From NCBI GenBank assembly GCA_029260435.1, contig JAJDDG010000142.1, positions 43,148 through 107,147 of the forward strand: DNA of 64,000 nucleotides. Direction: 5' to 3'. The position numbers and the translations under genes were made by a program. How positions within the stretch are numbered: the first letter of the stretch is position 1; each line of letters starts with the position of its first letter. Under the pieces are notes generated by a model. That model searched no databases. It saw only the letters and a program-made list of their open reading frames with translations, and was not told the origin of the DNA. Positions 1 through 64,000 of the stretch are shown here, piece after piece. Source of the stretch: Phycisphaerales bacterium (lineage in GTDB: Bacteria; Planctomycetota; Phycisphaerae; Phycisphaerales; UBA1924).

Positions 1-38
1 CAGAAATCAGTAGATGCTACAGAATGGGTGAGGATGCT

Positions 39-725
39 CTAGCGGCGGCGGCGGCGGCGGGTGGCGAGGAGGGCCGAGAATCCGAGAAGGGAGATGCTTG
101 CAGGCGTTGGGATGTCATGGTGTCGGAAGGTGATTGTCGCCATGTCATTGACGAACTTGGAGTCGGGGATTTTGAAAGCGAGCCAGAAATCTGCGACGTC
201 ACCTGGTGCCAGACCGGGAGGGCCCTCGAACCATATTTCTGTGGGCATGCTCGGTAGGTTTTGGGAGACATTCGGGAAGCGTCCGAGGAGTTCGTTTGGG
301 GGGAAGGCGCTGGTGAGCCCCTTGAACGCCAGTCCTGGGTATTCCTGGTAGTTCGCGCCGAGTCCCATGCCTATTTCGAAGTGCATACTCGGTACATGTT
401 GATTCGTGTTGTTCGTGACATCGATATCGGTGGCGACCATTTCCTCACCGGATGATCCGGCACTCCGTGTGATCTTGATCTCAAACTCCATCCAGAGCCC
501 GTCGTTATCGAAAAATGTCAATATCTGCGTCATTCCCATCCCGGCAAGTCCCTGATGGAAATTGGCGTCAAAGAATGAGTCTGTTGCGGGGTCGAAATTG
601 GGATCACCGGTCACGCTGAGGATTTCCATATCGATGACAGCGGCATCGACGGGTAGCGCACATACAGCCACGGCCCCGAGGGCCGCGCATACGAACATGC
701 TCGGTTTACGAAGACTTGTATTCAT
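39..725 (-). CDS. PEP-CTERM-like secreted protein
   Basis: A 228-residue exported protein of unknown function. The start at 725 is preceded by AAAGGGAAA and begins a clear signal peptide ending near VDA-A. The mature part has no motif I recognise. The C-terminus has the sorting-tail layout: IPTP, a hydrophobic stretch, then six arginines, a PEP-CTERM variant with Thr in place of Glu. In this family an exosortase removes the tail and the protein goes to the envelope or outside; that is inferred here, since no exosortase gene is in the window. The Arg tract is coded by a near-perfect GCG/CGG triplet repeat at 42-61. It lies downstream of a similar exported protein and a LuxR-type regulator on the same strand. 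Confidence 0.75.
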   Translation of the reverse strand: MNTSLRKPSMFVCAALGAVAVCALPVDAAVIDMEILSVTGDPNFDPATDSFFDANFHQGLAGMGMTQILTFFDNDGLWMEFEIKITRSAGSSGEEMVATDIDVTNNTNQHVPSMHFEIGMGLGANYQEYPGLAFKGLTSAFPPNELLGRFPNVSQNLPSMPTEIWFEGPPGLAPGDVADFWLAFKIPDSKFVNDMATITFRHHDIPTPASISLLGFSALLATRRRRRR

Positions 726-873
726 CGTGTTTCCCTTTTTCCTATGTTTCCCGTTGTTTACTATCGGCTCCATCGCCGAACCACACATTCAACTCGGAAC
801 CACTTCAATGCCCAGTATTGTCAAGTGACGTTCCGACCTAAGACGCATGCTAGATGAGGGGAAGTGAAGAATG

Positions 874-905
874 CGCTTACATATCGGGGTGTCACCCGAG
901 CGGGT
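874..905 (-). repeat. hairpin element copy A (paired with 1812-1843)
   Basis: This 32-bp element matches 1812-1843 at 25 of 32 positions, and all seven differences are transitions. It contains a short stem (894-897 with 902-905) around a GAGC loop on the + strand. In the two copies the outer pair changes A-T to G-C and the inner pair C-G to T-A, so pairing is kept. It lies about 150 bp upstream of the exported-protein gene that starts at 725. It could be a regulator binding site or a leader RNA structure. Confidence 0.6.
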
Positions 906-974
906 GATGCAGTCGGACGGGTTTGCATTGCGCGCGTATTCGTCATTCGGTCTCGAACTATTTGCGCAGCACAG

Positions 975-1010
975 CACAAACACGGCCCGCCCCGGGAATG
1001 GGACGGGCCG
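975..1010 (-). terminator. probable terminator after 1041-1706
   Basis: CGGCCCG at 983-989 pairs with CGGGCCG at 1004-1010. On the minus strand the hairpin is followed by an interrupted T-rich run (TGTTTGTG). It sits just downstream of the PEP-CTERM-like gene. The weak T run keeps confidence moderate. Confidence 0.45.
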
Positions 1011-1040
1011 ACGAGTTGTTTCGGAGTTGTTTATGCGGTG

Positions 1041-1706
1041 TCAGCGTCGGCGACGGGTTACGCACAGGGCACCCATCGCGAGGAGAGGGAGTGCGCCGGG
1101 AGTGGGGATCCATTCGCCGTGGAAATCGAAGATGACGGGTTCGGTGCCGTCGTTTGTGACGGTGAGCCAGAATCCCGTGATATCGATGTACTCAAAGTGG
1201 TCGTGGAAGGAAATCCACTGGTCGAAGGTGACCGGTTCCCAGAACGAGAATTGTGCCTGGAAGTCGTACCACTCCTGGGTGATGGCGGTGTGCCACCATG
1301 CCATCTCGTATGGAAGGGTCGGGTCCGCGGGGATCGCGCTGGGTGTGTTGACATCGGTGAATACATGGATGTCGTTAATGGGATCAACCGGGTCCAGCAG
1401 CCAGATATCCGAGGTGAAGGGGACGGAGCTCTGCACGCTTGCGTGGCTCCATTCGGCTTCCAGCAGATGCATAGAGCCCATGACGTCGATGGTGGTATGG
1501 ATGGTGCCGGGGGTCTGGAAGTGGAAACTCTCCCAGTCCCAGAGCGCGGTATAGGTGAGATTGATCTCGTGGAATGAATACGACTCTCCGGGTTGCAGCG
1601 TGATGCCGGTATCCCAGAATGTGACCGCGTTAGCATTGCTTGCGCTGAGCGCGAGCACGGCGGCACCTGCCGCTGCCAGTAATGCTGTTTTCGAACGCAT
1701 TTTCAT
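1041..1706 (-). CDS. PEP-CTERM-like secreted protein, Trp/Phe-rich
   Basis: A 221-residue exported protein of unknown function. The start at 1706 follows a strong AGGAGGAGG site at about 1710-1718; an ATG two codons later is the alternative. The signal peptide runs to about residue 27 (SNANA). The mature region is unusually rich in Trp, Phe and His, with no catalytic motif I can name. The C-terminus is IPTPGALPLLAMGAL followed by VTRRRR, the same sorting-tail layout as the gene ending at 39. Copy B of the hairpin element and a LuxR-type regulator lie immediately upstream, which suggests shared control. Confidence 0.75.
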   Translation of the reverse strand: MKMRSKTALLAAAGAAVLALSASNANAVTFWDTGITLQPGESYSFHEINLTYTALWDWESFHFQTPGTIHTTIDVMGSMHLLEAEWSHASVQSSVPFTSDIWLLDPVDPINDIHVFTDVNTPSAIPADPTLPYEMAWWHTAITQEWYDFQAQFSFWEPVTFDQWISFHDHFEYIDITGFWLTVTNDGTEPVIFDFHGEWIPTPGALPLLAMGALCVTRRRR

Positions 1707-1811
1707 AGCCTCCTCCTCGTTGAGATGATGCCGACTGCTGGGCACTCGGCGATGGTGCCGGGCGCTCTTTGGCATCACGAAGGCCACCCTAGTTGTGGGG
1801 AGGGAGAAAAT

Positions 1812-1843
1812 CGCTCACATGTCGAGGTGTCGCCTGAGCAGGC
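1812..1843 (-). repeat. hairpin element copy B (paired with 874-905)
   Basis: The second copy of the 32-bp element. Its stem is 1832-1835 with 1840-1843 around the same GAGC loop (+ strand sense). The first base of the LuxR-type gene's stop codon (1843) falls inside the stem. It lies about 105 bp upstream of the start at 1706. Position upstream of two similar exported-protein genes and the compensatory changes in the stem argue for function rather than chance. Confidence 0.6.
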
Positions 1844-2202
1844 TAGTTCAGAGGGAGGACATCACACTTGCCGTCGCGGGCGGCCTGTGGGCAGGCGTGG
1901 CAGCAGGCTGCGAATATGTGTAGCAGCAGTTCGCAGCGGTCGTGCACCCCGAGTTTGGTGTACAGGCGGCGGAAGTGCGAGTGGACGGTGTGCACAGATA
2001 TTCCCAGCGACGTGGCGATCATTGTTTCGCTTTCGGCGTTGAAAAGATGCTGCACCATCTCAAGCTCGCGTGTGGAGAGTTTCAGATGTTCGGAAATACA
2101 GTTCCACTGCTCCTCAGATAAAAGGCAGCGTACAGGGCGGGATGGCGTTGGAGGCTCGAAAGCGCAGCCAGAACAGGTGTGAATCGAGGTGTTTGTGGAC
2201 AT
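1843..2202 (-). CDS. small LuxR-family HTH regulator, Cys-rich
   Basis: A 119-residue DNA-binding protein with a LuxR/GerE-type helix-turn-helix at about residues 40-95; the recognition helix region contains SVHTVHSHFRRLYTKL. There is no receiver or ligand-binding domain. Instead the ends carry cysteines: C10xxC13 in the N-terminus and CC100-101, C104 and C113 in the tail, nine Cys in all. That pattern could bind metal or sense redox state, which is inference. The gene lies directly upstream of the two PEP-CTERM-like genes on the same strand, so they are its most likely targets. The start at 2202 is ATG. Confidence 0.75.
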   Translation of the reverse strand: MSTNTSIHTCSGCAFEPPTPSRPVRCLLSEEQWNCISEHLKLSTRELEMVQHLFNAESETMIATSLGISVHTVHSHFRRLYTKLGVHDRCELLLHIFAACCHACPQAARDGKCDVLPLN

Positions 2203-2334
2203 GCTTGTCGCTTTCGTTAGAAGCGGTGGTGGAGGTAGCTGTCACAAATGGATTGCTTGCTGATTCGTTGCATGTCAAAGCAGGAGGAGGGCGAGACTTA
2301 TTCCTTTCATCTGGATGTGTTGACGAAAATACAT

Positions 2335-2360
2335 GAAAAAACCCGCTGGGAAGCGGGTTT
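2335..2360 (-). terminator. terminator of rpmI-rplT
   Basis: An inverted repeat pairs 2339-2347 with 2352-2360 around a GGGA loop (+ strand). On the minus strand it is followed by a run of six T. It sits 29 bp beyond the rplT stop and is a classic intrinsic terminator. Confidence 0.85.
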
Positions 2361-2388
2361 GGAAGGTCGTTTGATTGAGTTCGTTTAC

Positions 2389-2763
2389 TCAGCCGTTCGC
2401 TTTCTGGGCGGTCGAGTTCTTGACCGCCTGCTCGACGAGCTGGTCGAATGTTTTGGGGTCGTGGATCGCGATCTCGGAGAGCATCTTGCGGTTGATCAGG
2501 ATGCCCGAGAGCTTCAGGCCGTTCATGAAGAGGGAGTAGCGCGAGCCGCGCATGCGGCAGGCGGCGGTGATGCGTGTGATCCAGAGGCGGCGCATGTCAC
2601 GCTTGCGGGCGCGGCGGTCGCGCCAGGCGTATGCGCCTGCGCGGGTGAGGGCGACCTTCGCCTGCTGGTAGTGGCGGGACTTGGTGCCGAAGTAGCCGCG
2701 GGCTTCGCGGAGGACTCTCTTGTGCTGGCGTTTTCTGGCTGCGCCTTTGCGTACACGGGGCAT
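2389..2763 (-). CDS. rplT: 50S ribosomal protein L20
   Basis: L20 binds 23S rRNA early in large-subunit assembly and in many bacteria represses its own operon. The 124-residue product starts MPRVRKGAARKRQHKR and contains the conserved stretches ARGYFGTKSRHYQQAK and WITRITAACRMRGSRYS, full family length. The start at 2763 has AGGAG seven bases upstream. It follows rpmI on the same strand with a gap of about 100 bp, the usual order, and is followed by a strong terminator. Confidence 0.97.
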   Translation of the reverse strand: MPRVRKGAARKRQHKRVLREARGYFGTKSRHYQQAKVALTRAGAYAWRDRRARKRDMRRLWITRITAACRMRGSRYSLFMNGLKLSGILINRKMLSEIAIHDPKTFDQLVEQAVKNSTAQKANG

Positions 2764-2867
2764 GGTTCAACTCCTAGGCAAGTGCCTGACGGGGAGACAC
2801 TTCGTGTCTGCTTGTGGCCCGGTTCGGCGGTGTGTTGATTCGGTTCGTGGGATCCTAGATCGTGTGA

Positions 2868-3182
2868 TCAGGAAACGGCCTGCTTGGCGGCTTCTCGCAT
2901 CTGACGCTTTGCCTCGGGTGAGGGGGAGCGGCGGATGGCGGTGCGGGGCTGCTCTCTGCCCCGGAGGCGGCGGAAGAGCAGCTTGCTCATGCGGCGTGTG
3001 TCCGCGGATGACATGTAGTCGCCCTTGCGGAGACGGCGGAGGCGCGTCGCGGACTTGCTGGAGCGCAGGTGCTTGAAGCCAGCGGAGGCGTGTGTGACCT
3101 TGCCGGTTTTGGAGATACGGATGCGCTTGAGCAGGCCCTTGTGGGGCTTGGTCTTGCGGGGTTTACCTACTTTGTTGGGCAT
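2868..3182 (-). CDS. rpmI: 50S ribosomal protein L35, C-terminally extended
   Basis: The start at 3182 gives MPNKVGKPRKTKPHKG, the typical L35 N-terminus, with CAGGAG upstream. The usual L35 of about 65 residues is recognisable to around residue 65; the product is 104 residues, because about 40 residues rich in Arg, Lys, Ser and Glu follow. The extension could be a lineage-specific rRNA-binding tail. infC, which normally precedes rpmI, is absent: the next gene upstream on this strand is an unrelated PilZ protein. Confidence 0.9.
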   Translation of the reverse strand: MPNKVGKPRKTKPHKGLLKRIRISKTGKVTHASAGFKHLRSSKSATRLRRLRKGDYMSSADTRRMSKLLFRRLRGREQPRTAIRRSPSPEAKRQMREAAKQAVS

Positions 3183-3314
3183 GACCCTGGACTCCTGGCT
3201 GCCAGTTGTGTCCCTGATTGGCCGAACGACGGCGTCAGGGCGGCGGCGCGAGCCGGGCAGTGTAGCGACCCCCTCAGCGGTGATCAATATGGGCAGAGGG
3301 GGAGAGCGGCGTGC

Positions 3315-4457
3315 TCAGGCGGCGGCTTTTCGGCACATGACGGCGAGGTGGCGGAGCTGGGAGTGGGATTCGGCGACGGAGCAGGAGGCGTCGAGCTGCT
3401 GGAGAGCTGTCTGGGCGAGTTCGGAGAGCTTTTCGAAGCCGAAGCTGGTGCCGGTGCCTTTGATGCGGAGGCAGCTCGTGCGGACGGTGTCGATGTCGTC
3501 GTCGGCGATGCATTTGTCGAGTGTGATGGCGAGATCCTGGACCTCCTTGACGTAGCTTGCGAGGAGTGGGGCGAGGGAGGCGTCATGAGAGAGGGAGCTT
3601 TTGAATTCTTCGGATTTGGTGAGTCCGGAGGTGCGTTCGAATGAGGAGGCGAGCATTGTCTGCAGGGATAGTGGAGAGAACGGCTTGCGGAGAACGTCGG
3701 TGACGTTTGAGTTTGCGCCCGCGGCGGCGGCGAGGCGGTCGTCTGCGGTGAGGAAGAAGAGTTCGCCGAGGAAGTCGGCTTCGCGGATCGCGGCGGCTGA
3801 GTCGGCGGGGTTGGTATCGGGGGCGTCGGCATCGATCAGGACGACGTCGTACATCCCCTTCTTGAATTCATCGATCGCCAGACCTGCGCGTTCGAAGGCT
3901 TTGAACTTGACATCGGTGCCTTTGACGTAGTGTTCGAAGAGTGAGATATCTGATTGAGAGGGGGAGATGTAGAGTACCCAGCCGTTGAGCCCTTCGGGCT
4001 TCTGGTTGTCTTGTGTGAAGATCCCGTCGGTGTCCTCTTCCTGGAGGAAGAAGAGGGGGTTGATCTTTATAGCAAAGTTGACACCGACCTCGTGGATTTT
4101 TGCGCGGAGGTGGCGGCAGTGTGTGGCTCGTCCCTCGATGACTTCCTCTTCGCCGTCGTTGCGGACGAGGGTGACTTTGAGCGGGGAGTTGGGGTGTACA
4201 AAGACATTCGTGATGAGGCTGATGCCCCACGCCGAGATGTTGCGTGTGCAGCACCTGATCGCGGAGTTGCCACCGCCGATATGCTCGATAGCGAGGGTGG
4301 CGTCGCACATACGGCGGCGGCCTCGGACATGCTTGCGGCGTTCGGCGTGTGGCGGGACGGCGGTTTCGCGCTCGCAGCTATCCAACAGCGCGGTGAGCTG
4401 TGGCTTTGAGAGGCAGGGGGCTAGCTTGCCATCGAGATGTTCGTGCGCAGCACTCAT
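3315..4457 (-). CDS. PilZ protein with pseudo-receiver and pseudo-Hpt domains
   Basis: A 380-residue cytoplasmic protein with three domains. A PilZ domain (about 37-140) keeps both c-di-GMP motifs, RKHVR near 41-45 and NISAWG at 73-78. A receiver-like domain (about 159-272) keeps Asp209, Thr237 and Lys258 but has YISPS where the metal-binding acidic pair should be. An Hpt-like domain (about 285-375) reads LRIKG at 330-334 where the phosphorylated His-x-Leu-Lys-Gly belongs, so the histidine is Leu330. It probably senses c-di-GMP and acts through protein contacts rather than phosphotransfer. No kinase or diguanylate cyclase is adjacent. Confidence 0.75.
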   Translation of the reverse strand: MSAAHEHLDGKLAPCLSKPQLTALLDSCERETAVPPHAERRKHVRGRRRMCDATLAIEHIGGGNSAIRCCTRNISAWGISLITNVFVHPNSPLKVTLVRNDGEEEVIEGRATHCRHLRAKIHEVGVNFAIKINPLFFLQEEDTDGIFTQDNQKPEGLNGWVLYISPSQSDISLFEHYVKGTDVKFKAFERAGLAIDEFKKGMYDVVLIDADAPDTNPADSAAAIREADFLGELFFLTADDRLAAAAGANSNVTDVLRKPFSPLSLQTMLASSFERTSGLTKSEEFKSSLSHDASLAPLLASYVKEVQDLAITLDKCIADDDIDTVRTSCLRIKGTGTSFGFEKLSELAQTALQQLDASCSVAESHSQLRHLAVMCRKAAA

Positions 4458-4691
4458 TTCGACTTTCTCTAACGTCTTGGTCGGAGGGGCTAGACGGCGG
4501 GGTTCGGCCTTGCCCTATGTATCGTTTGAAGAGTCGGCGGTGCTTAGCGGTGTGCGTCATGTGGGCGACTTCCCTGTAATTGGCGGGGCATTTGGTGTCG
4601 GGGACGAACCGATAACACCCGAGTGCGAGCGCGTGCATGGCCCAAACAGGGCAACCCAGAACTATGTGGTTAGGAAATCTTTGTTCGCGGC

Positions 4692-5936
4692 TCAGGGGCC
4701 TACGAAGACGTCGTCCATTGAATTGGACGGCACGGCGGCGCCGATCCCGGAGACATTGGCGGAGGTCTTGAGGCGACGTTCGAGGGAAGCGGGGAGCCAG
4801 ATGTTGTCGGTCGAGCCCGGGAGGTAGGGGGTTGTGAGCCAGAGGACCGAACCGTCATTGAGCAGGACGTGCTGTCCGCGGCCGGCGTGGTTTGGTGATG
4901 GGGCGTTGGGGGAGACGTGTTCACCGGCGAGGAGACGGCGGATGACGGGTGATCGGTCGGCGAGGACGACGTGGGTTCGGGCGGAGTTGTAGCGGGGGTT
5001 CGGGGTGGTATAGAGCTGGAGCGAGAAGGAGACCTCGGGGTGGTTGCGCCAGTCCTTTGCCTGCTCGTCGATGATCTGGATGGGGGCGAAGGGGTTGGAG
5101 GGGCAGGAGAGATCCTGGAGGGTTGCGTAGCGGTCGCGGGCGAGGCGGTAGAGGTTTGCGGAGTGGGAGGTTTCGGGGTCGCCGACGTTCCACCATTTGT
5201 CGGAGCGGGAAGCGGTCTGGGGCATGGTGCCGTCGTGGTCTTTGGCGAAAGCGGAGAAGGCGAAGCCTGCCTGCGCCATGTTCATGCGTGTTGCGGTTTT
5301 GTTGATGTCGAAACGTGACTGGACGAGGACGGGCCAGAGGATTGCGGTGCCGATGAGAAGCATCGCGGCGACGGCGACGAGGTCGCGGATGGAGAAGCCA
5401 GAGGATGGCGGGGCGGATGTCGCGGTGACGGGGTCCAGCCTGAAGCGGGTCGAGTTGGAATCAATGTCCGACTGGATGGTGCCGAGCGTGCGTTCGATGA
5501 GGGAGCCGCGCTGCTGTGTGGTGGCACGGGGCGCGGCGGAGAGGAGCGAGGTGAGCGCGGCGGCGCTGGATTGGTGGTGGTCGGTGTCGGTGGCGGACCA
5601 GTCTGCATCGACGATGGCATCGATCGCTGCGGCGCTCTGCTCGCAGAGGGCGGGGGCAGCGGGGTCTTGCGCTGGTTCGATGCGGGCGGCGGAGGACTCG
5701 CGGTCGCGGAGGACACGGGCCATGGTGATATTGACGAGGAGTTCGCGGCGTGCGGGGTCTTCGGCGGGCTCGGGCAGGTGGTTCAGGAGGTTGAGCAAGC
5801 TGACGACTTGAGAGGATTGGCCGGGCGGGGAACGCCTCGGATTGGGGCTGAACCCCGCCTCGACCAATTCGTCCAGCGTCGTTGCGTCGCTGGACGAGAG
5901 AAACACTGGAGAGAGAGAGTGTGATTCGTCAATCAT
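4692..5936 (-). CDS. sigma-linked membrane protein with pseudopilin-like exterior
   Basis: A 414-residue protein with a cytoplasmic Ser/Ala-rich half, one membrane span (about 185-207) and a C-terminal exterior domain. The exterior part resembles planctomycete pseudopilin-like proteins: NMAQAGFAFSAFAKDHDG just after the membrane, and an H-x10-DG segment (His350 to Asp361) close to the H-X9-DG signature of that group. It lies 56 bp downstream of an ECF sigma gene on the same strand, the usual place for an anti-sigma factor. No zinc-binding anti-sigma motif is visible. An anti-sigma or envelope-sensor role is inference from context. Confidence 0.6.
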   Translation of the reverse strand: MIDESHSLSPVFLSSSDATTLDELVEAGFSPNPRRSPPGQSSQVVSLLNLLNHLPEPAEDPARRELLVNITMARVLRDRESSAARIEPAQDPAAPALCEQSAAAIDAIVDADWSATDTDHHQSSAAALTSLLSAAPRATTQQRGSLIERTLGTIQSDIDSNSTRFRLDPVTATSAPPSSGFSIRDLVAVAAMLLIGTAILWPVLVQSRFDINKTATRMNMAQAGFAFSAFAKDHDGTMPQTASRSDKWWNVGDPETSHSANLYRLARDRYATLQDLSCPSNPFAPIQIIDEQAKDWRNHPEVSFSLQLYTTPNPRYNSARTHVVLADRSPVIRRLLAGEHVSPNAPSPNHAGRGQHVLLNDGSVLWLTTPYLPGSTDNIWLPASLERRLKTSANVSGIGAAVPSNSMDDVFVGP

Positions 5937-5992
5937 GGTTCGATGGTGGTACGGGTGGGGTGGGGGGCGTGTTCGCGCGGTTGTTGAATAAA

Positions 5993-6595
5993 TCAGTCGT
6001 TTGCTGCTTCGCGTTTATCGGCGGCAATCTGGGTTGCCTGCCAGGCCTTGGCGAAGGCGGCGACTGCGGCGTGGAGGCGTGATTTGACGGTGCCGATGGG
6101 GATCTCGAAGGCATCCGCGATCTGGGCGTAGGTCATGCGTTGGAAGTAGGCGAGGAGGAGGATCTCGCGGAGGCGCGGCGGGAGCGTGTCGATCGCGGCT
6201 TGGACCTGAACGGAGAGGTCTGCGGTGTCGAGGGGTGCGGAGACATCGGGGATATTGATCTGCAGGAGGTCCACCATTTCAGCGCCGGAGTCTGCGCCGA
6301 GCGGGGTATTCAGGGAGACGGCGCGGCGGCGTTTGAGCTTTCGGAGGGCGTCTCGTCCTTTGTTCGCGGCGATGGTGAAGAGCCACGGCTTGAATGTGCG
6401 GGATGTATCAAAGGATTCGATGGATTGATGGACCTGGAGGAACGTGTCCTGGAAGACATCTTCGGCGGTGTGGCGTGAGCCGGTGAGGCGGACGAGGAAT
6501 CCCAAGAGCGGGTCGTGATAGCGCTCGATGAGGAGACGGAACGCAGCGGTGTCGTGCGCAAGGTAGTCCTCGACGAGTTCGGCATCGGTACGCAT
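5993..6595 (-). CDS. ECF RNA polymerase sigma factor (RpoE-like)
   Basis: A sigma-70 family factor of the extracytoplasmic type, 200 residues from the ATG at 6595. Region 2 includes the segment HTAEDVFQDTFLQVHQ; region 4 near the C-terminus includes LPPRLREILLLAYF, YAQIADAFEIPIGTVKSRL. A longer version from GTG at 6700 would add a 35-residue Pro-rich leader; the shorter start fits family length better. The next gene downstream encodes a single-span membrane protein, so the two probably form a sigma/membrane-partner pair responding to an envelope signal. Confidence 0.88.
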   Translation of the reverse strand: MRTDAELVEDYLAHDTAAFRLLIERYHDPLLGFLVRLTGSRHTAEDVFQDTFLQVHQSIESFDTSRTFKPWLFTIAANKGRDALRKLKRRRAVSLNTPLGADSGAEMVDLLQINIPDVSAPLDTADLSVQVQAAIDTLPPRLREILLLAYFQRMTYAQIADAFEIPIGTVKSRLHAAVAAFAKAWQATQIAADKREAAND

Positions 6596-6807
6596 ATACG
6601 GATCCTGGGGCACGCTCTCACTCTCTAGGGGGTTCTTGTCCACACGGCATCCTAGGGATGCTGCTGGTTGTTGTACGGGCGCGGGGTTCGGGGTGTTCAC
6701 TGGGGGATTGGAATGGGTCTGGGGCGGTGAGATGTGGGTGTTTATGGGGTGGTTGGGCAGGGTGCGGCATGACGGCTACGATGCCCCCCCACCAAACCCC
6801 CCCACAT

Positions 6808-6826
6808 GGATCCCCCACCGGGATCC
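6808..6826. promoter_or_regulatory. perfect inverted repeat between sigma factor and hpnH
   Basis: GGATCCC at 6808-6814 pairs with GGGATCC at 6820-6826 around a CCACC loop. It lies in the shared upstream region of the divergent ECF sigma gene and hpnH. No T run follows on either strand, so a terminator is unlikely. It may be an operator or a leader hairpin of hpnH. Confidence 0.35.
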
Positions 6827-6876
6827 CCGTTGGCTCTATTTGCGCGAGGGGCATTTTACAGGAGGTGGACGTCAGA

Positions 6877-8025
6877 ATGGGTGTGCCGATCAGTCAGATG
6901 TGGACGGTTGCTTCGTACGTGGTCGGTCAGCGGCTGCGGGGGAACAAGCGGTATCCGCTGGTGCTCATGCTTGAGCCGCTCTTGCGGTGCAATCTTGCGT
7001 GCGCGGGGTGTGGGAAGATCCAGTATCCGGCGCACATTCTGAAACGGGATCTGACGCCCGAGCAGTGCTTCGCGGCGACGGAGGAGTGCGGGGCGCCGAT
7101 GGTAAGTCTGCCGGGTGGTGAGCCTCTGCTGCATCCGCAGATCCGGGAGATCGTTGAGGGGTTGGTTGCGCGGCGGAAGTACATCTATCTCTGTACGAAT
7201 GCGCTGCTGCTCAAGGAGAAGCTGGAGGCGGGGTGGTTCACGCCCAGCAAGTACCTGACGTTTAGCGTGCATATGGACGGGCAGCAGGAGCACCATGATT
7301 TCTCGGTGTGCCGGGATGGGACATACGAGAAGGCGGTGGAGGGGATCCGCTTGGCGGTGGAGATGGGGTTCCGCGTGACGACGAATACAACGCTGTTCGA
7401 CGGCGCGGATCCGAATTCTTGCCGAGCTTTTTTCGATGAGATGATGGATCTGGGTGTGGAGGGGATGATGGTGTCGCCCGGGTACGCGTACCCGAAGGCG
7501 CCGGATCAGTCGCATTTTCTCGCGGAACGAAAGAGGACGAACCGTCTGTTTGAGATGATTCTTTCGAACAGGAAGAAGCGGTGGCGGTTTAATCAGTCGG
7601 CTTTGTTTCTTGAGTTCCTGATGGGGAAGCGGGAGTACGAGTGTCTGCCTTGGGGGAGCCCGACGTTCAACTTGTTCGGGTGGCAGAAGCCGTGCTATCT
7701 GTTGCAGGACGGGTATGTGGATACGTTCAAAGAGTTGATGCGCACGACGGAATGGGAAGGCTACGGTCGGGCGAGCGGGAACACCGATTGCCAGCAGTGC
7801 ATGGTGCACTGCGGGTACGAGCCGAGCGCGGTGGACCACACGTTCAGTTCGCTTGGTGGGTTATGGGGGACGGTTAAGGCGATGGTGTTTGATGCGAACG
7901 CGAATCCGGGGGCGGCGCGAAGACTGGAAGAGGAGGCGGAGAAGCCCCACGGTCCCGCGGCGATGCTTGGCTTGACTGTCGAGGGGAAGACGGTGGAGGC
8001 GGAAGAGACGGTGGGAGCGGCTTAG
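6877..8025 (+). CDS. hpnH: HpnH, radical SAM adenosyl-hopene synthase
   Basis: HpnH attaches an adenosyl group to the hopanoid precursor diploptene, the first step to extended hopanoids. The 382-residue product starts MGVPISQMW, with AGGAGG about 12 bases upstream. It carries the radical-SAM cluster motif CNLACAGC near residue 37 inside the family signature YPLVLMLEPLLRCNLACAGC. The C-terminal domain has the family Cys cluster (CQQCMVHCGYEPSAV). No other hopanoid gene is within the window, so it seems to stand alone here. Confidence 0.92.
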   Translation: MGVPISQMWTVASYVVGQRLRGNKRYPLVLMLEPLLRCNLACAGCGKIQYPAHILKRDLTPEQCFAATEECGAPMVSLPGGEPLLHPQIREIVEGLVARRKYIYLCTNALLLKEKLEAGWFTPSKYLTFSVHMDGQQEHHDFSVCRDGTYEKAVEGIRLAVEMGFRVTTNTTLFDGADPNSCRAFFDEMMDLGVEGMMVSPGYAYPKAPDQSHFLAERKRTNRLFEMILSNRKKRWRFNQSALFLEFLMGKREYECLPWGSPTFNLFGWQKPCYLLQDGYVDTFKELMRTTEWEGYGRASGNTDCQQCMVHCGYEPSAVDHTFSSLGGLWGTVKAMVFDANANPGAARRLEEEAEKPHGPAAMLGLTVEGKTVEAEETVGAA

Positions 8026-8048
8026 GGCTCGATTTGGAATATTTCCTT

Positions 8049-8075
8049 TTGCTTCATGGGCAATAGGGATATATT
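8049..8075 (+). promoter_or_regulatory. possible promoter of secreted metzincin gene
   Basis: TTGCTT at 8049-8054 and TATATT at 8070-8075, 15 bp apart, in an A/T-rich patch 60 bp upstream of the start. The spacing is short of the ideal 17 bp. Confidence 0.3.
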
Positions 8076-8134
8076 CGGGTCCGCTGCATCGAGTGTCCGC
8101 GGTGCTGTTTACTTAGCTGATCTTGGAGGAATAC

Positions 8135-9757
8135 ATGATGTTGATTTTACGTGGAGCCTTGGCGGGAGCGGTGTGTCTGTGCGCGGGCGCGGGTGTTGTC
8201 TTTGGTGAAGCTGCGGTGAAAGAGTCGGTTTCGAAAAAGGCGGCGGTGCATCGGCCTGCGGCGGGGCAGCTGCGGGGGGCGGCGCACGTGCATACAGATT
8301 GGTGCGTGCATCGCGCGGAGATGGATATCGATCAGCTTCTGGCGGCGAGACGAGGCGCGGGGATGCGCGGGGCACCCATCGGTGAGGTGGAGCCGAACGA
8401 TGCGCCGGGTTCGGGGCAGTTCCTGAATCTTGGGACGGGTCCTGGGGAAGACGCTGCGATTGATGTGTCCGGGACGCTCTCGGCGACGGACGAGGATGAG
8501 TTCCGGTTCAACCTGCGGGCTGGGGACATCTTTGGCGTCGCGGTGAACCGGGCGAATGGGAGCCCGCTGGATCCGATCGCGTCGCTCCATGACAACACCG
8601 GTTTCAACATTCACGAGAACGATGACGGCAACGGGTTCTTCTCGATGCCGGACGATACACCGGTGCCGCTGATTCAGACGACCACTCGTGAATCGATGCT
8701 TCAGTTTATTGCGCCGGTGGATCTTGAGTTTCGTATTCGGATCCGAGTGTGGAACCAGGATGCGGGCAGCACGGGGGATTACCTGGCGAGCTTTGCGGTG
8801 TTCCGTCAGCCGATGGAGAGCGAGCTGCCCGCGGCGCAGCAGACGATCTTCGTTGATTTCGATGGCGAGACGATCAATGCGCAGTTCCATTTCGGCACCG
8901 GGAACAACCCGGCGAACCTATCGCCACTCTCGTCTTTTCTTGGTGCCTGGGGGTTGTCTGGCGGGGATGAGAACGCGGTGATCGACGCGATCCTCGCGGT
9001 GCTTGATGCGCGGTTCACCGAGATGGCGGTGCATAACCCGAGCTTCGGGTACGAGCTTTTGAACAGCCGGGATCACGCGGATCCGTTTGGCGGGGCAGAT
9101 GTTTCGCGGCTGATTGTTGGCGGGACGATCGCGGAGTCGGGGATCAGCACGATCGGGATCGCGGAATGGATCGATCCTGGGAACTTCTCTCGTGACGACA
9201 CGGCGATCATTCTTCTGGACCTGCTGAGTACCAGCGGGAGCGGCGTCGGGATCCAGGATTTTCCGCGTGATGCGGGGTTCTCGTTGATCGAGGCGATCGG
9301 TCGTGTGGTTGGGAACATCTGCGCGCACGAGGCGGGGCACTACCTCGGTTGTTGGCACACGCAGAACGAGAATTCGACACCGAACATTATGGATCAGGGC
9401 GGGGGCAACTCGTTTATCACATCGATCCCCGGGCTCGGCAACGACGGGATCATGGGCACGGCGGATGACAATCCGACGGAATTTGTGATCGACGAGTTTG
9501 AGACGGAGGGGATCGGTGTCGGTCTTGAGATCTGCGATCAGCGGATCGGGACTGCGCTGACCACGCTCGCGGGCGCTGGACCATGCGATGGCGATGCGAA
9601 CGGCGACAACACGGTTGATGTCAACGACATTTCATATGTGTTGTTCCGGCTTGGCAATTCGGGCACACCCGGCACGGTCGATGGTGACGCGAACGGCGAT
9701 GGGATCGTTGATGTGAATGACATCTCGTTTGTGCTGTTCCGGCTCGGGGGGTGTTGA
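8135..9757 (+). CDS. secreted metzincin-type protease with dockerin repeats
   Basis: A 540-residue exported zinc protease. The ATG at 8135 has GGAGGA five bases upstream; the signal peptide ends near GVVFG. A PPC-like beta domain (EVEPNDAPGSGQF onward, about 85-225) is followed by the catalytic part. The motif HEAGHYLGCWH (His398, Glu399, His402, His408) is the metzincin zinc site, and PNIMD about 10 residues later looks like the Met-turn. The C-terminus has two dockerin-like repeats (9587-9655 and 9680-9748) with calcium-loop pattern DxNxDGxxDVND. The next gene is a carboxypeptidase with the same tail. Confidence 0.85.
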   Translation: MMLILRGALAGAVCLCAGAGVVFGEAAVKESVSKKAAVHRPAAGQLRGAAHVHTDWCVHRAEMDIDQLLAARRGAGMRGAPIGEVEPNDAPGSGQFLNLGTGPGEDAAIDVSGTLSATDEDEFRFNLRAGDIFGVAVNRANGSPLDPIASLHDNTGFNIHENDDGNGFFSMPDDTPVPLIQTTTRESMLQFIAPVDLEFRIRIRVWNQDAGSTGDYLASFAVFRQPMESELPAAQQTIFVDFDGETINAQFHFGTGNNPANLSPLSSFLGAWGLSGGDENAVIDAILAVLDARFTEMAVHNPSFGYELLNSRDHADPFGGADVSRLIVGGTIAESGISTIGIAEWIDPGNFSRDDTAIILLDLLSTSGSGVGIQDFPRDAGFSLIEAIGRVVGNICAHEAGHYLGCWHTQNENSTPNIMDQGGGNSFITSIPGLGNDGIMGTADDNPTEFVIDEFETEGIGVGLEICDQRIGTALTTLAGAGPCDGDANGDNTVDVNDISYVLFRLGNSGTPGTVDGDANGDGIVDVNDISFVLFRLGGC

Positions 9758-9861
9758 GCGGGGTATTATGGGGTTGGAGGGGCATTAGAAGAAGGTATGG
9801 GAATCGGGGGGGGAGTGGTGGTAAGGTGGGGGGGGAAGAGTGTCCGATGGAGGAAAAACTT

Positions 9862-12171
9862 ATGCGTCGTTTACCCCTTGTTGGTGTCGTTGTTGCTGTT
9901 GCTGTGCTGGGTCGCTTCGGGTTTGAGGCGGGGGCCCAGAACGGAGCGGTCGAACGCGAGCATGTGTACGAGAATATCCGGCTCGTCGTTGTTGAGCCTG
10001 CGAGCAAAGAAGAGGCGAGTGTTGTGCAGCGGCTGGGGCAGTTGCTCGCGTGTCGGGCGGCACCGGGGGCGCAGCCCTATCTGATGAGCGAGAAGTCGGT
10101 CGCCGAGTTGGAGCGGGTGGGGATCCGGCATTTCGTGGAGCACGAGAACATGCGCGAAGTCGTCGAGCAGCGGGCGCGGGAGTACGAGGCGATCCGGGCG
10201 CGGCGTGGTGTCGGGTTCTTTGATGTGTACCGCACGCTCGCGGAGATCGAGGCGCAGTTCGATGCGCTGGTTCTCGCGAAGCCGAATGTGATCTCGAAGG
10301 TGAATGTTGGGACGAGCATCCAGGGGCGGACGATCTGGGGGTATCGGATTCTTGCGCCTGACGCTGTGGCGAATCCGGTGCGGGTTGTGATCAATGGCAC
10401 GCAGCATGCTCGCGAGTGGCTGAGCCCGATGACGAATACGTTCATCGCGACGGAATTGGTCAATGACCACGGCGTGAGCCAGGTGGTGACGGACATGCTG
10501 CGGCAGGTGGAGATTGTGATTATCCCGGTGGTGAACCCGGACGGGTTTGTGTACACGCACACGACCGAGCGGTTCTGGCGGAAGAACCGGCGGAACAACG
10601 GGGGCAGCTTCGGTGTGGATCTGAATCGAAACTGGGGGTATGAGTGGGCGGGCGGGCAGGCAGGCTCATCGAGCAGCAGCCCGTCTAGTGAGGTGTATCG
10701 CGGGACAGCGCCGTTCTCCGAGCCCGAGAGTGCGGCGGTGAGCGCGTTTATCGCTTCGTTTAGCGATGTTCGTGGGCACATTGACTTCCATACATACGGG
10801 CAGTGGATATTGGGGCCGTGGGCGTACAACGATACGATTACGCCGCCGAGGGCGTCGGAGCATCGCACGGCGCAGAACGAGATGGCTGCGGCGATTCAGG
10901 CGGCGGAGGGGCTGACTTATGTGGCGGGGCTCGGCACGGACCAGTTGCTGTACACGGCTGACGGGGTCATGCCGGACTGGACGCTGGGTGATCAGGGGGC
11001 GCTGTCGTGGACAATCGAGCTACGCCCGACTGGTGGCGGGTTGGGGCCGTTTGATCCGCCTGCAAGCAACATCCTTCCTGCTGGGAACGAGGGGCTTGCG
11101 GCGCTGCTGAAACTCGCGGAGATCGCACAGCGGGAATTGGATTTCAGGTTCCCGTCGGGGCGTCCGGTGGCGTATGAGGCGGGTACAGGTGAGACGTTCC
11201 CGGTCACGCTTTTCCGGTGGCATGAGTTGCAGGTGGTTCCGGGCTCGGTCCGGATTGCCACACGGGATAGCGGCGCGGGCGCGTTTACGGAAACAGCTTT
11301 GAGCGGTAGCGGGGACAGTTACACAGCAGCGCTGCCGATCGCACCGTGCGGGAGCACGGTGGAGTACTACTTCCTCGCGGACCTTGTTGGCGGGGGCACG
11401 GTGCTTGAGCCGGCGGACGCACCGGCGAGTGTGTACACGGCGGAAGCGGTGGAGTTCATCGATGTTGTTGCCAACGATTTTGAGAGTGATCCCTCGTGGA
11501 CACTTTCGGGATCACCGAGTTCGGGCGCGTGGGTGCGCGCAACGCCGGGCAATTTCGGTCAGGCCGATCCGCCATCGGATAGCGATGGCTCGGGGCAGTG
11601 CTACGTTACCGGGAACAGTTCGGGCGAGACGCTTACGGGTACTACGGTGCTGACCACACCTCCCTACGATCTATCCCAGCCCGGCACGCTCTCGTATGAC
11701 TACTGGTTGAAGGTCTGGGGCGTTGGTAATGGCAGCACGTCCGGCGGTGATGCGCTGCGACTGGAATATGCGACGAATGCGGGCGGCACCAACTGGACAC
11801 TGGTGCGAAATCACAACACGGTTTCGTCTGTGTGGAATACCGAGGTGCTCCAGATAGGAACGGGTGGTGATATTCCCTCGTCTGCGACGTTGCGCTTTCG
11901 GTTTACGGGCCTGGAAGCCCAGTTCCCTACGCCCTTTGAGGCGGGCATCGATTCATTCCAGATCACTGCGGGTACCACGTGCGCCCCGGTCGGTTGCGAC
12001 GGTGACGCCAACAGCGACAACATCGTTGATGTGAACGACATCTCGTTTGTGTTGTTCCGGCTTGGTGATTCGGGCACGCCCGGCACGGTCGATGGCGACG
12101 CGAACGGGGACGGGATCGTTGATGTCAATGACATCAGCTATGTGCTGTTCCGGCTTGGCCCCTGCGTCTGA
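9862..12171 (+). CDS. secreted M14 zinc carboxypeptidase with dockerin repeats
   Basis: A 769-residue exported metallocarboxypeptidase. The ATG at 9862 has GGAGG eight bases upstream; an earlier ATG at 9847 lacks one. After the signal peptide and a prosegment-like region, the M14 domain has the zinc motif QHAREW (His182, Glu185), the substrate-binding stretches NPDG and DLNRNW, the third zinc ligand in DFHTYGQ, and the catalytic Glu in TIELRPTGGG. A beta-sandwich-rich region follows, then two dockerin-like repeats (11998-12066 and 12091-12159). The upstream neighbour is a metzincin with matching repeats, so the two probably work together outside the cell. Confidence 0.9.
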   Translation: MRRLPLVGVVVAVAVLGRFGFEAGAQNGAVEREHVYENIRLVVVEPASKEEASVVQRLGQLLACRAAPGAQPYLMSEKSVAELERVGIRHFVEHENMREVVEQRAREYEAIRARRGVGFFDVYRTLAEIEAQFDALVLAKPNVISKVNVGTSIQGRTIWGYRILAPDAVANPVRVVINGTQHAREWLSPMTNTFIATELVNDHGVSQVVTDMLRQVEIVIIPVVNPDGFVYTHTTERFWRKNRRNNGGSFGVDLNRNWGYEWAGGQAGSSSSSPSSEVYRGTAPFSEPESAAVSAFIASFSDVRGHIDFHTYGQWILGPWAYNDTITPPRASEHRTAQNEMAAAIQAAEGLTYVAGLGTDQLLYTADGVMPDWTLGDQGALSWTIELRPTGGGLGPFDPPASNILPAGNEGLAALLKLAEIAQRELDFRFPSGRPVAYEAGTGETFPVTLFRWHELQVVPGSVRIATRDSGAGAFTETALSGSGDSYTAALPIAPCGSTVEYYFLADLVGGGTVLEPADAPASVYTAEAVEFIDVVANDFESDPSWTLSGSPSSGAWVRATPGNFGQADPPSDSDGSGQCYVTGNSSGETLTGTTVLTTPPYDLSQPGTLSYDYWLKVWGVGNGSTSGGDALRLEYATNAGGTNWTLVRNHNTVSSVWNTEVLQIGTGGDIPSSATLRFRFTGLEAQFPTPFEAGIDSFQITAGTTCAPVGCDGDANSDNIVDVNDISFVLFRLGDSGTPGTVDGDANGDGIVDVNDISYVLFRLGPCV

Positions 12172-12281
12172 GAAGGGGTGGCGGCTGCGTACCCTCGGCG
12201 GAGATCGGCGATGGCGGTGGGGGGCTGCGCGCGCTTGGGCGGTGATCGCGTAGACTTGCGGGAGCCTGAAAGGAGGCTCGC

Positions 12282-12935
12282 TTGCAAGGCTGGTGGTTTG
12301 CTGATGCGTTGCACAATAATCCGGTGTGGCTGATCTCGGTCTGCTTCTGGGTGATCGGTTCGATCTGCCTGCACGAGCTTGCGCACGGGTGGGCGGCGAT
12401 CCGGGTGGGTGATCGGACGCCGATCGAGACGGGGCACATGACGTGGAATCCCGTGGTGCATATGGGATACATGGGGCTGATCGTGTTCGCGCTGGTTGGG
12501 ATTACGTGGGGGGCGATGCCTGTGAATCCGAGTCGGTTCCGGGGTCGGTACGCGGAGTCATTCGTGGCGCTAGCGGGCCCGGGTGTGAATCTGGTGCTGG
12601 GGGTGATCAGCGGGATCGCAGCGGGGATTGTTCTGGGCGCGGTACCGTTCGAGGGGAACATGCAGGACAATCTGGAGGTATTTTTCACAACCGGAGCGTT
12701 GCTGAACTTCGTGCTGCTTCTGCTGAATCTGATCCCGATCCCGCCGCTGGATGGATCTCGGGTGGTAGCGGATCTGTCGGCGGCGTATCGGAGGTTGATT
12801 TCGATGCCTCAGGCGGGGATGGCGGGCTTGCTGCTGCTGGTGGTGCTGGTGATGGGGGGCGTGGACGTGCTGTTCGTTGGTGCCGGGTGGTTGGCGGGGG
12901 TAGTTGTGGGAGTCGTGAGCGGGATGTTCGGGTAA
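12282..12935 (+). CDS. site-2 protease family (M50) membrane peptidase
   Basis: A 217-residue integral membrane zinc protease. The N-terminal span holds HELAHGW, the HExxH zinc site. The second conserved motif, NLIPIPPLDGSR, supplies the third ligand Asp. Hydrophobicity suggests about five to six spans and no PDZ domain, as in small M50 members. The start is TTG at 12282, chosen because AGGAGG lies five bases upstream. The family cleaves membrane-embedded substrates such as anti-sigma factors; the substrate here is unknown. Confidence 0.85.
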   Translation: MQGWWFADALHNNPVWLISVCFWVIGSICLHELAHGWAAIRVGDRTPIETGHMTWNPVVHMGYMGLIVFALVGITWGAMPVNPSRFRGRYAESFVALAGPGVNLVLGVISGIAAGIVLGAVPFEGNMQDNLEVFFTTGALLNFVLLLLNLIPIPPLDGSRVVADLSAAYRRLISMPQAGMAGLLLLVVLVMGGVDVLFVGAGWLAGVVVGVVSGMFG

Positions 12936-12951
12936 GTGGATCGGGCTCGGT

Positions 12952-12979
12952 TTGCATCTGTTGGGGGTCTGAGTACAAT
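12952..12979 (+). promoter_or_regulatory. promoter of rpsP-trmD-rplS
   Basis: TTGCAT at 12952-12957 and TACAAT at 12974-12979 are separated by 16 bp. This leaves a leader of about 95 bp before rpsP, containing a small self-complementary stretch at 12994-13005. Confidence 0.5.
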
Positions 12980-13079
12980 CCTGCCCTTCGCCGCGAGGAT
13001 CCTCGGCTGATGGTTCCTGGCGGTGGTTTTGGTGGACTTTTGCTTTAGTGGACTTGTATGTCGCGGGAGTGATATCGGT

Positions 13080-13562
13080 ATGGTCAGGTTGCGTCTGAAA
13101 CGGATGGGTCGTCGTCATCGCCCGTTTTACCGGTTGAATGCTGTTGATAAGCGCACCCAGCGCGACGGCAAGGTGCTTGAGCAATTGGGTTGGTACGACC
13201 CGATGAGCAAGGACGAGAGCAAGCAGATCCACTTGAATGCGGATCGGATCAAGTTCTGGCTTGAAAAGGGCGCGCAGCCCTCGGACACCGTTGGTGATCT
13301 GCTGGCGCAGCACAACCTGATCGATGCCAGCGCTTGGCAGAGCGCTCGGATGAAGAAGATCGAGAAGCGGAAGGCGACAGTAGTCGAAGCGAAGATCGTT
13401 TCGGACGCTGCGGCGAAGCTTGAGGCGGAAGCCAAGGCCCTTGAGGAAGCGGAAGCTAAGGCGAAGGCTGAGGCGGATGCGAAAGCCAAAGAAGCGGAAG
13501 CCGCGACTGCTGCTGCGGCGGCGGCATCTGAGGGTGGGGAAGAGGAAAGCAAAGAGGGTTGA
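13080..13562 (+). CDS. rpsP: 30S ribosomal protein S16 with charged C-terminal extension
   Basis: S16 is a 30S assembly protein. The start at 13080 gives MVRLRLKRMGRRHRPFYR, the standard N-terminus, with GGGAG upstream. The core of about 85 residues is complete (LNADRIKFWLEKGAQPSDTV). It is followed by about 75 residues of Ala/Lys/Glu-rich sequence that should form a long helix; total length is 160 against about 80-90 usually. It overlaps no gene and precedes trmD by 14 bp. rimM, usually between rpsP and trmD, is absent. Confidence 0.95.
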   Translation: MVRLRLKRMGRRHRPFYRLNAVDKRTQRDGKVLEQLGWYDPMSKDESKQIHLNADRIKFWLEKGAQPSDTVGDLLAQHNLIDASAWQSARMKKIEKRKATVVEAKIVSDAAAKLEAEAKALEEAEAKAKAEADAKAKEAEAATAAAAAASEGGEEESKEG

Positions 13563-13576
13563 GCGGGGGTGTTGGG

Positions 13577-14284
13577 ATGAGCCGCCCGATGCGGATCGAC
13601 ATCCTGACATTGTTCCCGGAAGTCTTTGAGCCGGTTCTTTCTGCGAGCATCCCGGGGCGGGCGCGGGAGAGCGGGTTGGTCGAGTGGTTCACGTCGGATA
13701 TTCGGAGGTTCGCGGACAACAAACACAACAAGGTCGATGATCGCCCGTTTGGTGGCGGCCCTGGGATGGTGATGATGTGCCAGCCTGTGTGGGAAGCGGT
13801 GCTCGCGGCGGAGTCCGAGGACGAACGGGCGGTGCAGCGGATCGTGTTCACGCCGCAGGGCGAGCGGCTGACGCAGGCGAGGCTCGAAGATCTGGCGACG
13901 CGGGAACGACTGCTGCTGATCGCGGGGCACTACGAGGGGATCGACGAGCGTGTGATCGAGGCGTTGGAGCCGTTGGAGCTGAGTTTGGGGGACTATGTGC
14001 TGAGCGGCGGGGAGATCCCGGCGATGGCACTGATCGACGGGGTGGTGCGGCTTCTGCCAGGCGCTCTCGGACACGATTCGAGCGCGGCGGAGGATAGCTT
14101 CGCGGCGGGAGCGGACGGGGAGCGGATTTTGGATTGTCCGCACTACACGCGACCCCGCGAATGGCAGGGGCGCGGGGTGCCGGAGATACTGCTGAGCGGC
14201 GATCACGGTAAGGTGGCGGCGTGGAGGCGGGAGCAGATGATCGCGAGGACAAGAGCCCGGCGGGCGGACCTCCTCGACAATTGA
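13577..14284 (+). CDS. trmD: tRNA (guanine-N1)-methyltransferase TrmD
   Basis: TrmD methylates G37 of tRNAs reading CNN codons and prevents frameshifting. The 235-residue product has the signature RPFGGGPGMVMM, the knot SAM-binding region GHYEGIDERVIE and LSLGDYVLSGGEIPAM, and the C-terminal HYTRPREWQGR. It starts at ATG 13577, 14 bp after rpsP; MRIDILTLFPE begins four residues later, an alternative start at 13589. rplS follows 47 bp downstream. Confidence 0.96.
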   Translation: MSRPMRIDILTLFPEVFEPVLSASIPGRARESGLVEWFTSDIRRFADNKHNKVDDRPFGGGPGMVMMCQPVWEAVLAAESEDERAVQRIVFTPQGERLTQARLEDLATRERLLLIAGHYEGIDERVIEALEPLELSLGDYVLSGGEIPAMALIDGVVRLLPGALGHDSSAAEDSFAAGADGERILDCPHYTRPREWQGRGVPEILLSGDHGKVAAWRREQMIARTRARRADLLDN

Positions 14285-14331
14285 GCAGATGAACGGTCGC
14301 GGGAAGCGACGACGAGATAGGAATACGAGCT

Positions 14332-14724
14332 ATGTCAACGCAGCAACTGATCGAGAGCATCAACAAGTCGGAGTTGAAGACGGACATCCCGCGGATGGAC
14401 GTCGGCGACACGATCAACGTGCATTGTCGGATCATCGAGGGTGAGAAAGAGCGCATCCAGGTGTTCCAAGGTGTGCTGATCAGCCGCAGGGGTCGCGGGA
14501 TTGATGAGACGATCATGGTTCGCCGGATCGTTGCGGATTCGGGTGTGGAGCGGGTGTTCCCGCTTCACTCGCCTCGGATAGCGAAGTACGAGGTGGTTCG
14601 GCGTGCGGACGCGCGGCGGGCGAAGCTGTACTTCCTGCGGGAGCGGGTCGGCAAGTCCCGGCGTCTGCGGGATCGGCGTCGCGGCATGAAGCATGTCGCG
14701 GGGCAGGCGACCGTTCAGAAGTGA
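14332..14724 (+). CDS. rplS: 50S ribosomal protein L19
   Basis: L19 lies at the subunit interface. The 130-residue product has the family stretches GDTINVHCRIIEGEKERIQVFQG and TMVRRIVADSGVERVFPLHSP, with the C-terminal RERVGKSRRLRDRR. The start at 14332 follows GATAGGAATACG. It is third in rpsP-trmD-rplS. Its TGA overlaps the GTG of the next gene in the sequence GTGA, so a lipoprotein gene is translationally coupled to it. Confidence 0.95.
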   Translation: MSTQQLIESINKSELKTDIPRMDVGDTINVHCRIIEGEKERIQVFQGVLISRRGRGIDETIMVRRIVADSGVERVFPLHSPRIAKYEVVRRADARRAKLYFLRERVGKSRRLRDRRRGMKHVAGQATVQK

Positions 14725-15470
14725 CCCCCCGGGAAACAAGATTAAGACAACCGCGCACGTGGCAACTCCTCGGCGCGGTTTTTTCTTGCGCGGTGCTTGG
14801 CGGGTGCGCGTGGGATAGGGCGGGGCATGATTGCGGAGGAGTCGGGCTTGTCGAGGTGTTTCCGGGTGTGCGCGTCGATCAGTTGATCGGCATTGTTGAG
14901 TTTGACGGGACCATCTCGGCGCTGGTGCATTCGGATGAGCCTGCGGAGGCGGACGGGTTTTTCATCGAGGCGGTGGTTTGCACGCCTGACACGAAGCCGC
15001 ACGAGTCGCTGGTGGTGACGGAGGTTGATGCGCGGCATGTGCATGCGGCGCTGCTGTTGATCGGGCTTGAGCCCGGGGAGCCGGGGAAGTGGGAGGCGGG
15101 AGAGGATGGTCGAATTGAACGTGTGCCGCCTCGCGGGGATGGGATGCGGGTGCAGATTATTGTGGACGGGGTTGCTCACCAGCCGGGGGAATGGATCATC
15201 GATCGGCGGACGAGGGAGGCGTGGGGCGCGATGGGTTGGGTGTTTGCGGGATCGGCGGAGAAGGAACTCGGCGGGCGGACGATCTACCTCGGGGGGAACG
15301 AGGGGAACGGGACGGTGGTGGGGTTCACGACATTCGGCACGGAGGTGATCGCGCTGCGGGATGTGATCAGCCACCGCTCGGAGGTGGACGAGGCGGTGTG
15401 GATCGCGGATGTATCGCTCGTGCCAGCGAACGGGTCGGCGGTGGTGGTGCGTATGATCGCGGGAGATTAG
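14721..15470 (+). CDS. YdjY-domain lipoprotein coupled to rplS
   Basis: A 249-residue predicted lipoprotein: hydrophobic segment followed by lipobox LGGC with Cys29. The mature region matches the planctomycete YdjY-like family, including VEFDGTISALVHSDEP, VVCTPDTKPHESLVVTEV and HVHAALLLIGLEPG; function unknown. The only in-frame start that keeps the signal sequence is GTG at 14721, in a 4-bp overlap with the rplS stop. A terminator-like hairpin (14749-14785) lies inside the signal-peptide codons, so expression may depend on read-through. The 3' end overlaps the convergent htrA by 4 bp. Confidence 0.75.
   Translation: MTPRETRLRQPRTWQLLGAVFSCAVLGGCAWDRAGHDCGGVGLVEVFPGVRVDQLIGIVEFDGTISALVHSDEPAEADGFFIEAVVCTPDTKPHESLVVTEVDARHVHAALLLIGLEPGEPGKWEAGEDGRIERVPPRGDGMRVQIIVDGVAHQPGEWIIDRRTREAWGAMGWVFAGSAEKELGGRTIYLGGNEGNGTVVGFTTFGTEVIALRDVISHRSEVDEAVWIADVSLVPANGSAVVVRMIAGD
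14749..14785 (+). terminator. terminator-like hairpin inside the YdjY gene
   Basis: AACCGCGC at 14749-14756 pairs with GCGCGGTT at 14773-14780, followed by TTTTTC. The loop is 16 bases. It would end the ribosomal operon 25 bp after rplS, yet it falls within codons 10-20 of the following lipoprotein. It may act as an attenuator. Confidence 0.55.
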
Positions 15471-16648
15471 TTGTTGATCGTGCGGCGGATTTCGTCGAGG
15501 GTCATCTGGGATGAGCCATTGATGTAGATGAGTTCCCCTGCGCGGTTGTTGTACGCGGCGCCGAGTTGGATCTGTGTTTCGTAGAACTCGCGATCGCGCC
15601 AGAAATTGAGTTGGTATTCGGCACCGGGTTTGAGAACTGAAACGACAGAGCGCAGCACAGAACCAGTTGGTGTCTGGCGATTGTCGATCTCAACGATAAT
15701 GTCACCCACTTGGAGTCCGGCGCGGTGGGCGGGCTCACCATCGCGGACAAGGGAAATGATCACCCCACTGCCGATGAAGCCGAACTCTTTTTCGTTATTT
15801 TCCCTGTTGGGCATCTCCTGCAGCATGACGCCGATGTAACCGCGCAGGATGGTTTCTCGATCGATCAGTTGTTCGGCCACCGTCTGTACGGTTTCGATGG
15901 GGATGGCGAAGCCGATGCCAGCGGACTGCCCGCTGGTGAAATCATTGCCGGTGGACGCGTTCGCGATGGCGGTGTTCATGCCGACGACGCGGCCATTGAC
16001 ATCAACGAGGGGGCCGCCCGAGTTGCCGGGGTTCATGGCGGCATCGGTCTGGATGAAGTTGGTATATCCGCCCTGTCGGCCGAGCATGCTGGCCGCTGAT
16101 CGCCCGAGCCCGGAGACGATGCCCTCGCTCATGGAGAAGCTGATCTCGAAGGGGGAGCCGAAGGCGAAGACTCGGTCGCCCAGCGCGATGGGGTGGTTGG
16201 TTTCGAGGGGGAGCGGGAAGACATCGGGGTCTGGATCGACACGGATGACCGCGATATCCGTCATGCGGTCTTTACCGACGCGCTGCGCTGTGCGGACCCG
16301 TCCGTCCGCGAACTCGACGCGGATCTTTGCGTTTCCGGCGACGACATGGGCGTTGGTGATGATGTGCCCTTCGTGGTCGTAGAACCACCCGGCGCCGGTT
16401 GAGCTGCCGCGACCGGAGCCGACCTTGATGTGCGCGACGCCCGGGAGGGTGGCTTGAGCGACGGCGCGGACCTCGCTGTTGATCTGGTCGAGGAGGTTGG
16501 AGGTATCGAGGAGGTTGGAGGCGAGGGTGACCTGCGCGCTGACGCGGGCGATCTGGACCTGGCGTACGGCTGCGGGCGCGGCGAACAGCGTGATGACCGC
16601 TGCGAGCAGGACGATGATTGCTGGACCGAATGCGATGAATCGCCTCAT
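15467..16648 (-). CDS. HtrA/Deg-family serine protease with one PDZ domain
   Basis: A 393-residue periplasmic-facing protease, anchored or secreted through an N-terminal hydrophobic segment (about 8-24). The chymotrypsin-fold triad is visible: His101 (ITNAHVV), Asp131 (MTDIAVI) and Ser210 (NPGNSGGPL). A single PDZ domain occupies about 285-375. The N-terminal linker contains a duplicated SNLLD(T/Q) coded by an 18-bp tandem repeat at 16488-16523. The gene starts at ATG 16648, 25 bp after panB on the same strand. Such enzymes degrade or chaperone misfolded envelope proteins. Confidence 0.92.
   Translation of the reverse strand: MRRFIAFGPAIIVLLAAVITLFAAPAAVRQVQIARVSAQVTLASNLLDTSNLLDQINSEVRAVAQATLPGVAHIKVGSGRGSSTGAGWFYDHEGHIITNAHVVAGNAKIRVEFADGRVRTAQRVGKDRMTDIAVIRVDPDPDVFPLPLETNHPIALGDRVFAFGSPFEISFSMSEGIVSGLGRSAASMLGRQGGYTNFIQTDAAMNPGNSGGPLVDVNGRVVGMNTAIANASTGNDFTSGQSAGIGFAIPIETVQTVAEQLIDRETILRGYIGVMLQEMPNRENNEKEFGFIGSGVIISLVRDGEPAHRAGLQVGDIIVEIDNRQTPTGSVLRSVVSVLKPGAEYQLNFWRDREFYETQIQLGAAYNNRAGELIYINGSSQMTLDEIRRTINN
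16488..16523 (-). repeat. 18-bp direct repeat, two units, within htrA-like gene
   Basis: Units 16488-16505 and 16506-16523 share 16 of 18 bases and code for SNLLDT and SNLLDQ in the linker before the protease domain. Unit number could change by slippage without shifting frame. Confidence 0.7.
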
Positions 16649-16673
16649 GTGGAGCTCCGTCGGGTAGGTCTGG

Positions 16674-17522
16674 TCAGGTCTTGATCTTGTCTGCCTCGTC
16701 GGGCTTCATTGCGAATCTGTGGGCGGTGACATTCCGGTTTGCGACGCTCTGCATCCATTGCTCGGCGGCGGACTGGATCTCTTTGCCCAGTGACTTTACC
16801 GGAGTGGCGAACCCCGGCTGCCAGAAGGTCATTCCGAGTAAATCCTGAAGAACGAGGATTTGTCCGTGGACGGCGTGTCCGGCCCCGATGCCGATAACCG
16901 GGATCGAGGTCGCGCTGACGATCCGGGCGGCGACCTCTTCGGGGACGGCTTCGACGAGGAGCATGACCGAGCCAGCTTTTTCCATCGCGATGGCGTCTTC
17001 GATGATCTGGTGGGCCTCGGAAGCGGTCTTGCCGCGGGAGGCGTAGCCGCCCGTGAGCGCGGCGGATTGTGGTCTGCACCCGACATGGGCGCAGACGGGG
17101 ATGCCAGCGCGGGTGAGCTTGGCGACGAGCGGGGCGAAGGAGGCATCCACCTCCAGCTTGACGATGTCCGCGAGCCCTTCGGTCATGAAGCGTCCGGCGT
17201 TGCGGATGGCTTCGGTGTCGTCCGCCTGGTAGCTCATGAATGGCATGTCCGCCATGACGACGGTGTTGGGGGCGCCACGCTTCACACCCGCGGTGAGGTG
17301 GATCGCGACATCGAGGGGCATGTGGATTGTTGAGTCGAAGCCGAGGACGATCTCGGCGGCGGTGTCGCCCACGAGGAGGACGGGGATGCCAGCGGACTCG
17401 AGCCATCTTGCGGTCGTGGCGTCGTAGCAGGTGAGGCAGGCGAAGGGCTCGGCGCGGTCTGCCATCTTGCGGAGGGTCCGGATGGTGATGGGCAGTCGAT
17501 CGGTGGAGGGGGAGGGTGTCAT
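16674..17522 (-). CDS. panB: 3-methyl-2-oxobutanoate hydroxymethyltransferase
   Basis: PanB adds a hydroxymethyl group from 5,10-methylene-THF to ketoisovalerate, the first committed step to pantothenate and CoA. The 282-residue product has LTCYDATTARWLESAGIPVLLVGDTA, the metal and substrate region VKLEV, PVCAHVGCRPQ and VIGIGAG. Length and motifs are normal. No panC or panD is adjacent. The start at 17522 is ATG; the htrA-like gene follows 25 bp downstream. Confidence 0.95.
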   Translation of the reverse strand: MTPSPSTDRLPITIRTLRKMADRAEPFACLTCYDATTARWLESAGIPVLLVGDTAAEIVLGFDSTIHMPLDVAIHLTAGVKRGAPNTVVMADMPFMSYQADDTEAIRNAGRFMTEGLADIVKLEVDASFAPLVAKLTRAGIPVCAHVGCRPQSAALTGGYASRGKTASEAHQIIEDAIAMEKAGSVMLLVEAVPEEVAARIVSATSIPVIGIGAGHAVHGQILVLQDLLGMTFWQPGFATPVKSLGKEIQSAAEQWMQSVANRNVTAHRFAMKPDEADKIKT

Positions 17523-17569
17523 GCGGGCATTCTAGCCCGGAGATGTGATGGATCGGAGAATCGAGCCGA

Positions 17570-19687
17570 TCAGCGGCTCCTGGAGGCGGCGTAGGCGGGG
17601 AGGTAGTACTTTTCGGCGTACTCGGCGAGCATGCGGTGGGTGGAGAATCGGGCGCAGACGGAGGCCATGGATTCGCCCATCATTTTGGCCCATCGGACGG
17701 GGATTCCCGAGGCGTTGCGGTCGTAGAAGGCGGGGACGATTCCCTTTTCGAGGAGTGTGTAGAGGGACTCGGCGTCCGCGGCGTCCTGCTTGGCGCGGGA
17801 AGATTCGGGGTGGGTGTTGCCGATGGTCCAGCCGTTTTTCTTGTTGAACCCTTCGGGCCACCACCCGTCGAGGATGGAGCAGTTGAGCCCGGCGTGGAGG
17901 GGGGGCTTCATGCCGGAGGTGCCCGAGGCTTCGTTGGGGCGGAGTGGTGTGTTGAGCCAGAGGTCGGCGCCTTGGGTGAGCATGCGGCCGATCGCCATGT
18001 CGTAGTTTTCGATGAGGAAGACGCGACCCTTGAACTCTGGTCGCTCGGTGAATTTTTTGACCTTGGCGACGAATGCGTGCCCGGCGTCGTCGGCGGGGTG
18101 TGCTTTGCCGGCGAAGATGATTTGCACCGGGCGCTTGGAGGAGTTCAGGATCTTTGCGAGACGTTTGGTGTCGTGGAAGACAAGCGGGGCACGCTTGTAG
18201 AGCGCGAAGCGGCGGGCGAAGCCGATGGTCAGCGCGTTTTCGTCGAGGGTGTCGAAGAGGGCGTTGATCTGGTTCTGCGCGGCTGCGGGGTTGTTCGCGA
18301 GGGTCTGCTCGCGGACGCGCTTGCGCATGTCTGAGATGAGTTTGCGCCGGAGCATCTGGCGGAAGTCCCAGAGTTCGGCGGCAGGGATTTTGCGGGCGTG
18401 CTTCCACCAATCATCGGCTGGGCCTGCGCCGTTCCATTTGGGCTTGAAATGCTTGGCGTAGAAGGGACGGGCCTCGTCGGCGAGCCATGTCTCGGGGTGG
18501 ACGCCGTTGGTGACGTGCCCGATGGGGACGTCGTTGTGCGATTGGGCGTTAAAGACGCGCTGCCACATCTTGCGCGCGGTTTCGCCGTGGAGTTCGGCGA
18601 CGCCGTTGCAGCGCTCGGCGAGGCGGAGCGCGAGGACTGTCATGCAGAATGTTTCTTTGTTGTCCGCGGGGTCTTCGCGTCCGAGGGCAAGGAATTCCTT
18701 GCGGTTGAAGCCCGCTGCCTCGGCGGTCTTTTTCAGGTAGCGCCATGTCATGGCGGGCGCGAAGCGGTCGTTGCCCTCGGGGACCGGGGTGTGGGTGGTG
18801 AAGACGGTGGTGCGCCGGATCTTCTGGGTCGCTTTGTCGATCGGATTGCCCTGCTTCACGAGGCGGCGGATGCGCTCGAGTGCGCAGAACGCGGCGTGCC
18901 CTTCGTTGAGGTGGAAGACTGTGGGTTTGATACCGAGCTTGTCCAGCGCGAGGAGCCCGCCGATGCCGAGGAGGATCTCCTGGCGGATACGGATTTCTGA
19001 GCCGGCTTGGTAGAGATGGTGCGTGAGCCCGCGGTTCTTGGGTGTGTTTGCTGGGATGTCTGTGTCGAGGAGGACGAGGGGGATCCGCCCGACCTGCGCG
19101 GTCCAGATGCGTGCGGTGACACGGGCGGAACCGATGGGGAGGGTGATCGTCTTGCGGGTGTTTGTGATGGGGATGTCGTCGAAGGTTGTTCGCGGGTAGC
19201 GGACGCGGACCTCGCCCGACGGCATGACGCGCTGCTGGTAGTAGCCCTTTGCCCAGAGGACGCCGACGGCGACGAGGGGGATGCCGAGGTCCGATGCGGA
19301 TTTGAGGTGGTCGCCCGCGAGGACGCCGAGCCCGCCAGCGTAGAGCGGGATGCTCTCGTGCAACGCGTACTCCATGCAGAAGTAGGCGGTGGTCATGCGG
19401 CGCTGCGCGGGGGTCGCGGTGCGCTGGAACCATGTCTTTGCTTTGAGATAGTCGGACAGATTTTTTTCTGCTTGAGCGGTCGCGCTGGCGAACTCGGGTG
19501 CGGAGTTGACGGCTGCGAGGCGCGATTCGGGGAGCATGCGGAGCGTCGCGAGCGGGCTCTGATTTGTCGCGTGCCAGATCTGCGGATCGAGCGATTCGAA
19601 GAGGTTTCTTGTTGTGGGATTCCAAGCCCACTGGAGGTTGTGTGCGAGAGCGGCGATCCGCTTTGAGATTGGCTTGGGGTTGGGCAT
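17570..19687 (-). CDS. glgP: alpha-glucan phosphorylase (GT35)
   Basis: This PLP enzyme releases glucose-1-phosphate from glycogen-like glucans. The start at 19687 gives MPNPKPISKRIAALAHNLQWAWNP, the DUF3417 N-terminus of the short bacterial/archaeal phosphorylase class; the product is 705 residues. Features include FCMEYALHESIPLYAGGLGVLAGDH, HLNEGHAAF, FTTHTPVPEGNDRF, and the PLP-lysine segment ASGTSGMK near the C-terminus. An upstream start at 19762 would add a Pro-rich leader without family similarity. No other glycogen gene is nearby. Confidence 0.93.
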   Translation of the reverse strand: MPNPKPISKRIAALAHNLQWAWNPTTRNLFESLDPQIWHATNQSPLATLRMLPESRLAAVNSAPEFASATAQAEKNLSDYLKAKTWFQRTATPAQRRMTTAYFCMEYALHESIPLYAGGLGVLAGDHLKSASDLGIPLVAVGVLWAKGYYQQRVMPSGEVRVRYPRTTFDDIPITNTRKTITLPIGSARVTARIWTAQVGRIPLVLLDTDIPANTPKNRGLTHHLYQAGSEIRIRQEILLGIGGLLALDKLGIKPTVFHLNEGHAAFCALERIRRLVKQGNPIDKATQKIRRTTVFTTHTPVPEGNDRFAPAMTWRYLKKTAEAAGFNRKEFLALGREDPADNKETFCMTVLALRLAERCNGVAELHGETARKMWQRVFNAQSHNDVPIGHVTNGVHPETWLADEARPFYAKHFKPKWNGAGPADDWWKHARKIPAAELWDFRQMLRRKLISDMRKRVREQTLANNPAAAQNQINALFDTLDENALTIGFARRFALYKRAPLVFHDTKRLAKILNSSKRPVQIIFAGKAHPADDAGHAFVAKVKKFTERPEFKGRVFLIENYDMAIGRMLTQGADLWLNTPLRPNEASGTSGMKPPLHAGLNCSILDGWWPEGFNKKNGWTIGNTHPESSRAKQDAADAESLYTLLEKGIVPAFYDRNASGIPVRWAKMMGESMASVCARFSTHRMLAEYAEKYYLPAYAASRSR

Positions 19688-19830
19688 GCGCGGTGGTCCG
19701 TTCTCGGGTGCTTCAGAGGGTCGGCGAGTATAGAGGCAGGGTGGTGAGGGCGTGGCTAGCATGAGACTTATGGGACATAACTACGCGGGCGGTGGATTCG
19801 GCGCGGGTAGTGGATCCGGGAAGGATGCTC

Positions 19831-22272
19831 ATGACGAGTGACCAAACACGACGGAAAAAAAAGCGCAGCCCCGGCGGTGGAGTGGTGGGGGCGTTGAGCA
19901 GCATCAGGCTCGGGATCTCCCTGCTGGTGGTGCTGTTCGTGTACCTCACGGTCGGCTCGGCGGGGTTGTTCTACCCGGTGTGGGACGATGTGACGGGACT
20001 TGGGTTCACGACCTACATGGTGCGTCAGCACCGGCTATTCGAGATGACCGAGTTCGAGTGGTTCCACACATGGTTCTTCTTCGCGCTGGTCGGGCTCATC
20101 AGCCTGAACATCATCGTGGCGACGATCGGGAGGATCCCGTTCAATCTTCTGAAACTAGGGGTTTGGATGATCCACTCCGGGATTATCATTCTGGCGGTGG
20201 GGAGTGTGATCTACTTCGGAACGAAGGTGGAGGGGGACACCGCGGTCTTCCGGAGGCGGGTGGTGATCACGAGCCCGGATGGCGGGACGGCGGATTTTCT
20301 TGCGCTGGTGGGGCATGTCGGGATGCTGGAGACCCGCGGCGGGCGGTATGTATTTCAGGTCGCGGAGATCAATCCGAGTTGGCCGATCCTGAGCGGTGAG
20401 CACAAGGGCAAGACGGCGTACAGCGTGTCGGTGATGGTGAGCACACCTAGTGGGCAGCGGTTCGTGCGTCAGATGCTTGCGGGGTACCCGCAGTTCACGG
20501 AGGACGTGATCCCGGGTCGGGGACGGGTCGTGAAACTGGAAGAGTTCGGCGGGCAGAAGCTGGTTGACGAGTCGATCGATATTGCACTCGGCTTCGACGC
20601 GCAGGATTCGTTCTGGGTGAAAGATAGTTCGGCGCTGCATGTACGACGGGCGGGAGAGCGGAGTTGGGCGCAGCGCCCGATCCACGGGCTGCCCCGGTAC
20701 AACGATTATGTGGGCGAAGGGGTGGACATCGAGACGCTCGACGGTTCAACGGTTGGGGATCATCCGCTCGAACTCGGAGTCGGGGGGAAGGGTGATGCGC
20801 TGGATGGAGTGGATGTGCGTGTGACGGGGTACCTGCGGTACGCGGAGATGAGCAGGATGCTTGTCGATGACGGGGACAAGATCAAGCCGGTGGTGGATGT
20901 GCAGATCGTGACGGATCAGGGCGCGCTGCCAAGCACGCAGCTATGGGCGGGAGACACGGATCGGCGCAGCGCGTTTGAGGATCGCCTTGAGTTCTGGTGG
21001 GTCGGGGATGAATCCGAGATCGAGCCGCTGCGCGAGGCGTATGGTCGGTTGCTGACGCTGCGTGTTGAAGGGATGGAAGCCGCGGAAGAGATCCGGCTCA
21101 CCCGGGAGCACATAGACGAGGGGGAGGAGGAGGCGTTCATCCCGATCGGGGGAGATGGCTATGCGTTCCGGGTGACGGGCGCGATCGATCGGCTGGAGAT
21201 CGAGGGGCAGGGGACTGTGTCGGGGCTCGTCATGGAGTTCAAGCGCCCGGGCGGGGAGACGTTTACGAGATGGGTTTTCGAGAACGCGACGCTGACTCGG
21301 GATCTGTCCTCTGACGATGGCGGGCAGATGCATCCGGACGGCGAGGTGGCACCGGATATCGAAGCGGCGTACGACGCCGGTCGTTGGGCGTCGGTGACGA
21401 TTGTCGCGGGAGCGGGGGACACCGGGGTGCGCCTGCTGCTCGGTGGTGGGTGGGAGGTGGTGCAAGAGCATGTGCTGGAGATCGGGCGGGCGCAGGCGAT
21501 CGGGGATGGGCAGTCGTTGATCGTCACACGCCTTCTTGAGCGGGCTCGCGAGCGACGGGTGGCGGTGATCATCCCGCCCGCGCAACGGATCCGCGACTTT
21601 GATGTGTCGCGACATTTTGCGATGATCCGATTGACGCTCTCAAACGGGGATTGGAGCGAGAGCGTGTGGCTGCCTTATCACAAGTATTCGTTCGAGGACA
21701 TGGACGACATGAGTCCGACTCTGTCGCGGTACCAGCCCGAGCTTGTGACGCTGCACGACGGACGGCGGGTTGAGTTGATGTTCTCGCGTGAGAAGCGGGT
21801 GCTGCCGTCGCCGGTTGCGCTGGATGATTTCATCGTGACGGCGCGGGTCGGCGGGTTCCGGGGGACGACTTCTACTGTGCGTGACTGGACGAGTGTGCTG
21901 CGGTTCAAGCAGGGGGATGGCTGGTCGGCTGCGCAGCGCGTCAGCACGAATGATCCGAAGGCGAACGGCGGGTTCTGGTATTTCCAGAGTTACTGGGAGC
22001 CGCCGCGCCCGGCGCGGGCGGGCGATCCGGGGTCGAGTGGGCTGAACTTCACGGGGCTCGGGGTCGGCAACCGCAACGGGGTGTACACGCAGCTTGCGGG
22101 GTGCTGCCTGTCGGTCATCGGGATGATCTGGGCGTGGTATATCAAGCCGATTATCCGTCGGAAACGTCGGGGGAAGGTGCTCGCGGAGCATGTGGATTCC
22201 ATCGCGCAGATACAACAGAAAGTAGACTGCGAAGAAGAGCTTGTTGGTGCTGACGAGGGAGGGACGTCGTGA
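19831..22272 (+). CDS. resB: ResB-like cytochrome c biogenesis protein, very large periplasmic domain
   Basis: ResB (Ccs1) pairs with CcsA to carry haem across the membrane and attach it to apocytochromes (system II). The 813-residue product has three N-terminal spans between about 25 and 130 and one near the C-terminus, with a periplasmic domain of about 550 residues between. SSIRLGISLLVVLFVYLTVGS is the family's first span. The ATG at 19831 has GGGAAGG about seven bases upstream. Its TGA overlaps the GTG of ccsA (GTGA), so the two are coupled. A c-type peroxidase further along (53757) is a likely client. Confidence 0.85.
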   Translation: MTSDQTRRKKKRSPGGGVVGALSSIRLGISLLVVLFVYLTVGSAGLFYPVWDDVTGLGFTTYMVRQHRLFEMTEFEWFHTWFFFALVGLISLNIIVATIGRIPFNLLKLGVWMIHSGIIILAVGSVIYFGTKVEGDTAVFRRRVVITSPDGGTADFLALVGHVGMLETRGGRYVFQVAEINPSWPILSGEHKGKTAYSVSVMVSTPSGQRFVRQMLAGYPQFTEDVIPGRGRVVKLEEFGGQKLVDESIDIALGFDAQDSFWVKDSSALHVRRAGERSWAQRPIHGLPRYNDYVGEGVDIETLDGSTVGDHPLELGVGGKGDALDGVDVRVTGYLRYAEMSRMLVDDGDKIKPVVDVQIVTDQGALPSTQLWAGDTDRRSAFEDRLEFWWVGDESEIEPLREAYGRLLTLRVEGMEAAEEIRLTREHIDEGEEEAFIPIGGDGYAFRVTGAIDRLEIEGQGTVSGLVMEFKRPGGETFTRWVFENATLTRDLSSDDGGQMHPDGEVAPDIEAAYDAGRWASVTIVAGAGDTGVRLLLGGGWEVVQEHVLEIGRAQAIGDGQSLIVTRLLERARERRVAVIIPPAQRIRDFDVSRHFAMIRLTLSNGDWSESVWLPYHKYSFEDMDDMSPTLSRYQPELVTLHDGRRVELMFSREKRVLPSPVALDDFIVTARVGGFRGTTSTVRDWTSVLRFKQGDGWSAAQRVSTNDPKANGGFWYFQSYWEPPRPARAGDPGSSGLNFTGLGVGNRNGVYTQLAGCCLSVIGMIWAWYIKPIIRRKRRGKVLAEHVDSIAQIQQKVDCEEELVGADEGGTS

Positions 22273-24017
22273 ACAAGCAGCTCAGAGTGGCGCTGGTGAG
22301 TGCGCTGATCGTGCTGCCTTTGGTGTGGGGCGTGACGAAGCGGATGGGGTCGCGGGCGGCGCAGCCCGAGGCGAGCGCGTTTGCGCAGCAGGTGGATCTT
22401 TCGCCTCTGGATCGGGTGGCGGTGTACCGGGATGGGCGGATCAAATCCTACGGTTCGTTCGCCAACCAGATTCTCGGGTTTATCAGCGGGCCGCACGAGC
22501 TGCTCGGGCAGGACGATACGTTCAGCTATCTCGATTTGATGTTGCGAGCGGGTCGGTACGGCGATGCGGACATCGTGCATGTAAAACAGAAGGCGATGCG
22601 TGTGCAGCTTGCGCGGATGCTCGATGGTGTCGAGGGATTCGACGATGCACGCAAAGCGCGGTTCATCAAAAGCGGGCTGCTCTCACCTCGCCTGCTGATG
22701 GAGCCTGATGTGCAGCAGCAGTTACGGGTGTGGTCGCGTGATCTGATCCGGACGGCGAAACACTCGGACAGGGTGCTCGGGGCGTTGAATGTGCTGAGCC
22801 CGATGCGGGTGCCCGGCAGCGGGCGTGTGATGCTTCAGGCGGAGCAGGTTTTAGGGCGTGCGTTGTGTGTGATCCCACCCGGGAGCGGGCGCAGCGATGC
22901 GCAGTGGTTTTCGATCATTGCGGTTGCTCCGCAGAGCGGTGGGGTGATGGTGGTGCTCGACGGGCTTGAACCGGGCGAGATTGAGGTGGTGTGGGGGGCG
23001 TGGGACAGGCTCGTCGTCGCGTGGCGTAGCGAGGACGCGGGCGGTGTGAACAGCGCGGTCGCGGAACTCGCCAGGGTGCTGCCTACGCTCAAGCCTGAGG
23101 TCTACCCGAGCCAGAGGAAACTTGGGTGGGAGAGCTGGTACTTCTCGAACGGGCATATGACATGGGTCTGGCTCGTGTACCTCTTGAGTCTGATCTTCCT
23201 GCTGGGGGGCGTTGTGTACCGGTGGGCGAGCGCTCGGTGGATCGGGATCGGTGTGTTTACTATCGCGTTTGGCTTGCATACGTTTGCGCTGGGGCTGCGG
23301 TGGTATGTCTCCGGGCGGTGGCCCAACTCGAATATGTTTGAGGCGGTGACAACAGCGGTGTGGTTCGGGGCGCTGGTTGCGATCGTGCTGGAACTACTGT
23401 GCGGGCGGAGCGCGATGCGGAATCTGTTTGCGTTGACCGGCGCTGCGGCTTCCATGGTAGCGATGATGGCGGCGCACTTCCTGCCCGAGCTGGACGCGAA
23501 TATCTCCAACCGGATGCCGATCCTGCACGACATCTGGCTGTATATCCACACGAATGTGATCATCGCGAGTTATGCGCTGATTGCGATGGCGTCCGTGACG
23601 GGGGTGCTGTACCTGCTGTGGAGGGTGGGCGGCGGTGGGAAGGACTATGCGCACGTGGGGGGCGCGGCGTCGTTGATCGATGCGGGGCGCTTCGGCGAGA
23701 AGAAGATAAGCAAGGGGGAGGTGTTCGACGGGGCGACGATGATCCTGCTGGAACTCGCGGTGATCCTGCTGTGGACGGGCATCATCATGGGGGCGATCTG
23801 GGCGGACCACTCGTGGGGTCGCCCGTGGGGATGGGATCCGAAAGAGGTCTTTGCGTTCAACACGTTCGTGATCTTCCTGATCCTCGTCCACCTGCGGAAG
23901 ACGTCGAAAGATAAAGGGCTGTGGACGGCGTGGCTCGCGGTTATTGGTTGCGGGGTGATGATGTTCAACTGGGTGGTGATCAACTTCGTGATTTCGGGTC
24001 TGCACAGCTACGCGTAG
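22269..24017 (+). CDS. ccsA: CcsA/ResC cytochrome c biogenesis protein
   Basis: CcsA is the haem-handling partner of ResB. The 582-residue product has an N-terminal hydrophobic anchor, a periplasmic region of about 270 residues not found in short CcsA forms, then about eight spans. The tryptophan-rich haem motif is clear: WGRPWGWDPKE near residue 520, and conserved histidines occur in GLHTFALG and HTNVIIASY. It starts with GTG at 22269, overlapping resB by 4 bp. It is followed by an oppositely oriented terminator. Confidence 0.92.
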   Translation: MNKQLRVALVSALIVLPLVWGVTKRMGSRAAQPEASAFAQQVDLSPLDRVAVYRDGRIKSYGSFANQILGFISGPHELLGQDDTFSYLDLMLRAGRYGDADIVHVKQKAMRVQLARMLDGVEGFDDARKARFIKSGLLSPRLLMEPDVQQQLRVWSRDLIRTAKHSDRVLGALNVLSPMRVPGSGRVMLQAEQVLGRALCVIPPGSGRSDAQWFSIIAVAPQSGGVMVVLDGLEPGEIEVVWGAWDRLVVAWRSEDAGGVNSAVAELARVLPTLKPEVYPSQRKLGWESWYFSNGHMTWVWLVYLLSLIFLLGGVVYRWASARWIGIGVFTIAFGLHTFALGLRWYVSGRWPNSNMFEAVTTAVWFGALVAIVLELLCGRSAMRNLFALTGAAASMVAMMAAHFLPELDANISNRMPILHDIWLYIHTNVIIASYALIAMASVTGVLYLLWRVGGGGKDYAHVGGAASLIDAGRFGEKKISKGEVFDGATMILLELAVILLWTGIIMGAIWADHSWGRPWGWDPKEVFAFNTFVIFLILVHLRKTSKDKGLWTAWLAVIGCGVMMFNWVVINFVISGLHSYA

Positions 24018-24052
24018 CGCCTCGTTGCGCAGACTTTGGTTTGTTGTGCGCA

Positions 24053-24080
24053 TAAAAAACGCCCGCCAGGGAACGGGCGT
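24053..24080 (-). terminator. terminator of the PEP-CTERM-like gene 24107-24781
   Basis: ACGCCCG at 24059-24065 pairs with CGGGCGT at 24074-24080. On the minus strand the hairpin is followed by six T. It sits 27 bp past the stop at 24107. Confidence 0.85.
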
Positions 24081-24106
24081 ACTCGAAAAGAGTGTGTTAG
24101 CGAGGT

Positions 24107-24781
24107 TTAGCGGCGGCGGCGCATCAGCAGCGGTGCACCGACAAGGAGCAACGCGCTCGCGGGGGTCGGCACGATGGTGATGTCGTCGAGCTGGAACTCG
24201 AAATCAGCGTCGATGCCGGCGATCGAGGGGAAAGCGACGCCGATCTGGAAGAGCTGGACATTCGAGAAGATGTCGTTGTAGTTGGTGCCTTCGGCGATCA
24301 ACTGTGGGGAAGTTGGAGTGAGATCAAAGGTGACGGTTGTCCACTGTCCGGGGAAGGCATTCGGCGCAAAGTCGAGGGCGACGAATCCGGCTCCGAACTG
24401 CGGCGCGACTCGGTAATACATCGAGAGGGGCGCGGACGCGAAGTGGCGGATTTTGAAGGAGATCTGAGTGACACCGGCGGCGATATAGTCGCCTGCAAAC
24501 GCGCCACCAGATGAACCGAGTGCAGCACTTCCCTGGAAAAGGATTGGTGTCGAGCCGCCTGAGTCGTTGAGGAAGTTGTGCGAGGTGGAGATGAAGGAAT
24601 CGGCGGGGCCGTCCGGCCCGCCGCCGCCGGCGAATGTCGGTGCGGTGATGCCGTCTGATTGGACCCAGCCCTCGGGGCCTGCGAGGAAGTCCTCGGCGAA
24701 TGGGTTGGTGACCGCGAGTACTGAGGAACTCGCGACGAGGACGGCAGCCCCCGCGATTGCGTTGGTGTTTCGGAACATCAT
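24107..24781 (-). CDS. PEP-CTERM-like secreted protein
   Basis: A 224-residue exported protein. The start at 24781 (ATGATG) has AAGGAGA eight bases upstream. The signal peptide ends near SVLA-V. The mature part reads like a beta-sandwich domain of the carbohydrate-binding/laminin-G sort (AEDFLAGPEGWVQ, FEFQLDDITIV); that fold call is tentative. The tail is VPTPASALLLVGAPLLMRRRR, a PEP-CTERM variant. A 10-bp-stem hairpin (24810-24832) lies in its leader. It has its own terminator, so it is probably monocistronic. Confidence 0.78.
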   Translation of the reverse strand: MMFRNTNAIAGAAVLVASSSVLAVTNPFAEDFLAGPEGWVQSDGITAPTFAGGGGPDGPADSFISTSHNFLNDSGGSTPILFQGSAALGSSGGAFAGDYIAAGVTQISFKIRHFASAPLSMYYRVAPQFGAGFVALDFAPNAFPGQWTTVTFDLTPTSPQLIAEGTNYNDIFSNVQLFQIGVAFPSIAGIDADFEFQLDDITIVPTPASALLLVGAPLLMRRRR

Positions 24782-24809
24782 GTCTCTTTCTCCTTATCCG
24801 TTATGTGAA

Positions 24810-24832
24810 ACTGAGCACACCTTGTGCTTAGT
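24810..24832 (-). promoter_or_regulatory. leader hairpin upstream of PEP-CTERM-like gene
   Basis: A 10-bp stem (24810-24819 with 24823-24832, one G-T pair) closes a three-base loop, 28 bp upstream of the start codon and just before the ribosome-binding site. There is no T run, so it is not a terminator. It may be a leader structure or an operator. Confidence 0.45.
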
Positions 24833-24904
24833 CCCTGTCTTCTCTGGGATTGCGTGCTATTCAGATTTCTGACCACCCCGTACCCCACGGCTGTTCGGCC
24901 GCAT

Positions 24905-25783
24905 TCAGGAGGGCGGGGGGAGGGTCCAGTCCTCGGCGTTTGCCTGAGGAGCCCACCTGCGCATGTCCTGCATCTGGAGCCAGTCGAGCGTCTCTGCATG
25001 CCCATCGACCATCGAAGCGACGGCTTTGTTGAGGTGACGGAAGGTGACGTTGCCGGTGTCGGAGGCAGGCGAGTTCCGGGTGGGATGCTCGGTTGCCCAT
25101 CGGCGATCGAGGAAGTTCGGGGGTGTGACTCGGTAGTACCCGTCGAGTTCGAGCCCATCGATGAACGAGCTACCCGAAGCGGACGCGAACACGATCAGAT
25201 CCGAGGCACGGCGGACGTCTGTCGCGCGTTTTACGAACCAATTCGGGCCCCACGCCTTGCGGAGGATGCCTTCGCGGCGCGGGTTGTCGAGATAGGCATA
25301 CCCGGTGCCGTCGGCATCGGAGGAGCCTCCGACGAACGCCTGGTTGAGCCCGAGGCTCGGTGCGACTGAGACGGCGTACTCGTAGGACACACCTTCGAGG
25401 GTTTCCTGGATCGCGTCGCGGTCGCGGTAGAGGATGCCGAGTTCGTAGTCGAGGAAGGGGAGCAGACGCCAGGGGTAACGCTGCGCGGCGAGCCCGTAGA
25501 CCCTGTCTTCGTTGTGGTTCCGGGCGACGACCTTGCCGTCGGTAACCATTCTGGGTGTGGGGAAGCCGGCGGGCACCCAGCCCGAGTTGGCGTCGGAGTA
25601 CATGGTGTGAGCGGCGATAAATTGTCGGGAGGCGGAGAGTTCGCCGGTCATCACCGCACAAGATCGAGCGTGCCCGAGAGCGGGCAGGAGGACACCGATC
25701 AGGACCGCGATGACCGCGACGACAACCAAGAGCTCGATGAGCGTGAAGGCCCGAGGGTTGGGTTTGGTCGTTTGGGTTGACAC
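24905..25783 (-). CDS. prepilin-type H-X9-DG protein
   Basis: A 292-residue pseudopilin-like protein. The N-terminus has the type IV/II prepilin signature RAFTLIELLVVVAVIAVLIGVLLPAL, with Ala12 in place of the usual Gly before Phe13 and the conserved Glu17. The C-terminal part has FRHLNKAVASMVDG, an exact H-X9-DG spacing typical of the very expanded planctomycete pseudopilin family. It is expected to be processed by a prepilin peptidase and exposed outside the inner membrane; its role is unknown. The start is GTG at 25783. Confidence 0.82.
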   Translation of the reverse strand: MSTQTTKPNPRAFTLIELLVVVAVIAVLIGVLLPALGHARSCAVMTGELSASRQFIAAHTMYSDANSGWVPAGFPTPRMVTDGKVVARNHNEDRVYGLAAQRYPWRLLPFLDYELGILYRDRDAIQETLEGVSYEYAVSVAPSLGLNQAFVGGSSDADGTGYAYLDNPRREGILRKAWGPNWFVKRATDVRRASDLIVFASASGSSFIDGLELDGYYRVTPPNFLDRRWATEHPTRNSPASDTGNVTFRHLNKAVASMVDGHAETLDWLQMQDMRRWAPQANAEDWTLPPPS

Positions 25784-26008
25784 TTTCGGTCAGCGATACA
25801 ACTTCGGTTATTGGTTCTGGATGTGTATCGGCCTACTCTGGAGACGTGTTTGGTGGTGGGATGAGATTCATCCGCTTGAAATATGTTACCCTGATTGAGA
25901 TCCAGTCGCAATTTCGGGGAAACACATTTGGCGGTATTGTGGATATCTGGATCTCTTGTTCGGTATTATACCAGAAACCTTTCGAGTGTGCCTGCGAGGA
26001 GAGAGAAA

Positions 26009-27121
26009 ATGAGCATGGGAATTGGCATTGTGGTGGCGTGCGGGATGTGCACTTTGGGGGGCGTCCCGCTGCACCTGCAGACGACGACCGATCTGGACCG
26101 GTGGATGTATCCGTTCAACGGATCACCTGGGTTCCGGACTGCGGCTTCTACATTCACGGCGATCGGGCAGGAAGAGGTGAGCGGGTTCACGTTCGACCAG
26201 CGCGACGGGCAGGTTCTGCTCGGGTTCGACAGTTCGGGTGTGTACCCGACGGCTCGCCCGGCGTGCCAGTACGTTGTGGATTCCGTCGTGCTCCGCGCCA
26301 CGATTTCCAGACACGAATCATTTGCGTACGACCCGACGCAGGACGATTTCTGCACGTACATCACGGATGTCCTTGACCCGGACTTCTGCGGCGGCGACAC
26401 GGATGTCGGCACCGGGTTGATTTCGACTGCACGCCCGATCGAATTGTTCGGGATCGGGTATCGAAACGGCTTCGGGCTCGTGAACGCGCCGGGTGTAACG
26501 GCGTTCACAGAAGTGTCTCCCCACGGCACGATCCAGAAGGAGATGCGGAACTTGTATCCGATCGATGGCAATGTCTACCCGTCGATTGGCTTGCAGACCA
26601 TGACGGACGACGTGTCGAACAATGTGCGAGATCGATTCAACCCCACGCCCTGGGCTCTGGGGATTGCCCCGACGCTGGTGTCGGGTGATACGGTGCCGGC
26701 GGATACGGAGTTTGTGTTTACGCTTGATGCTGGGGGCCTCGTGGCGGGGGAGAAGATGTACGAGTACGTCCGCGAGGGCTTGCGCTCGGGGCGCCTGCAC
26801 TTCCTGCTCACTGCGCTGCAGCCTGCGACGACGGACGGCGGGGGAGGATCGGGGGAGTTTGCCGAATTCTTCACGAAGGAAGACGTCATATTCGGTATCC
26901 CCGCGACGATCGAGGTGTTCGGTTCGCTGACATGCGACGGCGATGCGAACAGTGATTTCGCCGTAGATGTGAACGATATTTCGTATGTGCTGTTCAGGCT
27001 CGGAGATCTTCCGAACGGATCATGCGGGTGCTTGCAAGGGGATGCGAATGGCGACGGGATCGTAGACGTGAACGATATTTCGTACGTGCTCTTCCGGCTC
27101 GGGACATGCGACACAAGCTGA
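26009..27121 (+). CDS. secreted protein with two dockerin-like repeats
   Basis: A 370-residue exported protein of unknown function. The ATG at 26009 is preceded by GAGGAGAG; the signal peptide covers about residues 1-20. The central 290 residues match nothing I recognise. The C-terminus holds two dockerin-like repeats (about 26936-27004 and 27038-27106) with calcium-loop pattern DxN(S/G)D and DVNDISYVLFRLG, almost identical to those on the proteases at 8135 and 9862 but with a longer linker containing CGC. Same anchoring or assembly system is likely. Its 3' end lies 6 bp from a convergent lipoprotein gene. Confidence 0.75.
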   Translation: MSMGIGIVVACGMCTLGGVPLHLQTTTDLDRWMYPFNGSPGFRTAASTFTAIGQEEVSGFTFDQRDGQVLLGFDSSGVYPTARPACQYVVDSVVLRATISRHESFAYDPTQDDFCTYITDVLDPDFCGGDTDVGTGLISTARPIELFGIGYRNGFGLVNAPGVTAFTEVSPHGTIQKEMRNLYPIDGNVYPSIGLQTMTDDVSNNVRDRFNPTPWALGIAPTLVSGDTVPADTEFVFTLDAGGLVAGEKMYEYVREGLRSGRLHFLLTALQPATTDGGGGSGEFAEFFTKEDVIFGIPATIEVFGSLTCDGDANSDFAVDVNDISYVLFRLGDLPNGSCGCLQGDANGDGIVDVNDISYVLFRLGTCDTS

Positions 27122-27127
27122 CCGGCA

Positions 27128-27742
27128 CTAGCGGAGCAGCAGCAGGCGGAAGTTCTTGTCCTCGATGATCACATCCATCGCGGAGAACTTGAGCCCCATC
27201 GCAACAGCGCCGCCCGACTTGTAGCGGAACATATTGCGCCCGATGGATTCGTGGAGCACGCCGGGCGTCTTCTCGCCCATCGGGATCGTCGCGAGAAAGT
27301 CGAGGACGGCGTTGCGGTTGCGCGCCAGGTATTCGACCGCGAGCATCGGGTCCATGCCGCGGGAGCGGTAGTTCTGTTTGGTCCTTTCCGAGAGCACCTG
27401 GCTATAGAGCAGATCGACTTCTTCGGAAACGAGCGTCTCGCGGAGGTGGAAGACCACGTGGGCGGGAGAGCGGGAGACGAGAATGATGTTGCCATCGTCG
27501 TCCTTGAGGCGGAGGTACCCGGCTTCGGAGAGCGAGTCGTACGCCTCGATGTCGCTCTCATCTGCCAGGATATTTTCGAAGCCAGCGCCGGTGCGGGCGG
27601 TGCTCGCGCCTCGGTGCCCACCGGAAGCGCCCGGGATGCCGATCAGCCCGCCCCGCACAGAAATAACCCGCTCTCTGGGTGCGCAGGCGACAGCAGCGAG
27701 AGCGAGCAGGATCAGTGACAAATGGAAGAGGGTTTGACGCAT
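27128..27742 (-). CDS. lipoprotein of unknown function, coupled to nadB
   Basis: A 204-residue predicted lipoprotein: MRQTLFHLSLILLALAAVAC, with the lipobox ending at Cys20. The rest is soluble and rich in charged residues; I do not recognise the family. The ATG at 27742 overlaps the nadB stop as TGATG, so translation is probably coupled. Candidate longer starts upstream would run inside nadB and lack the signal peptide at the N-terminus. Confidence 0.7.
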   Translation of the reverse strand: MRQTLFHLSLILLALAAVACAPRERVISVRGGLIGIPGASGGHRGASTARTGAGFENILADESDIEAYDSLSEAGYLRLKDDDGNIILVSRSPAHVVFHLRETLVSEEVDLLYSQVLSERTKQNYRSRGMDPMLAVEYLARNRNAVLDFLATIPMGEKTPGVLHESIGRNMFRYKSGGAVAMGLKFSAMDVIIEDKNFRLLLLR

Positions 27743-29421
27743 CAAACGGGGACAGACGTGAGCACGGGGAGAATGGTTGGGGTGGGGTTGGTCCGACGCC
27801 AGAGATCGTGGACGCGGCAGGCATCCGTTGGTTCCGAGAAATCGGCGCGGGCGTGGCACCCGCGGGACTCGGTCCGCCACGACGCGCTGCGTGTGATCAG
27901 GGCGCCGGCGAGCAGCATGTTCTGCGTTTCCCACCCTGCAGGCTCATCGAAGATTTTATCGAGGGTGTACCGGGCCCAGAAATCGAACATGTCCTGCACA
28001 TCGCTGAGTTTGGAGCCCGAGCGGTGGATCGCGACATTGCGCCACATGGTCGATCGGAGGGAGGAGCGGACATCTGTGAGGTCCAGTTCTCCCTGATCCG
28101 AGATGGGGATATCAGAGATGACACTCGCGGGTCCGGAGCGGGGGGCGGTGCCCCATGCGTTGTCCGCGGTATCTGAGCGCATCTCCTGTGATACACGGCC
28201 TGCGGCGGTGCCCAGCACCACTGCTTCGAGTAGCGAGTTCGACGCAAGTCTGTTCGCGCCGTGCAACCCGGTGCAGGCGGCTTCGCCCACGGCATACAAC
28301 CCCGGGACGTCCGACCTGGCGTCGGCGTCTACCCAGAGCCCGCCGATGGTGTAGTGGGCGGCGGGGTTGACGGGGATGAGGTCTTTGGCGGGGTTGATCT
28401 CGTACTGCGCCAGATCCGCGGCGATGCCGGGGAAACGCTGGGCGAAGTTCTTGACGGGGCGCGCGTCGAGGTAGACGTGGGGCGTGCCTTGCCTGGCGAC
28501 GGTTTCATGGATCGCTCGGGAAACGATATCCCTCGGAGCGAGTTCGGCGAGGTCGTGCACAGCTGGCATGAAGCGCCGGTGGGATTCATCGAGCAGCAGG
28601 GCACCCTCGCCCCGGACTGCTTCGGAGATGAGCTTGCGCTGAGCGCCGGCGACGTAGAGCGTCGTGGGGTGGAACTGCATGAACGCGAGGTCGGCGAGCG
28701 AGGCACCGGCGCGGTAGCCCATCGCGGGTCCGTCGGCGGTCGCTACGGGCGGGTTGGTTGTCTCGCGCCAAATCATGCCCGCTCCGCCCGAGGCGAGGAT
28801 TGTGGCACGGGCCCAGATCATCTGGAGCCCGAAACGCGGGTGGTGGGTGATCGCACCCATGCAGGGCGAGCCGGGTTCGGAGCCGGGTGTGATAAGGTCC
28901 AGCGCGAAGCAATGGTCAAACAGGCGCAGGTTCCGGGTGCGAACCGCGCGGTCGATCAGGCAGCGCTCCAGCTCGCGCCCTGTCGCATCGCCCTCGCAGT
29001 GGAGGATGCGCCGGGCGGAGTGCCCGCCCTCGCGAGCGAGATCGATGTGGTCGTTGTCCTTGTCTGCGCGGAGCCCCCAGTCGAGGAGCCTGCGGATGGC
29101 GTCCGGGCCCTGCTCGATGACACGTCGGGCGGTCGCTTCGTCGCAGAGCCCGGCACCGGCGGTGAGGGTGTCTGCGGTGTGGCTGTCGGTCGAGTCGGCG
29201 GGGTCGAGCACCGCGGCGATGCCGCCCTGCGCCCACGCGGTGTTTGTCGCGGCGAGTTCACCCTTGGAGATGAGGATGACATCCGAGTGCTCGGCGGCTT
29301 CGATCGCGGCGGTGAGCCCTGCGGCACCCGAACCGATGACGAGGACATCCGTGAAGATCTGCGGGAGCAGCGCCGAACGGAACGGGATGAGATAGCGCCG
29401 GTTGTCGAAAATCTCGTGCAT
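27742..29421 (-). CDS. nadB: L-aspartate oxidase
   Basis: NadB oxidises L-aspartate to iminoaspartate, the first step of de novo NAD synthesis. The 559-residue product has the FAD-binding VLVIGSGAAGLTAAIEAA near the N-terminus, TNTAWAQGGIAA, the active-site region FMQFHPTTLY, the arginine-rich VDADARSDVPGLYAVGEAACTGLHGANRLASNSLLEA, and the C-terminal helical domain. The start ATG at 29421 fits the family; a TTG at 29463 is in frame. nadC is 11 kb away and nadA was not found. Confidence 0.95.
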   Translation of the reverse strand: MHEIFDNRRYLIPFRSALLPQIFTDVLVIGSGAAGLTAAIEAAEHSDVILISKGELAATNTAWAQGGIAAVLDPADSTDSHTADTLTAGAGLCDEATARRVIEQGPDAIRRLLDWGLRADKDNDHIDLAREGGHSARRILHCEGDATGRELERCLIDRAVRTRNLRLFDHCFALDLITPGSEPGSPCMGAITHHPRFGLQMIWARATILASGGAGMIWRETTNPPVATADGPAMGYRAGASLADLAFMQFHPTTLYVAGAQRKLISEAVRGEGALLLDESHRRFMPAVHDLAELAPRDIVSRAIHETVARQGTPHVYLDARPVKNFAQRFPGIAADLAQYEINPAKDLIPVNPAAHYTIGGLWVDADARSDVPGLYAVGEAACTGLHGANRLASNSLLEAVVLGTAAGRVSQEMRSDTADNAWGTAPRSGPASVISDIPISDQGELDLTDVRSSLRSTMWRNVAIHRSGSKLSDVQDMFDFWARYTLDKIFDEPAGWETQNMLLAGALITRSASWRTESRGCHARADFSEPTDACRVHDLWRRTNPTPTILPVLTSVPV

Positions 29422-29438
29422 AGCAGTACGGGAGTGGT

Positions 29439-30029
29439 CTATTGGGGTGCGGAAAGCAAACAATCCAGCTTAGAAGAAAGGAACCATGCGTGGTGTTCCA
29501 GATGCCAGACGTCGTGGGCGAGGTGCTCTCGGAGGGTCATCGGGCCATGGGCGGTATGGAGACTCTTGCGGGACCATGCATCCTTGGGAACTGTCTTGAG
29601 CCAGTCGGACGTCCACAGGCGGAGCGTGTGGATCACCGCGACCGAGCCAGCGACTGGCGGGCGAGAATCAGCGCCGAGTCTGGCGTAGAGCCCCTGCTCG
29701 ATGAATGCCTCCTCGTCCCAGTTCTGGAGGACGGGGCCCTCCTCCGCGACGGTGCGGCGCATTCGGAAGACCATCGCGATCTCGGCGTCCGCGAGGTGCC
29801 CGACGAGTTGTCGGCAGGCCCACCCGCCGGTGAGCGAACGCTCCGGGTCGCGTAGGTGATGGAACGTGGTATCGAGCTGGTCGTCGGATAGATCGAGCAG
29901 GCGTTTGTCGAGTCGTGTGGTCCCCTCGGCATAACGGGAGAGGAGTTCTTCGATGGAGAGATCGACGTAGTGCTCGCGCGGAATCGGTCGCTCGGTTCGT
30001 GCGGTGTGAGTGGGGGTGTGCTGAGGCAT
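29439..30029 (-). CDS. DinB-family protein
   Basis: A 196-residue protein of the DinB/YfiT four-helix metal-binding superfamily. The three-histidine site is visible as GHLADAE (about residue 78) and HDVWHLEHH near the C-terminus. Relatives include thiol-transferases, but the substrate here cannot be told. The start ATG at 30029. It lies 17 bp upstream of nadB's start on the same strand, so the two are probably cotranscribed. Confidence 0.82.
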   Translation of the reverse strand: MPQHTPTHTARTERPIPREHYVDLSIEELLSRYAEGTTRLDKRLLDLSDDQLDTTFHHLRDPERSLTGGWACRQLVGHLADAEIAMVFRMRRTVAEEGPVLQNWDEEAFIEQGLYARLGADSRPPVAGSVAVIHTLRLWTSDWLKTVPKDAWSRKSLHTAHGPMTLREHLAHDVWHLEHHAWFLSSKLDCLLSAPQ

Positions 30030-30108
30030 TGGGTAGAGCGTAGGCTGTGATGGCGGGGATGTGGGGAAATGCGGTGCAGCACCCGGAATACGGGGGCGGG
30101 GCGCTGTT

Positions 30109-30753
30109 ATGCAAAGCTCGACAGGTCATGGTGCGCCGAGGGGGCGGCTGGCGGTGTTTGTCTCCGGGAGCGGGCGGACCCTCGGGCACCTGCTCGAAAG
30201 CATCAGCGCGGGCGAGGTGAGCGGGGAGGTGGTGCTTGTGGCAGCTTCGCGCGAGTGCAGGGGGGCGGGCATCGGTCGGGACGCGGGGATCGAGACGGTG
30301 GTACACGACGGGCGGTGGGAAGCGGAATCCCTTGAAGACGTGCTCGACGGTGCGGGGCTGGGGGATGGGGGTTGGGTCATCCTCGCGGGGTATACGACGT
30401 TGCTCGCGATCCCGGATTCGTACGCGGGTCGTGTGGTGAACATCCACCCGGCGCTGCTGCCATTGCACGGCGGCGAGGGGATGTACGGCAGGCACGTCCA
30501 CCGGGCGGTGCTCGACGCGGGAGATACAGAGAGCGGGTGTACGGTTCATCTGTGCGACGGGGTGTATGACAGGGGAGAGGTGCTTGCGCAGGCGCGGTGC
30601 AGGGTCGAAGCCGGGGTCACGCCCGAATCGCTCGCGGCCCGCGTGTTCGGGTTGGAACTGGATCTGTACCCGCGCGTGATCGAGGGGCTGATCCGGGGTG
30701 AGTACGACGAGGCGGTGGTACGCGCGCAGGCAGCGGTGGGTGGTGTTCGATGA
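30109..30753 (+). CDS. purN: phosphoribosylglycinamide formyltransferase
   Basis: PurN transfers a formyl group from 10-formyl-THF to GAR in purine synthesis. The 214-residue product has RLAVFVSGSGRTLGHLL, the catalytic NIHPALLP (Asn and His) and the folate-site segment ESGCTVHLCDGVYDRG. The ATG at 30109 is preferred; an upstream GTG lacks support. It is slightly divergent (GSGRTL for the usual GSGSNL). The TGA overlaps the ATG of the next gene (ATGA). Confidence 0.9.
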   Translation: MQSSTGHGAPRGRLAVFVSGSGRTLGHLLESISAGEVSGEVVLVAASRECRGAGIGRDAGIETVVHDGRWEAESLEDVLDGAGLGDGGWVILAGYTTLLAIPDSYAGRVVNIHPALLPLHGGEGMYGRHVHRAVLDAGDTESGCTVHLCDGVYDRGEVLAQARCRVEAGVTPESLAARVFGLELDLYPRVIEGLIRGEYDEAVVRAQAAVGGVR

Positions 30754-32186
30754 ATCTGCTGACGGTGATGGCATGCGGGCTTGCGTTGCTCGGCGTGCAG
30801 CGCGGTGTCGATCAGGGCGACCCTGCGGTGCGGGCGTTTGAACAGGGGGATTACGAGAAAGCACGGGAGGTTTGGAGCGAACAATTGGATGAGGGAGGGG
30901 GGGGGTGGATGGTGCTCTACAACCTCGCGTGCGCCGAGAGCATGCTGGGCAATACCGAGCAAGGGGTGGAATACCTGCTGGATTCGATTGGTCATGGCTT
31001 CGTCGATTTCCACACGATGGAACGCGATGCGCATCTGGATCGGGTGCGGGATACCCCGAGGTACGCTCTCGTCATCCAGAACTGGCGCAAGCTGCTCGAC
31101 GCGCGAGGCGAGGCGGAACTCGTCGGGCTGAGCGAGGTGCTGGATGATGGGTACGCGTTCGATCGGGACGCGAGCCTGCGGGTGCACTACATCAGTGCGC
31201 TGGGCGATGAGGGGATCGGGACTGCCCGCAAGGAAGTCGAGCGGGTGACAGCGTGGGCAGGGGAGCGCGTGTTCGGTACGGTTGAAGAGGACGAGGATCG
31301 CCCTAGCGCGTGGGTGAGTGTGATTGTTCCGACGCGCCGGGATTTTTTCAGGTTCATCCGCGGACTCGGCGTCGGCGGGATCTACGACAAGGATCAGAAG
31401 CGTCTGGTCACGCAGGATGTCGGCGCGAGCCTGCGCCACGAGTTCTTCCACGTGCTGCACTGGCGGGACATGGCGCAGTGGGGGCAGGAGCACGCGTACT
31501 GGGTGATGGAGGGGCTGGCGAGTGTTGTCGAGGACGTCGAAGGCGATGGCGCAGGCGGGCTCAAACCGGTTGAATCGTGGCGGACGAATATCGTGAAGCG
31601 GTTGGAACGGCGCGGGTTGCTCACGAAGTGGCCCGTGCTCTTCAAGATGAAGCGGGAACGGTTTGTGGGGAGCAGGGGGCGGGCGTACTACGCGCAGGCG
31701 CGCGCGGTATTTATGTTCATGGACGAACGGGGGGTGCTGCGGGAGTGGTACGAGGAGTACGTGGATGGTTTCGAGGGCGACCCGAGCGGGCTCGTCGCGG
31801 TGGAGGCGGTGTTTGATCAACCGGCGAAGGAGGTGGAACGGGAGTTTCGGGTGTGGATCAGGGGGCTGGAAGAAGTCGCGGAGCAGGCGCACCCGGGCTC
31901 TGCGGGGTTGGGGATCTCGGTCAAGCCCGGCAGGGGGGATGGCGTTGTGGTGGATCAGATCGTGGCGGGTGCACGAGACGGGGCGGAATGGATTGAGGGG
32001 CGGCTGCGCAAGGGGGACGTGGTTTTGTCCATCGACAGGCAGGCAACACCCACGCTCGACGAGTACTACCGGGTGCTCGGGGGGTATGAGGTTGGCGACG
32101 AGGTCTCGATCGAGGCTCGGCGGGGCACGAGGCGGTTGGCACTCCGGGCCCGGCTTGTGGAAGAACAAAGCGAATATCCTCGGTGA
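30750..32186 (+). CDS. TPR - gluzincin-like peptidase - PDZ protein
   Basis: A 478-residue exported or anchored protein with a weak signal segment. Residues about 25-90 look like one or two TPR helices (FEQGDYEKAREVWSEQL). The central domain has HEFFH at 230-234 and a downstream WVMEGLAS with Glu254, the third zinc ligand of the gluzincin (MA clan) type. A PDZ-like domain (about 395-470; GLGISVKPG onward, LRKGDVVLSIDRQATPT) ends the protein. It is coupled to purN by a 4-bp overlap, which has no obvious functional reason. A 9-G run lies at about 30897-30905. Confidence 0.75.
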   Translation: MNLLTVMACGLALLGVQRGVDQGDPAVRAFEQGDYEKAREVWSEQLDEGGGGWMVLYNLACAESMLGNTEQGVEYLLDSIGHGFVDFHTMERDAHLDRVRDTPRYALVIQNWRKLLDARGEAELVGLSEVLDDGYAFDRDASLRVHYISALGDEGIGTARKEVERVTAWAGERVFGTVEEDEDRPSAWVSVIVPTRRDFFRFIRGLGVGGIYDKDQKRLVTQDVGASLRHEFFHVLHWRDMAQWGQEHAYWVMEGLASVVEDVEGDGAGGLKPVESWRTNIVKRLERRGLLTKWPVLFKMKRERFVGSRGRAYYAQARAVFMFMDERGVLREWYEEYVDGFEGDPSGLVAVEAVFDQPAKEVEREFRVWIRGLEEVAEQAHPGSAGLGISVKPGRGDGVVVDQIVAGARDGAEWIEGRLRKGDVVLSIDRQATPTLDEYYRVLGGYEVGDEVSIEARRGTRRLALRARLVEEQSEYPR

Positions 32187-32260
32187 GCGACTCGGCGGTG
32201 TATCGCCGATAGACTCTTCCGCTTTCCCAGGCGGCGCGCAATCCAGGATCCCACCCACCG

Positions 32261-33136
32261 ATGTCAAAGCACCACAAAGGCTTCCTCGCGGATTTTCGCA
32301 TCTTTTTCCTGCGCGGGCTGGGCATCCTGCTGCCCTCGATCGTGACGCTGGGGATTCTGTTCTGGGCGTTTGGTCTGCTCCGAGACCGAGTCGCTGCACC
32401 GATGAACGCGGCGGTCCGACAGACCGTGATCTTCACTGCACCGAAGGTGCTCTCGGATTCGAGCCTGCCCGTGTGGTTCAGCGTGCCGGATGGGAAGGTG
32501 GAGGAGGTCCGCAGCGAGCGTGAACGGGAAGGGCTATCGATCCTGACCAGCGAAGCGATCCGCAAGGAAGTGCGTTCGCATAATCTTGCGGAGTACTGGC
32601 AGAAGCGGTGGTACCTCGAGGCGATCGGGTTCGTGGTCGCGCTCACCATCGTCTATCTCGCTGGCGTGCTGCTGGGCGGGATCATCGGGCGGCGGATCTA
32701 TTCGGCGCTGGAGGACTTCTTTGTTCGTCTGCCTGTGATCAAACAGGTGTACCCCAACGTCAAACAGATCACGGAGTTCCTGATCGGGAGCAAATCCGGG
32801 CCGATGGCTGATGAAGCCGAGCGGAGCAAGGTGGTCGCGGTGGAGTACCCGCGCAAGGGGATCTGGACGATCGGGCTGCTGACCGGCGATACGCTCCACG
32901 ATCTGGAGACAGCCGCGGGCGAGCCCTGTGTGACGGTCTTCATCCCGTCGAGCCCGACGCCGTTCACCGGATACACGATCACCGTGCCCAAGAAAGACAT
33001 CCAGGAGTTGTCGCTCACGCTGGATGAGGTGATCCGGTTCACGGTTAGCGGCGGGGTGCTGGTGCCCGATCGCGAGCGTGCCCGCCCGGCGGGGTCGCTC
33101 CCCTCGGGATCCGACGGGGACGAGCAGATCGACTAA
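32261..33136 (+). CDS. DUF502 membrane protein
   Basis: A 291-residue inner-membrane protein of the DUF502 family. Two hydrophobic segments (about 17-41 and 121-147) flank a hydrophilic loop of about 80 residues that is longer than in most members. The family signature region is PVIKQVYPNVKQITEFL and VVAVEYPRKGIWTIGLLTG, with VTVFIPSSPTPFTGYTITVP. The molecular role of the family is not established. Start ATG 32261; no strong ribosome-binding site is seen. Confidence 0.88.
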   Translation: MSKHHKGFLADFRIFFLRGLGILLPSIVTLGILFWAFGLLRDRVAAPMNAAVRQTVIFTAPKVLSDSSLPVWFSVPDGKVEEVRSEREREGLSILTSEAIRKEVRSHNLAEYWQKRWYLEAIGFVVALTIVYLAGVLLGGIIGRRIYSALEDFFVRLPVIKQVYPNVKQITEFLIGSKSGPMADEAERSKVVAVEYPRKGIWTIGLLTGDTLHDLETAAGEPCVTVFIPSSPTPFTGYTITVPKKDIQELSLTLDEVIRFTVSGGVLVPDRERARPAGSLPSGSDGDEQID

Positions 33137-33207
33137 ACTTCCGTTTATCGCGGGAGCGGTGTTCGTGCCCCGCGGACGCAGTGCGTGCAGAAAGGATGCT
33201 CAGCGAC

Positions 33208-33507
33208 ATGCGTATAGATGTGACTGGCAGACATTTCGATATGACCGAAGCAATCTCTTCGTACGCGGAAACGAAGGCGGAGAAGCTGCCCAAGTTCTAC
33301 AACGGCGTGCAGGAGATCGAGGTAGTGCTCGAGGGGTTGCCACATTCTGAATTCTTGGCCGAGGTGCGGGTGGACGTGGTGAAACACAGCACGTTCGTCG
33401 CGAAGGCCAAGGGCGAAGATGTGTACGGGTGCATCGATCAGAGCATCGAGAAGATGACCCGGCAGCTCACCGACTTCAAACAGAAGCTCAAGGATACTCG
33501 TGGGTAA
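33208..33507 (+). CDS. hpf: ribosome hibernation promoting factor (short form)
   Basis: HPF/YfiA binds the 30S subunit in slow growth and helps form inactive ribosomes. The 99-residue product begins MRIDVTGRHFDMTEAISSYAETKAEKLPKFY and ends in a conserved Lys-rich helix (CIDQSIEKMTRQLTDFKQKL). It is the short form with no dimerisation domain. The ATG at 33208 fits the family better than GTG at 33181. ptsN follows within 11 bp and an HPr gene after that, echoing the nitrogen-PTS cluster of proteobacteria. Confidence 0.93.
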   Translation: MRIDVTGRHFDMTEAISSYAETKAEKLPKFYNGVQEIEVVLEGLPHSEFLAEVRVDVVKHSTFVAKAKGEDVYGCIDQSIEKMTRQLTDFKQKLKDTRG

Positions 33508-33517
33508 GGCGACGTTT

Positions 33518-33994
33518 ATGAAGTTGCAGGACATAGTGTGTGAACAGGCGATCAGTGCCAATCTTGAACATGACGAGCGGGATGGGGTGATCGGCGAACT
33601 CGTTGACGCGCTCATCGGGGCGGGCCGGCTGCAGGCCGCCGACCGTGAGACGGTCATCGAAGCGCTGCTCGGTCGCGAGCGCCGGGGCTCGACAGGGTTC
33701 GGCAAGGGCGTCGCGGTGCCACACGTCAAGCACGACTGCATCTCCGAGATGGTCGCCGCGATTGGCACGAGTGATCGCGGGATCGACTTCAACTCGCTGG
33801 ACAAGGAGCCGGTATACACGGCGTTCTTGCTGCTGAGCCCCGCGGACCACCCCGAGGAGCACCTCCAGGCGATGGAGACGATCTTCAAGAATCTCGGACA
33901 GGAACGGTTCCGCCAGTTCCTGCGTCAGGCGGGGAGCGTGGAAGAAGTCTGGACCGTGCTCGTTGACGCCGACGAGCAGCAACTCGGCGTCTGA
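33518..33994 (+). CDS. ptsN: PTS IIA-like nitrogen regulatory protein
   Basis: A 158-residue EIIA of the fructose/nitrogen type. The active-site segment is GFGKGVAVPHVKHD, with the phosphorylated histidine in VPHVKH near residue 68. MKLQDIVCEQAI is a typical PtsN start, so ATG 33518 is used; a GTG at 33500 inside the hpf stop region, with AAGGA upstream, is an equal rival. EIIA-Ntr proteins take phosphate from HPr and regulate by binding partners rather than transporting sugar. No permease component is nearby, which supports a regulatory role. Confidence 0.9.
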   Translation: MKLQDIVCEQAISANLEHDERDGVIGELVDALIGAGRLQAADRETVIEALLGRERRGSTGFGKGVAVPHVKHDCISEMVAAIGTSDRGIDFNSLDKEPVYTAFLLLSPADHPEEHLQAMETIFKNLGQERFRQFLRQAGSVEEVWTVLVDADEQQLGV

Positions 33995-34075
33995 GCCCAC
34001 GGCGTATCTCCGGGGGAGCGTGCGGCGGGTGGTTGTAGCGGGTGTGTGTCGTCATTTGCCAGGAGTTTGTGCGTC

Positions 34076-34363
34076 TTGTCCTCGACGTCAACGGTGAAAG
34101 TCTCGATCTCGAACCCGCTCGGGTTGCACGCGCGCCCGGCGATGACGTTCGTTGAGAAGGCGATGGAGTTTGCTTCCGAGATTTCGGTCAGGCGGGGCGA
34201 TGCTGATGCAAGCGAATCCGTGGACGGCAAATCCATCATGCACATGATGATGCTCGCCGCGACCATGGGGACAGAACTCGTGATCACCGCGAGCGGTTCG
34301 GACGCGGAAGTCGCGACAACCGATCTGCGTGCGCTGGTCGAGAGCGGGTTCGGCGAAAACTAG
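34076..34363 (+). CDS. HPr-like phosphocarrier protein
   Basis: A 95-residue HPr with both phosphorylation sites: the catalytic His in NPLGLHARPAMTF and the regulatory Ser in GKSIMHMMMLAA. The start is not ATG; TTG at 34076 is chosen because AGGAG lies 10 bases upstream (34061-34065). A GTG at 34046 would add ten residues. It is 80 bp beyond ptsN and overlaps the convergent murA by 4 bp. It likely passes phosphate from EI to PtsN; no EI gene is in the window. Confidence 0.88.
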   Translation: MSSTSTVKVSISNPLGLHARPAMTFVEKAMEFASEISVRRGDADASESVDGKSIMHMMMLAATMGTELVITASGSDAEVATTDLRALVESGFGEN

Positions 34364-35688
34364 CACACACCGATCGGGGCGAGGTCTTTTTCGTCCACGC
34401 GCTGGATCTGTGCGCCCAGCGGCACCAGGCGATCCTCGAGAGAGGCGTACCCGCGGTCGAGGTGGTACACGCGTCGGATGATTGTCTGCCCCTGCGCAGC
34501 GAGCCCCGCGAGCACGAGCGAGGCGCTCGCGCGGAGGTCCGACGCCATCACCGGCGCCCCCACGAGGTGATCGACCCCGGAAACGACAGCGGTGGGGCCC
34601 TGGCGGAAAATCTGTGCACCCATGCGCGAGAGCTCGGGGACGTGGAGGAACCGCTCGGGGAAGATGCGCTCCGTGATAATCGAGTGCCCACGGACGGTGC
34701 AGAGCAGCGCCATCGCCTGGGCTTGAAGATCGGTCGGAAAACCGGGGTGGGGCTGGGTCGTCAGGCGTGTCGCCTGGAGCGAATCGCGCCGGGAGACGGT
34801 GACTGTTGCGCGCATGAGATCCGTTGGTGAATCCGGTGTGAGCGCGATATCGATCCCGATGCGCTCAAGACGATCACAGACCGCCATAAGCGCATCGATC
34901 GGGCAGTTCTCCACGGTGATGTCCGCGCCATCGAGCGCGCCGAGCATGAGGAACGTGCCGGCTTCGATCCGGTCCGGGATGATGCGGTGCGAGGTGCCCG
35001 ACAGCTCGCGGACACCTCGGATCGTGATGCGGGGCGAGCCCGCGCCGGAGATCTGTGCGCCCATCGCGTTGAGCAGCTTGGCAAGATCGGTGATCTCGGG
35101 CTCGCACGCGGCGGACTCGATGATTGTCTCGCCCTGAGCGAGGGTGGCAGCGGACATGACGTTCGCGGTGCCGAGCACGGTCGGGCCGAACGCGCCGCCG
35201 AGGAAGATCGAGGCTCCCCTGAGCCCGCCGGTTGGTGCGGTGGCGACTATGTCGCCCGAGTCCAGTTCGATCTCTGCGCCGAGCGCCTGGAGCCCGCGCA
35301 GGTGCAGATCCACGGGGCGGTCGCCGATCGCGCACCCGCCGGGCATGGCGATGCGGGCATGCCCGCGTCGGGCAAGCAGCGGCCCGAGGGTGCAGATGCT
35401 GCCTCGCATGGTGCGGACGATGTCGTACCGGGCGGTGCAGGGCGAGGCGTCTGCGGCGTGGATGGTGGTGGGTTCATCGCACGATGGGCGCTGCGGGACA
35501 TCGCACCCAAGCTCGGCGAGGAGGTGGAGCATGTTCCTCGTATCTGCGAGATCGGGCACGTCCGAGAGAACGAGCGGTTCGTCCATGAGCAACGCAGCCG
35601 CCATGAGCGGTAGAGCGGCGTTCTTGGATCCGTTGGCTTTGATGGAGCCGGTGAGGGGAGCAGCACCCTCGATGACAAATGCATCCAT
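34360..35688 (-). CDS. murA: UDP-N-acetylglucosamine 1-carboxyvinyltransferase
   Basis: MurA moves enolpyruvate from PEP to UDP-GlcNAc, the first committed step of peptidoglycan synthesis. The 442-residue product has the substrate-binding ANGSKNAALPL (Lys22, Asn23) and PGGCAIGDRPVDLHL with the fosfomycin-target Cys119. Length is normal. The start at 35688 has AGGGATC upstream. Its presence supports a peptidoglycan-containing wall in this organism. Confidence 0.96.
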   Translation of the reverse strand: MDAFVIEGAAPLTGSIKANGSKNAALPLMAAALLMDEPLVLSDVPDLADTRNMLHLLAELGCDVPQRPSCDEPTTIHAADASPCTARYDIVRTMRGSICTLGPLLARRGHARIAMPGGCAIGDRPVDLHLRGLQALGAEIELDSGDIVATAPTGGLRGASIFLGGAFGPTVLGTANVMSAATLAQGETIIESAACEPEITDLAKLLNAMGAQISGAGSPRITIRGVRELSGTSHRIIPDRIEAGTFLMLGALDGADITVENCPIDALMAVCDRLERIGIDIALTPDSPTDLMRATVTVSRRDSLQATRLTTQPHPGFPTDLQAQAMALLCTVRGHSIITERIFPERFLHVPELSRMGAQIFRQGPTAVVSGVDHLVGAPVMASDLRASASLVLAGLAAQGQTIIRRVYHLDRGYASLEDRLVPLGAQIQRVDEKDLAPIGVC

Positions 35689-35928
35689 GATTGGATCCCT
35701 CTGGAGTGGATCTGCGGGTCCGATGATCCGTGGATTGAATTCGGTTCATCGGGGGTCAACGGGCCAGAAGTTGCCCAGCCCTCCCAGAGCATACGACGCC
35801 CGGTGTGAATGTAGGCAAAGTGCTTGGAGTCTAGCTCGTGAATCGTAGGTTTGATTCTGGATTGCAACTGCTTTGTCCGGGCTGGCCTCTGAGGGAGGTG
35901 GTAAGGCCCCGAGGTACGGAGAACTCAC

Positions 35929-36852
35929 ATGAACAAGCGACTCACATTGGAATCAGTACTCACGGGGCTCGGGCTCGCGACTGCTGGTGGAATCCTGATG
36001 CTCTCTGGGTCGCCGTCAAACGCGATCGGCCAGAACGAGGACAACTTCTCGCATCTCCCGGATACCCTCGAACTCGGCGCAACGGTGCGCGACTTCAAGG
36101 GTAAGAACGAATCAGGCGGGCACGCGGATTTCGAGGGCTACATCGGCGGGCACCGTGTCGGGCATGTCGAGGCGCAACTCGATAGCGACGGCAACCCGGT
36201 CCTCCTGAGCGGTTCGGGCTACAAGGTCAGCACACAGTTCCGTGACTCCGAAGGGAGGAACATCAACCCGGCGTTGTACGACCCGGATCGCGGTGATGTT
36301 GCCGGCAGTCTCAGGGAACGGACCAGCAACCAGTTCTCGACCGCCGAGGCGTTCAACCAGTGGTACAAGGATGTGCCGGGGGTAAACCTCTCGGTCGCGC
36401 TCCCGATGACCTTCTACCGCACGGAAGGCACCAACCAGTATGTCTTCGATTCCGCGACCCAATCGCCCTGGAGCCAGCTCGGTGGGTTCTTCCCGATCAA
36501 CAACGACCTCTACGGCAACTTCCCTGGCTGGTCGAAGAATTTCCACTTCACGACAGAAGTGGCGACCGTGTTCGCGTTTGATCGTGGCGCGGGGCAGGTG
36601 TTCAAGTTCACCGGCGACGACGACGTCTGGGTGTTCATCGATGGGCGCCTCGTGATCGACCTCGGCGGCGTGCACGGCAAGGTGGCGCAGTTCCTTGAAC
36701 TCGATCGCCTCGACTGGCTCGACGACGGCGAGATGTACGAGCTGAAGGTGTTCCACGCTGAGCGTCACACCACCCAGTCGAACTTCCGCATCGAAACCAC
36801 GCTGCAACTCCGCTCGGCACAACTGCCGACGACCGCGGCTCTGTACGACTGA
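35929..36852 (+). CDS. fibro-slime domain secreted protein
   Basis: A 307-residue exported protein with the fibro-slime/PA14-like domain: GFFPINNDLYGNF, WSKNFHFTTEVATVF, FKFTGDDDVWVFIDG, VIDLGGVHG, ERHTTQSNFRIET. The family is named for Fibrobacter and slime-mould extracellular proteins and is linked to carbohydrate or matrix binding. An N-terminal hydrophobic segment (about 10-33) serves for export. The ATG at 35929 has GGAGA upstream and the gene has its own terminator. No sorting tail is present. Confidence 0.87.
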   Translation: MNKRLTLESVLTGLGLATAGGILMLSGSPSNAIGQNEDNFSHLPDTLELGATVRDFKGKNESGGHADFEGYIGGHRVGHVEAQLDSDGNPVLLSGSGYKVSTQFRDSEGRNINPALYDPDRGDVAGSLRERTSNQFSTAEAFNQWYKDVPGVNLSVALPMTFYRTEGTNQYVFDSATQSPWSQLGGFFPINNDLYGNFPGWSKNFHFTTEVATVFAFDRGAGQVFKFTGDDDVWVFIDGRLVIDLGGVHGKVAQFLELDRLDWLDDGEMYELKVFHAERHTTQSNFRIETTLQLRSAQLPTTAALYD

Positions 36853-36891
36853 TCGCCCGGAGGGGCAACACCCCTGCCTGAGAAAGAGAGC

Positions 36892-36926
36892 ACACCCGGC
36901 TTCGAGAGAGGCCGGGTGTTGTTTTT
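36892..36926 (+). terminator. terminator of fibro-slime gene
   Basis: ACACCCGGC at 36892-36900 pairs with GCCGGGTGT at 36911-36919, followed by TGTTTTT. It lies 40 bp after the stop. Confidence 0.85.
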
Positions 36927-36937
36927 GTGCCGGTTGG

Positions 36938-37363
36938 CTATTCCGTGATCGGGAACCCACGCGATCGCCACGCGTCCATCCCGCCTTGCAGCACGCGCAC
37001 ATCCCGGTACCCGAGCGACAGCAGACGCTTCGCAGCCGCGGTGGCGCGGGCAGAACCCGCGTTGTCCCCGTAGACCACGAGCGTCTTGTGGCGGGCGAAA
37101 AACTCCGAATGCCGCGACTCGCTCAGTGCAGGCAGATCGAAATGCTGTGCGCCATCGATATGAGCCGTCTGGAAGTGCTCGGCGTTGCGGACATCGATCA
37201 CCAATCGGGAATCAGACGCCTTCTCGAGCCAAGAAGCGACATCCTCGGGCGAAACCGCCGAGACCTTGGCATCCGAGACCTGTGAAGCACAACCCGAGAG
37301 GGGGGGTAGACATACAATCGAGGCCAGAACGGGGAGCAGAATGAAAAGGCGTGTTTGCATCAT
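36938..37363 (-). CDS. rhodanese-like lipoprotein lacking the active cysteine
   Basis: A 141-residue predicted lipoprotein (lipobox LSGC, Cys about residue 26) carrying a rhodanese domain: LVIDVRNAEHFQTAHIDGAQHFDLP and VRVLQGGMDAWRSRGFPI. The active-site loop reads VVYGDNAGSARA where the sulfur-carrying Cys normally follows Tyr, so the enzyme should not transfer sulfur. It is divergent to a DsbD-N domain gene 36 bp away, itself followed by a redoxin. A binding or sensing role in the periplasm is inference. Start ATG 37363. Confidence 0.78.
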   Translation of the reverse strand: MMQTRLFILLPVLASIVCLPPLSGCASQVSDAKVSAVSPEDVASWLEKASDSRLVIDVRNAEHFQTAHIDGAQHFDLPALSESRHSEFFARHKTLVVYGDNAGSARATAAAKRLLSLGYRDVRVLQGGMDAWRSRGFPITE

Positions 37364-37399
37364 GAACAGAGAATACCGAGGCGGGCGAAGGAGTTGGGG

Positions 37400-38248
37400 A
37401 TGATGAGGCAAGGAGGTCGGTTGGTGCATCTCGGGACCAAAGCGTTGGCGGTGTTAGCGGCTCTGCTCTGCTCGGGCTTTGTCTGGGCGGGCGACGTGCC
37501 CGACGGCAACAAGCTCGTCCGGGCGACAGTGCTGAGCGAATACCTCACGGTCGTCCCGGGGCAGTCGATGCACCTCGGGATCCGCCTTGAGATGGAAAAG
37601 GGGTGGCACACCTACTGGAAGACCTCCGGTGAATCGGGCTTGCCCGTTCGTGTCAGGTTCGAGGAGATCGAGGGGGTCTCGTTCGGGGAGCTGCGCTGGC
37701 CCGCCCCGGATTGGCATCTCGGCGCGGGGGACGTGCTGGATTACATCTACGAGGGCACCGTGGTGCTCCTCATGCCTGTGACGATCGATGCATCAGCAAC
37801 GCCCGGCACGAGCTTCGACATCAGGTGCAAGGTCGATTGGCTGGTCTGCAAGGAGTTGTGCGTCCCGGGTTCGGCAGCGGCGGGTTGCACGATCGAAGTA
37901 GGGGTACGCTCGGAAGCAGGAGCCGACGCGCCAACAATCCGAGCAGCGCGTGAAGCGATTCCCAAACAACTCGGTGGCGGCTCATCGTCGGTCCGGCTTG
38001 CCTGGCGCGGAGCGGTGCTGGAAGTGCACTGCCCCGGCGCGGATGGCATCACGCTTTTCCTGCACGATTCCGAAGAGACCGCACCGCTCGGCCCGCCTAC
38101 CCTTCGCTCGGTCGATGGCGACAGGCTCCGAGTGCCGTTCGATCCGCCGCCGGATCAATACCTGATTGTGTCGGGTGTGATCACGGTTGATCGGGGCCGC
38201 GAGCGGGCATCGTATGATTTTGCATTGCCGGGGCCGACAATTCGTTAG
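37400..38248 (+). CDS. DsbD N-terminal-domain exported protein
   Basis: A 282-residue exported protein with a signal peptide (to about VWAG). It matches the DsbD alpha / thiol-disulfide corrector domain: GWHTYWKTSGESGLPV, RWPAPDW, YEGTVVLLMPVTI and CKVDWLVCKELCVPG, the last holding the paired cysteines. It lacks the membrane and thioredoxin parts of full DsbD. The ATG at 37400 has AAGGAG nine bases upstream. A redoxin follows 30 bp downstream on the same strand, so the two probably share a periplasmic reducing pathway. Confidence 0.82.
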   Translation: MMRQGGRLVHLGTKALAVLAALLCSGFVWAGDVPDGNKLVRATVLSEYLTVVPGQSMHLGIRLEMEKGWHTYWKTSGESGLPVRVRFEEIEGVSFGELRWPAPDWHLGAGDVLDYIYEGTVVLLMPVTIDASATPGTSFDIRCKVDWLVCKELCVPGSAAAGCTIEVGVRSEAGADAPTIRAAREAIPKQLGGGSSSVRLAWRGAVLEVHCPGADGITLFLHDSEETAPLGPPTLRSVDGDRLRVPFDPPPDQYLIVSGVITVDRGRERASYDFALPGPTIR

Positions 38249-38278
38249 CCCGAGTTCACACCATTGAGGAGATAATAC

Positions 38279-38914
38279 ATGGGCAGTTTCACAAAGCGGT
38301 TGGCGGCGGTTGCGGCGATTGCGTTCGCCGGGATCTGGATGGGTGCAGCGGGTGATCAGCACCATTCGCATTCCCATGCTGAACTCGGTCATCAAGCCCC
38401 CGACTTCACGCTGACAGATTCGAACGGGAAGACTCACACACTCAGCGAATACACGAAGAGCGGCAAGATCGTCGTGCTCGAATGGTACAACTCGGGGTGC
38501 CCGTTTGTCGTGCGCCACCATGATCAGTACAACACGATGGACGACCTGTACGGTGAATTCTCCGAGCAGAATGTCGTGTTCCTTGCTGTGAACTCGACCA
38601 ACGAGAACCATCGCGATTATGGGCTTGATGTTGAGTCCATCAAAAAATGGAGCAAGCGGGCTCCGGTTCTGATGGATGCCTCCGGGAAGGTCGGCGCGAT
38701 GTTCAACGCCAAGACAACCCCCCACATGTTCGTCATCGATGCGAAAGGCACGCTCGCGTACACCGGCGCGATCGACGATGACCCCAGAGACGACAAGTCC
38801 GCCGAGAGCAAGACGAACTACGTCCGCCAGGCGCTCACCGAGCTGATCGCCAGCGAGTCGGTCTCCATCCCCAAAACCAAGAGCTACGGGTGCGGTGTGA
38901 AGTACGCCAGGTAA
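38279..38914 (+). CDS. exported redoxin (AhpC/TSA-thioredoxin fold)
   Basis: A 211-residue exported protein with a signal peptide, a short His-rich segment (HHSHSHAELGHQ) and a redoxin domain: APDFTLTDSNGKTHTLSEY, VVLEWYNSGCPFVVRHH, VFLAVNSTNENH, TTPHMFVIDAKG. The active site has one Cys (GCPFV), peroxiredoxin-like rather than CxxC. The C-terminus has a second Cys in YGCGVKYA. It follows the DsbD-N gene and precedes a strong terminator. The His cluster may bind metal. Confidence 0.88.
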   Translation: MGSFTKRLAAVAAIAFAGIWMGAAGDQHHSHSHAELGHQAPDFTLTDSNGKTHTLSEYTKSGKIVVLEWYNSGCPFVVRHHDQYNTMDDLYGEFSEQNVVFLAVNSTNENHRDYGLDVESIKKWSKRAPVLMDASGKVGAMFNAKTTPHMFVIDAKGTLAYTGAIDDDPRDDKSAESKTNYVRQALTELIASESVSIPKTKSYGCGVKYAR

Positions 38915-38946
38915 CTGCCCACCAACTCAATTAATCAATATCGAAG

Positions 38947-38978
38947 CCCACCACCCCCCGCGGGTCGGTGGGTTTTTT
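38947..38978 (+). terminator. terminator of DsbD-N/redoxin unit
   Basis: CCCACC at 38947-38952 pairs with GGTGGG at 38967-38972, followed by six T. The T run reaches the stop of the convergent racemase gene. Confidence 0.8.
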
Positions 38979-39681
38979 ATACGCTGCTCGCCTCGCCCAC
39001 CGCCCGATCGATCGCCGCTTCCGCGAGGAGTTCGACCGGATCGAAGACCGGCAGCGGGGTATCACCGACCGCGGTCAGCAGAGATGCCTCCGAGCACCCG
39101 AGGATGACACCCTCGCACCCGTTGTCACCCAGACTCTTGATCGCGTCGGTGACGAGTTGCTGCGACTCGGGGCGCACACGACCGTAGATCGCTTCAGAGA
39201 AAATAATCCGGTTGATCGTCTCGACATGTTCCTTGTCGGGCACCTTGAGATGGATGCCCTTGAGACCGAGCACGGTCTGGTACGTGGAGCCGTAGGTCAC
39301 GTGCCGGGTGCCGATGAGCCCGACGGTCTCACACCCCGCCTGGTTGATCGCCTCGGCGACGAGAGAAATCATGTTCAGCCAGGGGATCGGGGAGTCCACC
39401 TCGGCGATCGGCAGTGCGTGATGAGCGACATTGTCCGGCAGCACGCAGAAATCCGCGCCGGCGTCGGCGAGCACCCGGGCTGAATCTCGTAGCAGAGCGG
39501 CGATCTGTTCCCAATCTTCGCGCTCCAGCGCCTCGACATATGTCGAGAAGGGTCGGTTGTGCAATGAGATGAACGGGCGCAGCGCGGGGTCATCCACCTG
39601 AGAGGCGCGGCGTCCGATCAGGCGATAGCAGAAGGACGATCCTTCCGGGGAGAGCGCAACTATCCCGATATGACTTGGCAA
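38977..39681 (-). CDS. aspartate/glutamate racemase-family protein
   Basis: A 234-residue member of the Asp/Glu/hydantoin racemase superfamily. The second catalytic Cys is present (VILGCSEASLL, about residue 197), but the first position reads VLPDNVAHH instead of a Cys/Thr-Asn-Thr motif. It may use Asp as the base or act only one way. The start is TTG at 39681, with GAGGAG nine bases upstream. It is flanked by convergent and divergent genes, so nothing nearby indicates the substrate. Confidence 0.8.
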   Translation of the reverse strand: MPSHIGIVALSPEGSSFCYRLIGRRASQVDDPALRPFISLHNRPFSTYVEALEREDWEQIAALLRDSARVLADAGADFCVLPDNVAHHALPIAEVDSPIPWLNMISLVAEAINQAGCETVGLIGTRHVTYGSTYQTVLGLKGIHLKVPDKEHVETINRIIFSEAIYGRVRPESQQLVTDAIKSLGDNGCEGVILGCSEASLLTAVGDTPLPVFDPVELLAEAAIDRAVGEASSV

Positions 39682-39768
39682 GAGCGATCACTCCTCGTCA
39701 TGGTTCCGCGACCAGTCTAGCAGAGGGGACGGCGGGCCCGCGTCTCGCGGTACGGGTACGATCAGGCG

Positions 39769-40293
39769 ATGCCAGACGACCCGTTCAAGATCCTGGAGTT
39801 GGAGCCCCGGTTTGACCTATCTGCCGCCGAGATAGAGCGGGCGTGGCTCGCAAAGATGGCATTGGCCCACCCGGATGTAGTAGATAAGAGAGGCGCGGAA
39901 GGGGGCGATCTTGCATCCCGCCTGAACCGCGCGAAAGGCGAGTTGGAAGACGCCGAAAGCAGAGCGAATCTGGTGCTCACCCATCTCGGCGGCCCCAGCG
40001 CGGAAGATGATACATCGCTCCCGGATGGGTTCCTTATGGACATCTTCGGTGTCCGTGAGCAGATGGAGCAACGCCTGTCGGAGGATGGTGATTCGGCGCG
40101 CCGTGAGCTCCGCGAGTGGGCGAGTGAACAGCGAGCGACACATATTGCAAAGGTGAGCACACTCTTCACACAAGCGCACGCGGCAGGAGTCCGCGACGAG
40201 ATCAGACAGGAACTGAACGTCTGGCGGTATACCGAGCGGATGATCGAGCAACTCGACCCGGGGTACGACCCGAACGTGTCGGATTTCCGCTAA
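39769..40293 (+). CDS. HscB-like J-domain co-chaperone
   Basis: A 174-residue protein with a short J-domain-like start (DPFKILELEPRFDLSAAEIERAWLAKM) including the HPD tripeptide (AHPDVVD), then a helical C-terminal half resembling HscB. HscB delivers the iron-sulfur scaffold IscU to HscA. No isc genes are adjacent. Its end overlaps the convergent nadC by 4 bp. NadC's pathway needs the Fe-S enzyme NadA, a possible but weak link. Confidence 0.75.
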   Translation: MPDDPFKILELEPRFDLSAAEIERAWLAKMALAHPDVVDKRGAEGGDLASRLNRAKGELEDAESRANLVLTHLGGPSAEDDTSLPDGFLMDIFGVREQMEQRLSEDGDSARRELREWASEQRATHIAKVSTLFTQAHAAGVRDEIRQELNVWRYTERMIEQLDPGYDPNVSDFR

Positions 40294-41216
40294 ATCGCAT
40301 CCAGCCCGATATCGACCGAGACGGCGCTGTGCGTCAGCGCGCCGACCGAGATCCGATCCACACCCGAAGCCGCGATGCGTCCGATGGTCTCAAGTGACAC
40401 CCCGCCGCTCGCCTCCAGCAGCACGCCCGGTGCTGAATTGTTGCGCATCTCCACCGCTTCCACCAGCACCTCCGCCGGCATGTTGTCCAGCAGCACGATA
40501 TCCACGACACCCGCTTCCAATGTAAGCAGGCGATCGAGCTGATCGAGGGTATCCACCTCGACCTCAACAAACCGCAGCGATCGATCCGCCCGTGCGCGAA
40601 CCGCGGCATCTCGCACTCGTTTCGCCAACTCATCGGGCGCACACGACGCCAGATGATTGTCCTTCAGCAGGACCGCGTCGTGCAGCCCCATGCGGTGCAT
40701 GTACCCGCCGCCACACCGGACGGCATATTTCTCAAACACGCGGAGCCCGGGGGTGGTCTTGCGAGTATCGAGCACCTTGACCGGCGCAGCACGATCGGCG
40801 TACCGGTGTGTGAGTGTGGCGATACCCGACAGGCGGGAGATCAGGTTCAGCATCGGGCGTTCCATCCGCAGGAGCTGCGACGCGGGCCCGGTGAGCGTAG
40901 CCAAAGGTGCGCCCGCATCCAGCGTGTCCGAGTCCGATGCATCAATCGACACATCAACATCGGGCGCAAAGACCGCGATCAGATCGGGGAGCGTCACCAG
41001 TCCGGCGATTGTCGCTGGTTCGCGCAGCATCACCCGGGCGGACATCATCCCGTCCGCTTCCCCCCAGCAGCGTGAGGTGATGTCCCCCGAAACGCCCGCA
41101 CCAACAAGATCCTCGTCGTGCGCAAGACGGAGCAGGCGTTCCACGAGCCCGGTTGCTCCAAGCTCGCGGTACAGCTCGTCGAGGGAGAGGGAGTTGAGAT
41201 CGATCAGCGCGTTCAT
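40290..41216 (-). CDS. nadC: nicotinate-nucleotide pyrophosphorylase
   Basis: NadC turns quinolinate and PRPP into nicotinate mononucleotide in NAD synthesis. The 308-residue product has the signatures GDITSRCW, ERPMLNLISRLSGIATLT, VLDTRKTTPGLRVFEKYAVRCGGG, HRMGLHDAVLLKDNH and LLEASGGVSLETI. Start ATG 41216. Its start overlaps the end of the upstream ASCH gene, and it is the last gene of the run that begins with the heptosyltransferase near 46263. Confidence 0.95.
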   Translation of the reverse strand: MNALIDLNSLSLDELYRELGATGLVERLLRLAHDEDLVGAGVSGDITSRCWGEADGMMSARVMLREPATIAGLVTLPDLIAVFAPDVDVSIDASDSDTLDAGAPLATLTGPASQLLRMERPMLNLISRLSGIATLTHRYADRAAPVKVLDTRKTTPGLRVFEKYAVRCGGGYMHRMGLHDAVLLKDNHLASCAPDELAKRVRDAAVRARADRSLRFVEVEVDTLDQLDRLLTLEAGVVDIVLLDNMPAEVLVEAVEMRNNSAPGVLLEASGGVSLETIGRIAASGVDRISVGALTHSAVSVDIGLDAI

Positions 41217-41635
41217 GCCGCCAAGCGTAGCGAACGTGGCACTTTCGATGCGGGCAGGCAGACCCAGGCCCGCCCGTAGAGCGGTGGGATCCGTGGCCCC
41301 CGATCGATCTCGACGACTTCCTCGATCGAGATCAGCACGGCATACCGCGCCTCAATTCTAGATTGCCAGAACTCGTTCGGTGCGCAGATCCGGTTGTTGT
41401 GCGCCTTGCGCAGGCGGTCGATCGCGGTGGGAGTGAGCGATTCGTGCTGCTCGACGCGTTCCACGCTCGCCATCGCACGGTACGCCCCACCGGATTGCTT
41501 AAAAAAAATCCGCTGCCCCGGCTCGACGCGCCCGAATGGCGCAGAACGCGTGCGCAGTAAACGCGACTCGATAGTCTTTGTTCCATCGAGGATCATGTCG
41601 ATATACGGGTGCTGCAGAACGGCGACGTGGATCAT
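41213..41635 (-). CDS. ASCH-domain protein
   Basis: A 140-residue protein with the ASCH/PUA-like fold: VAVLQHPYIDMILDGTKTIESRLL carries the family GxKxxExR motif, and GQRIFFKQSGG follows. ASCH proteins are predicted RNA-binding or nucleic-acid-modification factors. It overlaps hldE upstream (ATGA) and nadC downstream by 4 bp each, so it is translated as part of this operon. Confidence 0.82.
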   Translation of the reverse strand: MIHVAVLQHPYIDMILDGTKTIESRLLRTRSAPFGRVEPGQRIFFKQSGGAYRAMASVERVEQHESLTPTAIDRLRKAHNNRICAPNEFWQSRIEARYAVLISIEEVVEIDRGPRIPPLYGRAWVCLPASKVPRSLRLAA

Positions 41636-43113
41636 GACTGACGGATACGCTGGATAGAGCCTGTGGTGCTGCGACCTTCGAGCACCGGGATCAATTCGAC
41701 CCGCCCGCCGTATGACTCGACAAACGCTCCGCCAATGACTTCACTTTTTTCGTAGTCCCCCCCCTTGGCGAGGATGTCCGGTTTGATCGATTCGAGCAGG
41801 CGTTCGGGGGTGTCCTCCTCGAAGACCACGACCAGATCCACCGATTCAAGTTCGGACAGCACCTCCACCCGATCGCTCTCGCCGTGTACGGGCCGGTCCT
41901 CACCCTTGAGACGCCGGATAGAGTCGTCCGCGTTGATCGCGACGATCAGCACATCCCCCAACCGGGCGGCCTCGCGCAGGAGCTTGATGTGCCCGGCGTG
42001 CAGGATGTCGAAGCACCCGTTGGTGAAGACAATTTTCTTGCCCTCGCGCCGCGAGGCTTGCACCTCAACGAGGCACTCTGAGAGCGTCCGCCCCTTGCCG
42101 CCCAGAGCCCTGTCCTCGACGAGCGCCGCCTGATGGATGCGTTCGATCGGGATGGGTCGCACGCCGAACACCTCGACCTCCAGCCCCGCGGCGGTATTTG
42201 CCAGTCGCACCGCGTCGGGCCACCCGCACCCGTTTGCGCGGGCACCGAGCAGCGCGGCGAGCACCATATCGCCCGCGCCGGTGACGTCGTACACATGACG
42301 CGCACGCGTGGGCAGGTGCACAGGGTTCTTCCCGGCTTCCAGAAGCAGCGCCCCTTCACGATCGAGCGTGAGTACCACCGCCCCGATCTCGCACGTGTCC
42401 TGCAACTGTTTGGCGAGCGCCGAGTTCCGAGCCATATCCTGAGAGTGGGCGAGGCGCATCCCGGTCGCACGCTCGGCTTCCGAACGGTTTGGCGTGATGA
42501 CATCGGCGCGGGCGTACCGCGAGTAGTCATCGATCGATGCCGGGTCCACAACCACCGCCACCCCCGCCTCCCGCGCCATCTCGATGATCGCTCGGCAGAT
42601 TTTTGTTGAGCAGACACCCTTGTTGTAGTCCTCGATCGCCAGCACGTCCGCGGTTGGCAGCAGCGCTCGCACATGAGCGAGCAGCTGATCGTTCACACCT
42701 TGCGAGAGCGGGGCCGTGGATTCATGGTCCAGGCGGAACATCTTCTGAGGATGGCGGTGCTGCGCGAGCCCGATGAGATTCTGTTTGACGGTTGTAGGGC
42801 GCGACGGATCGGCTACCACACCCGAGATATTCACCCCCGCCTGCGCGAGTGCCGCGATCAGCGTCTGTCCGTGCCCATCGCCGCCCACGACCCCAACCAC
42901 CGAGACCGAAGCATGCATCGCGACAAGGTTCAGGCAGACGTTCGCCGCACCGCCCGGCATCTGCTCCGTCCGGTTCACCGTGAGGACGGGCACCGGCGCG
43001 TCCGCGGTCATACGCTCCGCGTCGCCGTACACGAGCTGGTCGAGCATGAGATCGCCCACCACGATCGCGTGGAATGGACGCCAGTTGGAGAGTGTGTCGA
43101 GGAGTGTGCTCAC
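41632..43113 (-). CDS. hldE: bifunctional heptose kinase/adenylyltransferase HldE
   Basis: HldE phosphorylates heptose-7-phosphate and then makes ADP-heptose for the LPS inner core. The 493-residue product is a full fusion: a PfkB-type kinase (about 1-325, with MPGGAANVCLNL, ITPNRSEAE and DVTGAGDMVLAAL) and a cytidylyltransferase-fold domain (about 355-493, with FTNGCFDILHAGHI and EGRSTTGSI). Start GTG 43113. Other heptose-pathway genes (gmhA, gmhB, hldD) are not in the window, but a heptosyltransferase is at 45205. Confidence 0.95.
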   Translation of the reverse strand: MSTLLDTLSNWRPFHAIVVGDLMLDQLVYGDAERMTADAPVPVLTVNRTEQMPGGAANVCLNLVAMHASVSVVGVVGGDGHGQTLIAALAQAGVNISGVVADPSRPTTVKQNLIGLAQHRHPQKMFRLDHESTAPLSQGVNDQLLAHVRALLPTADVLAIEDYNKGVCSTKICRAIIEMAREAGVAVVVDPASIDDYSRYARADVITPNRSEAERATGMRLAHSQDMARNSALAKQLQDTCEIGAVVLTLDREGALLLEAGKNPVHLPTRARHVYDVTGAGDMVLAALLGARANGCGWPDAVRLANTAAGLEVEVFGVRPIPIERIHQAALVEDRALGGKGRTLSECLVEVQASRREGKKIVFTNGCFDILHAGHIKLLREAARLGDVLIVAINADDSIRRLKGEDRPVHGESDRVEVLSELESVDLVVVFEEDTPERLLESIKPDILAKGGDYEKSEVIGGAFVESYGGRVELIPVLEGRSTTGSIQRIRQS

Positions 43114-43127
43114 AGCGTACTAGGGTA

Positions 43128-44195
43128 TCACGCGCCCCCGGTGCGGGCTCGCTCGCCAGCTTGAACCGCGAGGGCCACCAGATCCGATTCGCCGTGCGTA
43201 AACCCGATCGATAAGCGGGGGACGATCACATCGAACCGCCTATTCGAGCGGGGCAGGTGCCGCGTCAGCTTCACCCAGTCCTTCGCGGTGGTGAGCAGAG
43301 CAGCCGGTTCACCACCCTGATCGCAGGCGTAGCTCAGGCGGTCGGCATCAATCGCGGACCAGTCGTGGTGGTCGCGCATGACGACCGTGCTCCGGATCAG
43401 TGCGCCGTGGGCTTGGGCGTTCGCCACGAACGCGCCCGGGTTGCCGATGCCGCACGCGAGCACAACCGGGCGACCATCGAGCGATTCTGGGGGTGCCTGC
43501 TCACCATCGATCTCCAGAGTGTCCCACCGGTGCTCCGCTCGCGCGATCACGAACGAAGGATTGATTCCGAGCGCGAATCGCTCCAGCTTCGTAACGGTTT
43601 GCTCATCCGCACTCTCGCACCGTGTGATGATGACAGCATGCGCACGCCCGAGAGACGCAGCGGATTCGCGTAGATACCCCAGCGGCAGCAGGCGGTCATC
43701 AAATACCGGGCGGGTCGCGTCGAGCAGCACGATGTCCAGATCCCGACCGAGACGCCGGTGTTGAAAGCCGTCGTCCAGCAGGATCAGATCGCACCCACGA
43801 TCGATCAAACGGCGCGCGGCAGCCGTCCGCACCGGATCGGCTTCGATCGCAAGCTCGGGCAGACGCTCGTGCATCTCTGCCTGTTCATCACCCGCCCGAC
43901 CCGGTTTCGCCTTGTACCCGCGCGTTGCAACGCCCGGCGTGTATCCCTTCTCGATCATCCGCAACGCGAGCCACAACACCGCCGGCGATTTGCCCGTGCC
44001 ACCTGCGGAAAGATTGCCGACGGAGATCACCGGCGCACCAACCGAAGAAATATCGCACCCGGCGTCGAACCTCCGATTCCGCGCGCGAACGCCAAGACCG
44101 TACACGGGTGCCGCGATCGCCCCGAGAATCCTCGGCACCGGCGGGCGCGCCATGCAGGGAAGAGTGGGGGGGTCACGCCTCATGGTGGGTGGCAT
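43128..44195 (-). CDS. lpxK: tetraacyldisaccharide 4'-kinase LpxK
   Basis: LpxK adds the 4'-phosphate of lipid A. The 355-residue product has the Walker A GNLSAGGTGKSPAV, TRGYKAKPGRAGDE and LLDDGFQHRRLGRDLDIVLLDA. The start is uncertain: ATG 44195 has GAAGGG upstream but overlaps the previous gene by 23 bp; ATG 44183 and ATG 44153 (MARPPVPRILG) are alternatives. Its presence shows a Gram-negative outer membrane with lipid A. Confidence 0.92.
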   Translation of the reverse strand: MPPTMRRDPPTLPCMARPPVPRILGAIAAPVYGLGVRARNRRFDAGCDISSVGAPVISVGNLSAGGTGKSPAVLWLALRMIEKGYTPGVATRGYKAKPGRAGDEQAEMHERLPELAIEADPVRTAAARRLIDRGCDLILLDDGFQHRRLGRDLDIVLLDATRPVFDDRLLPLGYLRESAASLGRAHAVIITRCESADEQTVTKLERFALGINPSFVIARAEHRWDTLEIDGEQAPPESLDGRPVVLACGIGNPGAFVANAQAHGALIRSTVVMRDHHDWSAIDADRLSYACDQGGEPAALLTTAKDWVKLTRHLPRSNRRFDVIVPRLSIGFTHGESDLVALAVQAGERARTGGA

Positions 44196-44592
44196 CGTTC
44201 ATCTGCCCTTCAGCCCGCCTGGCGTGGGCCGCCGCAATCGCTCCCTGGAGCGAGCGGCGCAGCTCCGCCCGAGAGCGCTTGGTGACCCGCGCGGTGTAGA
44301 CGACATCCAGCACAGCAAGCCCGATGATCATCGCGATCAGCGCCATCGCCAGCAGCCATACGAGCACCCAAACCGTCGGGTGCGTGTCCGGATCGATCAC
44401 CGAGAACCCTACCGCGAGCAGCGGGATCGCGAGCAGCGAGACATACCCAGACGAGATCCGGATCCGTCGGCGCGCACTCTGGGGCAGCACTTCCCGGCAC
44501 AACGAGATGTGCAGCCCGACAAGCACCATCAGCACCGCCGCGAGCGGCAGCGCGTACGCCTTGGGAACAAGAGTGAGCAAGAACAATTCCAT
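44173..44592 (-). CDS. small membrane protein in the LPS operon
   Basis: A 139-residue protein with three hydrophobic segments (about 12-30, 52-66 and 76-98) and a charged cytoplasmic-looking C-terminus. I do not recognise the family. The ATG at 44592 lies 8 bp beyond maf and its end overlaps lpxK, so it is cotranscribed with envelope genes. Confidence 0.6.
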   Translation of the reverse strand: MELFLLTLVPKAYALPLAAVLMVLVGLHISLCREVLPQSARRRIRISSGYVSLLAIPLLAVGFSVIDPDTHPTVWVLVWLLAMALIAMIIGLAVLDVVYTARVTKRSRAELRRSLQGAIAAAHARRAEGQMNDATHHEA

Positions 44593-44599
44593 CGGTTGG

Positions 44600-45208
44600 T
44601 CAGTCGCCTTCGCGGTCGAGCAGGGCACGCAGCATCGGGGTAAGTCTTCGCATGGGCAACCCCATTACACAGGTCGGATCGCCCTTGTATTGGATCGGCC
44701 ATCCGTCACCAATACGCTCGGAAAGATTGTACGCCCCCGCCTTGCCCCGCCACGCGCCGCTCTCCAGATACCCCTCGATCTGCTCGCTGGAAATCTGCCC
44801 AACCGTGACGGTTGCGGCGTCCACGAAAATCCTGCGCGTATCCCCATCGAGCAGCGCCACACCCGTCACCACCTCGTGGGAGCCGTCCGCGAGGCGAGCG
44901 ATGATCCGCCGCGCGTCGTCTTTATCCCGCGGCTGCCCGATGATGTCATCGCCTTTGACGACCACGGTATCCGAGCCCAGCACGAGCACACGACCAGCCG
45001 ACCCCATCCCCCCGGTGCGAACGAGGGCGCTCGCCTTCAGGTACGCCAGCGCCGCCACCCAGTGGTGAGGGGGGGACGAGCCGGGTGAGAGATGCGAGTC
45101 GTCAAGCGGCGCGGGCAGCGCATCGAACACGAAACCCGCTTCCTCCAGGAGCTGTCGCCGGCGCGGTGAACGGCTCGCGAGCACGAGTCTGCGTGTCGAT
45201 CGCATCAT
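44600..45208 (-). CDS. maf: Maf-like nucleotide pyrophosphatase
   Basis: Maf proteins hydrolyse dTTP, UTP or modified NTPs and are linked to division arrest. The 202-residue product starts MMRSTRRLVLASRSPRRRQLLEE, the conserved Ser-x-Arg-Arg loop, and has VLVLGSDTVVVKGDDIIGQP, GSHEVVTGVAL and RGKAGAYNLSERIGDGWPIQYKGD. The start codons ATGATG at 45208 overlap the stop of the heptosyltransferase (TGA), so the two are coupled. Confidence 0.93.
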   Translation of the reverse strand: MMRSTRRLVLASRSPRRRQLLEEAGFVFDALPAPLDDSHLSPGSSPPHHWVAALAYLKASALVRTGGMGSAGRVLVLGSDTVVVKGDDIIGQPRDKDDARRIIARLADGSHEVVTGVALLDGDTRRIFVDAATVTVGQISSEQIEGYLESGAWRGKAGAYNLSERIGDGWPIQYKGDPTCVMGLPMRRLTPMLRALLDREGD

Positions 45209-46263
45209 GGGTGTACGAGCCGATCCATGCACGCCCCGAGCACCTCGTCCACAGTGATCGAGTCCATCAGTTTCACGCCGACCGTTTCGTCCTTGTGCTG
45301 ATTCTGCGAACCGGGCGGCGCGTGCTGGATCACATCCGTGTCGCGTCGGTAGGGGCCGACCAGTTCGGTACGCGTCGGCCCGAACAGCGCGACCGCCGGG
45401 CGATCGAACCCGACCGCCATGTGCAGCGCCGCCGAGTCGTTCGCGACGAGCAGCGCACAATGCTCGATGGTGTGCATGAGCTGCGCGATGGATGTCTTCC
45501 CGACAGCATCGATCACTCGATCGTTTGTTCGCGCGATGTCAAGCACCGCCCGGCACTGTTCGCGTTCTAAGCCGCCACCTACAATCACAAACCGATACTC
45601 CGGTTGATTCTTGAGCAGAGCGGTGATCAGTGCTGCGTACCGCTCGTCCGCCCAGCGCTTGCCGGGCCACCGGGATGTCGGCGCAACGACGATATACGCT
45701 CCGTTACCGAAAACTCCCGCGACCGGCTCGGTGTCGTCCGGCGAGTACAGACGCATATCCCGCTCGACCGGCACGCCCAGCGCACCCACGAGCGCGAGCA
45801 TCCGATCGACCGTGTGCGTGCTCCGGGGTGCATGAACACGTTGGTTCACACCCAACCACGCAAACTCGCCCGCGTCGGCGTACCCCACTCGGTAGCGAGC
45901 ACGCGTCCACCATGCAAAGAATCCAGAGCGACCGAGCCCCTGACAATCAAGAACGAGGTCGTACCCGCCGTCCCTCAAATCCCCGAGAAACGCGCGGAGA
46001 GTGCGCCTCGCGTCGCGTGTGAGCCACTTCGAGACCGCGACATCCCTCCTTGGAAACGGGATCACCCGGTGGAGCGCGGGATGTGCGCGAACCGCATCGA
46101 CGAACGTGTCCTGCACGAGCCAGTCGATCCGAGCATCCGGGTACGCCGCGTGCAGGCTCGCCAGAATCGGGACCGTTCGACAGACATCCCCCAACGCGCT
46201 CGGGCGGATGAGCAGGATGTTGTACGGGGCACCCGCGGGCGTCCCTGAAAGCGTCTGGGGCAT
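45205..46263 (-). CDS. waaF: heptosyltransferase (GT9 family)
   Basis: GT9 enzymes add heptose to the LPS inner core from ADP-heptose. The 352-residue product has ILLIRPSALGDVCRTVPIL near the N-terminus, VVAPTSRWPGKRWADERYA, IVGGGLEREQ and VANDSAALHMAVGFDRPAVALFGPT near the C-terminus. Start ATG 46263; an upstream ATG at 46386 gives a leader with no similarity. It heads a run of overlapping genes to nadC. The exact acceptor (WaaF, WaaC or other) cannot be told. Confidence 0.87.
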   Translation of the reverse strand: MPQTLSGTPAGAPYNILLIRPSALGDVCRTVPILASLHAAYPDARIDWLVQDTFVDAVRAHPALHRVIPFPRRDVAVSKWLTRDARRTLRAFLGDLRDGGYDLVLDCQGLGRSGFFAWWTRARYRVGYADAGEFAWLGVNQRVHAPRSTHTVDRMLALVGALGVPVERDMRLYSPDDTEPVAGVFGNGAYIVVAPTSRWPGKRWADERYAALITALLKNQPEYRFVIVGGGLEREQCRAVLDIARTNDRVIDAVGKTSIAQLMHTIEHCALLVANDSAALHMAVGFDRPAVALFGPTRTELVGPYRRDTDVIQHAPPGSQNQHKDETVGVKLMDSITVDEVLGACMDRLVHP

Positions 46264-46340
46264 AGTCCCAACATACCATCGTGAGGCGGCGGTGCCGTAG
46301 ATACGCGGGGCGGTGAATACGGGGTAGAATAACCACGAGC

Positions 46341-46358
46341 GTCCGCGTTCCAGCGGAC
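46341..46358 (+). promoter_or_regulatory. 5' leader hairpin before exported protein gene
   Basis: GTCCGC at 46341-46346 pairs with GCGGAC at 46353-46358 around GTTCCA. A TAGAAT at 46325-46330 may be the -10 of a promoter, which would place the hairpin at the 5' end of the mRNA, just before the GGAGG at 46365-46369. Confidence 0.4.
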
Positions 46359-46377
46359 ACCTACGGAGGCGATGACC

Positions 46378-48321
46378 ATGTGGCACAGGCGGCAGATCTC
46401 GGTTTTTTCATCCAGCAGAATGTTCTCAATCCCACGCTCCTTCGCGTGCACCCTCGCTGTCGCAGGCGCAACGCTTGTCGCGTCGCAGGGCGTGCTTGCC
46501 CAGCAGCAACAGGACGACGAGCAAGCGCCGGATCCCCAAACACTCTTCGTCTTTGACTACGCGGGCGGCACCGCACTCTTCGAATCCCCGAAGGACGATG
46601 GACTCAAACGCGCGCTGGGCATGATCCCCGCGCGGTTCTACGAGCTCCGCGACTCGGAGCCCGATCTGCAGGAAATCCCGAAACCCATCGTGGACATGAT
46701 CTTCAAGCTCTCGACCTACCCGATGCGGATGGCCGCCACCGACCGGGGCATCGACCCGAACACCGGTATGCCGGGTATCGGCGTCGTCGCCAGCTGGAAG
46801 ATGACCGGAGCCGATCCCGCGAAGGACGCACGCGCATTCCACGGGAGCGTCACAGGCTTGATGCTCCAGGCGGGCGGCGGCATGCAGATTAACCCCAGCC
46901 AGATCCACGACGGGTTCTCCGAACTCGCGCTGCCATTCGGAGCGCTCTCGTTCGGGCCGCGTGAGGCGAACGATGGCTGGCGCTACGAGATACTCTTCGG
47001 GCTGATGCCGGACTCCGACGAGCCCTTCGATGTGCTCCCCGCCGCCCCGCGCGGCTCACGGGCGGTGTTCCGTGGCTCGCTCGATCTCGCGGCCTGGACA
47101 CCGATCGTTCAGATGTTTGGCGGGATGGCGATGATGATGATCCCCAACGGCACCGAGATCATGAAAGACCTCCACGAGCGCGGGATCACCGGACCCGACG
47201 CGATGGCTTTCGAGGTGATGAGCGGGTACCGGGGCAATCAGGGATTCGAGCGCTTTGTTGCACGGCGAATGAAACACTTCGCCCCATCCATGGGCATCCC
47301 GCTCGAACCGCTCGATCCCGATGTCTACTCGGTCGTGCCAAGCGACGCGACGATGGCGCAGATCAAACGCGCGGATCTCGGCTTTATCTGGCAGCAGCTT
47401 AAGAAACAGATCGAGATGGGTGCCCCCGGACAACTCGATACAGTCCGTGAAGAGTTCACCAAGCACACCGGACTGGATATCGAGGCGGATCTCATCGAGC
47501 CCCTTGGCTCCACACACGCCTTCTACCTCTCGGACTCGACCGGCGGCGGCTCGTTCCTCTCCGCGGTGATGGTGATGTGGCTCGACGACGCGCCCCGCAT
47601 GCGGGCCTCGCTCGCCAAACTGACCAACAAGTTCAATGAAGCGATTAAATCTGAGATCGATGGCCCCTTTGCCATACGGTTTGCCTCGTTCGATCAGGGC
47701 GGCGTCCACTTCATCCAACTGCGGACCCCCGGGCTGCCGATCCCGCTGGAACCAACCTTCGCCATCGCCGGCGACAAGTTCATCGCCGCTGCGACCCCGC
47801 AGGCCTGTCTCGCCGCGGCCGCTCAGGCGCAGGGCCGTTTGCAAGGCGATCTCCGCACAAACAGCGCATTCAAAGCAGCAAATGTATCCCTCGACACCAC
47901 TCATTCGTTCATGTTTGTGGATTCCAAGCGAACACTCCGTACCGCCTACCCGTACGCAACCCTGCTCGGTTCCGCGCTATCCAACGCTGTGCGCTCGCAC
48001 ACAAACGATGCCCGCGAACCGGGACTTGTTGTCCCGCCGTACGCGATCCTCGCGATGGACGCCAAACCGATGGTGACAGTGGGACACTGGGAAGGCGAGG
48101 ACTATGTTCTGGAGATCACCGGTGATTCGTCGATGCTGGTCAACGCGTGCGGCATTCTCGGCGTCGGCGATCTCGCGCCGTTGCTCACCGGCGGGCTCCT
48201 CGGCGGAGGCATCACCGCGGGCATCATGGAACAGACGCGGGGCAACCGCCACCAACCCGCCTGGACACCATCAGAAGATTCCAACTCTGAGTCTCACGAT
48301 CGCGGCTCCTCTGAGTACTAA
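46378..48321 (+). CDS. large exported protein, DUF3352-like
   Basis: A 647-residue exported protein. The signal peptide ends near GVLAQ; the ATG at 46378 gives better spacing to GGAGG than ATG 46372. The body resembles planctomycete exported proteins that contain DUF3352-type repeats (FDYAGGTALFESPKDDG, AFYLSDSTGGGSF, FAIAGDKFIAAATPQACLAAA); a firm family assignment is not possible by eye. No enzyme motif is seen. The following gene overlaps it and is of similar build, so the two may be partners. Confidence 0.65.
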   Translation: MWHRRQISVFSSSRMFSIPRSFACTLAVAGATLVASQGVLAQQQQDDEQAPDPQTLFVFDYAGGTALFESPKDDGLKRALGMIPARFYELRDSEPDLQEIPKPIVDMIFKLSTYPMRMAATDRGIDPNTGMPGIGVVASWKMTGADPAKDARAFHGSVTGLMLQAGGGMQINPSQIHDGFSELALPFGALSFGPREANDGWRYEILFGLMPDSDEPFDVLPAAPRGSRAVFRGSLDLAAWTPIVQMFGGMAMMMIPNGTEIMKDLHERGITGPDAMAFEVMSGYRGNQGFERFVARRMKHFAPSMGIPLEPLDPDVYSVVPSDATMAQIKRADLGFIWQQLKKQIEMGAPGQLDTVREEFTKHTGLDIEADLIEPLGSTHAFYLSDSTGGGSFLSAVMVMWLDDAPRMRASLAKLTNKFNEAIKSEIDGPFAIRFASFDQGGVHFIQLRTPGLPIPLEPTFAIAGDKFIAAATPQACLAAAAQAQGRLQGDLRTNSAFKAANVSLDTTHSFMFVDSKRTLRTAYPYATLLGSALSNAVRSHTNDAREPGLVVPPYAILAMDAKPMVTVGHWEGEDYVLEITGDSSMLVNACGILGVGDLAPLLTGGLLGGGITAGIMEQTRGNRHQPAWTPSEDSNSESHDRGSSEY

Positions 48322-49783
48322 ACCGCTTCTCATCGTCGCATTGCTCGCGTGCGCCATGATTGGGCGCATCGCACCGGCCGCGCAAGTCCCGCCCGATACG
48401 CTCGCGTGGTGGCGGTTCGATCCCTCCCGCTTCGCGTCCGTCCAGAATCATCAGCAAGGGCGAGAACTCTTCATCGCTGCACTCCGATCGGCAGCGTCGG
48501 GCGGGCTCGGCGGCGAGACCGCGGGGCGCGTGATCGAGGGGCTGCTCGCCGCATCCGAGATCGGCGCTGCCGAGCACATCATCGCGCTGCTGGAAATGCG
48601 CGCCCACCGCCCCGCGTCCGGTTCCGGCGCCGAATTCGACGCCCTGCAGATGGTGCTGCACATCGAAACCGACAGGGGGCACGACCGCCTGCTCCGCACG
48701 ATCAAGACGATCCTTGTGGACTCGCCGGATGCGCGGGGTGATGACGAAGACGGCCCACCCAGCCAACGCACTCTCGAACTGCCGGGCGATCGTCACGCCG
48801 TTGCATTCACACGCAAGAATTGGGGGCCGGCGCGCACCATCTCGTGGTGCTCGACAGATACCGCATTCATCGTCGGGCTGGGCGAAGGTGCGCTCCAGCG
48901 ATGGTTCCAACCGAGCGCGCAACCCGACGCCGAGTGGACCCCGCACACGCGCGCTGTCGATCTTGCTCGTCCCGCGGGGCCGACCTTCCTCGAAGCCTAC
49001 ATGAATATCCGAGCGATGCGAGATCGCTTCCCCGCCGCGTTCACCTCCGGCAGAACGCCCCGCCTCAGAACCGCGCTCGGATTGGACCACGCCGATTCAT
49101 GCATGGTCCATGGCAGATTCGTGGAAAACACTTCCGTGCCGGGCGCCCCGCCGCTCATCGCGCTGGACCTCACCGTCTCCCGAGCGGATGATCTCGAACA
49201 CCGCATGCTCTCCGAACACGCATGGCCATCCGATCAAACGTGTATCACGCCCCCGCCCGGTTCGTTCACGGCTGTCATCAACGCCGACTGGGCTCGCCTC
49301 TACTCGCTCGCGCTCGCCTTGTACGAGTCAACGATCCAGGATCCAGACCTCCCCGAGTTCGTCGACGCCAGGGAACGTTGGGAACGTGACAACGCCCAAG
49401 CCTTGGATACGCTCTTCGCCTCACTCTCGAGGTGGATCGTGCTGAGTGATATCCCACCGCCCATCGTGCCCGTGCCCGGGCTCTGCACGGTGTTCATCGA
49501 ATCGCGCGACGGGGTCACTCACCAGCAGATTGCCACGCGCCTCGAACGCACACTCAGCGCGTTCGACGGCGTGATCACCTCCGGGAATAACTCTGAGTAT
49601 TGGCTGCGATTAGACGACCGCGGGCTGATCCGCCTGCCCGCGTGGGGCATCGCTCGCCGAGAGAACCACGCCGCAATCATCGGCTCATGGGCCACCGCCG
49701 CCGTCCGAGCGGCCGCAAAGTGGTACGAGCAATCGCCTACACCGGATACCGACAACTCGTCCGATCCGTCTCCCACACCGTGA
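48311..49783 (+). CDS. exported protein, probable non-ATG start
   Basis: About 490 residues. The frame clearly codes from the end of the upstream gene: a hydrophobic signal (PLLIVALLACAMIGRIAPAAQ) precedes the mature PPDTLAWWRFDPSRF. No ATG, GTG or TTG lies in a useful position before the signal; CTG at 48311 is used here, overlapping the previous stop by 11 bp. An ATG at 48104 would add 69 residues inside the other gene. The family is not recognised; it looks like the preceding exported protein in overall layout. Confidence 0.6.
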   Translation: MSTKPLLIVALLACAMIGRIAPAAQVPPDTLAWWRFDPSRFASVQNHQQGRELFIAALRSAASGGLGGETAGRVIEGLLAASEIGAAEHIIALLEMRAHRPASGSGAEFDALQMVLHIETDRGHDRLLRTIKTILVDSPDARGDDEDGPPSQRTLELPGDRHAVAFTRKNWGPARTISWCSTDTAFIVGLGEGALQRWFQPSAQPDAEWTPHTRAVDLARPAGPTFLEAYMNIRAMRDRFPAAFTSGRTPRLRTALGLDHADSCMVHGRFVENTSVPGAPPLIALDLTVSRADDLEHRMLSEHAWPSDQTCITPPPGSFTAVINADWARLYSLALALYESTIQDPDLPEFVDARERWERDNAQALDTLFASLSRWIVLSDIPPPIVPVPGLCTVFIESRDGVTHQQIATRLERTLSAFDGVITSGNNSEYWLRLDDRGLIRLPAWGIARRENHAAIIGSWATAAVRAAAKWYEQSPTPDTDNSSDPSPTP

Positions 49784-50549
49784 TGGAAACCAACTCCGCC
49801 GCGCCGCACGCACCGCGGATCTCCGGCTCAAGCAACCCGTAGAAGACGCGGGCGATGTGCTCGACCGACGGATTCACCCCGTCATCATCCCCGAACTCAC
49901 GGGTATCCAGGTTGAGATTCATGTGGTCGAACGGCTCGATGATCACGCGCTCCACGATCGACTCGATCTCGGTGTTCCCGAGTGTGCGCGCAGTCCCATC
50001 CGCCACCACGCCCACCTCGGTATCCACACGGTAGTTGTGCCCGTGAGAATTCACATTGTTGCACCTGCCGAACATCGAAGCGTTTTCCGCATCGCTCATC
50101 GCGGAAACATGCAAGCGATGCGCCGCGCAGAAGTCGAACGACTGCCGCACCAATATCCTGCTCGTTGAGTCTGTTGCCATCTCGATCTCATAGTAGGGGG
50201 TAAGCCGCCATGTCACCGAGGCGAGCTCCCGAGGGTACACCTCGTGCATCACCCCATATAGCTCCGCCAAAACACCCGTCGCCTCGCGCGTCGGATCATC
50301 GGAGCACGCCGCCGCAATACGCGGGATCACCCGCCCGCGGACATGGTGATCGATGTCCTTGATGTTCACCAGATACCCGCTCTGCGGATCCGCCTCGCCT
50401 CGAAGGCACACATCGATCTCGTAATACCTCCCCAGCCCGCGCATCGGTGGGTGCGATCCGTACCCGTTGACCGCCCGAGTCGATCCCGGAATATCAGGCG
50501 GCTCACCCGGGTTGATACAGAAACGGACTGTGCGACGCAGCTCGTGCAT
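49737..50549 (-). CDS. tandem PTPS/QueD-like protein, first half degenerate
   Basis: A 270-residue protein with two copies of the 6-pyruvoyltetrahydropterin synthase fold. The C-terminal copy has the zinc and catalytic residues: FDFCAAHRLH, FGRCNNVNSHGHNY and PSVEHIAR. The N-terminal copy (GLGRYYEIDVCLRGEADPQSGYLVNIKDID) keeps the strand-helix pattern but lacks the histidines. Such enzymes act in queuosine or pterin synthesis. No queC or queE is adjacent. Its end overlaps the previous exported-protein gene by 47 bp on the opposite strand. Start ATG 50549. Confidence 0.82.
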   Translation of the reverse strand: MHELRRTVRFCINPGEPPDIPGSTRAVNGYGSHPPMRGLGRYYEIDVCLRGEADPQSGYLVNIKDIDHHVRGRVIPRIAAACSDDPTREATGVLAELYGVMHEVYPRELASVTWRLTPYYEIEMATDSTSRILVRQSFDFCAAHRLHVSAMSDAENASMFGRCNNVNSHGHNYRVDTEVGVVADGTARTLGNTEIESIVERVIIEPFDHMNLNLDTREFGDDDGVNPSVEHIARVFYGLLEPEIRGACGAAELVSITVWETDRTSCRYPV

Positions 50550-50611
50550 AGCCCTAGACTGTACGTGCCCGGTGCGGATCGGGCCAAGGAAGCATCCCCC
50601 GGAGATTCACC

Positions 50612-51244
50612 ATGTCGAACTGTAAACCGTGCATCTCGATGTATTTCATTATCCCGATCGGGATCATTGTGATGGCCTCGGGGATCATCCAGAGCGCGGC
50701 AGTAGAACAGACACCATCCCAAAGCGAACCGGGAACCGAGAACTCCTCAAGCAGCTACGTCCTCGATTTCGAGATGGAACGGATCAACTCCCTGCCCGAG
50801 TCGTTGGAGACATACAAGGGCGATGTCATCCTGATCGTCAACGTCGCAAGCAAGTGCGGGCTCACCCCGCAGTACGAGGGGCTCGAAGCGCTCTACCGCG
50901 AGAAGAAAGACGACGGCTTCGTCATCCTCGCATTCCCAGCAAACAATTTCGGCGGACAAGAGCCCGCCACAAACGAGCAGATCGCCGAGTTCTGCGCCGG
51001 GCACTACGACGTCACCTTCCCCATGTTCTCCAAGATCTCCGTGATCGGCGAAGACACCCACCCGCTCTACACACGACTCGACGCGCAGCCCGACCCGATC
51101 GGCGAGCCACCCAACTGGAATTTCACGAAGTACCTCGTCGATCGCACAGGCAATGCAATCGCGCGGTTCGGACCAAGAACCACACCCGAAGACGAATCCC
51201 TCCGCTCAGCGATCGACGCCGCACTCGCGCAAACGACCGAATAG
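50612..51244 (+). CDS. exported glutathione peroxidase-family protein
   Basis: A 210-residue thiol peroxidase with an N-terminal hydrophobic segment (about 11-30) for export or anchoring. The catalytic set is visible: Cys82 in VNVASKCGLTPQYEGLE, Gln in FPANNFGGQEP and Trp-Asn in WNFTKYLVDR. In this Cys form the reductant is usually thioredoxin rather than glutathione. The ATG at 50612 has GGAG eight bases upstream. Confidence 0.92.
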   Translation: MSNCKPCISMYFIIPIGIIVMASGIIQSAAVEQTPSQSEPGTENSSSSYVLDFEMERINSLPESLETYKGDVILIVNVASKCGLTPQYEGLEALYREKKDDGFVILAFPANNFGGQEPATNEQIAEFCAGHYDVTFPMFSKISVIGEDTHPLYTRLDAQPDPIGEPPNWNFTKYLVDRTGNAIARFGPRTTPEDESLRSAIDAALAQTTE

Positions 51245-51416
51245 CCGCCGCGTCCAGATAACCGCACCACCCCGAATAGCAGTAGGGGGGGGACGGTGGG
51301 GGGAAGGTGGGGGTGTGCATTCCGGATGACCCGAATCAGGTTCCACACACGATCCGTCGATACAGGGGATAGCGTCCACTCGCGACGCGTGGTATCTCGT
51401 CTAGCAGGGATCGCGC

Positions 51417-51659
51417 TTGAACAACAAAGCAAGAACCATCTTCGCCTCCGCAGCACCCGTCGTCATCCTCGGCGTGCTGTTGTACGCAACAAACGCCCAG
51501 CCGCGTTCGCAACACACTCCAGATGATCAATACCTCCCGGGCGACGAGATCAAACTCATCGAGCACGACCCGCACGACACCGAAAGCAGACGCCGCGGCA
51601 TTCTCATCCCCAAGCGGGTGAAGGAAATCCTCAGCTATCAAAGGACCGCGCTTGCGTAG
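51417..51659 (+). CDS. small exported or anchored hypothetical protein
   Basis: An 80-residue product from TTG 51417, with AGGGA about eight bases upstream. It has an N-terminal hydrophobic segment (about 6-25) and a charged tail with no motif. It overlaps the convergent sulfotransferase gene by 22 bp. It could be real or chance; a signal-anchor at the correct end plus a ribosome-binding site favour a gene. Confidence 0.45.
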   Translation: MNNKARTIFASAAPVVILGVLLYATNAQPRSQHTPDDQYLPGDEIKLIEHDPHDTESRRRGILIPKRVKEILSYQRTALA

Positions 51660-52471
51660 TCGCGCCACCGTTCGCCCACCCCGTTCATTTCCAGATCGTG
51701 CAGCGAATACCCGAACTCGCGCACCGCAGGCTCGAGCGCTGCCATGCTGCGCCGGATCGACCACCGCGATAGCAACCCCTTTGCGCGCCGCTCCCAATCA
51801 CCGAAATACTTCTCGTTGATCCCCGTGCGCACGTCCAACCCTGCGCGGTGGGGGGGGATCCCGAGTTGCCCATCAATAAGGCGCATCGCACCGTCCGCAT
51901 CCGCGATAAATGACTCGTACGACAGCACCACAAGCCGATCCACCCGCGAAGCATCGTCGCGCAGGATCTGATGACACCGCACCCAGTGTTCGAGCAACCG
52001 CGTGAGCGACGTCCCCCGCGTCCACTTGATCGTCGCCAGGCACGCCGCGATCGGATGGCGCACCTGCACCACCTGCAGCGCACCTGGAAACAGCGCCCGG
52101 ATAAACCGCGTTTTGAGAATGTTCGGCGGCGACTTCTCGATCAGCACACTCTTGCCCGTATCCCAGTGTGCGCCCCACGACTCAAGCATGCTTACCCGGC
52201 TCGCATCACTCACAAGCGGTGAGTCTTCGGTGAGATGGCTCTCCGGGTGCATCCCGAACCGACCCGGCCCGCCGAACTCGCGGGCAGCGGGGTACACGCT
52301 CTGGAGAAACTGCCCCTCGTCCTCGATGACGCCCGTGTTCTCAAACCCGCTCGCGTCGGGGTGCCGCGCAAGACACCGCGCGAGCAGAGTCGTCCCCGAG
52401 CGATGGAGCCCGCCTACGAAAACCAGCTTGGAATCGGGAGAGACTGTCACCGTACTTCTGCCGAACCTCAT
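51638..52471 (-). CDS. sulfotransferase-family protein
   Basis: A 277-residue PAPS-dependent sulfotransferase fold protein. The 5'-phosphosulfate loop is VFVGGLHRSGTTLLARCLARHP near the N-terminus; the 3'-phosphate region includes LIEKSPPN, VVQVRHPIAACLATI. The acceptor is unknown; surface polysaccharide or lipid is likely in marine planctomycetes. Start ATG 52471; a longer start at 52495 adds eight residues. Confidence 0.85.
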   Translation of the reverse strand: MRFGRSTVTVSPDSKLVFVGGLHRSGTTLLARCLARHPDASGFENTGVIEDEGQFLQSVYPAAREFGGPGRFGMHPESHLTEDSPLVSDASRVSMLESWGAHWDTGKSVLIEKSPPNILKTRFIRALFPGALQVVQVRHPIAACLATIKWTRGTSLTRLLEHWVRCHQILRDDASRVDRLVVLSYESFIADADGAMRLIDGQLGIPPHRAGLDVRTGINEKYFGDWERRAKGLLSRWSIRRSMAALEPAVREFGYSLHDLEMNGVGERWRDYASAVL

Positions 52472-52497
52472 GCCCGCAATGCACCGGGAGCGCAAGG

Positions 52498-52526
52498 CAA
52501 ACGCCCCTCGCGAGCACGGGGGGCGT
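52498..52526 (-). terminator. possible terminator of tRNA-Ser
   Basis: ACGCCCC at 52501-52507 pairs with GGGGCGT at 52520-52526. On the minus strand it lies 15 bp beyond the tRNA 3' end and is followed by only TTT. Confidence 0.4.
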
Positions 52527-52540
52527 TCATCCGGGGAAAG

Positions 52541-52630
52541 CGGACAGGGCGGGATTCGAACCCGCGGTACCCCTTTTGAGGATACGACGCTTTAGCAAAG
52601 CGTTGCCTTCAGCCGCTCGGCCACCTGTCC
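52541..52630 (-). tRNA. tRNA-Ser(GCT)
   Basis: A 90-nt class II tRNA. Acceptor stem GGACAGG at 52624-52630 pairs with CCTGTCC coded at 52542-52548. The D arm has TGGCCGAGCGGCTGAAGGC and the T arm GGTTCGAATCC. The anticodon loop is TTGCTAA with GCT at 52594-52596. The long variable arm is typical of serine tRNAs. CCA is not encoded. Confidence 0.95.
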
Positions 52631-52740
52631 GGTGCAGCGGGGCATAATCGTAGGGCTCGAACCACCCGTCAACAACCCTCCCGTCAATCCACCCCAGACA
52701 TCCTCCTGAGCAGCCTCCCCAGATACCCCGCAAACCCTGT

Positions 52741-52768
52741 ATTTAACATAATAGATCTTATCGGCGGT
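52741..52768. other. dif: putative dif site (XerC/XerD recombination site)
   Basis: A 28-bp sequence in an AT-rich intergenic patch. On the minus strand the XerD arm TTATGTTAAAT (52741-52751) is identical to the E. coli dif XerD arm. The 6-bp spacer is GATCTA (52752-52757). The XerC arm ACCGCCGATAA (52758-52768) ends in the conserved ATAA but matches the E. coli arm at only six of 11 positions. Replication-terminus location is supported by the change of GC skew across the window. XerC/XerD genes are not in the window. Confidence 0.65.
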
Positions 52769-52876
52769 TTTCAGGGGCAGCTCTCAGGGGAGCTCCAAAC
52801 CTCGATCCGAGTCAAAGCACCTTGTCCGACAGGCCCAGCGTTGAGACATGCACCGCAAGCTGATGCGCGAGAACAT

Positions 52877-53470
52877 ATGTATATGAACGTGTCATCAACA
52901 GGCAGATGCGCCGATTGCGGCTTCTTAGGATTTCAATGGAAGGGCAAAGGCAAAGACCCCCGTCATTATGAAATCTTTGAAGTTCCGCATGACTTGCGAT
53001 CTCTCCCACCTGACGAACTTGACCCAGTCTGTGTCAGAGGGCTTGCCCGACTGACTCTTGAAGGCACTGTTTACAGCGGAGATACCGACGATCCCGACAA
53101 CGCCGTATTTGCATATGACGAACGAATGCTCGAAGAAGGCAGAGAATTCAAGTACTCCGGATTCGATGGTGCAGTCACCAGAGCAATACTCAGATTTCAG
53201 CGTCAGTGTCCTGGGTGGATGCGATACCAACCCGGGCTAAGTCCTGCGCAACACGTAACCGAATTCCGCATCGATACTATGCACACGGACTCAATGCGAG
53301 TTGCAGAGGAAAACGCAGCACTCGCCCGCTCCGGGCACGAACTCGCGAAAGAAATGCGATTCCTCACATGGGTCATCGTGGCACTCACACTCATCACTGT
53401 GCTGATCGCAATCATCACAAACTCACCATCGCCCCAACCCATCTCGTCCCCTCCCACCTCCTCCCCGTGA
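52877..53470 (+). CDS. unrecognised protein with C-terminal membrane anchor
   Basis: A 197-residue product from ATG 52877 (ATG 52883 also possible; no good ribosome-binding site). The N-terminus holds CADCGF, a small Cys pair; the middle is hydrophilic with a possible coiled-coil (about 145-165). A single span (about 165-187) and a Pro/Ser tail follow. Its base composition is more A/T-rich than its neighbours and codon use differs. It sits beside the dif-like site and tRNA-Ser, so recent acquisition is plausible. I assign no function. Confidence 0.65.
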   Translation: MYMNVSSTGRCADCGFLGFQWKGKGKDPRHYEIFEVPHDLRSLPPDELDPVCVRGLARLTLEGTVYSGDTDDPDNAVFAYDERMLEEGREFKYSGFDGAVTRAILRFQRQCPGWMRYQPGLSPAQHVTEFRIDTMHTDSMRVAEENAALARSGHELAKEMRFLTWVIVALTLITVLIAIITNSPSPQPISSPPTSSP

Positions 53471-53756
53471 ATCCCTCCCCGCCCCACCCATCCCCCTAAT
53501 ATCTCGAATTAAATACATCTGTTCCAGAATGCCGCCCTATTTCGGGCGGTTTGTCTTCTAAAACCGGATTTATCTCTCTATGATCCACCTCGAGCATCAA
53601 TATCCGGTTGAGAAACCCGCCCGGAATGCTCGATAACGGGTGAGCGCGTCGCGTCTGTTCCAGGATTCTTCGCGGCCATCTCTCGGTTTCGTGCAGCCCC
53701 GGTTCTCGTCCGGGAGCTGGTTGTACTCGTGAAGAATTTTCGACAGGGACAAAGCA
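53471..53756. other. AT-rich intergenic stretch
   Basis: These 286 bp hold the hairpin terminator at 53532-53556 and the leader of the cytochrome c peroxidase gene. No reading frame was judged real. Confidence 0.5.
53532..53556 (+). terminator. terminator after the unrecognised membrane protein
   Basis: CCGCCC at 53532-53537 pairs with GGGCGG at 53544-53549, followed by TTTGTCTT. Confidence 0.65.
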
Positions 53757-55187
53757 ATGTCAACGAACAAACTGCGTATCCACGTCGCGCTCGCCGCGGC
53801 TCTGGGTTGTGTATTCACTCTCGCGCCGATCGCCGCCGGTGATGCCACCGCGCCGGTGATCCCGAACGTCACCAACGGCAAGCTCAAGAAGCTCCGCAAC
53901 ACCCTGGTGATCCCCACCGACGCCTATTTCCCGGCCGACAGCGCCGCGAAGATCGCGCTCGGTAAAGCGCTGATGTTCGACCCGATCCTCTCGGGCAACC
54001 AGAACATCTCCTGCGCCACCTGCCACCACCCCTTCGCCGGTACAGGCGACGGGCTCTCGCTGCCGGTCGGCGAAGGCGGCTCCGGCACGGGCGTCGCCCG
54101 CTTCCTCCCCGCCGCGCCCGATACGGACGCCCCGGTCGAGCGCGTGCCGCGCAACGCCCCCCATGTCTGGAACGCCGGTGCCGATGAGTTCACGATCATG
54201 TTCCACGACGGACGCGTCTGCGTAGACGCCACAGAACCCAGCGGGTTCCTCACGCCCGCCGGCGCGAACCTCCCCACCGGGCTCGACAGCGCGCTCGCCG
54301 CACAGGCGATGTTCCCCGTCACTTCCGGGACCGAAATGGCCGGTCAGAACGGCGAGAATGCGATCGGGACCGCCGCCGCAGCGGGCAACCTCGCTGGCGC
54401 AGGAGGTGTCTGGGATCTGCTTGCCACCCGCCTCCAGGGCATCCCCGAGTACGTCACCATGTTCCAGGCCGCGTACAACGACGTCACCGTCGCCGGTGAT
54501 ATCACCTACGTGCACGCCGCGAACGCCATCGCCGCATTCGAGGCCGACCAGTGGCGCTCCACCGACTCGGACTTCGACCGCTGGCTCGCCGGCGACAAGG
54601 ACGCCATGAGCATGTCCGCCAAGCGCGGCATGAAGCTTTTCTACGGCAAAGCCAACTGCTCCGATTGTCACGCCGGTACATTCCAGACCGACCACCAGTT
54701 CCACTGCATCTCCATGCCGCAGATCGGTGCGGGCAAGGGCAACAACGCCCCCGGCTTCGCCGACGGGCACGACGACTTCGGCCGCTTCCGCGAGAGCGGG
54801 AGCGCCGCGGACATGTACGCCTTCCGCACACCCTCGCTCCGCAACACGGCCATCAACGGCCCGTGGGGACACGCCGGCGCGTACAACTCGCTCGAAGCGG
54901 TTGTCCGTCACCACCTCGACCCGGTCGCATCGCTCAACGCCTACGACCAGTCGCAAGCTGTTCTTCCGAGCCGCACGGATCTCGACGCGCTGGACATGGT
55001 CGTCATGGACACCCCGGCGCGAGTCGCCGAGATCGCAGCAGCGAACGAACTCGCCCCGCTCGATGCCACCGACCGCCAGGTCGATGACATGATCGCGTTC
55101 ATGTACGCCCTCACCGGGCGTGCCGCGATGGACGACCGCAGCGCCATCCCGACAAGCCTGCCCTCCGGGATCAACGTCGCCGACTAA
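53757..55187 (+). CDS. di-haem cytochrome c peroxidase family protein
   Basis: A 476-residue exported di-haem protein of the CcpA/MauG family. The signal peptide ends near IAAG. The first haem site is CATCHH (Cys86, Cys89, His90), the second CSDCHA (Cys301, Cys304, His305). LGKALMFDPILSGNQNISCATCHHPF, FRTPSLRNTAINGPWGHAGAY are family segments. It reduces peroxide or oxidises another substrate in the periplasm. The ATG at 53757 is preceded by AGGGACAA. Haem attachment would depend on the ResB/CcsA pair at 19.8-24 kb. Confidence 0.9.
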   Translation: MSTNKLRIHVALAAALGCVFTLAPIAAGDATAPVIPNVTNGKLKKLRNTLVIPTDAYFPADSAAKIALGKALMFDPILSGNQNISCATCHHPFAGTGDGLSLPVGEGGSGTGVARFLPAAPDTDAPVERVPRNAPHVWNAGADEFTIMFHDGRVCVDATEPSGFLTPAGANLPTGLDSALAAQAMFPVTSGTEMAGQNGENAIGTAAAAGNLAGAGGVWDLLATRLQGIPEYVTMFQAAYNDVTVAGDITYVHAANAIAAFEADQWRSTDSDFDRWLAGDKDAMSMSAKRGMKLFYGKANCSDCHAGTFQTDHQFHCISMPQIGAGKGNNAPGFADGHDDFGRFRESGSAADMYAFRTPSLRNTAINGPWGHAGAYNSLEAVVRHHLDPVASLNAYDQSQAVLPSRTDLDALDMVVMDTPARVAEIAAANELAPLDATDRQVDDMIAFMYALTGRAAMDDRSAIPTSLPSGINVAD

Positions 55188-55220
55188 TGCCTCGCGACAT
55201 TCCGAACCGCATCACATGGA

Positions 55221-55245
55221 CGGGCCCGATCGGGTCCGCCTTTTT
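55221..55245 (+). terminator. terminator of cytochrome c peroxidase gene
   Basis: CGGGCCC at 55221-55227 pairs with GGGTCCG at 55232-55238 (one G-T pair) around GATC, followed by CCTTTTT. It lies 33 bp after the stop. Confidence 0.7.
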
Positions 55246-55260
55246 CGTGCGCGATGCCCC

Positions 55261-55533
55261 CTACTTGGCTTGCTTATCCATCCCCGCCACAAGCTCCGCG
55301 AGCTTCACCACATCCCGCTTCTCCAGAATCAGCGCGAACTTCGCGGGGTGTACCTTCGACTTGGCGAGCGCCGCCTCCGCCCGCTTCCAGTGCTTGTCCG
55401 CCGCCTTCCCCTCCGCGAGGTACAGCTCCGACACGATCTCCGACAGGCGGTTGATGAGGATCGTGTCGTGGTGCTCGTAGTACCGGTTCACGATCCCCTT
55501 CTGGTACGAACTCAGATGCTGCCCCTTCGCCAT
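55261..55533 (-). CDS. conserved small planctomycete protein
   Basis: A 90-residue helical protein starting MAKGQHLSSYQKGIVNRYYEHHD. Similar small proteins with the same opening are, to my knowledge, common in planctomycetes and have no known function. The rest is Lys/Ala/Glu-rich helix. The ATG at 55533 has GGAGGAG about nine bases upstream. It is divergent to ffh. Confidence 0.75.
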   Translation of the reverse strand: MAKGQHLSSYQKGIVNRYYEHHDTILINRLSEIVSELYLAEGKAADKHWKRAEAALAKSKVHPAKFALILEKRDVVKLAELVAGMDKQAK

Positions 55534-55630
55534 CGCGTGTCTCCTCCGTGATCTTGGTAAGCGAGATAGGATACCCCCCCACCATACCTCCTACCCGTAT
55601 GCACACCGAATCAAGGCAAGGATCAGGTTC

Positions 55631-57130
55631 ATGTTCGAGCGGCTCTCCGACGGATTCTCAAGCGCACTCAAGAAACTCTCGGGCAGAGGCTCCATTTCCG
55701 AGTCCAACGTCCGCGAGGCGATGGAAGATGTGCGCACCGCGCTGCTCGAGGCAGACGTCGAGTACGCCACCGTCAACGAGTTCTGCGAAACAATCGTCGA
55801 GCGGGCACTCGGGCAGGATGTCACCAAGAGCATCAAGCCAGGTCAGGAAATGATCGGCATCGTCCACCAGGCGCTGATCGATCTCATGCAGCAGGGCGCC
55901 GAGGACCACCCGGGTGTCCCGAAAATCACACCGGCCCCCACCATCGTCATGATGTGCGGGCTCCAGGGCACCGGAAAAACCACCACCTGCGGCAAGCTCG
56001 CCGCCTACCTCAAAAAGCGCGGGCGCTCTGTCATGATCGTCGCCGCCGACCTCCAGCGACCCGCAGCAGTAGACCAGCTCAAGACCGTCGCCGAGCAGGT
56101 CAACGCCGACATGCCGGGCGGCTCACAGGTCCACTTCTACGGCGAGCCCGACAAGTGCGCCGAGTACGGCAAGGCCGTTGGCATCGCGGTCAAGGTCTGC
56201 CAGAACGCGCTCAAGGCGGCGCGCGAGAAAGGCGTGGACACCCTCATCATCGACACCGCCGGACGCCTGCACATCAACAACGAGCTCATGAAGGAGCTCT
56301 CGAGTATCAAGAAAACGATCCGTCCGCACCAGACATTGCTCGTCGTGGACGCCATGACCGGGCAGGACGCGGTCAACTCCGCCAGAACATTCCACCAGCA
56401 GCTCGCGGTGGACGGCGTGATCCTGAGCAAGTTCGACTCCGATACCCGAGGCGGCGCAGCGCTGACAGTCAAGAAAGTCACCGGCGCACCGATCCTCTTC
56501 GTCGGCACAGGCGAAAAACTCGATGCGATGGAAGAGTTTCACGCCGAGCGCGTCGCCGGGCGCATCCTCGGCATGGGCGACGTCGTCTCCCTCGTCGAAA
56601 AAGCGCAGGACGAAGTCTCCGAAGAAGAAGCCGAACGCATGGCCGAGAAGATGGCCAAGGGCGAACTCACGCTCGAGGACTTCCTCTCCCAGATGAAATC
56701 ACTCCGACGCATGGGCCCCATGAAACAACTCATGGGCATGATCCCCGGTGTGGGCTCGGCGCTGAAAGATGTAGACATCGACGACAAGCAACTCGACCGC
56801 ATCGAGGGCATGGTCAAATCCATGACCGCCGAGGAACGCAAAGACGTCAAGGTGATGAACCAATCTCGCCGCCGTCGCGTCGCACGGGGCGCCGGCGTCA
56901 ACGTCAACGAGGTCTCCAAGCTCACCAAACAATTCGACATGATGTCCAAGATGACCCGCCAGATGTCCGGCATGGGCATCAAGGGCAAGCTCGGCGCGAT
57001 GCGCGACATGCAGGGCGCTGCGGGGGGGGGCATGGGCGCGATGGGCGGCACACAAGGCATGCCCGGGATGGCAACCCGGCGATCAACGAAGACCGCCAGC
57101 CCCAAACGCAAATTCAAGAAACGCAAATAA
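55631..57130 (+). CDS. ffh: signal recognition particle protein Ffh
   Basis: Ffh binds signal sequences and SRP RNA and delivers ribosomes to the membrane. The 499-residue product has the helical N domain, GTPase motifs GLQGTGKTTTCGKLA, DLQRPAAVDQLK, DTAGRL and SKFDSDTRGGAAL, and a methionine-rich M domain with SRRRRVARGAGV. The Gly/Met-rich tail has a run of nine G (57022-57030). ffh is away from rpsP, which it often neighbours. The start at 55631 has AGGATCAGG upstream. Confidence 0.96.
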   Translation: MFERLSDGFSSALKKLSGRGSISESNVREAMEDVRTALLEADVEYATVNEFCETIVERALGQDVTKSIKPGQEMIGIVHQALIDLMQQGAEDHPGVPKITPAPTIVMMCGLQGTGKTTTCGKLAAYLKKRGRSVMIVAADLQRPAAVDQLKTVAEQVNADMPGGSQVHFYGEPDKCAEYGKAVGIAVKVCQNALKAAREKGVDTLIIDTAGRLHINNELMKELSSIKKTIRPHQTLLVVDAMTGQDAVNSARTFHQQLAVDGVILSKFDSDTRGGAALTVKKVTGAPILFVGTGEKLDAMEEFHAERVAGRILGMGDVVSLVEKAQDEVSEEEAERMAEKMAKGELTLEDFLSQMKSLRRMGPMKQLMGMIPGVGSALKDVDIDDKQLDRIEGMVKSMTAEERKDVKVMNQSRRRRVARGAGVNVNEVSKLTKQFDMMSKMTRQMSGMGIKGKLGAMRDMQGAAGGGMGAMGGTQGMPGMATRRSTKTASPKRKFKKRK

Positions 57131-57142
57131 CTCCGACCGAAG

Positions 57143-58480
57143 CTAGTCGTCCCCGATCGGCAGCGGATCCGCCGCACGCCCCTCGGCCCACGCCTTAAAC
57201 CTCGGCCAATACAGTTCCTTGAGCAGGATCTTGATGCACGCCGCGACAGGGATCGCCAGCAGCAACCCGTAGATCCCCCCGAGCGTGCCACCCGCCATCG
57301 TTGCAAACAGAATCGTCGGCGTGTCCATCCCCGTGCTCTTGCCCTGGATAATCGGCGTCAGGATGTAATCGTCTACCGCCTGCCCGATGAAATACACCGC
57401 GACCGGCGCCCCAACGATCCACCAGATCTCACCGCGGAACCCACCCGGCCCGTCGAGCCACAGCATCCCGATCGAGATCGGCACTGCGATCAGCGCGAGG
57501 TATGGCACGATCGACAGGAACCCCACCGCGAACCCCAGCAGGATCGGTGTCGGCACCCCGATGAACCAATACAGGATCGAGAAGATCACCGACTGGATCA
57601 GCGCGATCGTCAGCCGCCCGCGAACAAACGCCGCGATCACCGCGTCCATCTTGCCCAGCAGATCCAGCGTGCGCTCGCGCGAAGCGTCCGGGATCAGCGA
57701 CCGCCCGAACTCCACAACACTCGCCCACGCCGTCGCGATAAAGAAGAAAAAGAACAGCGTCAGGAACACCATGAACCCCACGACCCCGACCGAGGTCACC
57801 GCCGAGAGCACCGCACGCAGCGCACCCGCTCCCCCGCCGAATGTCCGCTGCGCAATCGATTGTGCGTTCTCGGGAACCCACGAGCGGATCAACCCGAGCG
57901 CCTCGTCTACAAGCTCGTAATTCGTCACCGAGAACGCAGCAAGCCGCTTCCACGACTCGTTGGGCATCTCGTCATATATCCCGCGCACCTCAGCCCCCTG
58001 CTGCGCAAGCTGCACCTCGAACGATTGGGCCACCGGCGCAGTAAGTTCACCCAATTCCCCGGGTGCAACATCGACCGCCCCCACCGCCTCACGCTCAAAC
58101 CCATCTACGAACTGCACATAGTGCACCGTGTTCACCGTCAGGCGTTTGCCAAAGTCGTACCCGTTGGCGAGTCCAAACGTCGCCACCAGTGTCACCGGCA
58201 CCGCGATCGTCACCACAACCCCCACGATGATCCCCCCCACCGCTCCCTCCCGGCTCACCCACTTGAGGCGCGACAACAACCCGATCACCGGCTGGAACAG
58301 ATACGCAAGCCCCAACGCAAGCAACAAAGGCACCGTCACGATGCTCAGCACATACCCCAGATAGATCAATACCAGGATGAGCAACACAAGCAGCACGTCC
58401 CGCACCGGCTGGATCTGCCACAGGTGTCGGTTGTGCCAATCTTCTGTCGGTGACGAACGATCTGGTTGGATGGTGCTCAT
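57143..58480 (-). CDS. AI-2E family transporter
   Basis: A 445-residue membrane protein of the AI-2E/PerM family (UPF0118), with about eight spans and a long soluble loop of about 110 residues after the third. The family stretches RGRLTIALIQSVIFSILYWFIGVPTPILLG and GMDTPTILFATMAGGTLGGIYGLLLAIPVAACI are present. Substrates range from autoinducer-2 to sodium or unknown; none can be assigned. The ATG at 58480 has GGGAAG upstream. It converges on ffh with 12 bp between. Confidence 0.88.
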   Translation of the reverse strand: MSTIQPDRSSPTEDWHNRHLWQIQPVRDVLLVLLILVLIYLGYVLSIVTVPLLLALGLAYLFQPVIGLLSRLKWVSREGAVGGIIVGVVVTIAVPVTLVATFGLANGYDFGKRLTVNTVHYVQFVDGFEREAVGAVDVAPGELGELTAPVAQSFEVQLAQQGAEVRGIYDEMPNESWKRLAAFSVTNYELVDEALGLIRSWVPENAQSIAQRTFGGGAGALRAVLSAVTSVGVVGFMVFLTLFFFFFIATAWASVVEFGRSLIPDASRERTLDLLGKMDAVIAAFVRGRLTIALIQSVIFSILYWFIGVPTPILLGFAVGFLSIVPYLALIAVPISIGMLWLDGPGGFRGEIWWIVGAPVAVYFIGQAVDDYILTPIIQGKSTGMDTPTILFATMAGGTLGGIYGLLLAIPVAACIKILLKELYWPRFKAWAEGRAADPLPIGDD

Positions 58481-58552
58481 CTTCCCGCGCAGGCTACCAC
58501 CGCCTAACACTCGCTGCATGTCCTGTGATCAATCCGGGAAGACGCCCAGCCT

Positions 58553-58948
58553 TCAGCAGAGCCCCATCGCGGTGCTGCCGAACGCCTCGTCAAAGTCAAA
58601 CACGCTGGCGAAATCACCAAGCGAGTCGTCGTCGCTCTTGCGCAGGATCCCGGTCTCGACAAGCGCGAACACGATCCGACCGAAGTCGTCGGTCCGCCGC
58701 ACGCCCCATGAATTGAGCACCGTCCTGGCGAGCTGCCCGTACTCCCGCACCGCGTGCTCACGCAGCCCAAGACACAACTCCTGACCAGAGACATGCCGCC
58801 CCTCGCTCGGTTCGAGAGCCTCGCGCTCCGCAGCCTCCTCCACGGTAAACCGCAGACCCTCCTGCACGAACGCGAACGCTTCAAGCGAGTAGGCACCAGC
58901 GTGGCTTCTCAACTTGCTCCAGATGATGTCTGTCGTCTGGACACTCAA
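58553..58948 (-). CDS. Minf_1886 family protein
   Basis: A 131-residue soluble protein with the features of the Minf_1886 family found in planctomycetes and verrucomicrobia: AYSLEAFAFVQEGLRFTVE, HVSGQELCLGLREHAVREYG, VLNSWGVRRTDDFGRIVFALVE and SVFDFDEAFG. No function is known. The start is TTG at 58948 with GGAGAG nine bases upstream. Confidence 0.85.
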   Translation of the reverse strand: MSVQTTDIIWSKLRSHAGAYSLEAFAFVQEGLRFTVEEAAEREALEPSEGRHVSGQELCLGLREHAVREYGQLARTVLNSWGVRRTDDFGRIVFALVETGILRKSDDDSLGDFASVFDFDEAFGSTAMGLC

Positions 58949-59052
58949 GGCTTGCTCTCCAAGTCACCCCCGGGCCCGCATCGCGCCCGCCGAGGTTCGC
59001 CGTATCGTACCCGCCAGAATCCGCCAGGCAATAGTCCTGCCTGTCCGATCGG

Positions 59053-59667
59053 TTATCGGCTCACATGCCCGCTCCGGGCCACATAGAAACGCAGTTCTCG
59101 ACACGCCCACTCCGCCGCGTACGCCACCCCAATCCGTGCAGAAACGCCGATCTCTCCCGCCGCGACACCTTTCCCCCGTTCTATAAAAACTCGCTCACTA
59201 TCGCAAAGATCCACCAGATTCTCCCGGCGCGTGATCCCCATCGCCTGCGTCAGCTTCGCCGGCCCCGAGCACAGATCCGTTACCTTGAGCACCGATTTCC
59301 GCCGCGAGCTGCTCCGCCGACGCCGCATGAGCGCCATCCCCTCAACCGGCTCCAGCGCACGCACCAACACCGCCACAGGCACATCCACGGCACCGCATAC
59401 CACGTTGAAGCAGTGGTGCATCCCGTAGGTGTGGAACACATACGCGATCCCCGCACTCCGAAACATCGCCTCTGTCCGCGCCGTCCGCCGCCCGCCAAAC
59501 GAGTGCGCAGCCCTGTCCGCCTCCCCCAGGTACGCCTCGGTCTCCACGATGATCCCGCTGGTCCGCGTCCCCCCGCGCGTCACGCTCACAAGCCGGTGCC
59601 CCAGCAGCCCCCGCGCAAGCGACACCGGATCCGTCTCGAAACCCCGCCTCGTCCATCGCTCCCCCAT
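59053..59667 (-). CDS. mpg: 3-methyladenine (alkyladenine) DNA glycosylase
   Basis: This enzyme removes alkylated purines in base-excision repair. The 204-residue product has LARGLLGHRLVS, IVETEAYLGEADRAAHSFGGRRTARTEAMF (with the catalytic Glu), AYVFHTYGMHHCFNVVC and LCSGPAKLTQAMGI, a full-length AAG-type protein. The ATG at 59667 overlaps the stop of the amidohydrolase gene (TGATG), so the two are coupled. Confidence 0.93.
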   Translation of the reverse strand: MGERWTRRGFETDPVSLARGLLGHRLVSVTRGGTRTSGIIVETEAYLGEADRAAHSFGGRRTARTEAMFRSAGIAYVFHTYGMHHCFNVVCGAVDVPVAVLVRALEPVEGMALMRRRRSSSRRKSVLKVTDLCSGPAKLTQAMGITRRENLVDLCDSERVFIERGKGVAAGEIGVSARIGVAYAAEWACRELRFYVARSGHVSR

Positions 59668-60986
59668 CACGCGCCTCGCATCAACCCGATGCCGCCGCGA
59701 CTAGCAAACACCCGGTCGATCGGATCAAGCGATGCATCCGTCCCGCGCACATCAACCGCCGCGATTCCCGCGAGTTTTCCCTCAGAAAATGTAAACAACT
59801 CCGTTGGTAATCCGAGCAGCCGTGCGGGCGTCGTCGTGATCATCCCCAAAAGCACCCGCGCATCCATGCCGTCGCGCTCATACAGCAACCGCGCATCGTC
59901 CAGCGGCGTAATCCGCTGCCCAACCCCGCTCAGATCGAGATTGATCACCGAATCTGTCCCCAGCGCGACTGGGATCCCCGCATCCAGCATCTCCCGGTAC
60001 CGATGCCCCCCGAGTGATTCCTCATACCTGAAGTATTCATGCGCCCTTGGGCAGTACGTCACCCCCCTCGCACCAACCCCCTCCTCACCACACCACCCCA
60101 CAAGCATCTCCATATCCCGATCCGTGCAGTCGTTCACATGCACCAGCATCGTCGGCGCAGATGACCCGCGCAGCCCAAGCAGAACATGCTCGATCGGCGT
60201 CCTGTCCCAACCAAATGACACGTTCTTCGGGTGGGCTGGTGGGTGGGGGGGGGCATAGGCCCCGATCATCGCCAGCACCTCGAGAAACGCCCCCGTCCCC
60301 TCCCGCACAAACTCCCGCTCCTCGATCGACTCTGCCACATGTGTCGCGATCGGAATCCCATTCCCGCGCCGCACGATCTCCCCGTACACAGACCCTGACA
60401 CCGAATACGGCGCGTGCGGGCTCATCCCTTTCACAAACCCACCACCCGCTTCCCCACCCTCGAACCCCGCCACAAACGCCTTCCCCTTCTGCTCATGCAT
60501 CCCGATCCCAAACAACTCGATAAACCCCACACCCCCCAGTGGGGATTCCCGCAGCACCCGCAAAGGGGCCTCGCTCATCACCCCGCAGATATCCCCCACC
60601 GCGACCACACCCCCCGCAAGACTCATCTCGATCCCGAGCCGGGTGCTCTCCTGTATCTCCCGCGTGACGCTCCTTCGCACGCCCAGCACCCCCTTGATCC
60701 ACGACGGAAAGCCCTGATCTGCCTCGTACGCCATATACCCCGCGTGAGACAGATCCAGATGGGAATGGGCATTCACAAGCGCCGGCACCACCACAAACCC
60801 CTCAAGCCGCCTCCGCACCGCCCCAGCCGCCCCTTCGTGCGCGAGCAACTCCGTTGCCGTCCCCCGAGCCAGCACCCACGCCCCGCCACCCTCCCGATGC
60901 TCGATCAGCACCGCCCCACCACGCACACCACCAGATTCTGCGTCCGCTAATCCGTCCGCCTCATAAATGACTCGCACTCCGCTCAT
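59667..60986 (-). CDS. amidohydrolase (MTA/SAH deaminase-like)
   Basis: A 439-residue metal-dependent hydrolase. Metal ligands are visible in VNAHSHLDLSH, the catalytic Glu region THVAESIEER, and TDSVINLD near the C-terminus; the layout matches the chlorohydrolase/guanine-deaminase/MTA-SAH deaminase group. The substrate cannot be told by eye. The ATG at 60986 is chosen; an earlier start at 61094 gives a leader with no similarity. The DNA glycosylase is coupled downstream. Confidence 0.85.
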   Translation of the reverse strand: MSGVRVIYEADGLADAESGGVRGGAVLIEHREGGGAWVLARGTATELLAHEGAAGAVRRRLEGFVVVPALVNAHSHLDLSHAGYMAYEADQGFPSWIKGVLGVRRSVTREIQESTRLGIEMSLAGGVVAVGDICGVMSEAPLRVLRESPLGGVGFIELFGIGMHEQKGKAFVAGFEGGEAGGGFVKGMSPHAPYSVSGSVYGEIVRRGNGIPIATHVAESIEEREFVREGTGAFLEVLAMIGAYAPPHPPAHPKNVSFGWDRTPIEHVLLGLRGSSAPTMLVHVNDCTDRDMEMLVGWCGEEGVGARGVTYCPRAHEYFRYEESLGGHRYREMLDAGIPVALGTDSVINLDLSGVGQRITPLDDARLLYERDGMDARVLLGMITTTPARLLGLPTELFTFSEGKLAGIAAVDVRGTDASLDPIDRVFASRGGIGLMRGA

Positions 60987-61156
60987 GAGGGGTATCCGCC
61001 AACGCCGATCCACCCTGTGCCCGCACCATGTTCCGGGGCAATCATTAAAATCACCCCTCGACCGAGGATGGAAGGGCGGAACCTTTGTCCGCACGACGGT
61101 ACAGTAGGGGTCTGATAATCCAGCACACGCATACTCTAGTGATAAGGGAAGCCACC

Positions 61157-62020
61157 ATGATCAGGATCAACCGCAAGCATGCCCTGATGCTCCTCGCCGC
61201 CGCTCTCGCCACGCCCGCTGGCGTCGGCTGTGTCTCGCAGCAGGAGTACGACTCCGTCTCCGACACGAACATGACCTACCAGGCCCGTCTCGAAGAGAGA
61301 CAGCAGGAACTCAACACGCTCCAGAACACCATCGACCGCAAAGCGGCGCACATCTCCGATCTCGAGAGCGAGGTCGGACAACTCCGCTCGACCCGCGGCG
61401 ATCTGGACTCACGCATCACCTCGCTCCAGAACCAGCACCGCAACATCCGCAAACGTCTCGGCACCATGAACCTCAACATCATGCACCCCGAGACCGATCG
61501 CGCCCTGAGCAACCTCGCGACAGCCAACCCCCAGCTCATCGCCTACGACGGCTCCACCGGCATGATCCGCTTCACCTCCGACCTCACGTTCGGCTCCGGC
61601 TCCGATGTCGTCAAGGCATCCGCCGCAGACGCGCTCGGTCGCCTCGGCGAGATCCTCGCCAACGCCGCATCCTCCGGCTACGAGATCGAAGTCATCGGGC
61701 ATACCGATAGCCAGCGCATCTCCAACCCCTCCACCAAACGAAGCCACCCAACCAACCGCCACCTCTCCGTGCACCGCGCCATCGCCGTCTCGGAGATGCT
61801 CCAGAAGTACGGCCTGCCCGCGGACAAGGTCCTCGTCGCCGGCTGGGGCGCAAACCGCCCGCTCATCGAGAACAACCCCAAGGGTGGCACCGCCGAAAAC
61901 CGGCGCGTCGATATTTTCGTGGTTGCTTCGAGCAACTCTTCCAGCGCAACCGCCTCAACACCCTCTTCGGCCGCAACCGCGGACGCCGACGATTCGGATC
62001 GTTCCTTCCCCATGAAGTAA
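61157..62020 (+). CDS. OmpA-family lipoprotein
   Basis: A 287-residue predicted outer-membrane lipoprotein: hydrophobic signal ending in AGVGC, then a long coiled-coil (about 30-105), then an OmpA/MotB peptidoglycan-binding domain with IEVIGHTDSQRI, HRAIAVSEMLQKYGLP and GGTAENRRVDIFV. It should tether the outer membrane to peptidoglycan, fitting the murA and lpxK genes of this window. The ATG at 61157 has GGGAAG upstream. A strong terminator follows. Confidence 0.92.
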   Translation: MIRINRKHALMLLAAALATPAGVGCVSQQEYDSVSDTNMTYQARLEERQQELNTLQNTIDRKAAHISDLESEVGQLRSTRGDLDSRITSLQNQHRNIRKRLGTMNLNIMHPETDRALSNLATANPQLIAYDGSTGMIRFTSDLTFGSGSDVVKASAADALGRLGEILANAASSGYEIEVIGHTDSQRISNPSTKRSHPTNRHLSVHRAIAVSEMLQKYGLPADKVLVAGWGANRPLIENNPKGGTAENRRVDIFVVASSNSSSATASTPSSAATADADDSDRSFPMK

Positions 62021-62048
62021 CGCTCCGACATCACAACCCAAAACCAAC

Positions 62049-62076
62049 GACGGCTCCCTTGCGGGAGCCGTTTTTC
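62049..62076 (+). terminator. terminator of OmpA-family gene
   Basis: ACGGCTCCC at 62049-62057 pairs with GGGAGCCGT at 62062-62070 around TTGC, followed by TTTT. It lies 28 bp past the stop. Confidence 0.9.
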
Positions 62077-62146
62077 TTGCGCCACATAATGCCACACACG
62101 GAGCCCCGGATGGTGTACCCAAGGGATGTGTGTGGGGGGGGGGGAA

Positions 62147-62220
62147 TGGGCGTAACTGGACTCGAACCAGTGACCTCTGCGGTGTGAACACAGCGCTCTA
62201 GCCAGCTGAGCTATACGCCC
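62147..62220 (-). tRNA. tRNA-Val(CAC)
   Basis: A 74-nt tRNA. Acceptor stem GGGCGTA (62214-62220) pairs with TACGCCC coded at 62148-62154. The D arm has TAGCTCAGCTGGC, the T arm GGTTCGAGTCC. The anticodon loop is TTCACAC with CAC at 62184-62186. CCA is not encoded. A run of 11 G at 62134-62144 lies next to the 3' end. Confidence 0.94.
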
Positions 62221-62296
62221 TTATCCGTCCCGGTTGGGCGAGACGGGCGAGGCATCATACCCGCCCCTCCCATTTCTACCAAATCCCATTGTGCCC

Positions 62297-64000
62297 TCAA
62301 TCTGCCGGTTCAAGCGTGAACGAATGCATCACCTCGCCGGGCATAAGCGCCGTCGCCCGCCCGTGAATCCAGTCATCAAAGCCATCTCGGTAATGCGCCG
62401 ACAGCGGGTGCCCCGACTGCCCACCCGGCATGTGAAAGATCCCCTCCTCAAGATGCCCCGGCGAAACCACCAGCCGCTCACTCGCCCCAAAGCTGGGGCG
62501 CTGCACCCGCACCGCGTACCGATGCCCCGGTAAGCCCACACCCGCCATATCCAACCACCCCGCCAACGCGGGCACCGCCCGAGACAGCGGGTGCCGGATC
62601 GACGCCCGGTTCGTCTCGCCCCACGCCGCCCCGCTCAACCCGTCGCCGTTGATGTCCTCCACCGTCTCTTGCAACACACGCTCGAAAAACACACGCCACG
62701 TCGTTTCACCATCCGGAAGCAAATGCCCCGGGCGGTCGCGCACGATCCGCTGCACCACCTCCTCGCGCATCAGCCAGTCATACCCAACGCCCCGCGTGAG
62801 CGGCGCGAGCAGCGCATCGTGCAAGTTCAGGCGCAACGTATCAAGCAGATACACCGCCATGTCCCCACCATCCGCGCCGCCCCCCCACTGCTCCGCCAAA
62901 TCCAGCGCTTGCGCAAACTCTTCAGACTCGCTCCCCTGCGCAACCTCGACCACCAGATCCCGATACAGATCCAGCACCTCCACCCGCGTATCGAGCTGCA
63001 GAGCCAGCATGTCGCGCTCATCAACGCGCTGCTCCGAATCCAGCACATCGCCGATCCGTTTCGCCCGCGCTCCCAGCGCCCAAATCGCACCGAATCGCCC
63101 ACTCCGCTCGACAGCCAGCGTGCGCTGGTTCGCCGTCGCGATAAACCCCTCATCAGGATCGACAACAACCCCCCGCTCCTCCTCTCCCAGCGCATCATCC
63201 CAACCAACCCCGTCACCCCACTCGATCGGCACCCGCCCATCAAACCCGACCCGCTCCGGCAGGTACCCCGTCATCACCCACCCGACCCGACCGTCACGCC
63301 CCGCCAGCATCATGTTCTGCGGCGGACCCCACCACGACCGCCCGACCTCAATCCCCTCCTCCACTGTCTGCGCAAGCGGCATCCGCAGGATATTCATATT
63401 GAGTGTTTTCGCGTCCAGCGCGCCCCACGCCATCGCGAGATGCCTGCCCCGGACATCCTCATCGACAATCGGCCCCCACTCCGAATCGCGCACGACCAAC
63501 TCGTGATCCGCCCCACCCTTCACGCCGATCACTGCCCGCCGTACGTTCGCCGCTTCATACTCCGCATCATCAAGGACGACATAGTCCTGAAAATCCCCTG
63601 TCACATTCGTAAACCCCCACGCCAGCTCATCCGTCGTGCCCGCAACAATCCCCGGCACACCCGGAAGCGTCACACCCACCGCCCGACGCTCGACACTCTC
63701 CTTCTCCCACACAACCATCGCGCGGTACCACGTCGTCGGCACCCGCAGCCCAAGGTGCATGTCGTTCGCGAGGATCGCCCCGCCGTGCGCAGTCCGCGCC
63801 CCCGATACAACCCACCCGTTCGAGCCTCGAACAGGTTCTGATTCTTCAGGACCGCCCTCGCGCTCGATCTCTCGCAGACTCTCGATAGACCCAGGCGATG
63901 GGTACGGCGCAACCGCCCCCCCGCTCGCCCCACCCGTGACCACCTGCCGATCAAACCGCCCGACCACCGGCATCAGAAAATCAACCACATCCCCCGGCAG
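62297..64000 (-). CDS. penicillin acylase family protein, 5' part missing
   Basis: An N-terminal-nucleophile hydrolase (Ntn) of the penicillin/acyl-homoserine-lactone acylase group. The nucleophile Ser lies in RGSNGWVVSG, followed by ILANDMHLGL, TNVTGDFQDYVV and the beta-chain end. The reading frame is open to the right edge of the window, so the signal peptide and alpha chain lie beyond 64000. At least 567 residues are here. Members process beta-lactam side chains, N-acyl homoserine lactones or lipids; the substrate cannot be told. Confidence 0.88.
   Translation of the reverse strand: MPGDVVDFLMPVVGRFDRQVVTGGASGGAVAPYPSPGSIESLREIEREGGPEESEPVRGSNGWVVSGARTAHGGAILANDMHLGLRVPTTWYRAMVVWEKESVERRAVGVTLPGVPGIVAGTTDELAWGFTNVTGDFQDYVVLDDAEYEAANVRRAVIGVKGGADHELVVRDSEWGPIVDEDVRGRHLAMAWGALDAKTLNMNILRMPLAQTVEEGIEVGRSWWGPPQNMMLAGRDGRVGWVMTGYLPERVGFDGRVPIEWGDGVGWDDALGEEERGVVVDPDEGFIATANQRTLAVERSGRFGAIWALGARAKRIGDVLDSEQRVDERDMLALQLDTRVEVLDLYRDLVVEVAQGSESEEFAQALDLAEQWGGGADGGDMAVYLLDTLRLNLHDALLAPLTRGVGYDWLMREEVVQRIVRDRPGHLLPDGETTWRVFFERVLQETVEDINGDGLSGAAWGETNRASIRHPLSRAVPALAGWLDMAGVGLPGHRYAVRVQRPSFGASERLVVSPGHLEEGIFHMPGGQSGHPLSAHYRDGFDDWIHGRATALMPGEVMHSFTLEPAD

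Follow-up and report, generated by a model that had tools for sequence, protein, structure and literature searches.

A duplicated upstream element as a candidate operator for two PEP-CTERM-type genes beside a LuxR-type regulator gene in a Phycisphaerales bacterium

What controls two neighboring genes for predicted exported proteins when each is preceded by a copy of the same DNA element and a gene for a LuxR-type regulator lies next to them? This arrangement stands at one end of the window, by which we mean the whole 64,000-nucleotide stretch of a Phycisphaerales genome that was analyzed, and a sequence-only reading had proposed that the element is either the operator of the regulator or a new leader RNA motif. 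Haft et al. (2006; PMC1569441) report PEP-CTERM systems chiefly from bacteria that live in sediments, soils, and biofilms, and state that more PEP-CTERM regulators and DNA motifs are still to be found, also outside the Proteobacteria. With its two-gene target set and a candidate regulator next door, the locus offers a small and directly testable example of PEP-CTERM control.

A repeated block upstream of two genes

The repeat is present as the sequence-only reading had described it: a 32-bp sequence lies at positions 874-905 and again at 1812-1843 (plus-strand numbering), the two copies are identical at 25 of 32 positions, and all seven differences (positions 5, 10, 14, 21, 24, 29, and 32) are transitions. 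The similarity extends beyond the limits first given for it, the 32-bp repeat being the core of a larger block of 55 to 56 nucleotides (56 alignment columns, 41 of them identical, and one gap) that lies on the minus strand at 850-905 (copy 1) and 1789-1843 (copy 2). One copy stands upstream of each exported gene, on the same strand as the gene. Copy 1 ends about 125 nucleotides before the start codon of gene 1 and copy 2 about 83 nucleotides before that of gene 2, and the first base of copy 2 is the last base of the stop codon of the regulator gene. Both copies end in CTAG, and the next six columns match at 2. Local alignment of the two intergenic stretches gave a score of 25, which none of 2,000 dinucleotide shuffles reached (mean 9.0, maximum 16), and the likeness of the two copies is more than chance. 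The core has accumulated 7 transitions and 0 transversions, whereas the tail of 24 columns contains 4 transitions, 3 transversions, and an indel, a difference that suggests constraint on the core. Duplication of the genes themselves as the source of both elements was rejected, the two exported proteins being convincingly alike only in a 22-residue tail.

The regulator and the exported proteins

The regulator gene (positions 1843-2202, minus strand) encodes a predicted protein of 119 amino acids with a GerE-type helix-turn-helix domain (PF00196; 49.1 bits against a cut-off of 23.5; residues 42-94, profile positions 3-55 of 57) and no other Pfam domain over cut-off, in agreement with its description as a stand-alone LuxR-type gene on the strand of the two exported genes. 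Its residues 20-105 align at 40% identity with a homologue from genome G076, and because this alignment includes the N-terminal stretch, the 71-amino-acid database call (P0001) is probably too short. Counting itself, the regulator has five matches in the genome, and among GTDB genome contigs a scan gave 18 loci like it, mostly from actinobacterial MAGs and strains, with the likeness covering some 45 to 80 residues around the DNA-binding domain. The region upstream of the regulator gene itself contains no copy of the element (430 and 454 of 1,000 shuffles score as well).

Exported gene 1 (positions 39-725) and exported gene 2 (1041-1706), both on the minus strand, each encode a protein with a predicted N-terminal hydrophobic helix, a beta-rich body, and a C-terminal tail of the form PTP...RRRRRR (gene 1) or PTP...RRRR (gene 2); the tails noticed at the outset (IPTPGALPLLAMGALCVTRRRR and IPTPASISLLGFSALLATRRRRRR) are thus found in both. 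The structure models, mostly beta strands, are of low confidence (mean pLDDT, 46.1 and 54.5). A terminator-like hairpin of 11 pairs (983-1010, minus strand) follows gene 2 and parts it from gene 1; this is a pattern match only, and the 2.9 kb scanned contained four such sites against 2.8 expected. Three orthologues of gene 1 (P0005, P0006, and P0007) share 61 to 69% identity with it, and one of gene 2 (P0003) shares 62%.

The PEP-CTERM character of the two proteins is borderline. When the window proteins were searched by hmmscan (TIGR02595 and PF07589 tested), gene 1 scored 12.5 bits against a cut-off of 16 and gene 2 was unlisted; neither protein had a Pfam match. In a scan of the genome with the PEP-CTERM model, gene 1 reached 16.3 bits and gene 2 was absent from the 23 matches, for a model that also matched 7 of 14 control genomes and exceeded its cut-off in 2 of them. 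Among the orthologues, P0003 (25.2 bits) and P0006 (19.7) lie above the cut-off of 16 and P0005 (14.8) and P0007 (13.0) below it, and none of the four passed the Pfam PEP-CTERM cut-off. An EpsH-type exosortase is encoded in the same genome, on contig C107 (TIGR02602; 133 bits, cut-off 105.55), and that model exceeded its cut-off in none of the 14 control genomes.

Distribution in the genome and in relatives

A covariance model was built from the two copies and used to search their own genome and those of the family. In the genome assembly, which is 92% complete, it found the two copies and one further match at E = 2.4; a mobile or dispersed repeat is therefore unsupported. The two copies scored 79.7 and 76.4 bits, against 24.4 bits for the best match in 162 other family genomes. 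At a threshold of E <= 0.1 per genome, 11 of these 162 gave a match, against roughly 16 predicted by chance; the E-values are rough, and the filters of this search were stricter and miss some weak matches. All 11 matches fall inside open frames 120 or more codons long, a weak point, as such frames are common in this GC-rich DNA. A sequence pattern gave one match, with 3 mismatches, in each of 6 of 120 other genomes, against 8 genomes for the reversed control pattern, and an exact 20-base degenerate pattern found no copy in IMG/VR. The expectation that relatives would have more copies before genes for exported proteins was therefore not borne out above chance, either by pattern (120 genomes) or by covariance model (162), in a test that is weak because no other genome of the genus is among those listed.

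The same holds within the genome. At its 22 other PEP-CTERM-type loci, some of them overlapping and two cut by contig ends, the best element score with filters off was 13.4 bits. In a pairwise comparison of the regions upstream of the PEP-CTERM-type genes (30 sequences, 435 pairs), set by a rough start-codon rule, genes 1 and 2 formed the only distinct non-coding pair above the shuffle maxima (15 to 19 across five sets of shuffles). The remaining high scores came from the same stretch fetched twice, from overlapping loci, or from coding sequence of edge-cut open reading frames, whose starts were misplaced into coding sequence; locus L147 had no usable frame. On contigs C133 and C23, PEP-CTERM genes that adjoin one another were compared in the same respect and have no such upstream block in common. 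An integron-type attC site, considered for the layout of an element after an open reading frame, was rejected: neither GTTRRRY nor RYYYAAC, which we take to be its consensus, occurs in either block or its 20-nucleotide flanks.

Within the family, too, the test is weak: a gene closely orthologous to gene 1 occurs only in G036, a distant relative of gene 2 (36%) only in G040, and the covariance model matched at neither locus. The G036 gene, the one close orthologue of gene 1 (69%), thus lacks the element; its upstream region aligned with that of gene 1 at a score of 14, which 19 of 1,000 shuffles reached, and the aligned part is close to the start codon rather than in the element.

The regulator has its best match among 120 other genomes in G076, from another family of the order. 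There the order is regulator, an 83-amino-acid frame, and then a PEP-CTERM-type gene on the same strand, which resembles the order in the window, with the PEP-CTERM-type gene just under its cut-offs (15.9 against 16 bits and 18.6 against 20.7). The intergenic stretch after the G076 regulator contains nothing element-like (500 of 500 and 169 of 500 shuffles score as well). Of the 98 other genomes with a match, 29 LuxR-type loci, one per genome with about 1.5 kb on each side, were inspected; only G076 has a convincing PEP-CTERM neighbor. The pattern used for such neighbors matched at 5 of the 30 loci including the window's own, and hydrophobic tails were seen by eye in two, the window's own and that of G076. 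The next-best regulator match, in G006, lies too near a contig end for its neighborhood to be read. Among the 23 fetched PEP-CTERM-type loci of the genome none contains a regulator match at E <= 10, the window's own locus stopping short of the regulator as fetched, and the window contains the one regulator/PEP-CTERM pairing seen in the genome at these loci.

An operator, its alternatives, and known systems

Two copies, one before each exported gene, and a GerE-type gene beside the element make the operator half of the original proposal the best reading of the element. We put at about one in two the probability that the element is a duplicated promoter/operator via which the adjacent LuxR-type regulator co-controls both exported genes. 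The regulator would bind the element as DNA and switch the two genes on together, its site being the 32-bp core, which is conserved and contains overlapping dyads. A TAG..T at the block's 3' end, read as TAGCAT in copy 1 and as TAGGGT at the same place in copy 2, resembles a -10 element (TAnnnT) and would be engaged by RNA polymerase. It has no good -35, which fits the expectation for an activator-dependent promoter. The similar gene order in G076 speaks for this reading. Against it, no sigma-70-type promoter passed a consensus scan, the element is missing upstream of the regulator gene itself, after the G076 regulator, and at the G036 orthologue, and of the 29 other LuxR-type loci inspected only that of G076 has a convincing PEP-CTERM neighbor. 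Each exported gene would be transcribed from its own copy, and the products would be exported and sorted by an exosortase. Binding by the regulator and activation through it are inferred from sequence.

The same promoter/operator pair might instead serve another factor, perhaps an alternative sigma factor or a different regulator, with the LuxR-type gene next to it by chance. The window does encode a sigma-70-family protein (positions 5993-6700; matches to regions 2 and 4), the genome has the other regulator matches already mentioned, and no regulator match was found in the 19 kb around the gene 1 orthologue of G036. However, the regulator gene adjoins the element, with copy 2 touching its stop codon, and an element found at just one locus in the genome points to a local regulator more than to a factor that acts globally, and we regard the involvement of another factor as unlikely.

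The block could also be a small, old duplication of about 55 bp without function, its paired changes a product of chance. Of all kinds of change, transitions usually occur most often, and where every change is a transition, any two at paired positions restore the pair; the probability of the covariation by chance is 0.4 to 1.3%, for a stem chosen after the fact. The abrupt block edges, the presence of two copies only, and their absence above chance in relatives would also be explained. Such a duplication would not account for two copies on the same strand at a similar distance before genes of the same kind, nor for a core that kept 25 of 32 positions and took no transversion, beside a 24-column tail with an indel and 3 transversions. 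We think it improbable that the element is a chance duplication only, in which case nothing would follow from it.

The covariation had been the ground for a structural reading, in which four of the changes make up two compensatory pairs within a stem of 4 bp whose loop is conserved. These pairs exist (positions 21/32 and 24/29, in ACCC-GAGC-GGGT and GCCT-GAGC-AGGC), but the covariation is weaker than it appears. Random placement of seven transitions (200,000 trials per copy) preserved a stem of 4 bp or more in which two pairs had changed on both sides in 1.3% of trials from copy 1 and 0.37% from copy 2, the stem being a post hoc choice. A competing dyad, RGG-N5-CCY, uses position 24 as well, with position 14 compensating it equally. 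The minimum-energy fold of copy 1 includes the stem, and that of copy 2 does not. On the sense strand neither copy folds clearly better than shuffles (z of -0.88 for copy 1 and +0.25 for copy 2; matched by 37 and 116 of 200 shuffles), and the other strand gave -1.60 and +0.61. The terminator scan did not call the hairpin, and Rfam had no family at gathering score at the element. A structured leader RNA would be expected to fold better than shuffles and to covary across several homologues; here there are two homologues, with ordinary folding. A general leader RNA is unlikely because the genome holds two copies only, matches in relatives are at chance level, and the close gene 1 orthologue lacks the element, and the leader half of the original proposal is not supported. 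That a cis-acting leader with a 4-bp GCTC-loop hairpin controls translation or termination of each gene is, despite the two pairs, the unchanged loop, and the fold of copy 1, very improbable given the fold of copy 2, the ordinary energies, the silence of the terminator scan and Rfam, the absence of further copies in the genome or family genomes, and a competing dyad that suits a protein-binding site.

The locus thus has the look of a small circuit of local control and not of a new, widespread RNA motif, and the operator reading is best taken as one local case of a circuit type that is already known. In the proteobacterial Prs system (PrsK, PrsR, and PrsT, with an NtrC-like regulator), as Haft et al. 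(2006; PMC1569441) describe it, a 17-nucleotide motif ending in TTTACA is followed by a spacer and a sigma-54 box at -24 (GG) and -12 (GC), and this site was detected before 99 of 167 proteobacterial PEP-CTERM genes and in Proteobacteria only. Both cases have a conserved DNA element in a long non-coding stretch before PEP-CTERM genes and a proposed dedicated DNA-binding regulator. The window differs in having another block, of 55 nucleotides, a GerE-type regulator, and two copies in one genome. TTTACA is absent from the sense strand of either block and its 20-nucleotide flanks, and no sigma-54 GG-N10-GC was found at an equivalent place in both copies: one lies just after copy 2 (1786-1772) and agrees with 7 of 11 letters of what we take to be the consensus, and copy 1 has none after it, the region's only one, at 988, being upstream of the element.

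It is possible, though doubtful, that the locus represents the first regulator/operator pair for PEP-CTERM genes outside the Proteobacteria, with a GerE-only LuxR protein, a duplicated 55-bp activator-dependent promoter, and two co-expressed exosortase substrates. Searches of the PEP-CTERM literature (LuxR, planctomycetes, Phycisphaera-type names, and upstream palindromes) gave no such element or non-proteobacterial pair in the extracts of the matches listed. If true, this would be a lineage-specific answer to the question raised by Haft et al. of how other PEP-CTERM genes are controlled.

Three known kinds of regulator resemble that of the window. EpsA (TIGR03020), a LuxR-type regulator of XrtB/PEP-CTERM systems, likewise has a GerE-type domain linked to PEP-CTERM/exosortase genes, and its model gave the second-highest NCBIfam score shown; the identification was rejected at 30.6 bits against a cut-off of 170, with 119 amino acids matching only the DNA-binding end of a 247-position model. 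The short PedR-like GerE-type regulators (NF052366; 74-position model) match residues 41-93 at 27.6 bits, but the cut-off of 120 is missed. CsgD (NF007505), a LuxR-type biofilm regulator, controls matrix proteins. The GerE match to CsgD is 28.8 bits, but the regulator of the window has no N-terminal domain and its score is far under the cut-off of 250. The CsgD site, presumably CGGGKGAGNKA, a consensus not returned by our literature searches, resembles CGGGTGACACC of copy 1, and copy 2 fits it less well.

Two copies of an element ahead of exported-protein genes

The locus is read on the minus strand and begins with the GerE/LuxR-type regulator gene (2202-1843), which is followed directly by copy 2 of the element (1843-1789) and then by exported gene 2 (1706-1041). 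Between gene 2 and copy 1 of the element (905-850) stands a terminator-like hairpin (1010-983); exported gene 1 (725-39) comes last. Upstream of the regulator gene, on the same strand, are rplT (2389-2763) and rpmI (within 2868-3182). Directly upstream of rpmI/rplT, 3315-4457 (minus strand) encodes a single chain with a PilZ domain (25.0 bits, above the cut-off) and with receiver-like and Hpt-like stretches, both below the cut-off, a combination that looked unusual to us.

The sequence-only reading had noted a repeated 32-bp core (874-905 and 1812-1843), and the two cores do lie at these positions, with 25 of 32 bases identical and transitions at the other seven. The shared block exceeds that core: unforced alignment of the two copies spans 56 columns, 41 of them identical, with one gap. 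Both copies end in CTAG, and 2 of the 6 columns just beyond match. The gene 2-gene 1 and LuxR-gene 2 intergenic stretches gave a local alignment score of 25, and 2,000 dinucleotide-shuffled pairs gave a mean of 9.0 (standard deviation, 1.3) and a peak of 16. Across the window, 33 pairs of 32-mers on the same strand agreed at 25 or more of 32 positions, and there were 44 all-transition registers, namely the element pair, one at 26960/27059, and 42 at 9.6 to 12.1 kb that fall in coding repeats. On the strength of the alignment score relative to the shuffled peak, and of this window-wide census, copies 1 and 2 are homologous.

RNA hairpin or protein-binding site

The core had also been proposed to form a covarying hairpin, a reading that proved weak. 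The two doubly changed pairs are present. All differences are transitions, so that two falling on paired positions restore the pair, and their placement is therefore the sole coincidence. When seven transitions were scattered at random (200,000 trials per starting copy), a stem of 4 bp or more was kept, with two of its pairs changed on both sides, in 1.3% of the trials starting from copy 1 and 0.37% of those starting from copy 2; when stems of 3 bp or more were counted, the frequency was 1.8% (100,000 trials). In sense-strand RNA folds, the stem appears in copy 1 (z = -0.88; 37 of 200 shuffles as stable) and is absent from copy 2 (z = +0.25; 116 of 200 shuffles as stable); folding of the opposite strand gave z values of -1.60 and +0.61, respectively. 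Rfam had no match at the element at gathering scores. The hairpin pair 24-29 cannot form alongside a second preserved dyad in the core (positions 14-24, three pairs, one of them doubly changed), since both use position 24. Such symmetric changes, in dyads that overlap, are no less to be expected of a binding site for a dimeric protein than of an RNA stem.

Distribution of the element and the regulator

In its own genome (a 3.12-Mb assembly, 92% complete), a degenerate pattern of the element with up to three mismatches matched twice, and a covariance model built from both copies found two matches plus one at E = 2.4. The pattern occurred in 120 relatives at control level (6 genomes, compared with 8 for the reversed pattern). 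Further copies in relatives, for which the sequence-only reading had suggested a covariance-model search, did not emerge: in 162 other genomes of the family there were 11 weak matches (E <= 0.1; best, 24.4 bits), no more than expected by chance. PEP-CTERM-type matches in the genome numbered 23 at E <= 1; gene 1 was among the 13 that exceeded the cut-off. Of 14 control genomes, 7 also gave a match to this model, and in 2 of them it exceeded the cut-off. The other 22 loci, as far as they extend, hold no copy (best, 13.4 bits with filters off). Among 30 presumed upstream regions (435 comparisons), those of genes 1 and 2 were the only distinct non-coding pair to stand out; the remaining high scores came from duplicate retrieval of one stretch, from loci that overlap, or from the coding sequence of edge-cut ORFs, the last origin being checked for the comparison scoring 26. 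Within the family, the gene 1 orthologue in genome G036 and a distant relative of gene 2 in G040 are without the element. The G036 and gene 1 upstream regions share a weak similarity (score 14, equalled in 19 of 1,000 shuffles) that falls outside the element, close to the start codon. The element is a local and probably lineage-specific example.

GerE is the sole domain over the cut-off (49.1 bits) in the 119-aa regulator. Among solved structures, only the response regulator ChrA (4yn8; E = 1.1e-4) was related to it in sequence at E <= 0.001. No cut-off was reached among the best 25 of 32 NCBIfam families (EpsA, 30.6 of 170 bits; CsgD, 28.8 of 250). In the protein database the regulator matches nothing but itself, entered as a 71-aa protein; its N-terminal stretch resembles a homologue in G076, a genome from another family of the order, which suggests that the longer predicted frame (1843-2202) is the real gene. 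G076 supplied the best non-self match (E = 1.5e-15). At that locus (L012, contig C50, 175-1758, minus strand), the regulator is of the GerE type and 90 aa long; an 83-aa frame and then a PEP-CTERM-type gene follow it on the same strand, the latter narrowly missing both cut-offs (15.9 of 16 bits and 18.6 of 20.7 bits). The gene order resembles the window's, though the family is another. The 83-aa frame is short and exported-looking. When 30 LuxR-type loci were examined (the window's own included, one per genome, out of 99 genomes with a match), five matched the tail pattern, and hydrophobic PEP-CTERM tails were recognized by eye in two, the window's own and that of G076. For the second-best match, in genome G006, the contig stops ~630 bases away in the direction in which a target would be expected. 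The 23 PEP-CTERM-type loci fetched from the genome, among which the window's own ends short of the regulator, held no regulator match, nor did 19 kb around the G036 gene 1 orthologue. The tie between regulator and PEP-CTERM genes is suggestive, not statistical.

Exported proteins and a possible mode of regulation

Only in the tail do the two exported proteins show convincing similarity. Gene 1 has three orthologues (61-69% identity) and gene 2 has one (62%), besides the distant G040 relative (36%); of the four orthologues, two score above the TIGR02595 cut-off and none above that of Pfam. The genome encodes an EpsH exosortase. In G036 (locus L121, contig C9), a few kilobases separate the gene 1 orthologue from polysaccharide-export, exosortase, and EpsI-type genes (assigned by eye from the translation), a neighbourhood that fits gene 1 encoding an exosortase substrate.

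Just downstream of the core, both copies carry TAnnnT (TAGCAT and TAGGGT), about 83 to 125 nt ahead of the start codons and with no good -35, which is the layout expected of an activator-dependent promoter. The neighbouring GerE protein would bind the core and recruit polymerase at each copy, two separate messages would result, one per copy, and exosortase would anchor or release both products at the cell surface. We infer every step that goes beyond the homologous element, the GerE gene, the PEP-CTERM-type genes, and the presence of an exosortase. In outline, this proposed working is similar to that of the proteobacterial PEP-CTERM upstream site with its sigma-54 box and PrsK/PrsR/PrsT; however, the present element does not share the defining sigma-54 feature of that system (Haft et al. 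2006, PMC1569441). That study detected the Prs-type site in Proteobacteria only and anticipated further regulators and motifs in other bacteria. Copy 2 is immediately followed by TGGCCTTCGTGATGC (1772-1786, minus strand), which weakly resembles a -24/-12 box (7 of 11 letters); copy 1 has no equivalent behind it.

Elsewhere in the window, 8123-9757 and 9751-12171 (plus strand) encode adjacent predicted secreted proteins, each with protease-like stretches by eye. Both end in near-identical GDANGDxxVDVNDISxVLFRLG-type repeats, which we take to resemble dockerin-type calcium-binding repeats and which constitute the window's strongest same-strand DNA repeats. A planctomycete source, as the sequence-only reading supposed, would fit the genome's three matches over the cut-off to PF07596 (SBP_bac_10), a family expanded in planctomycetes, though they do not prove it; the 14 control genomes have none.
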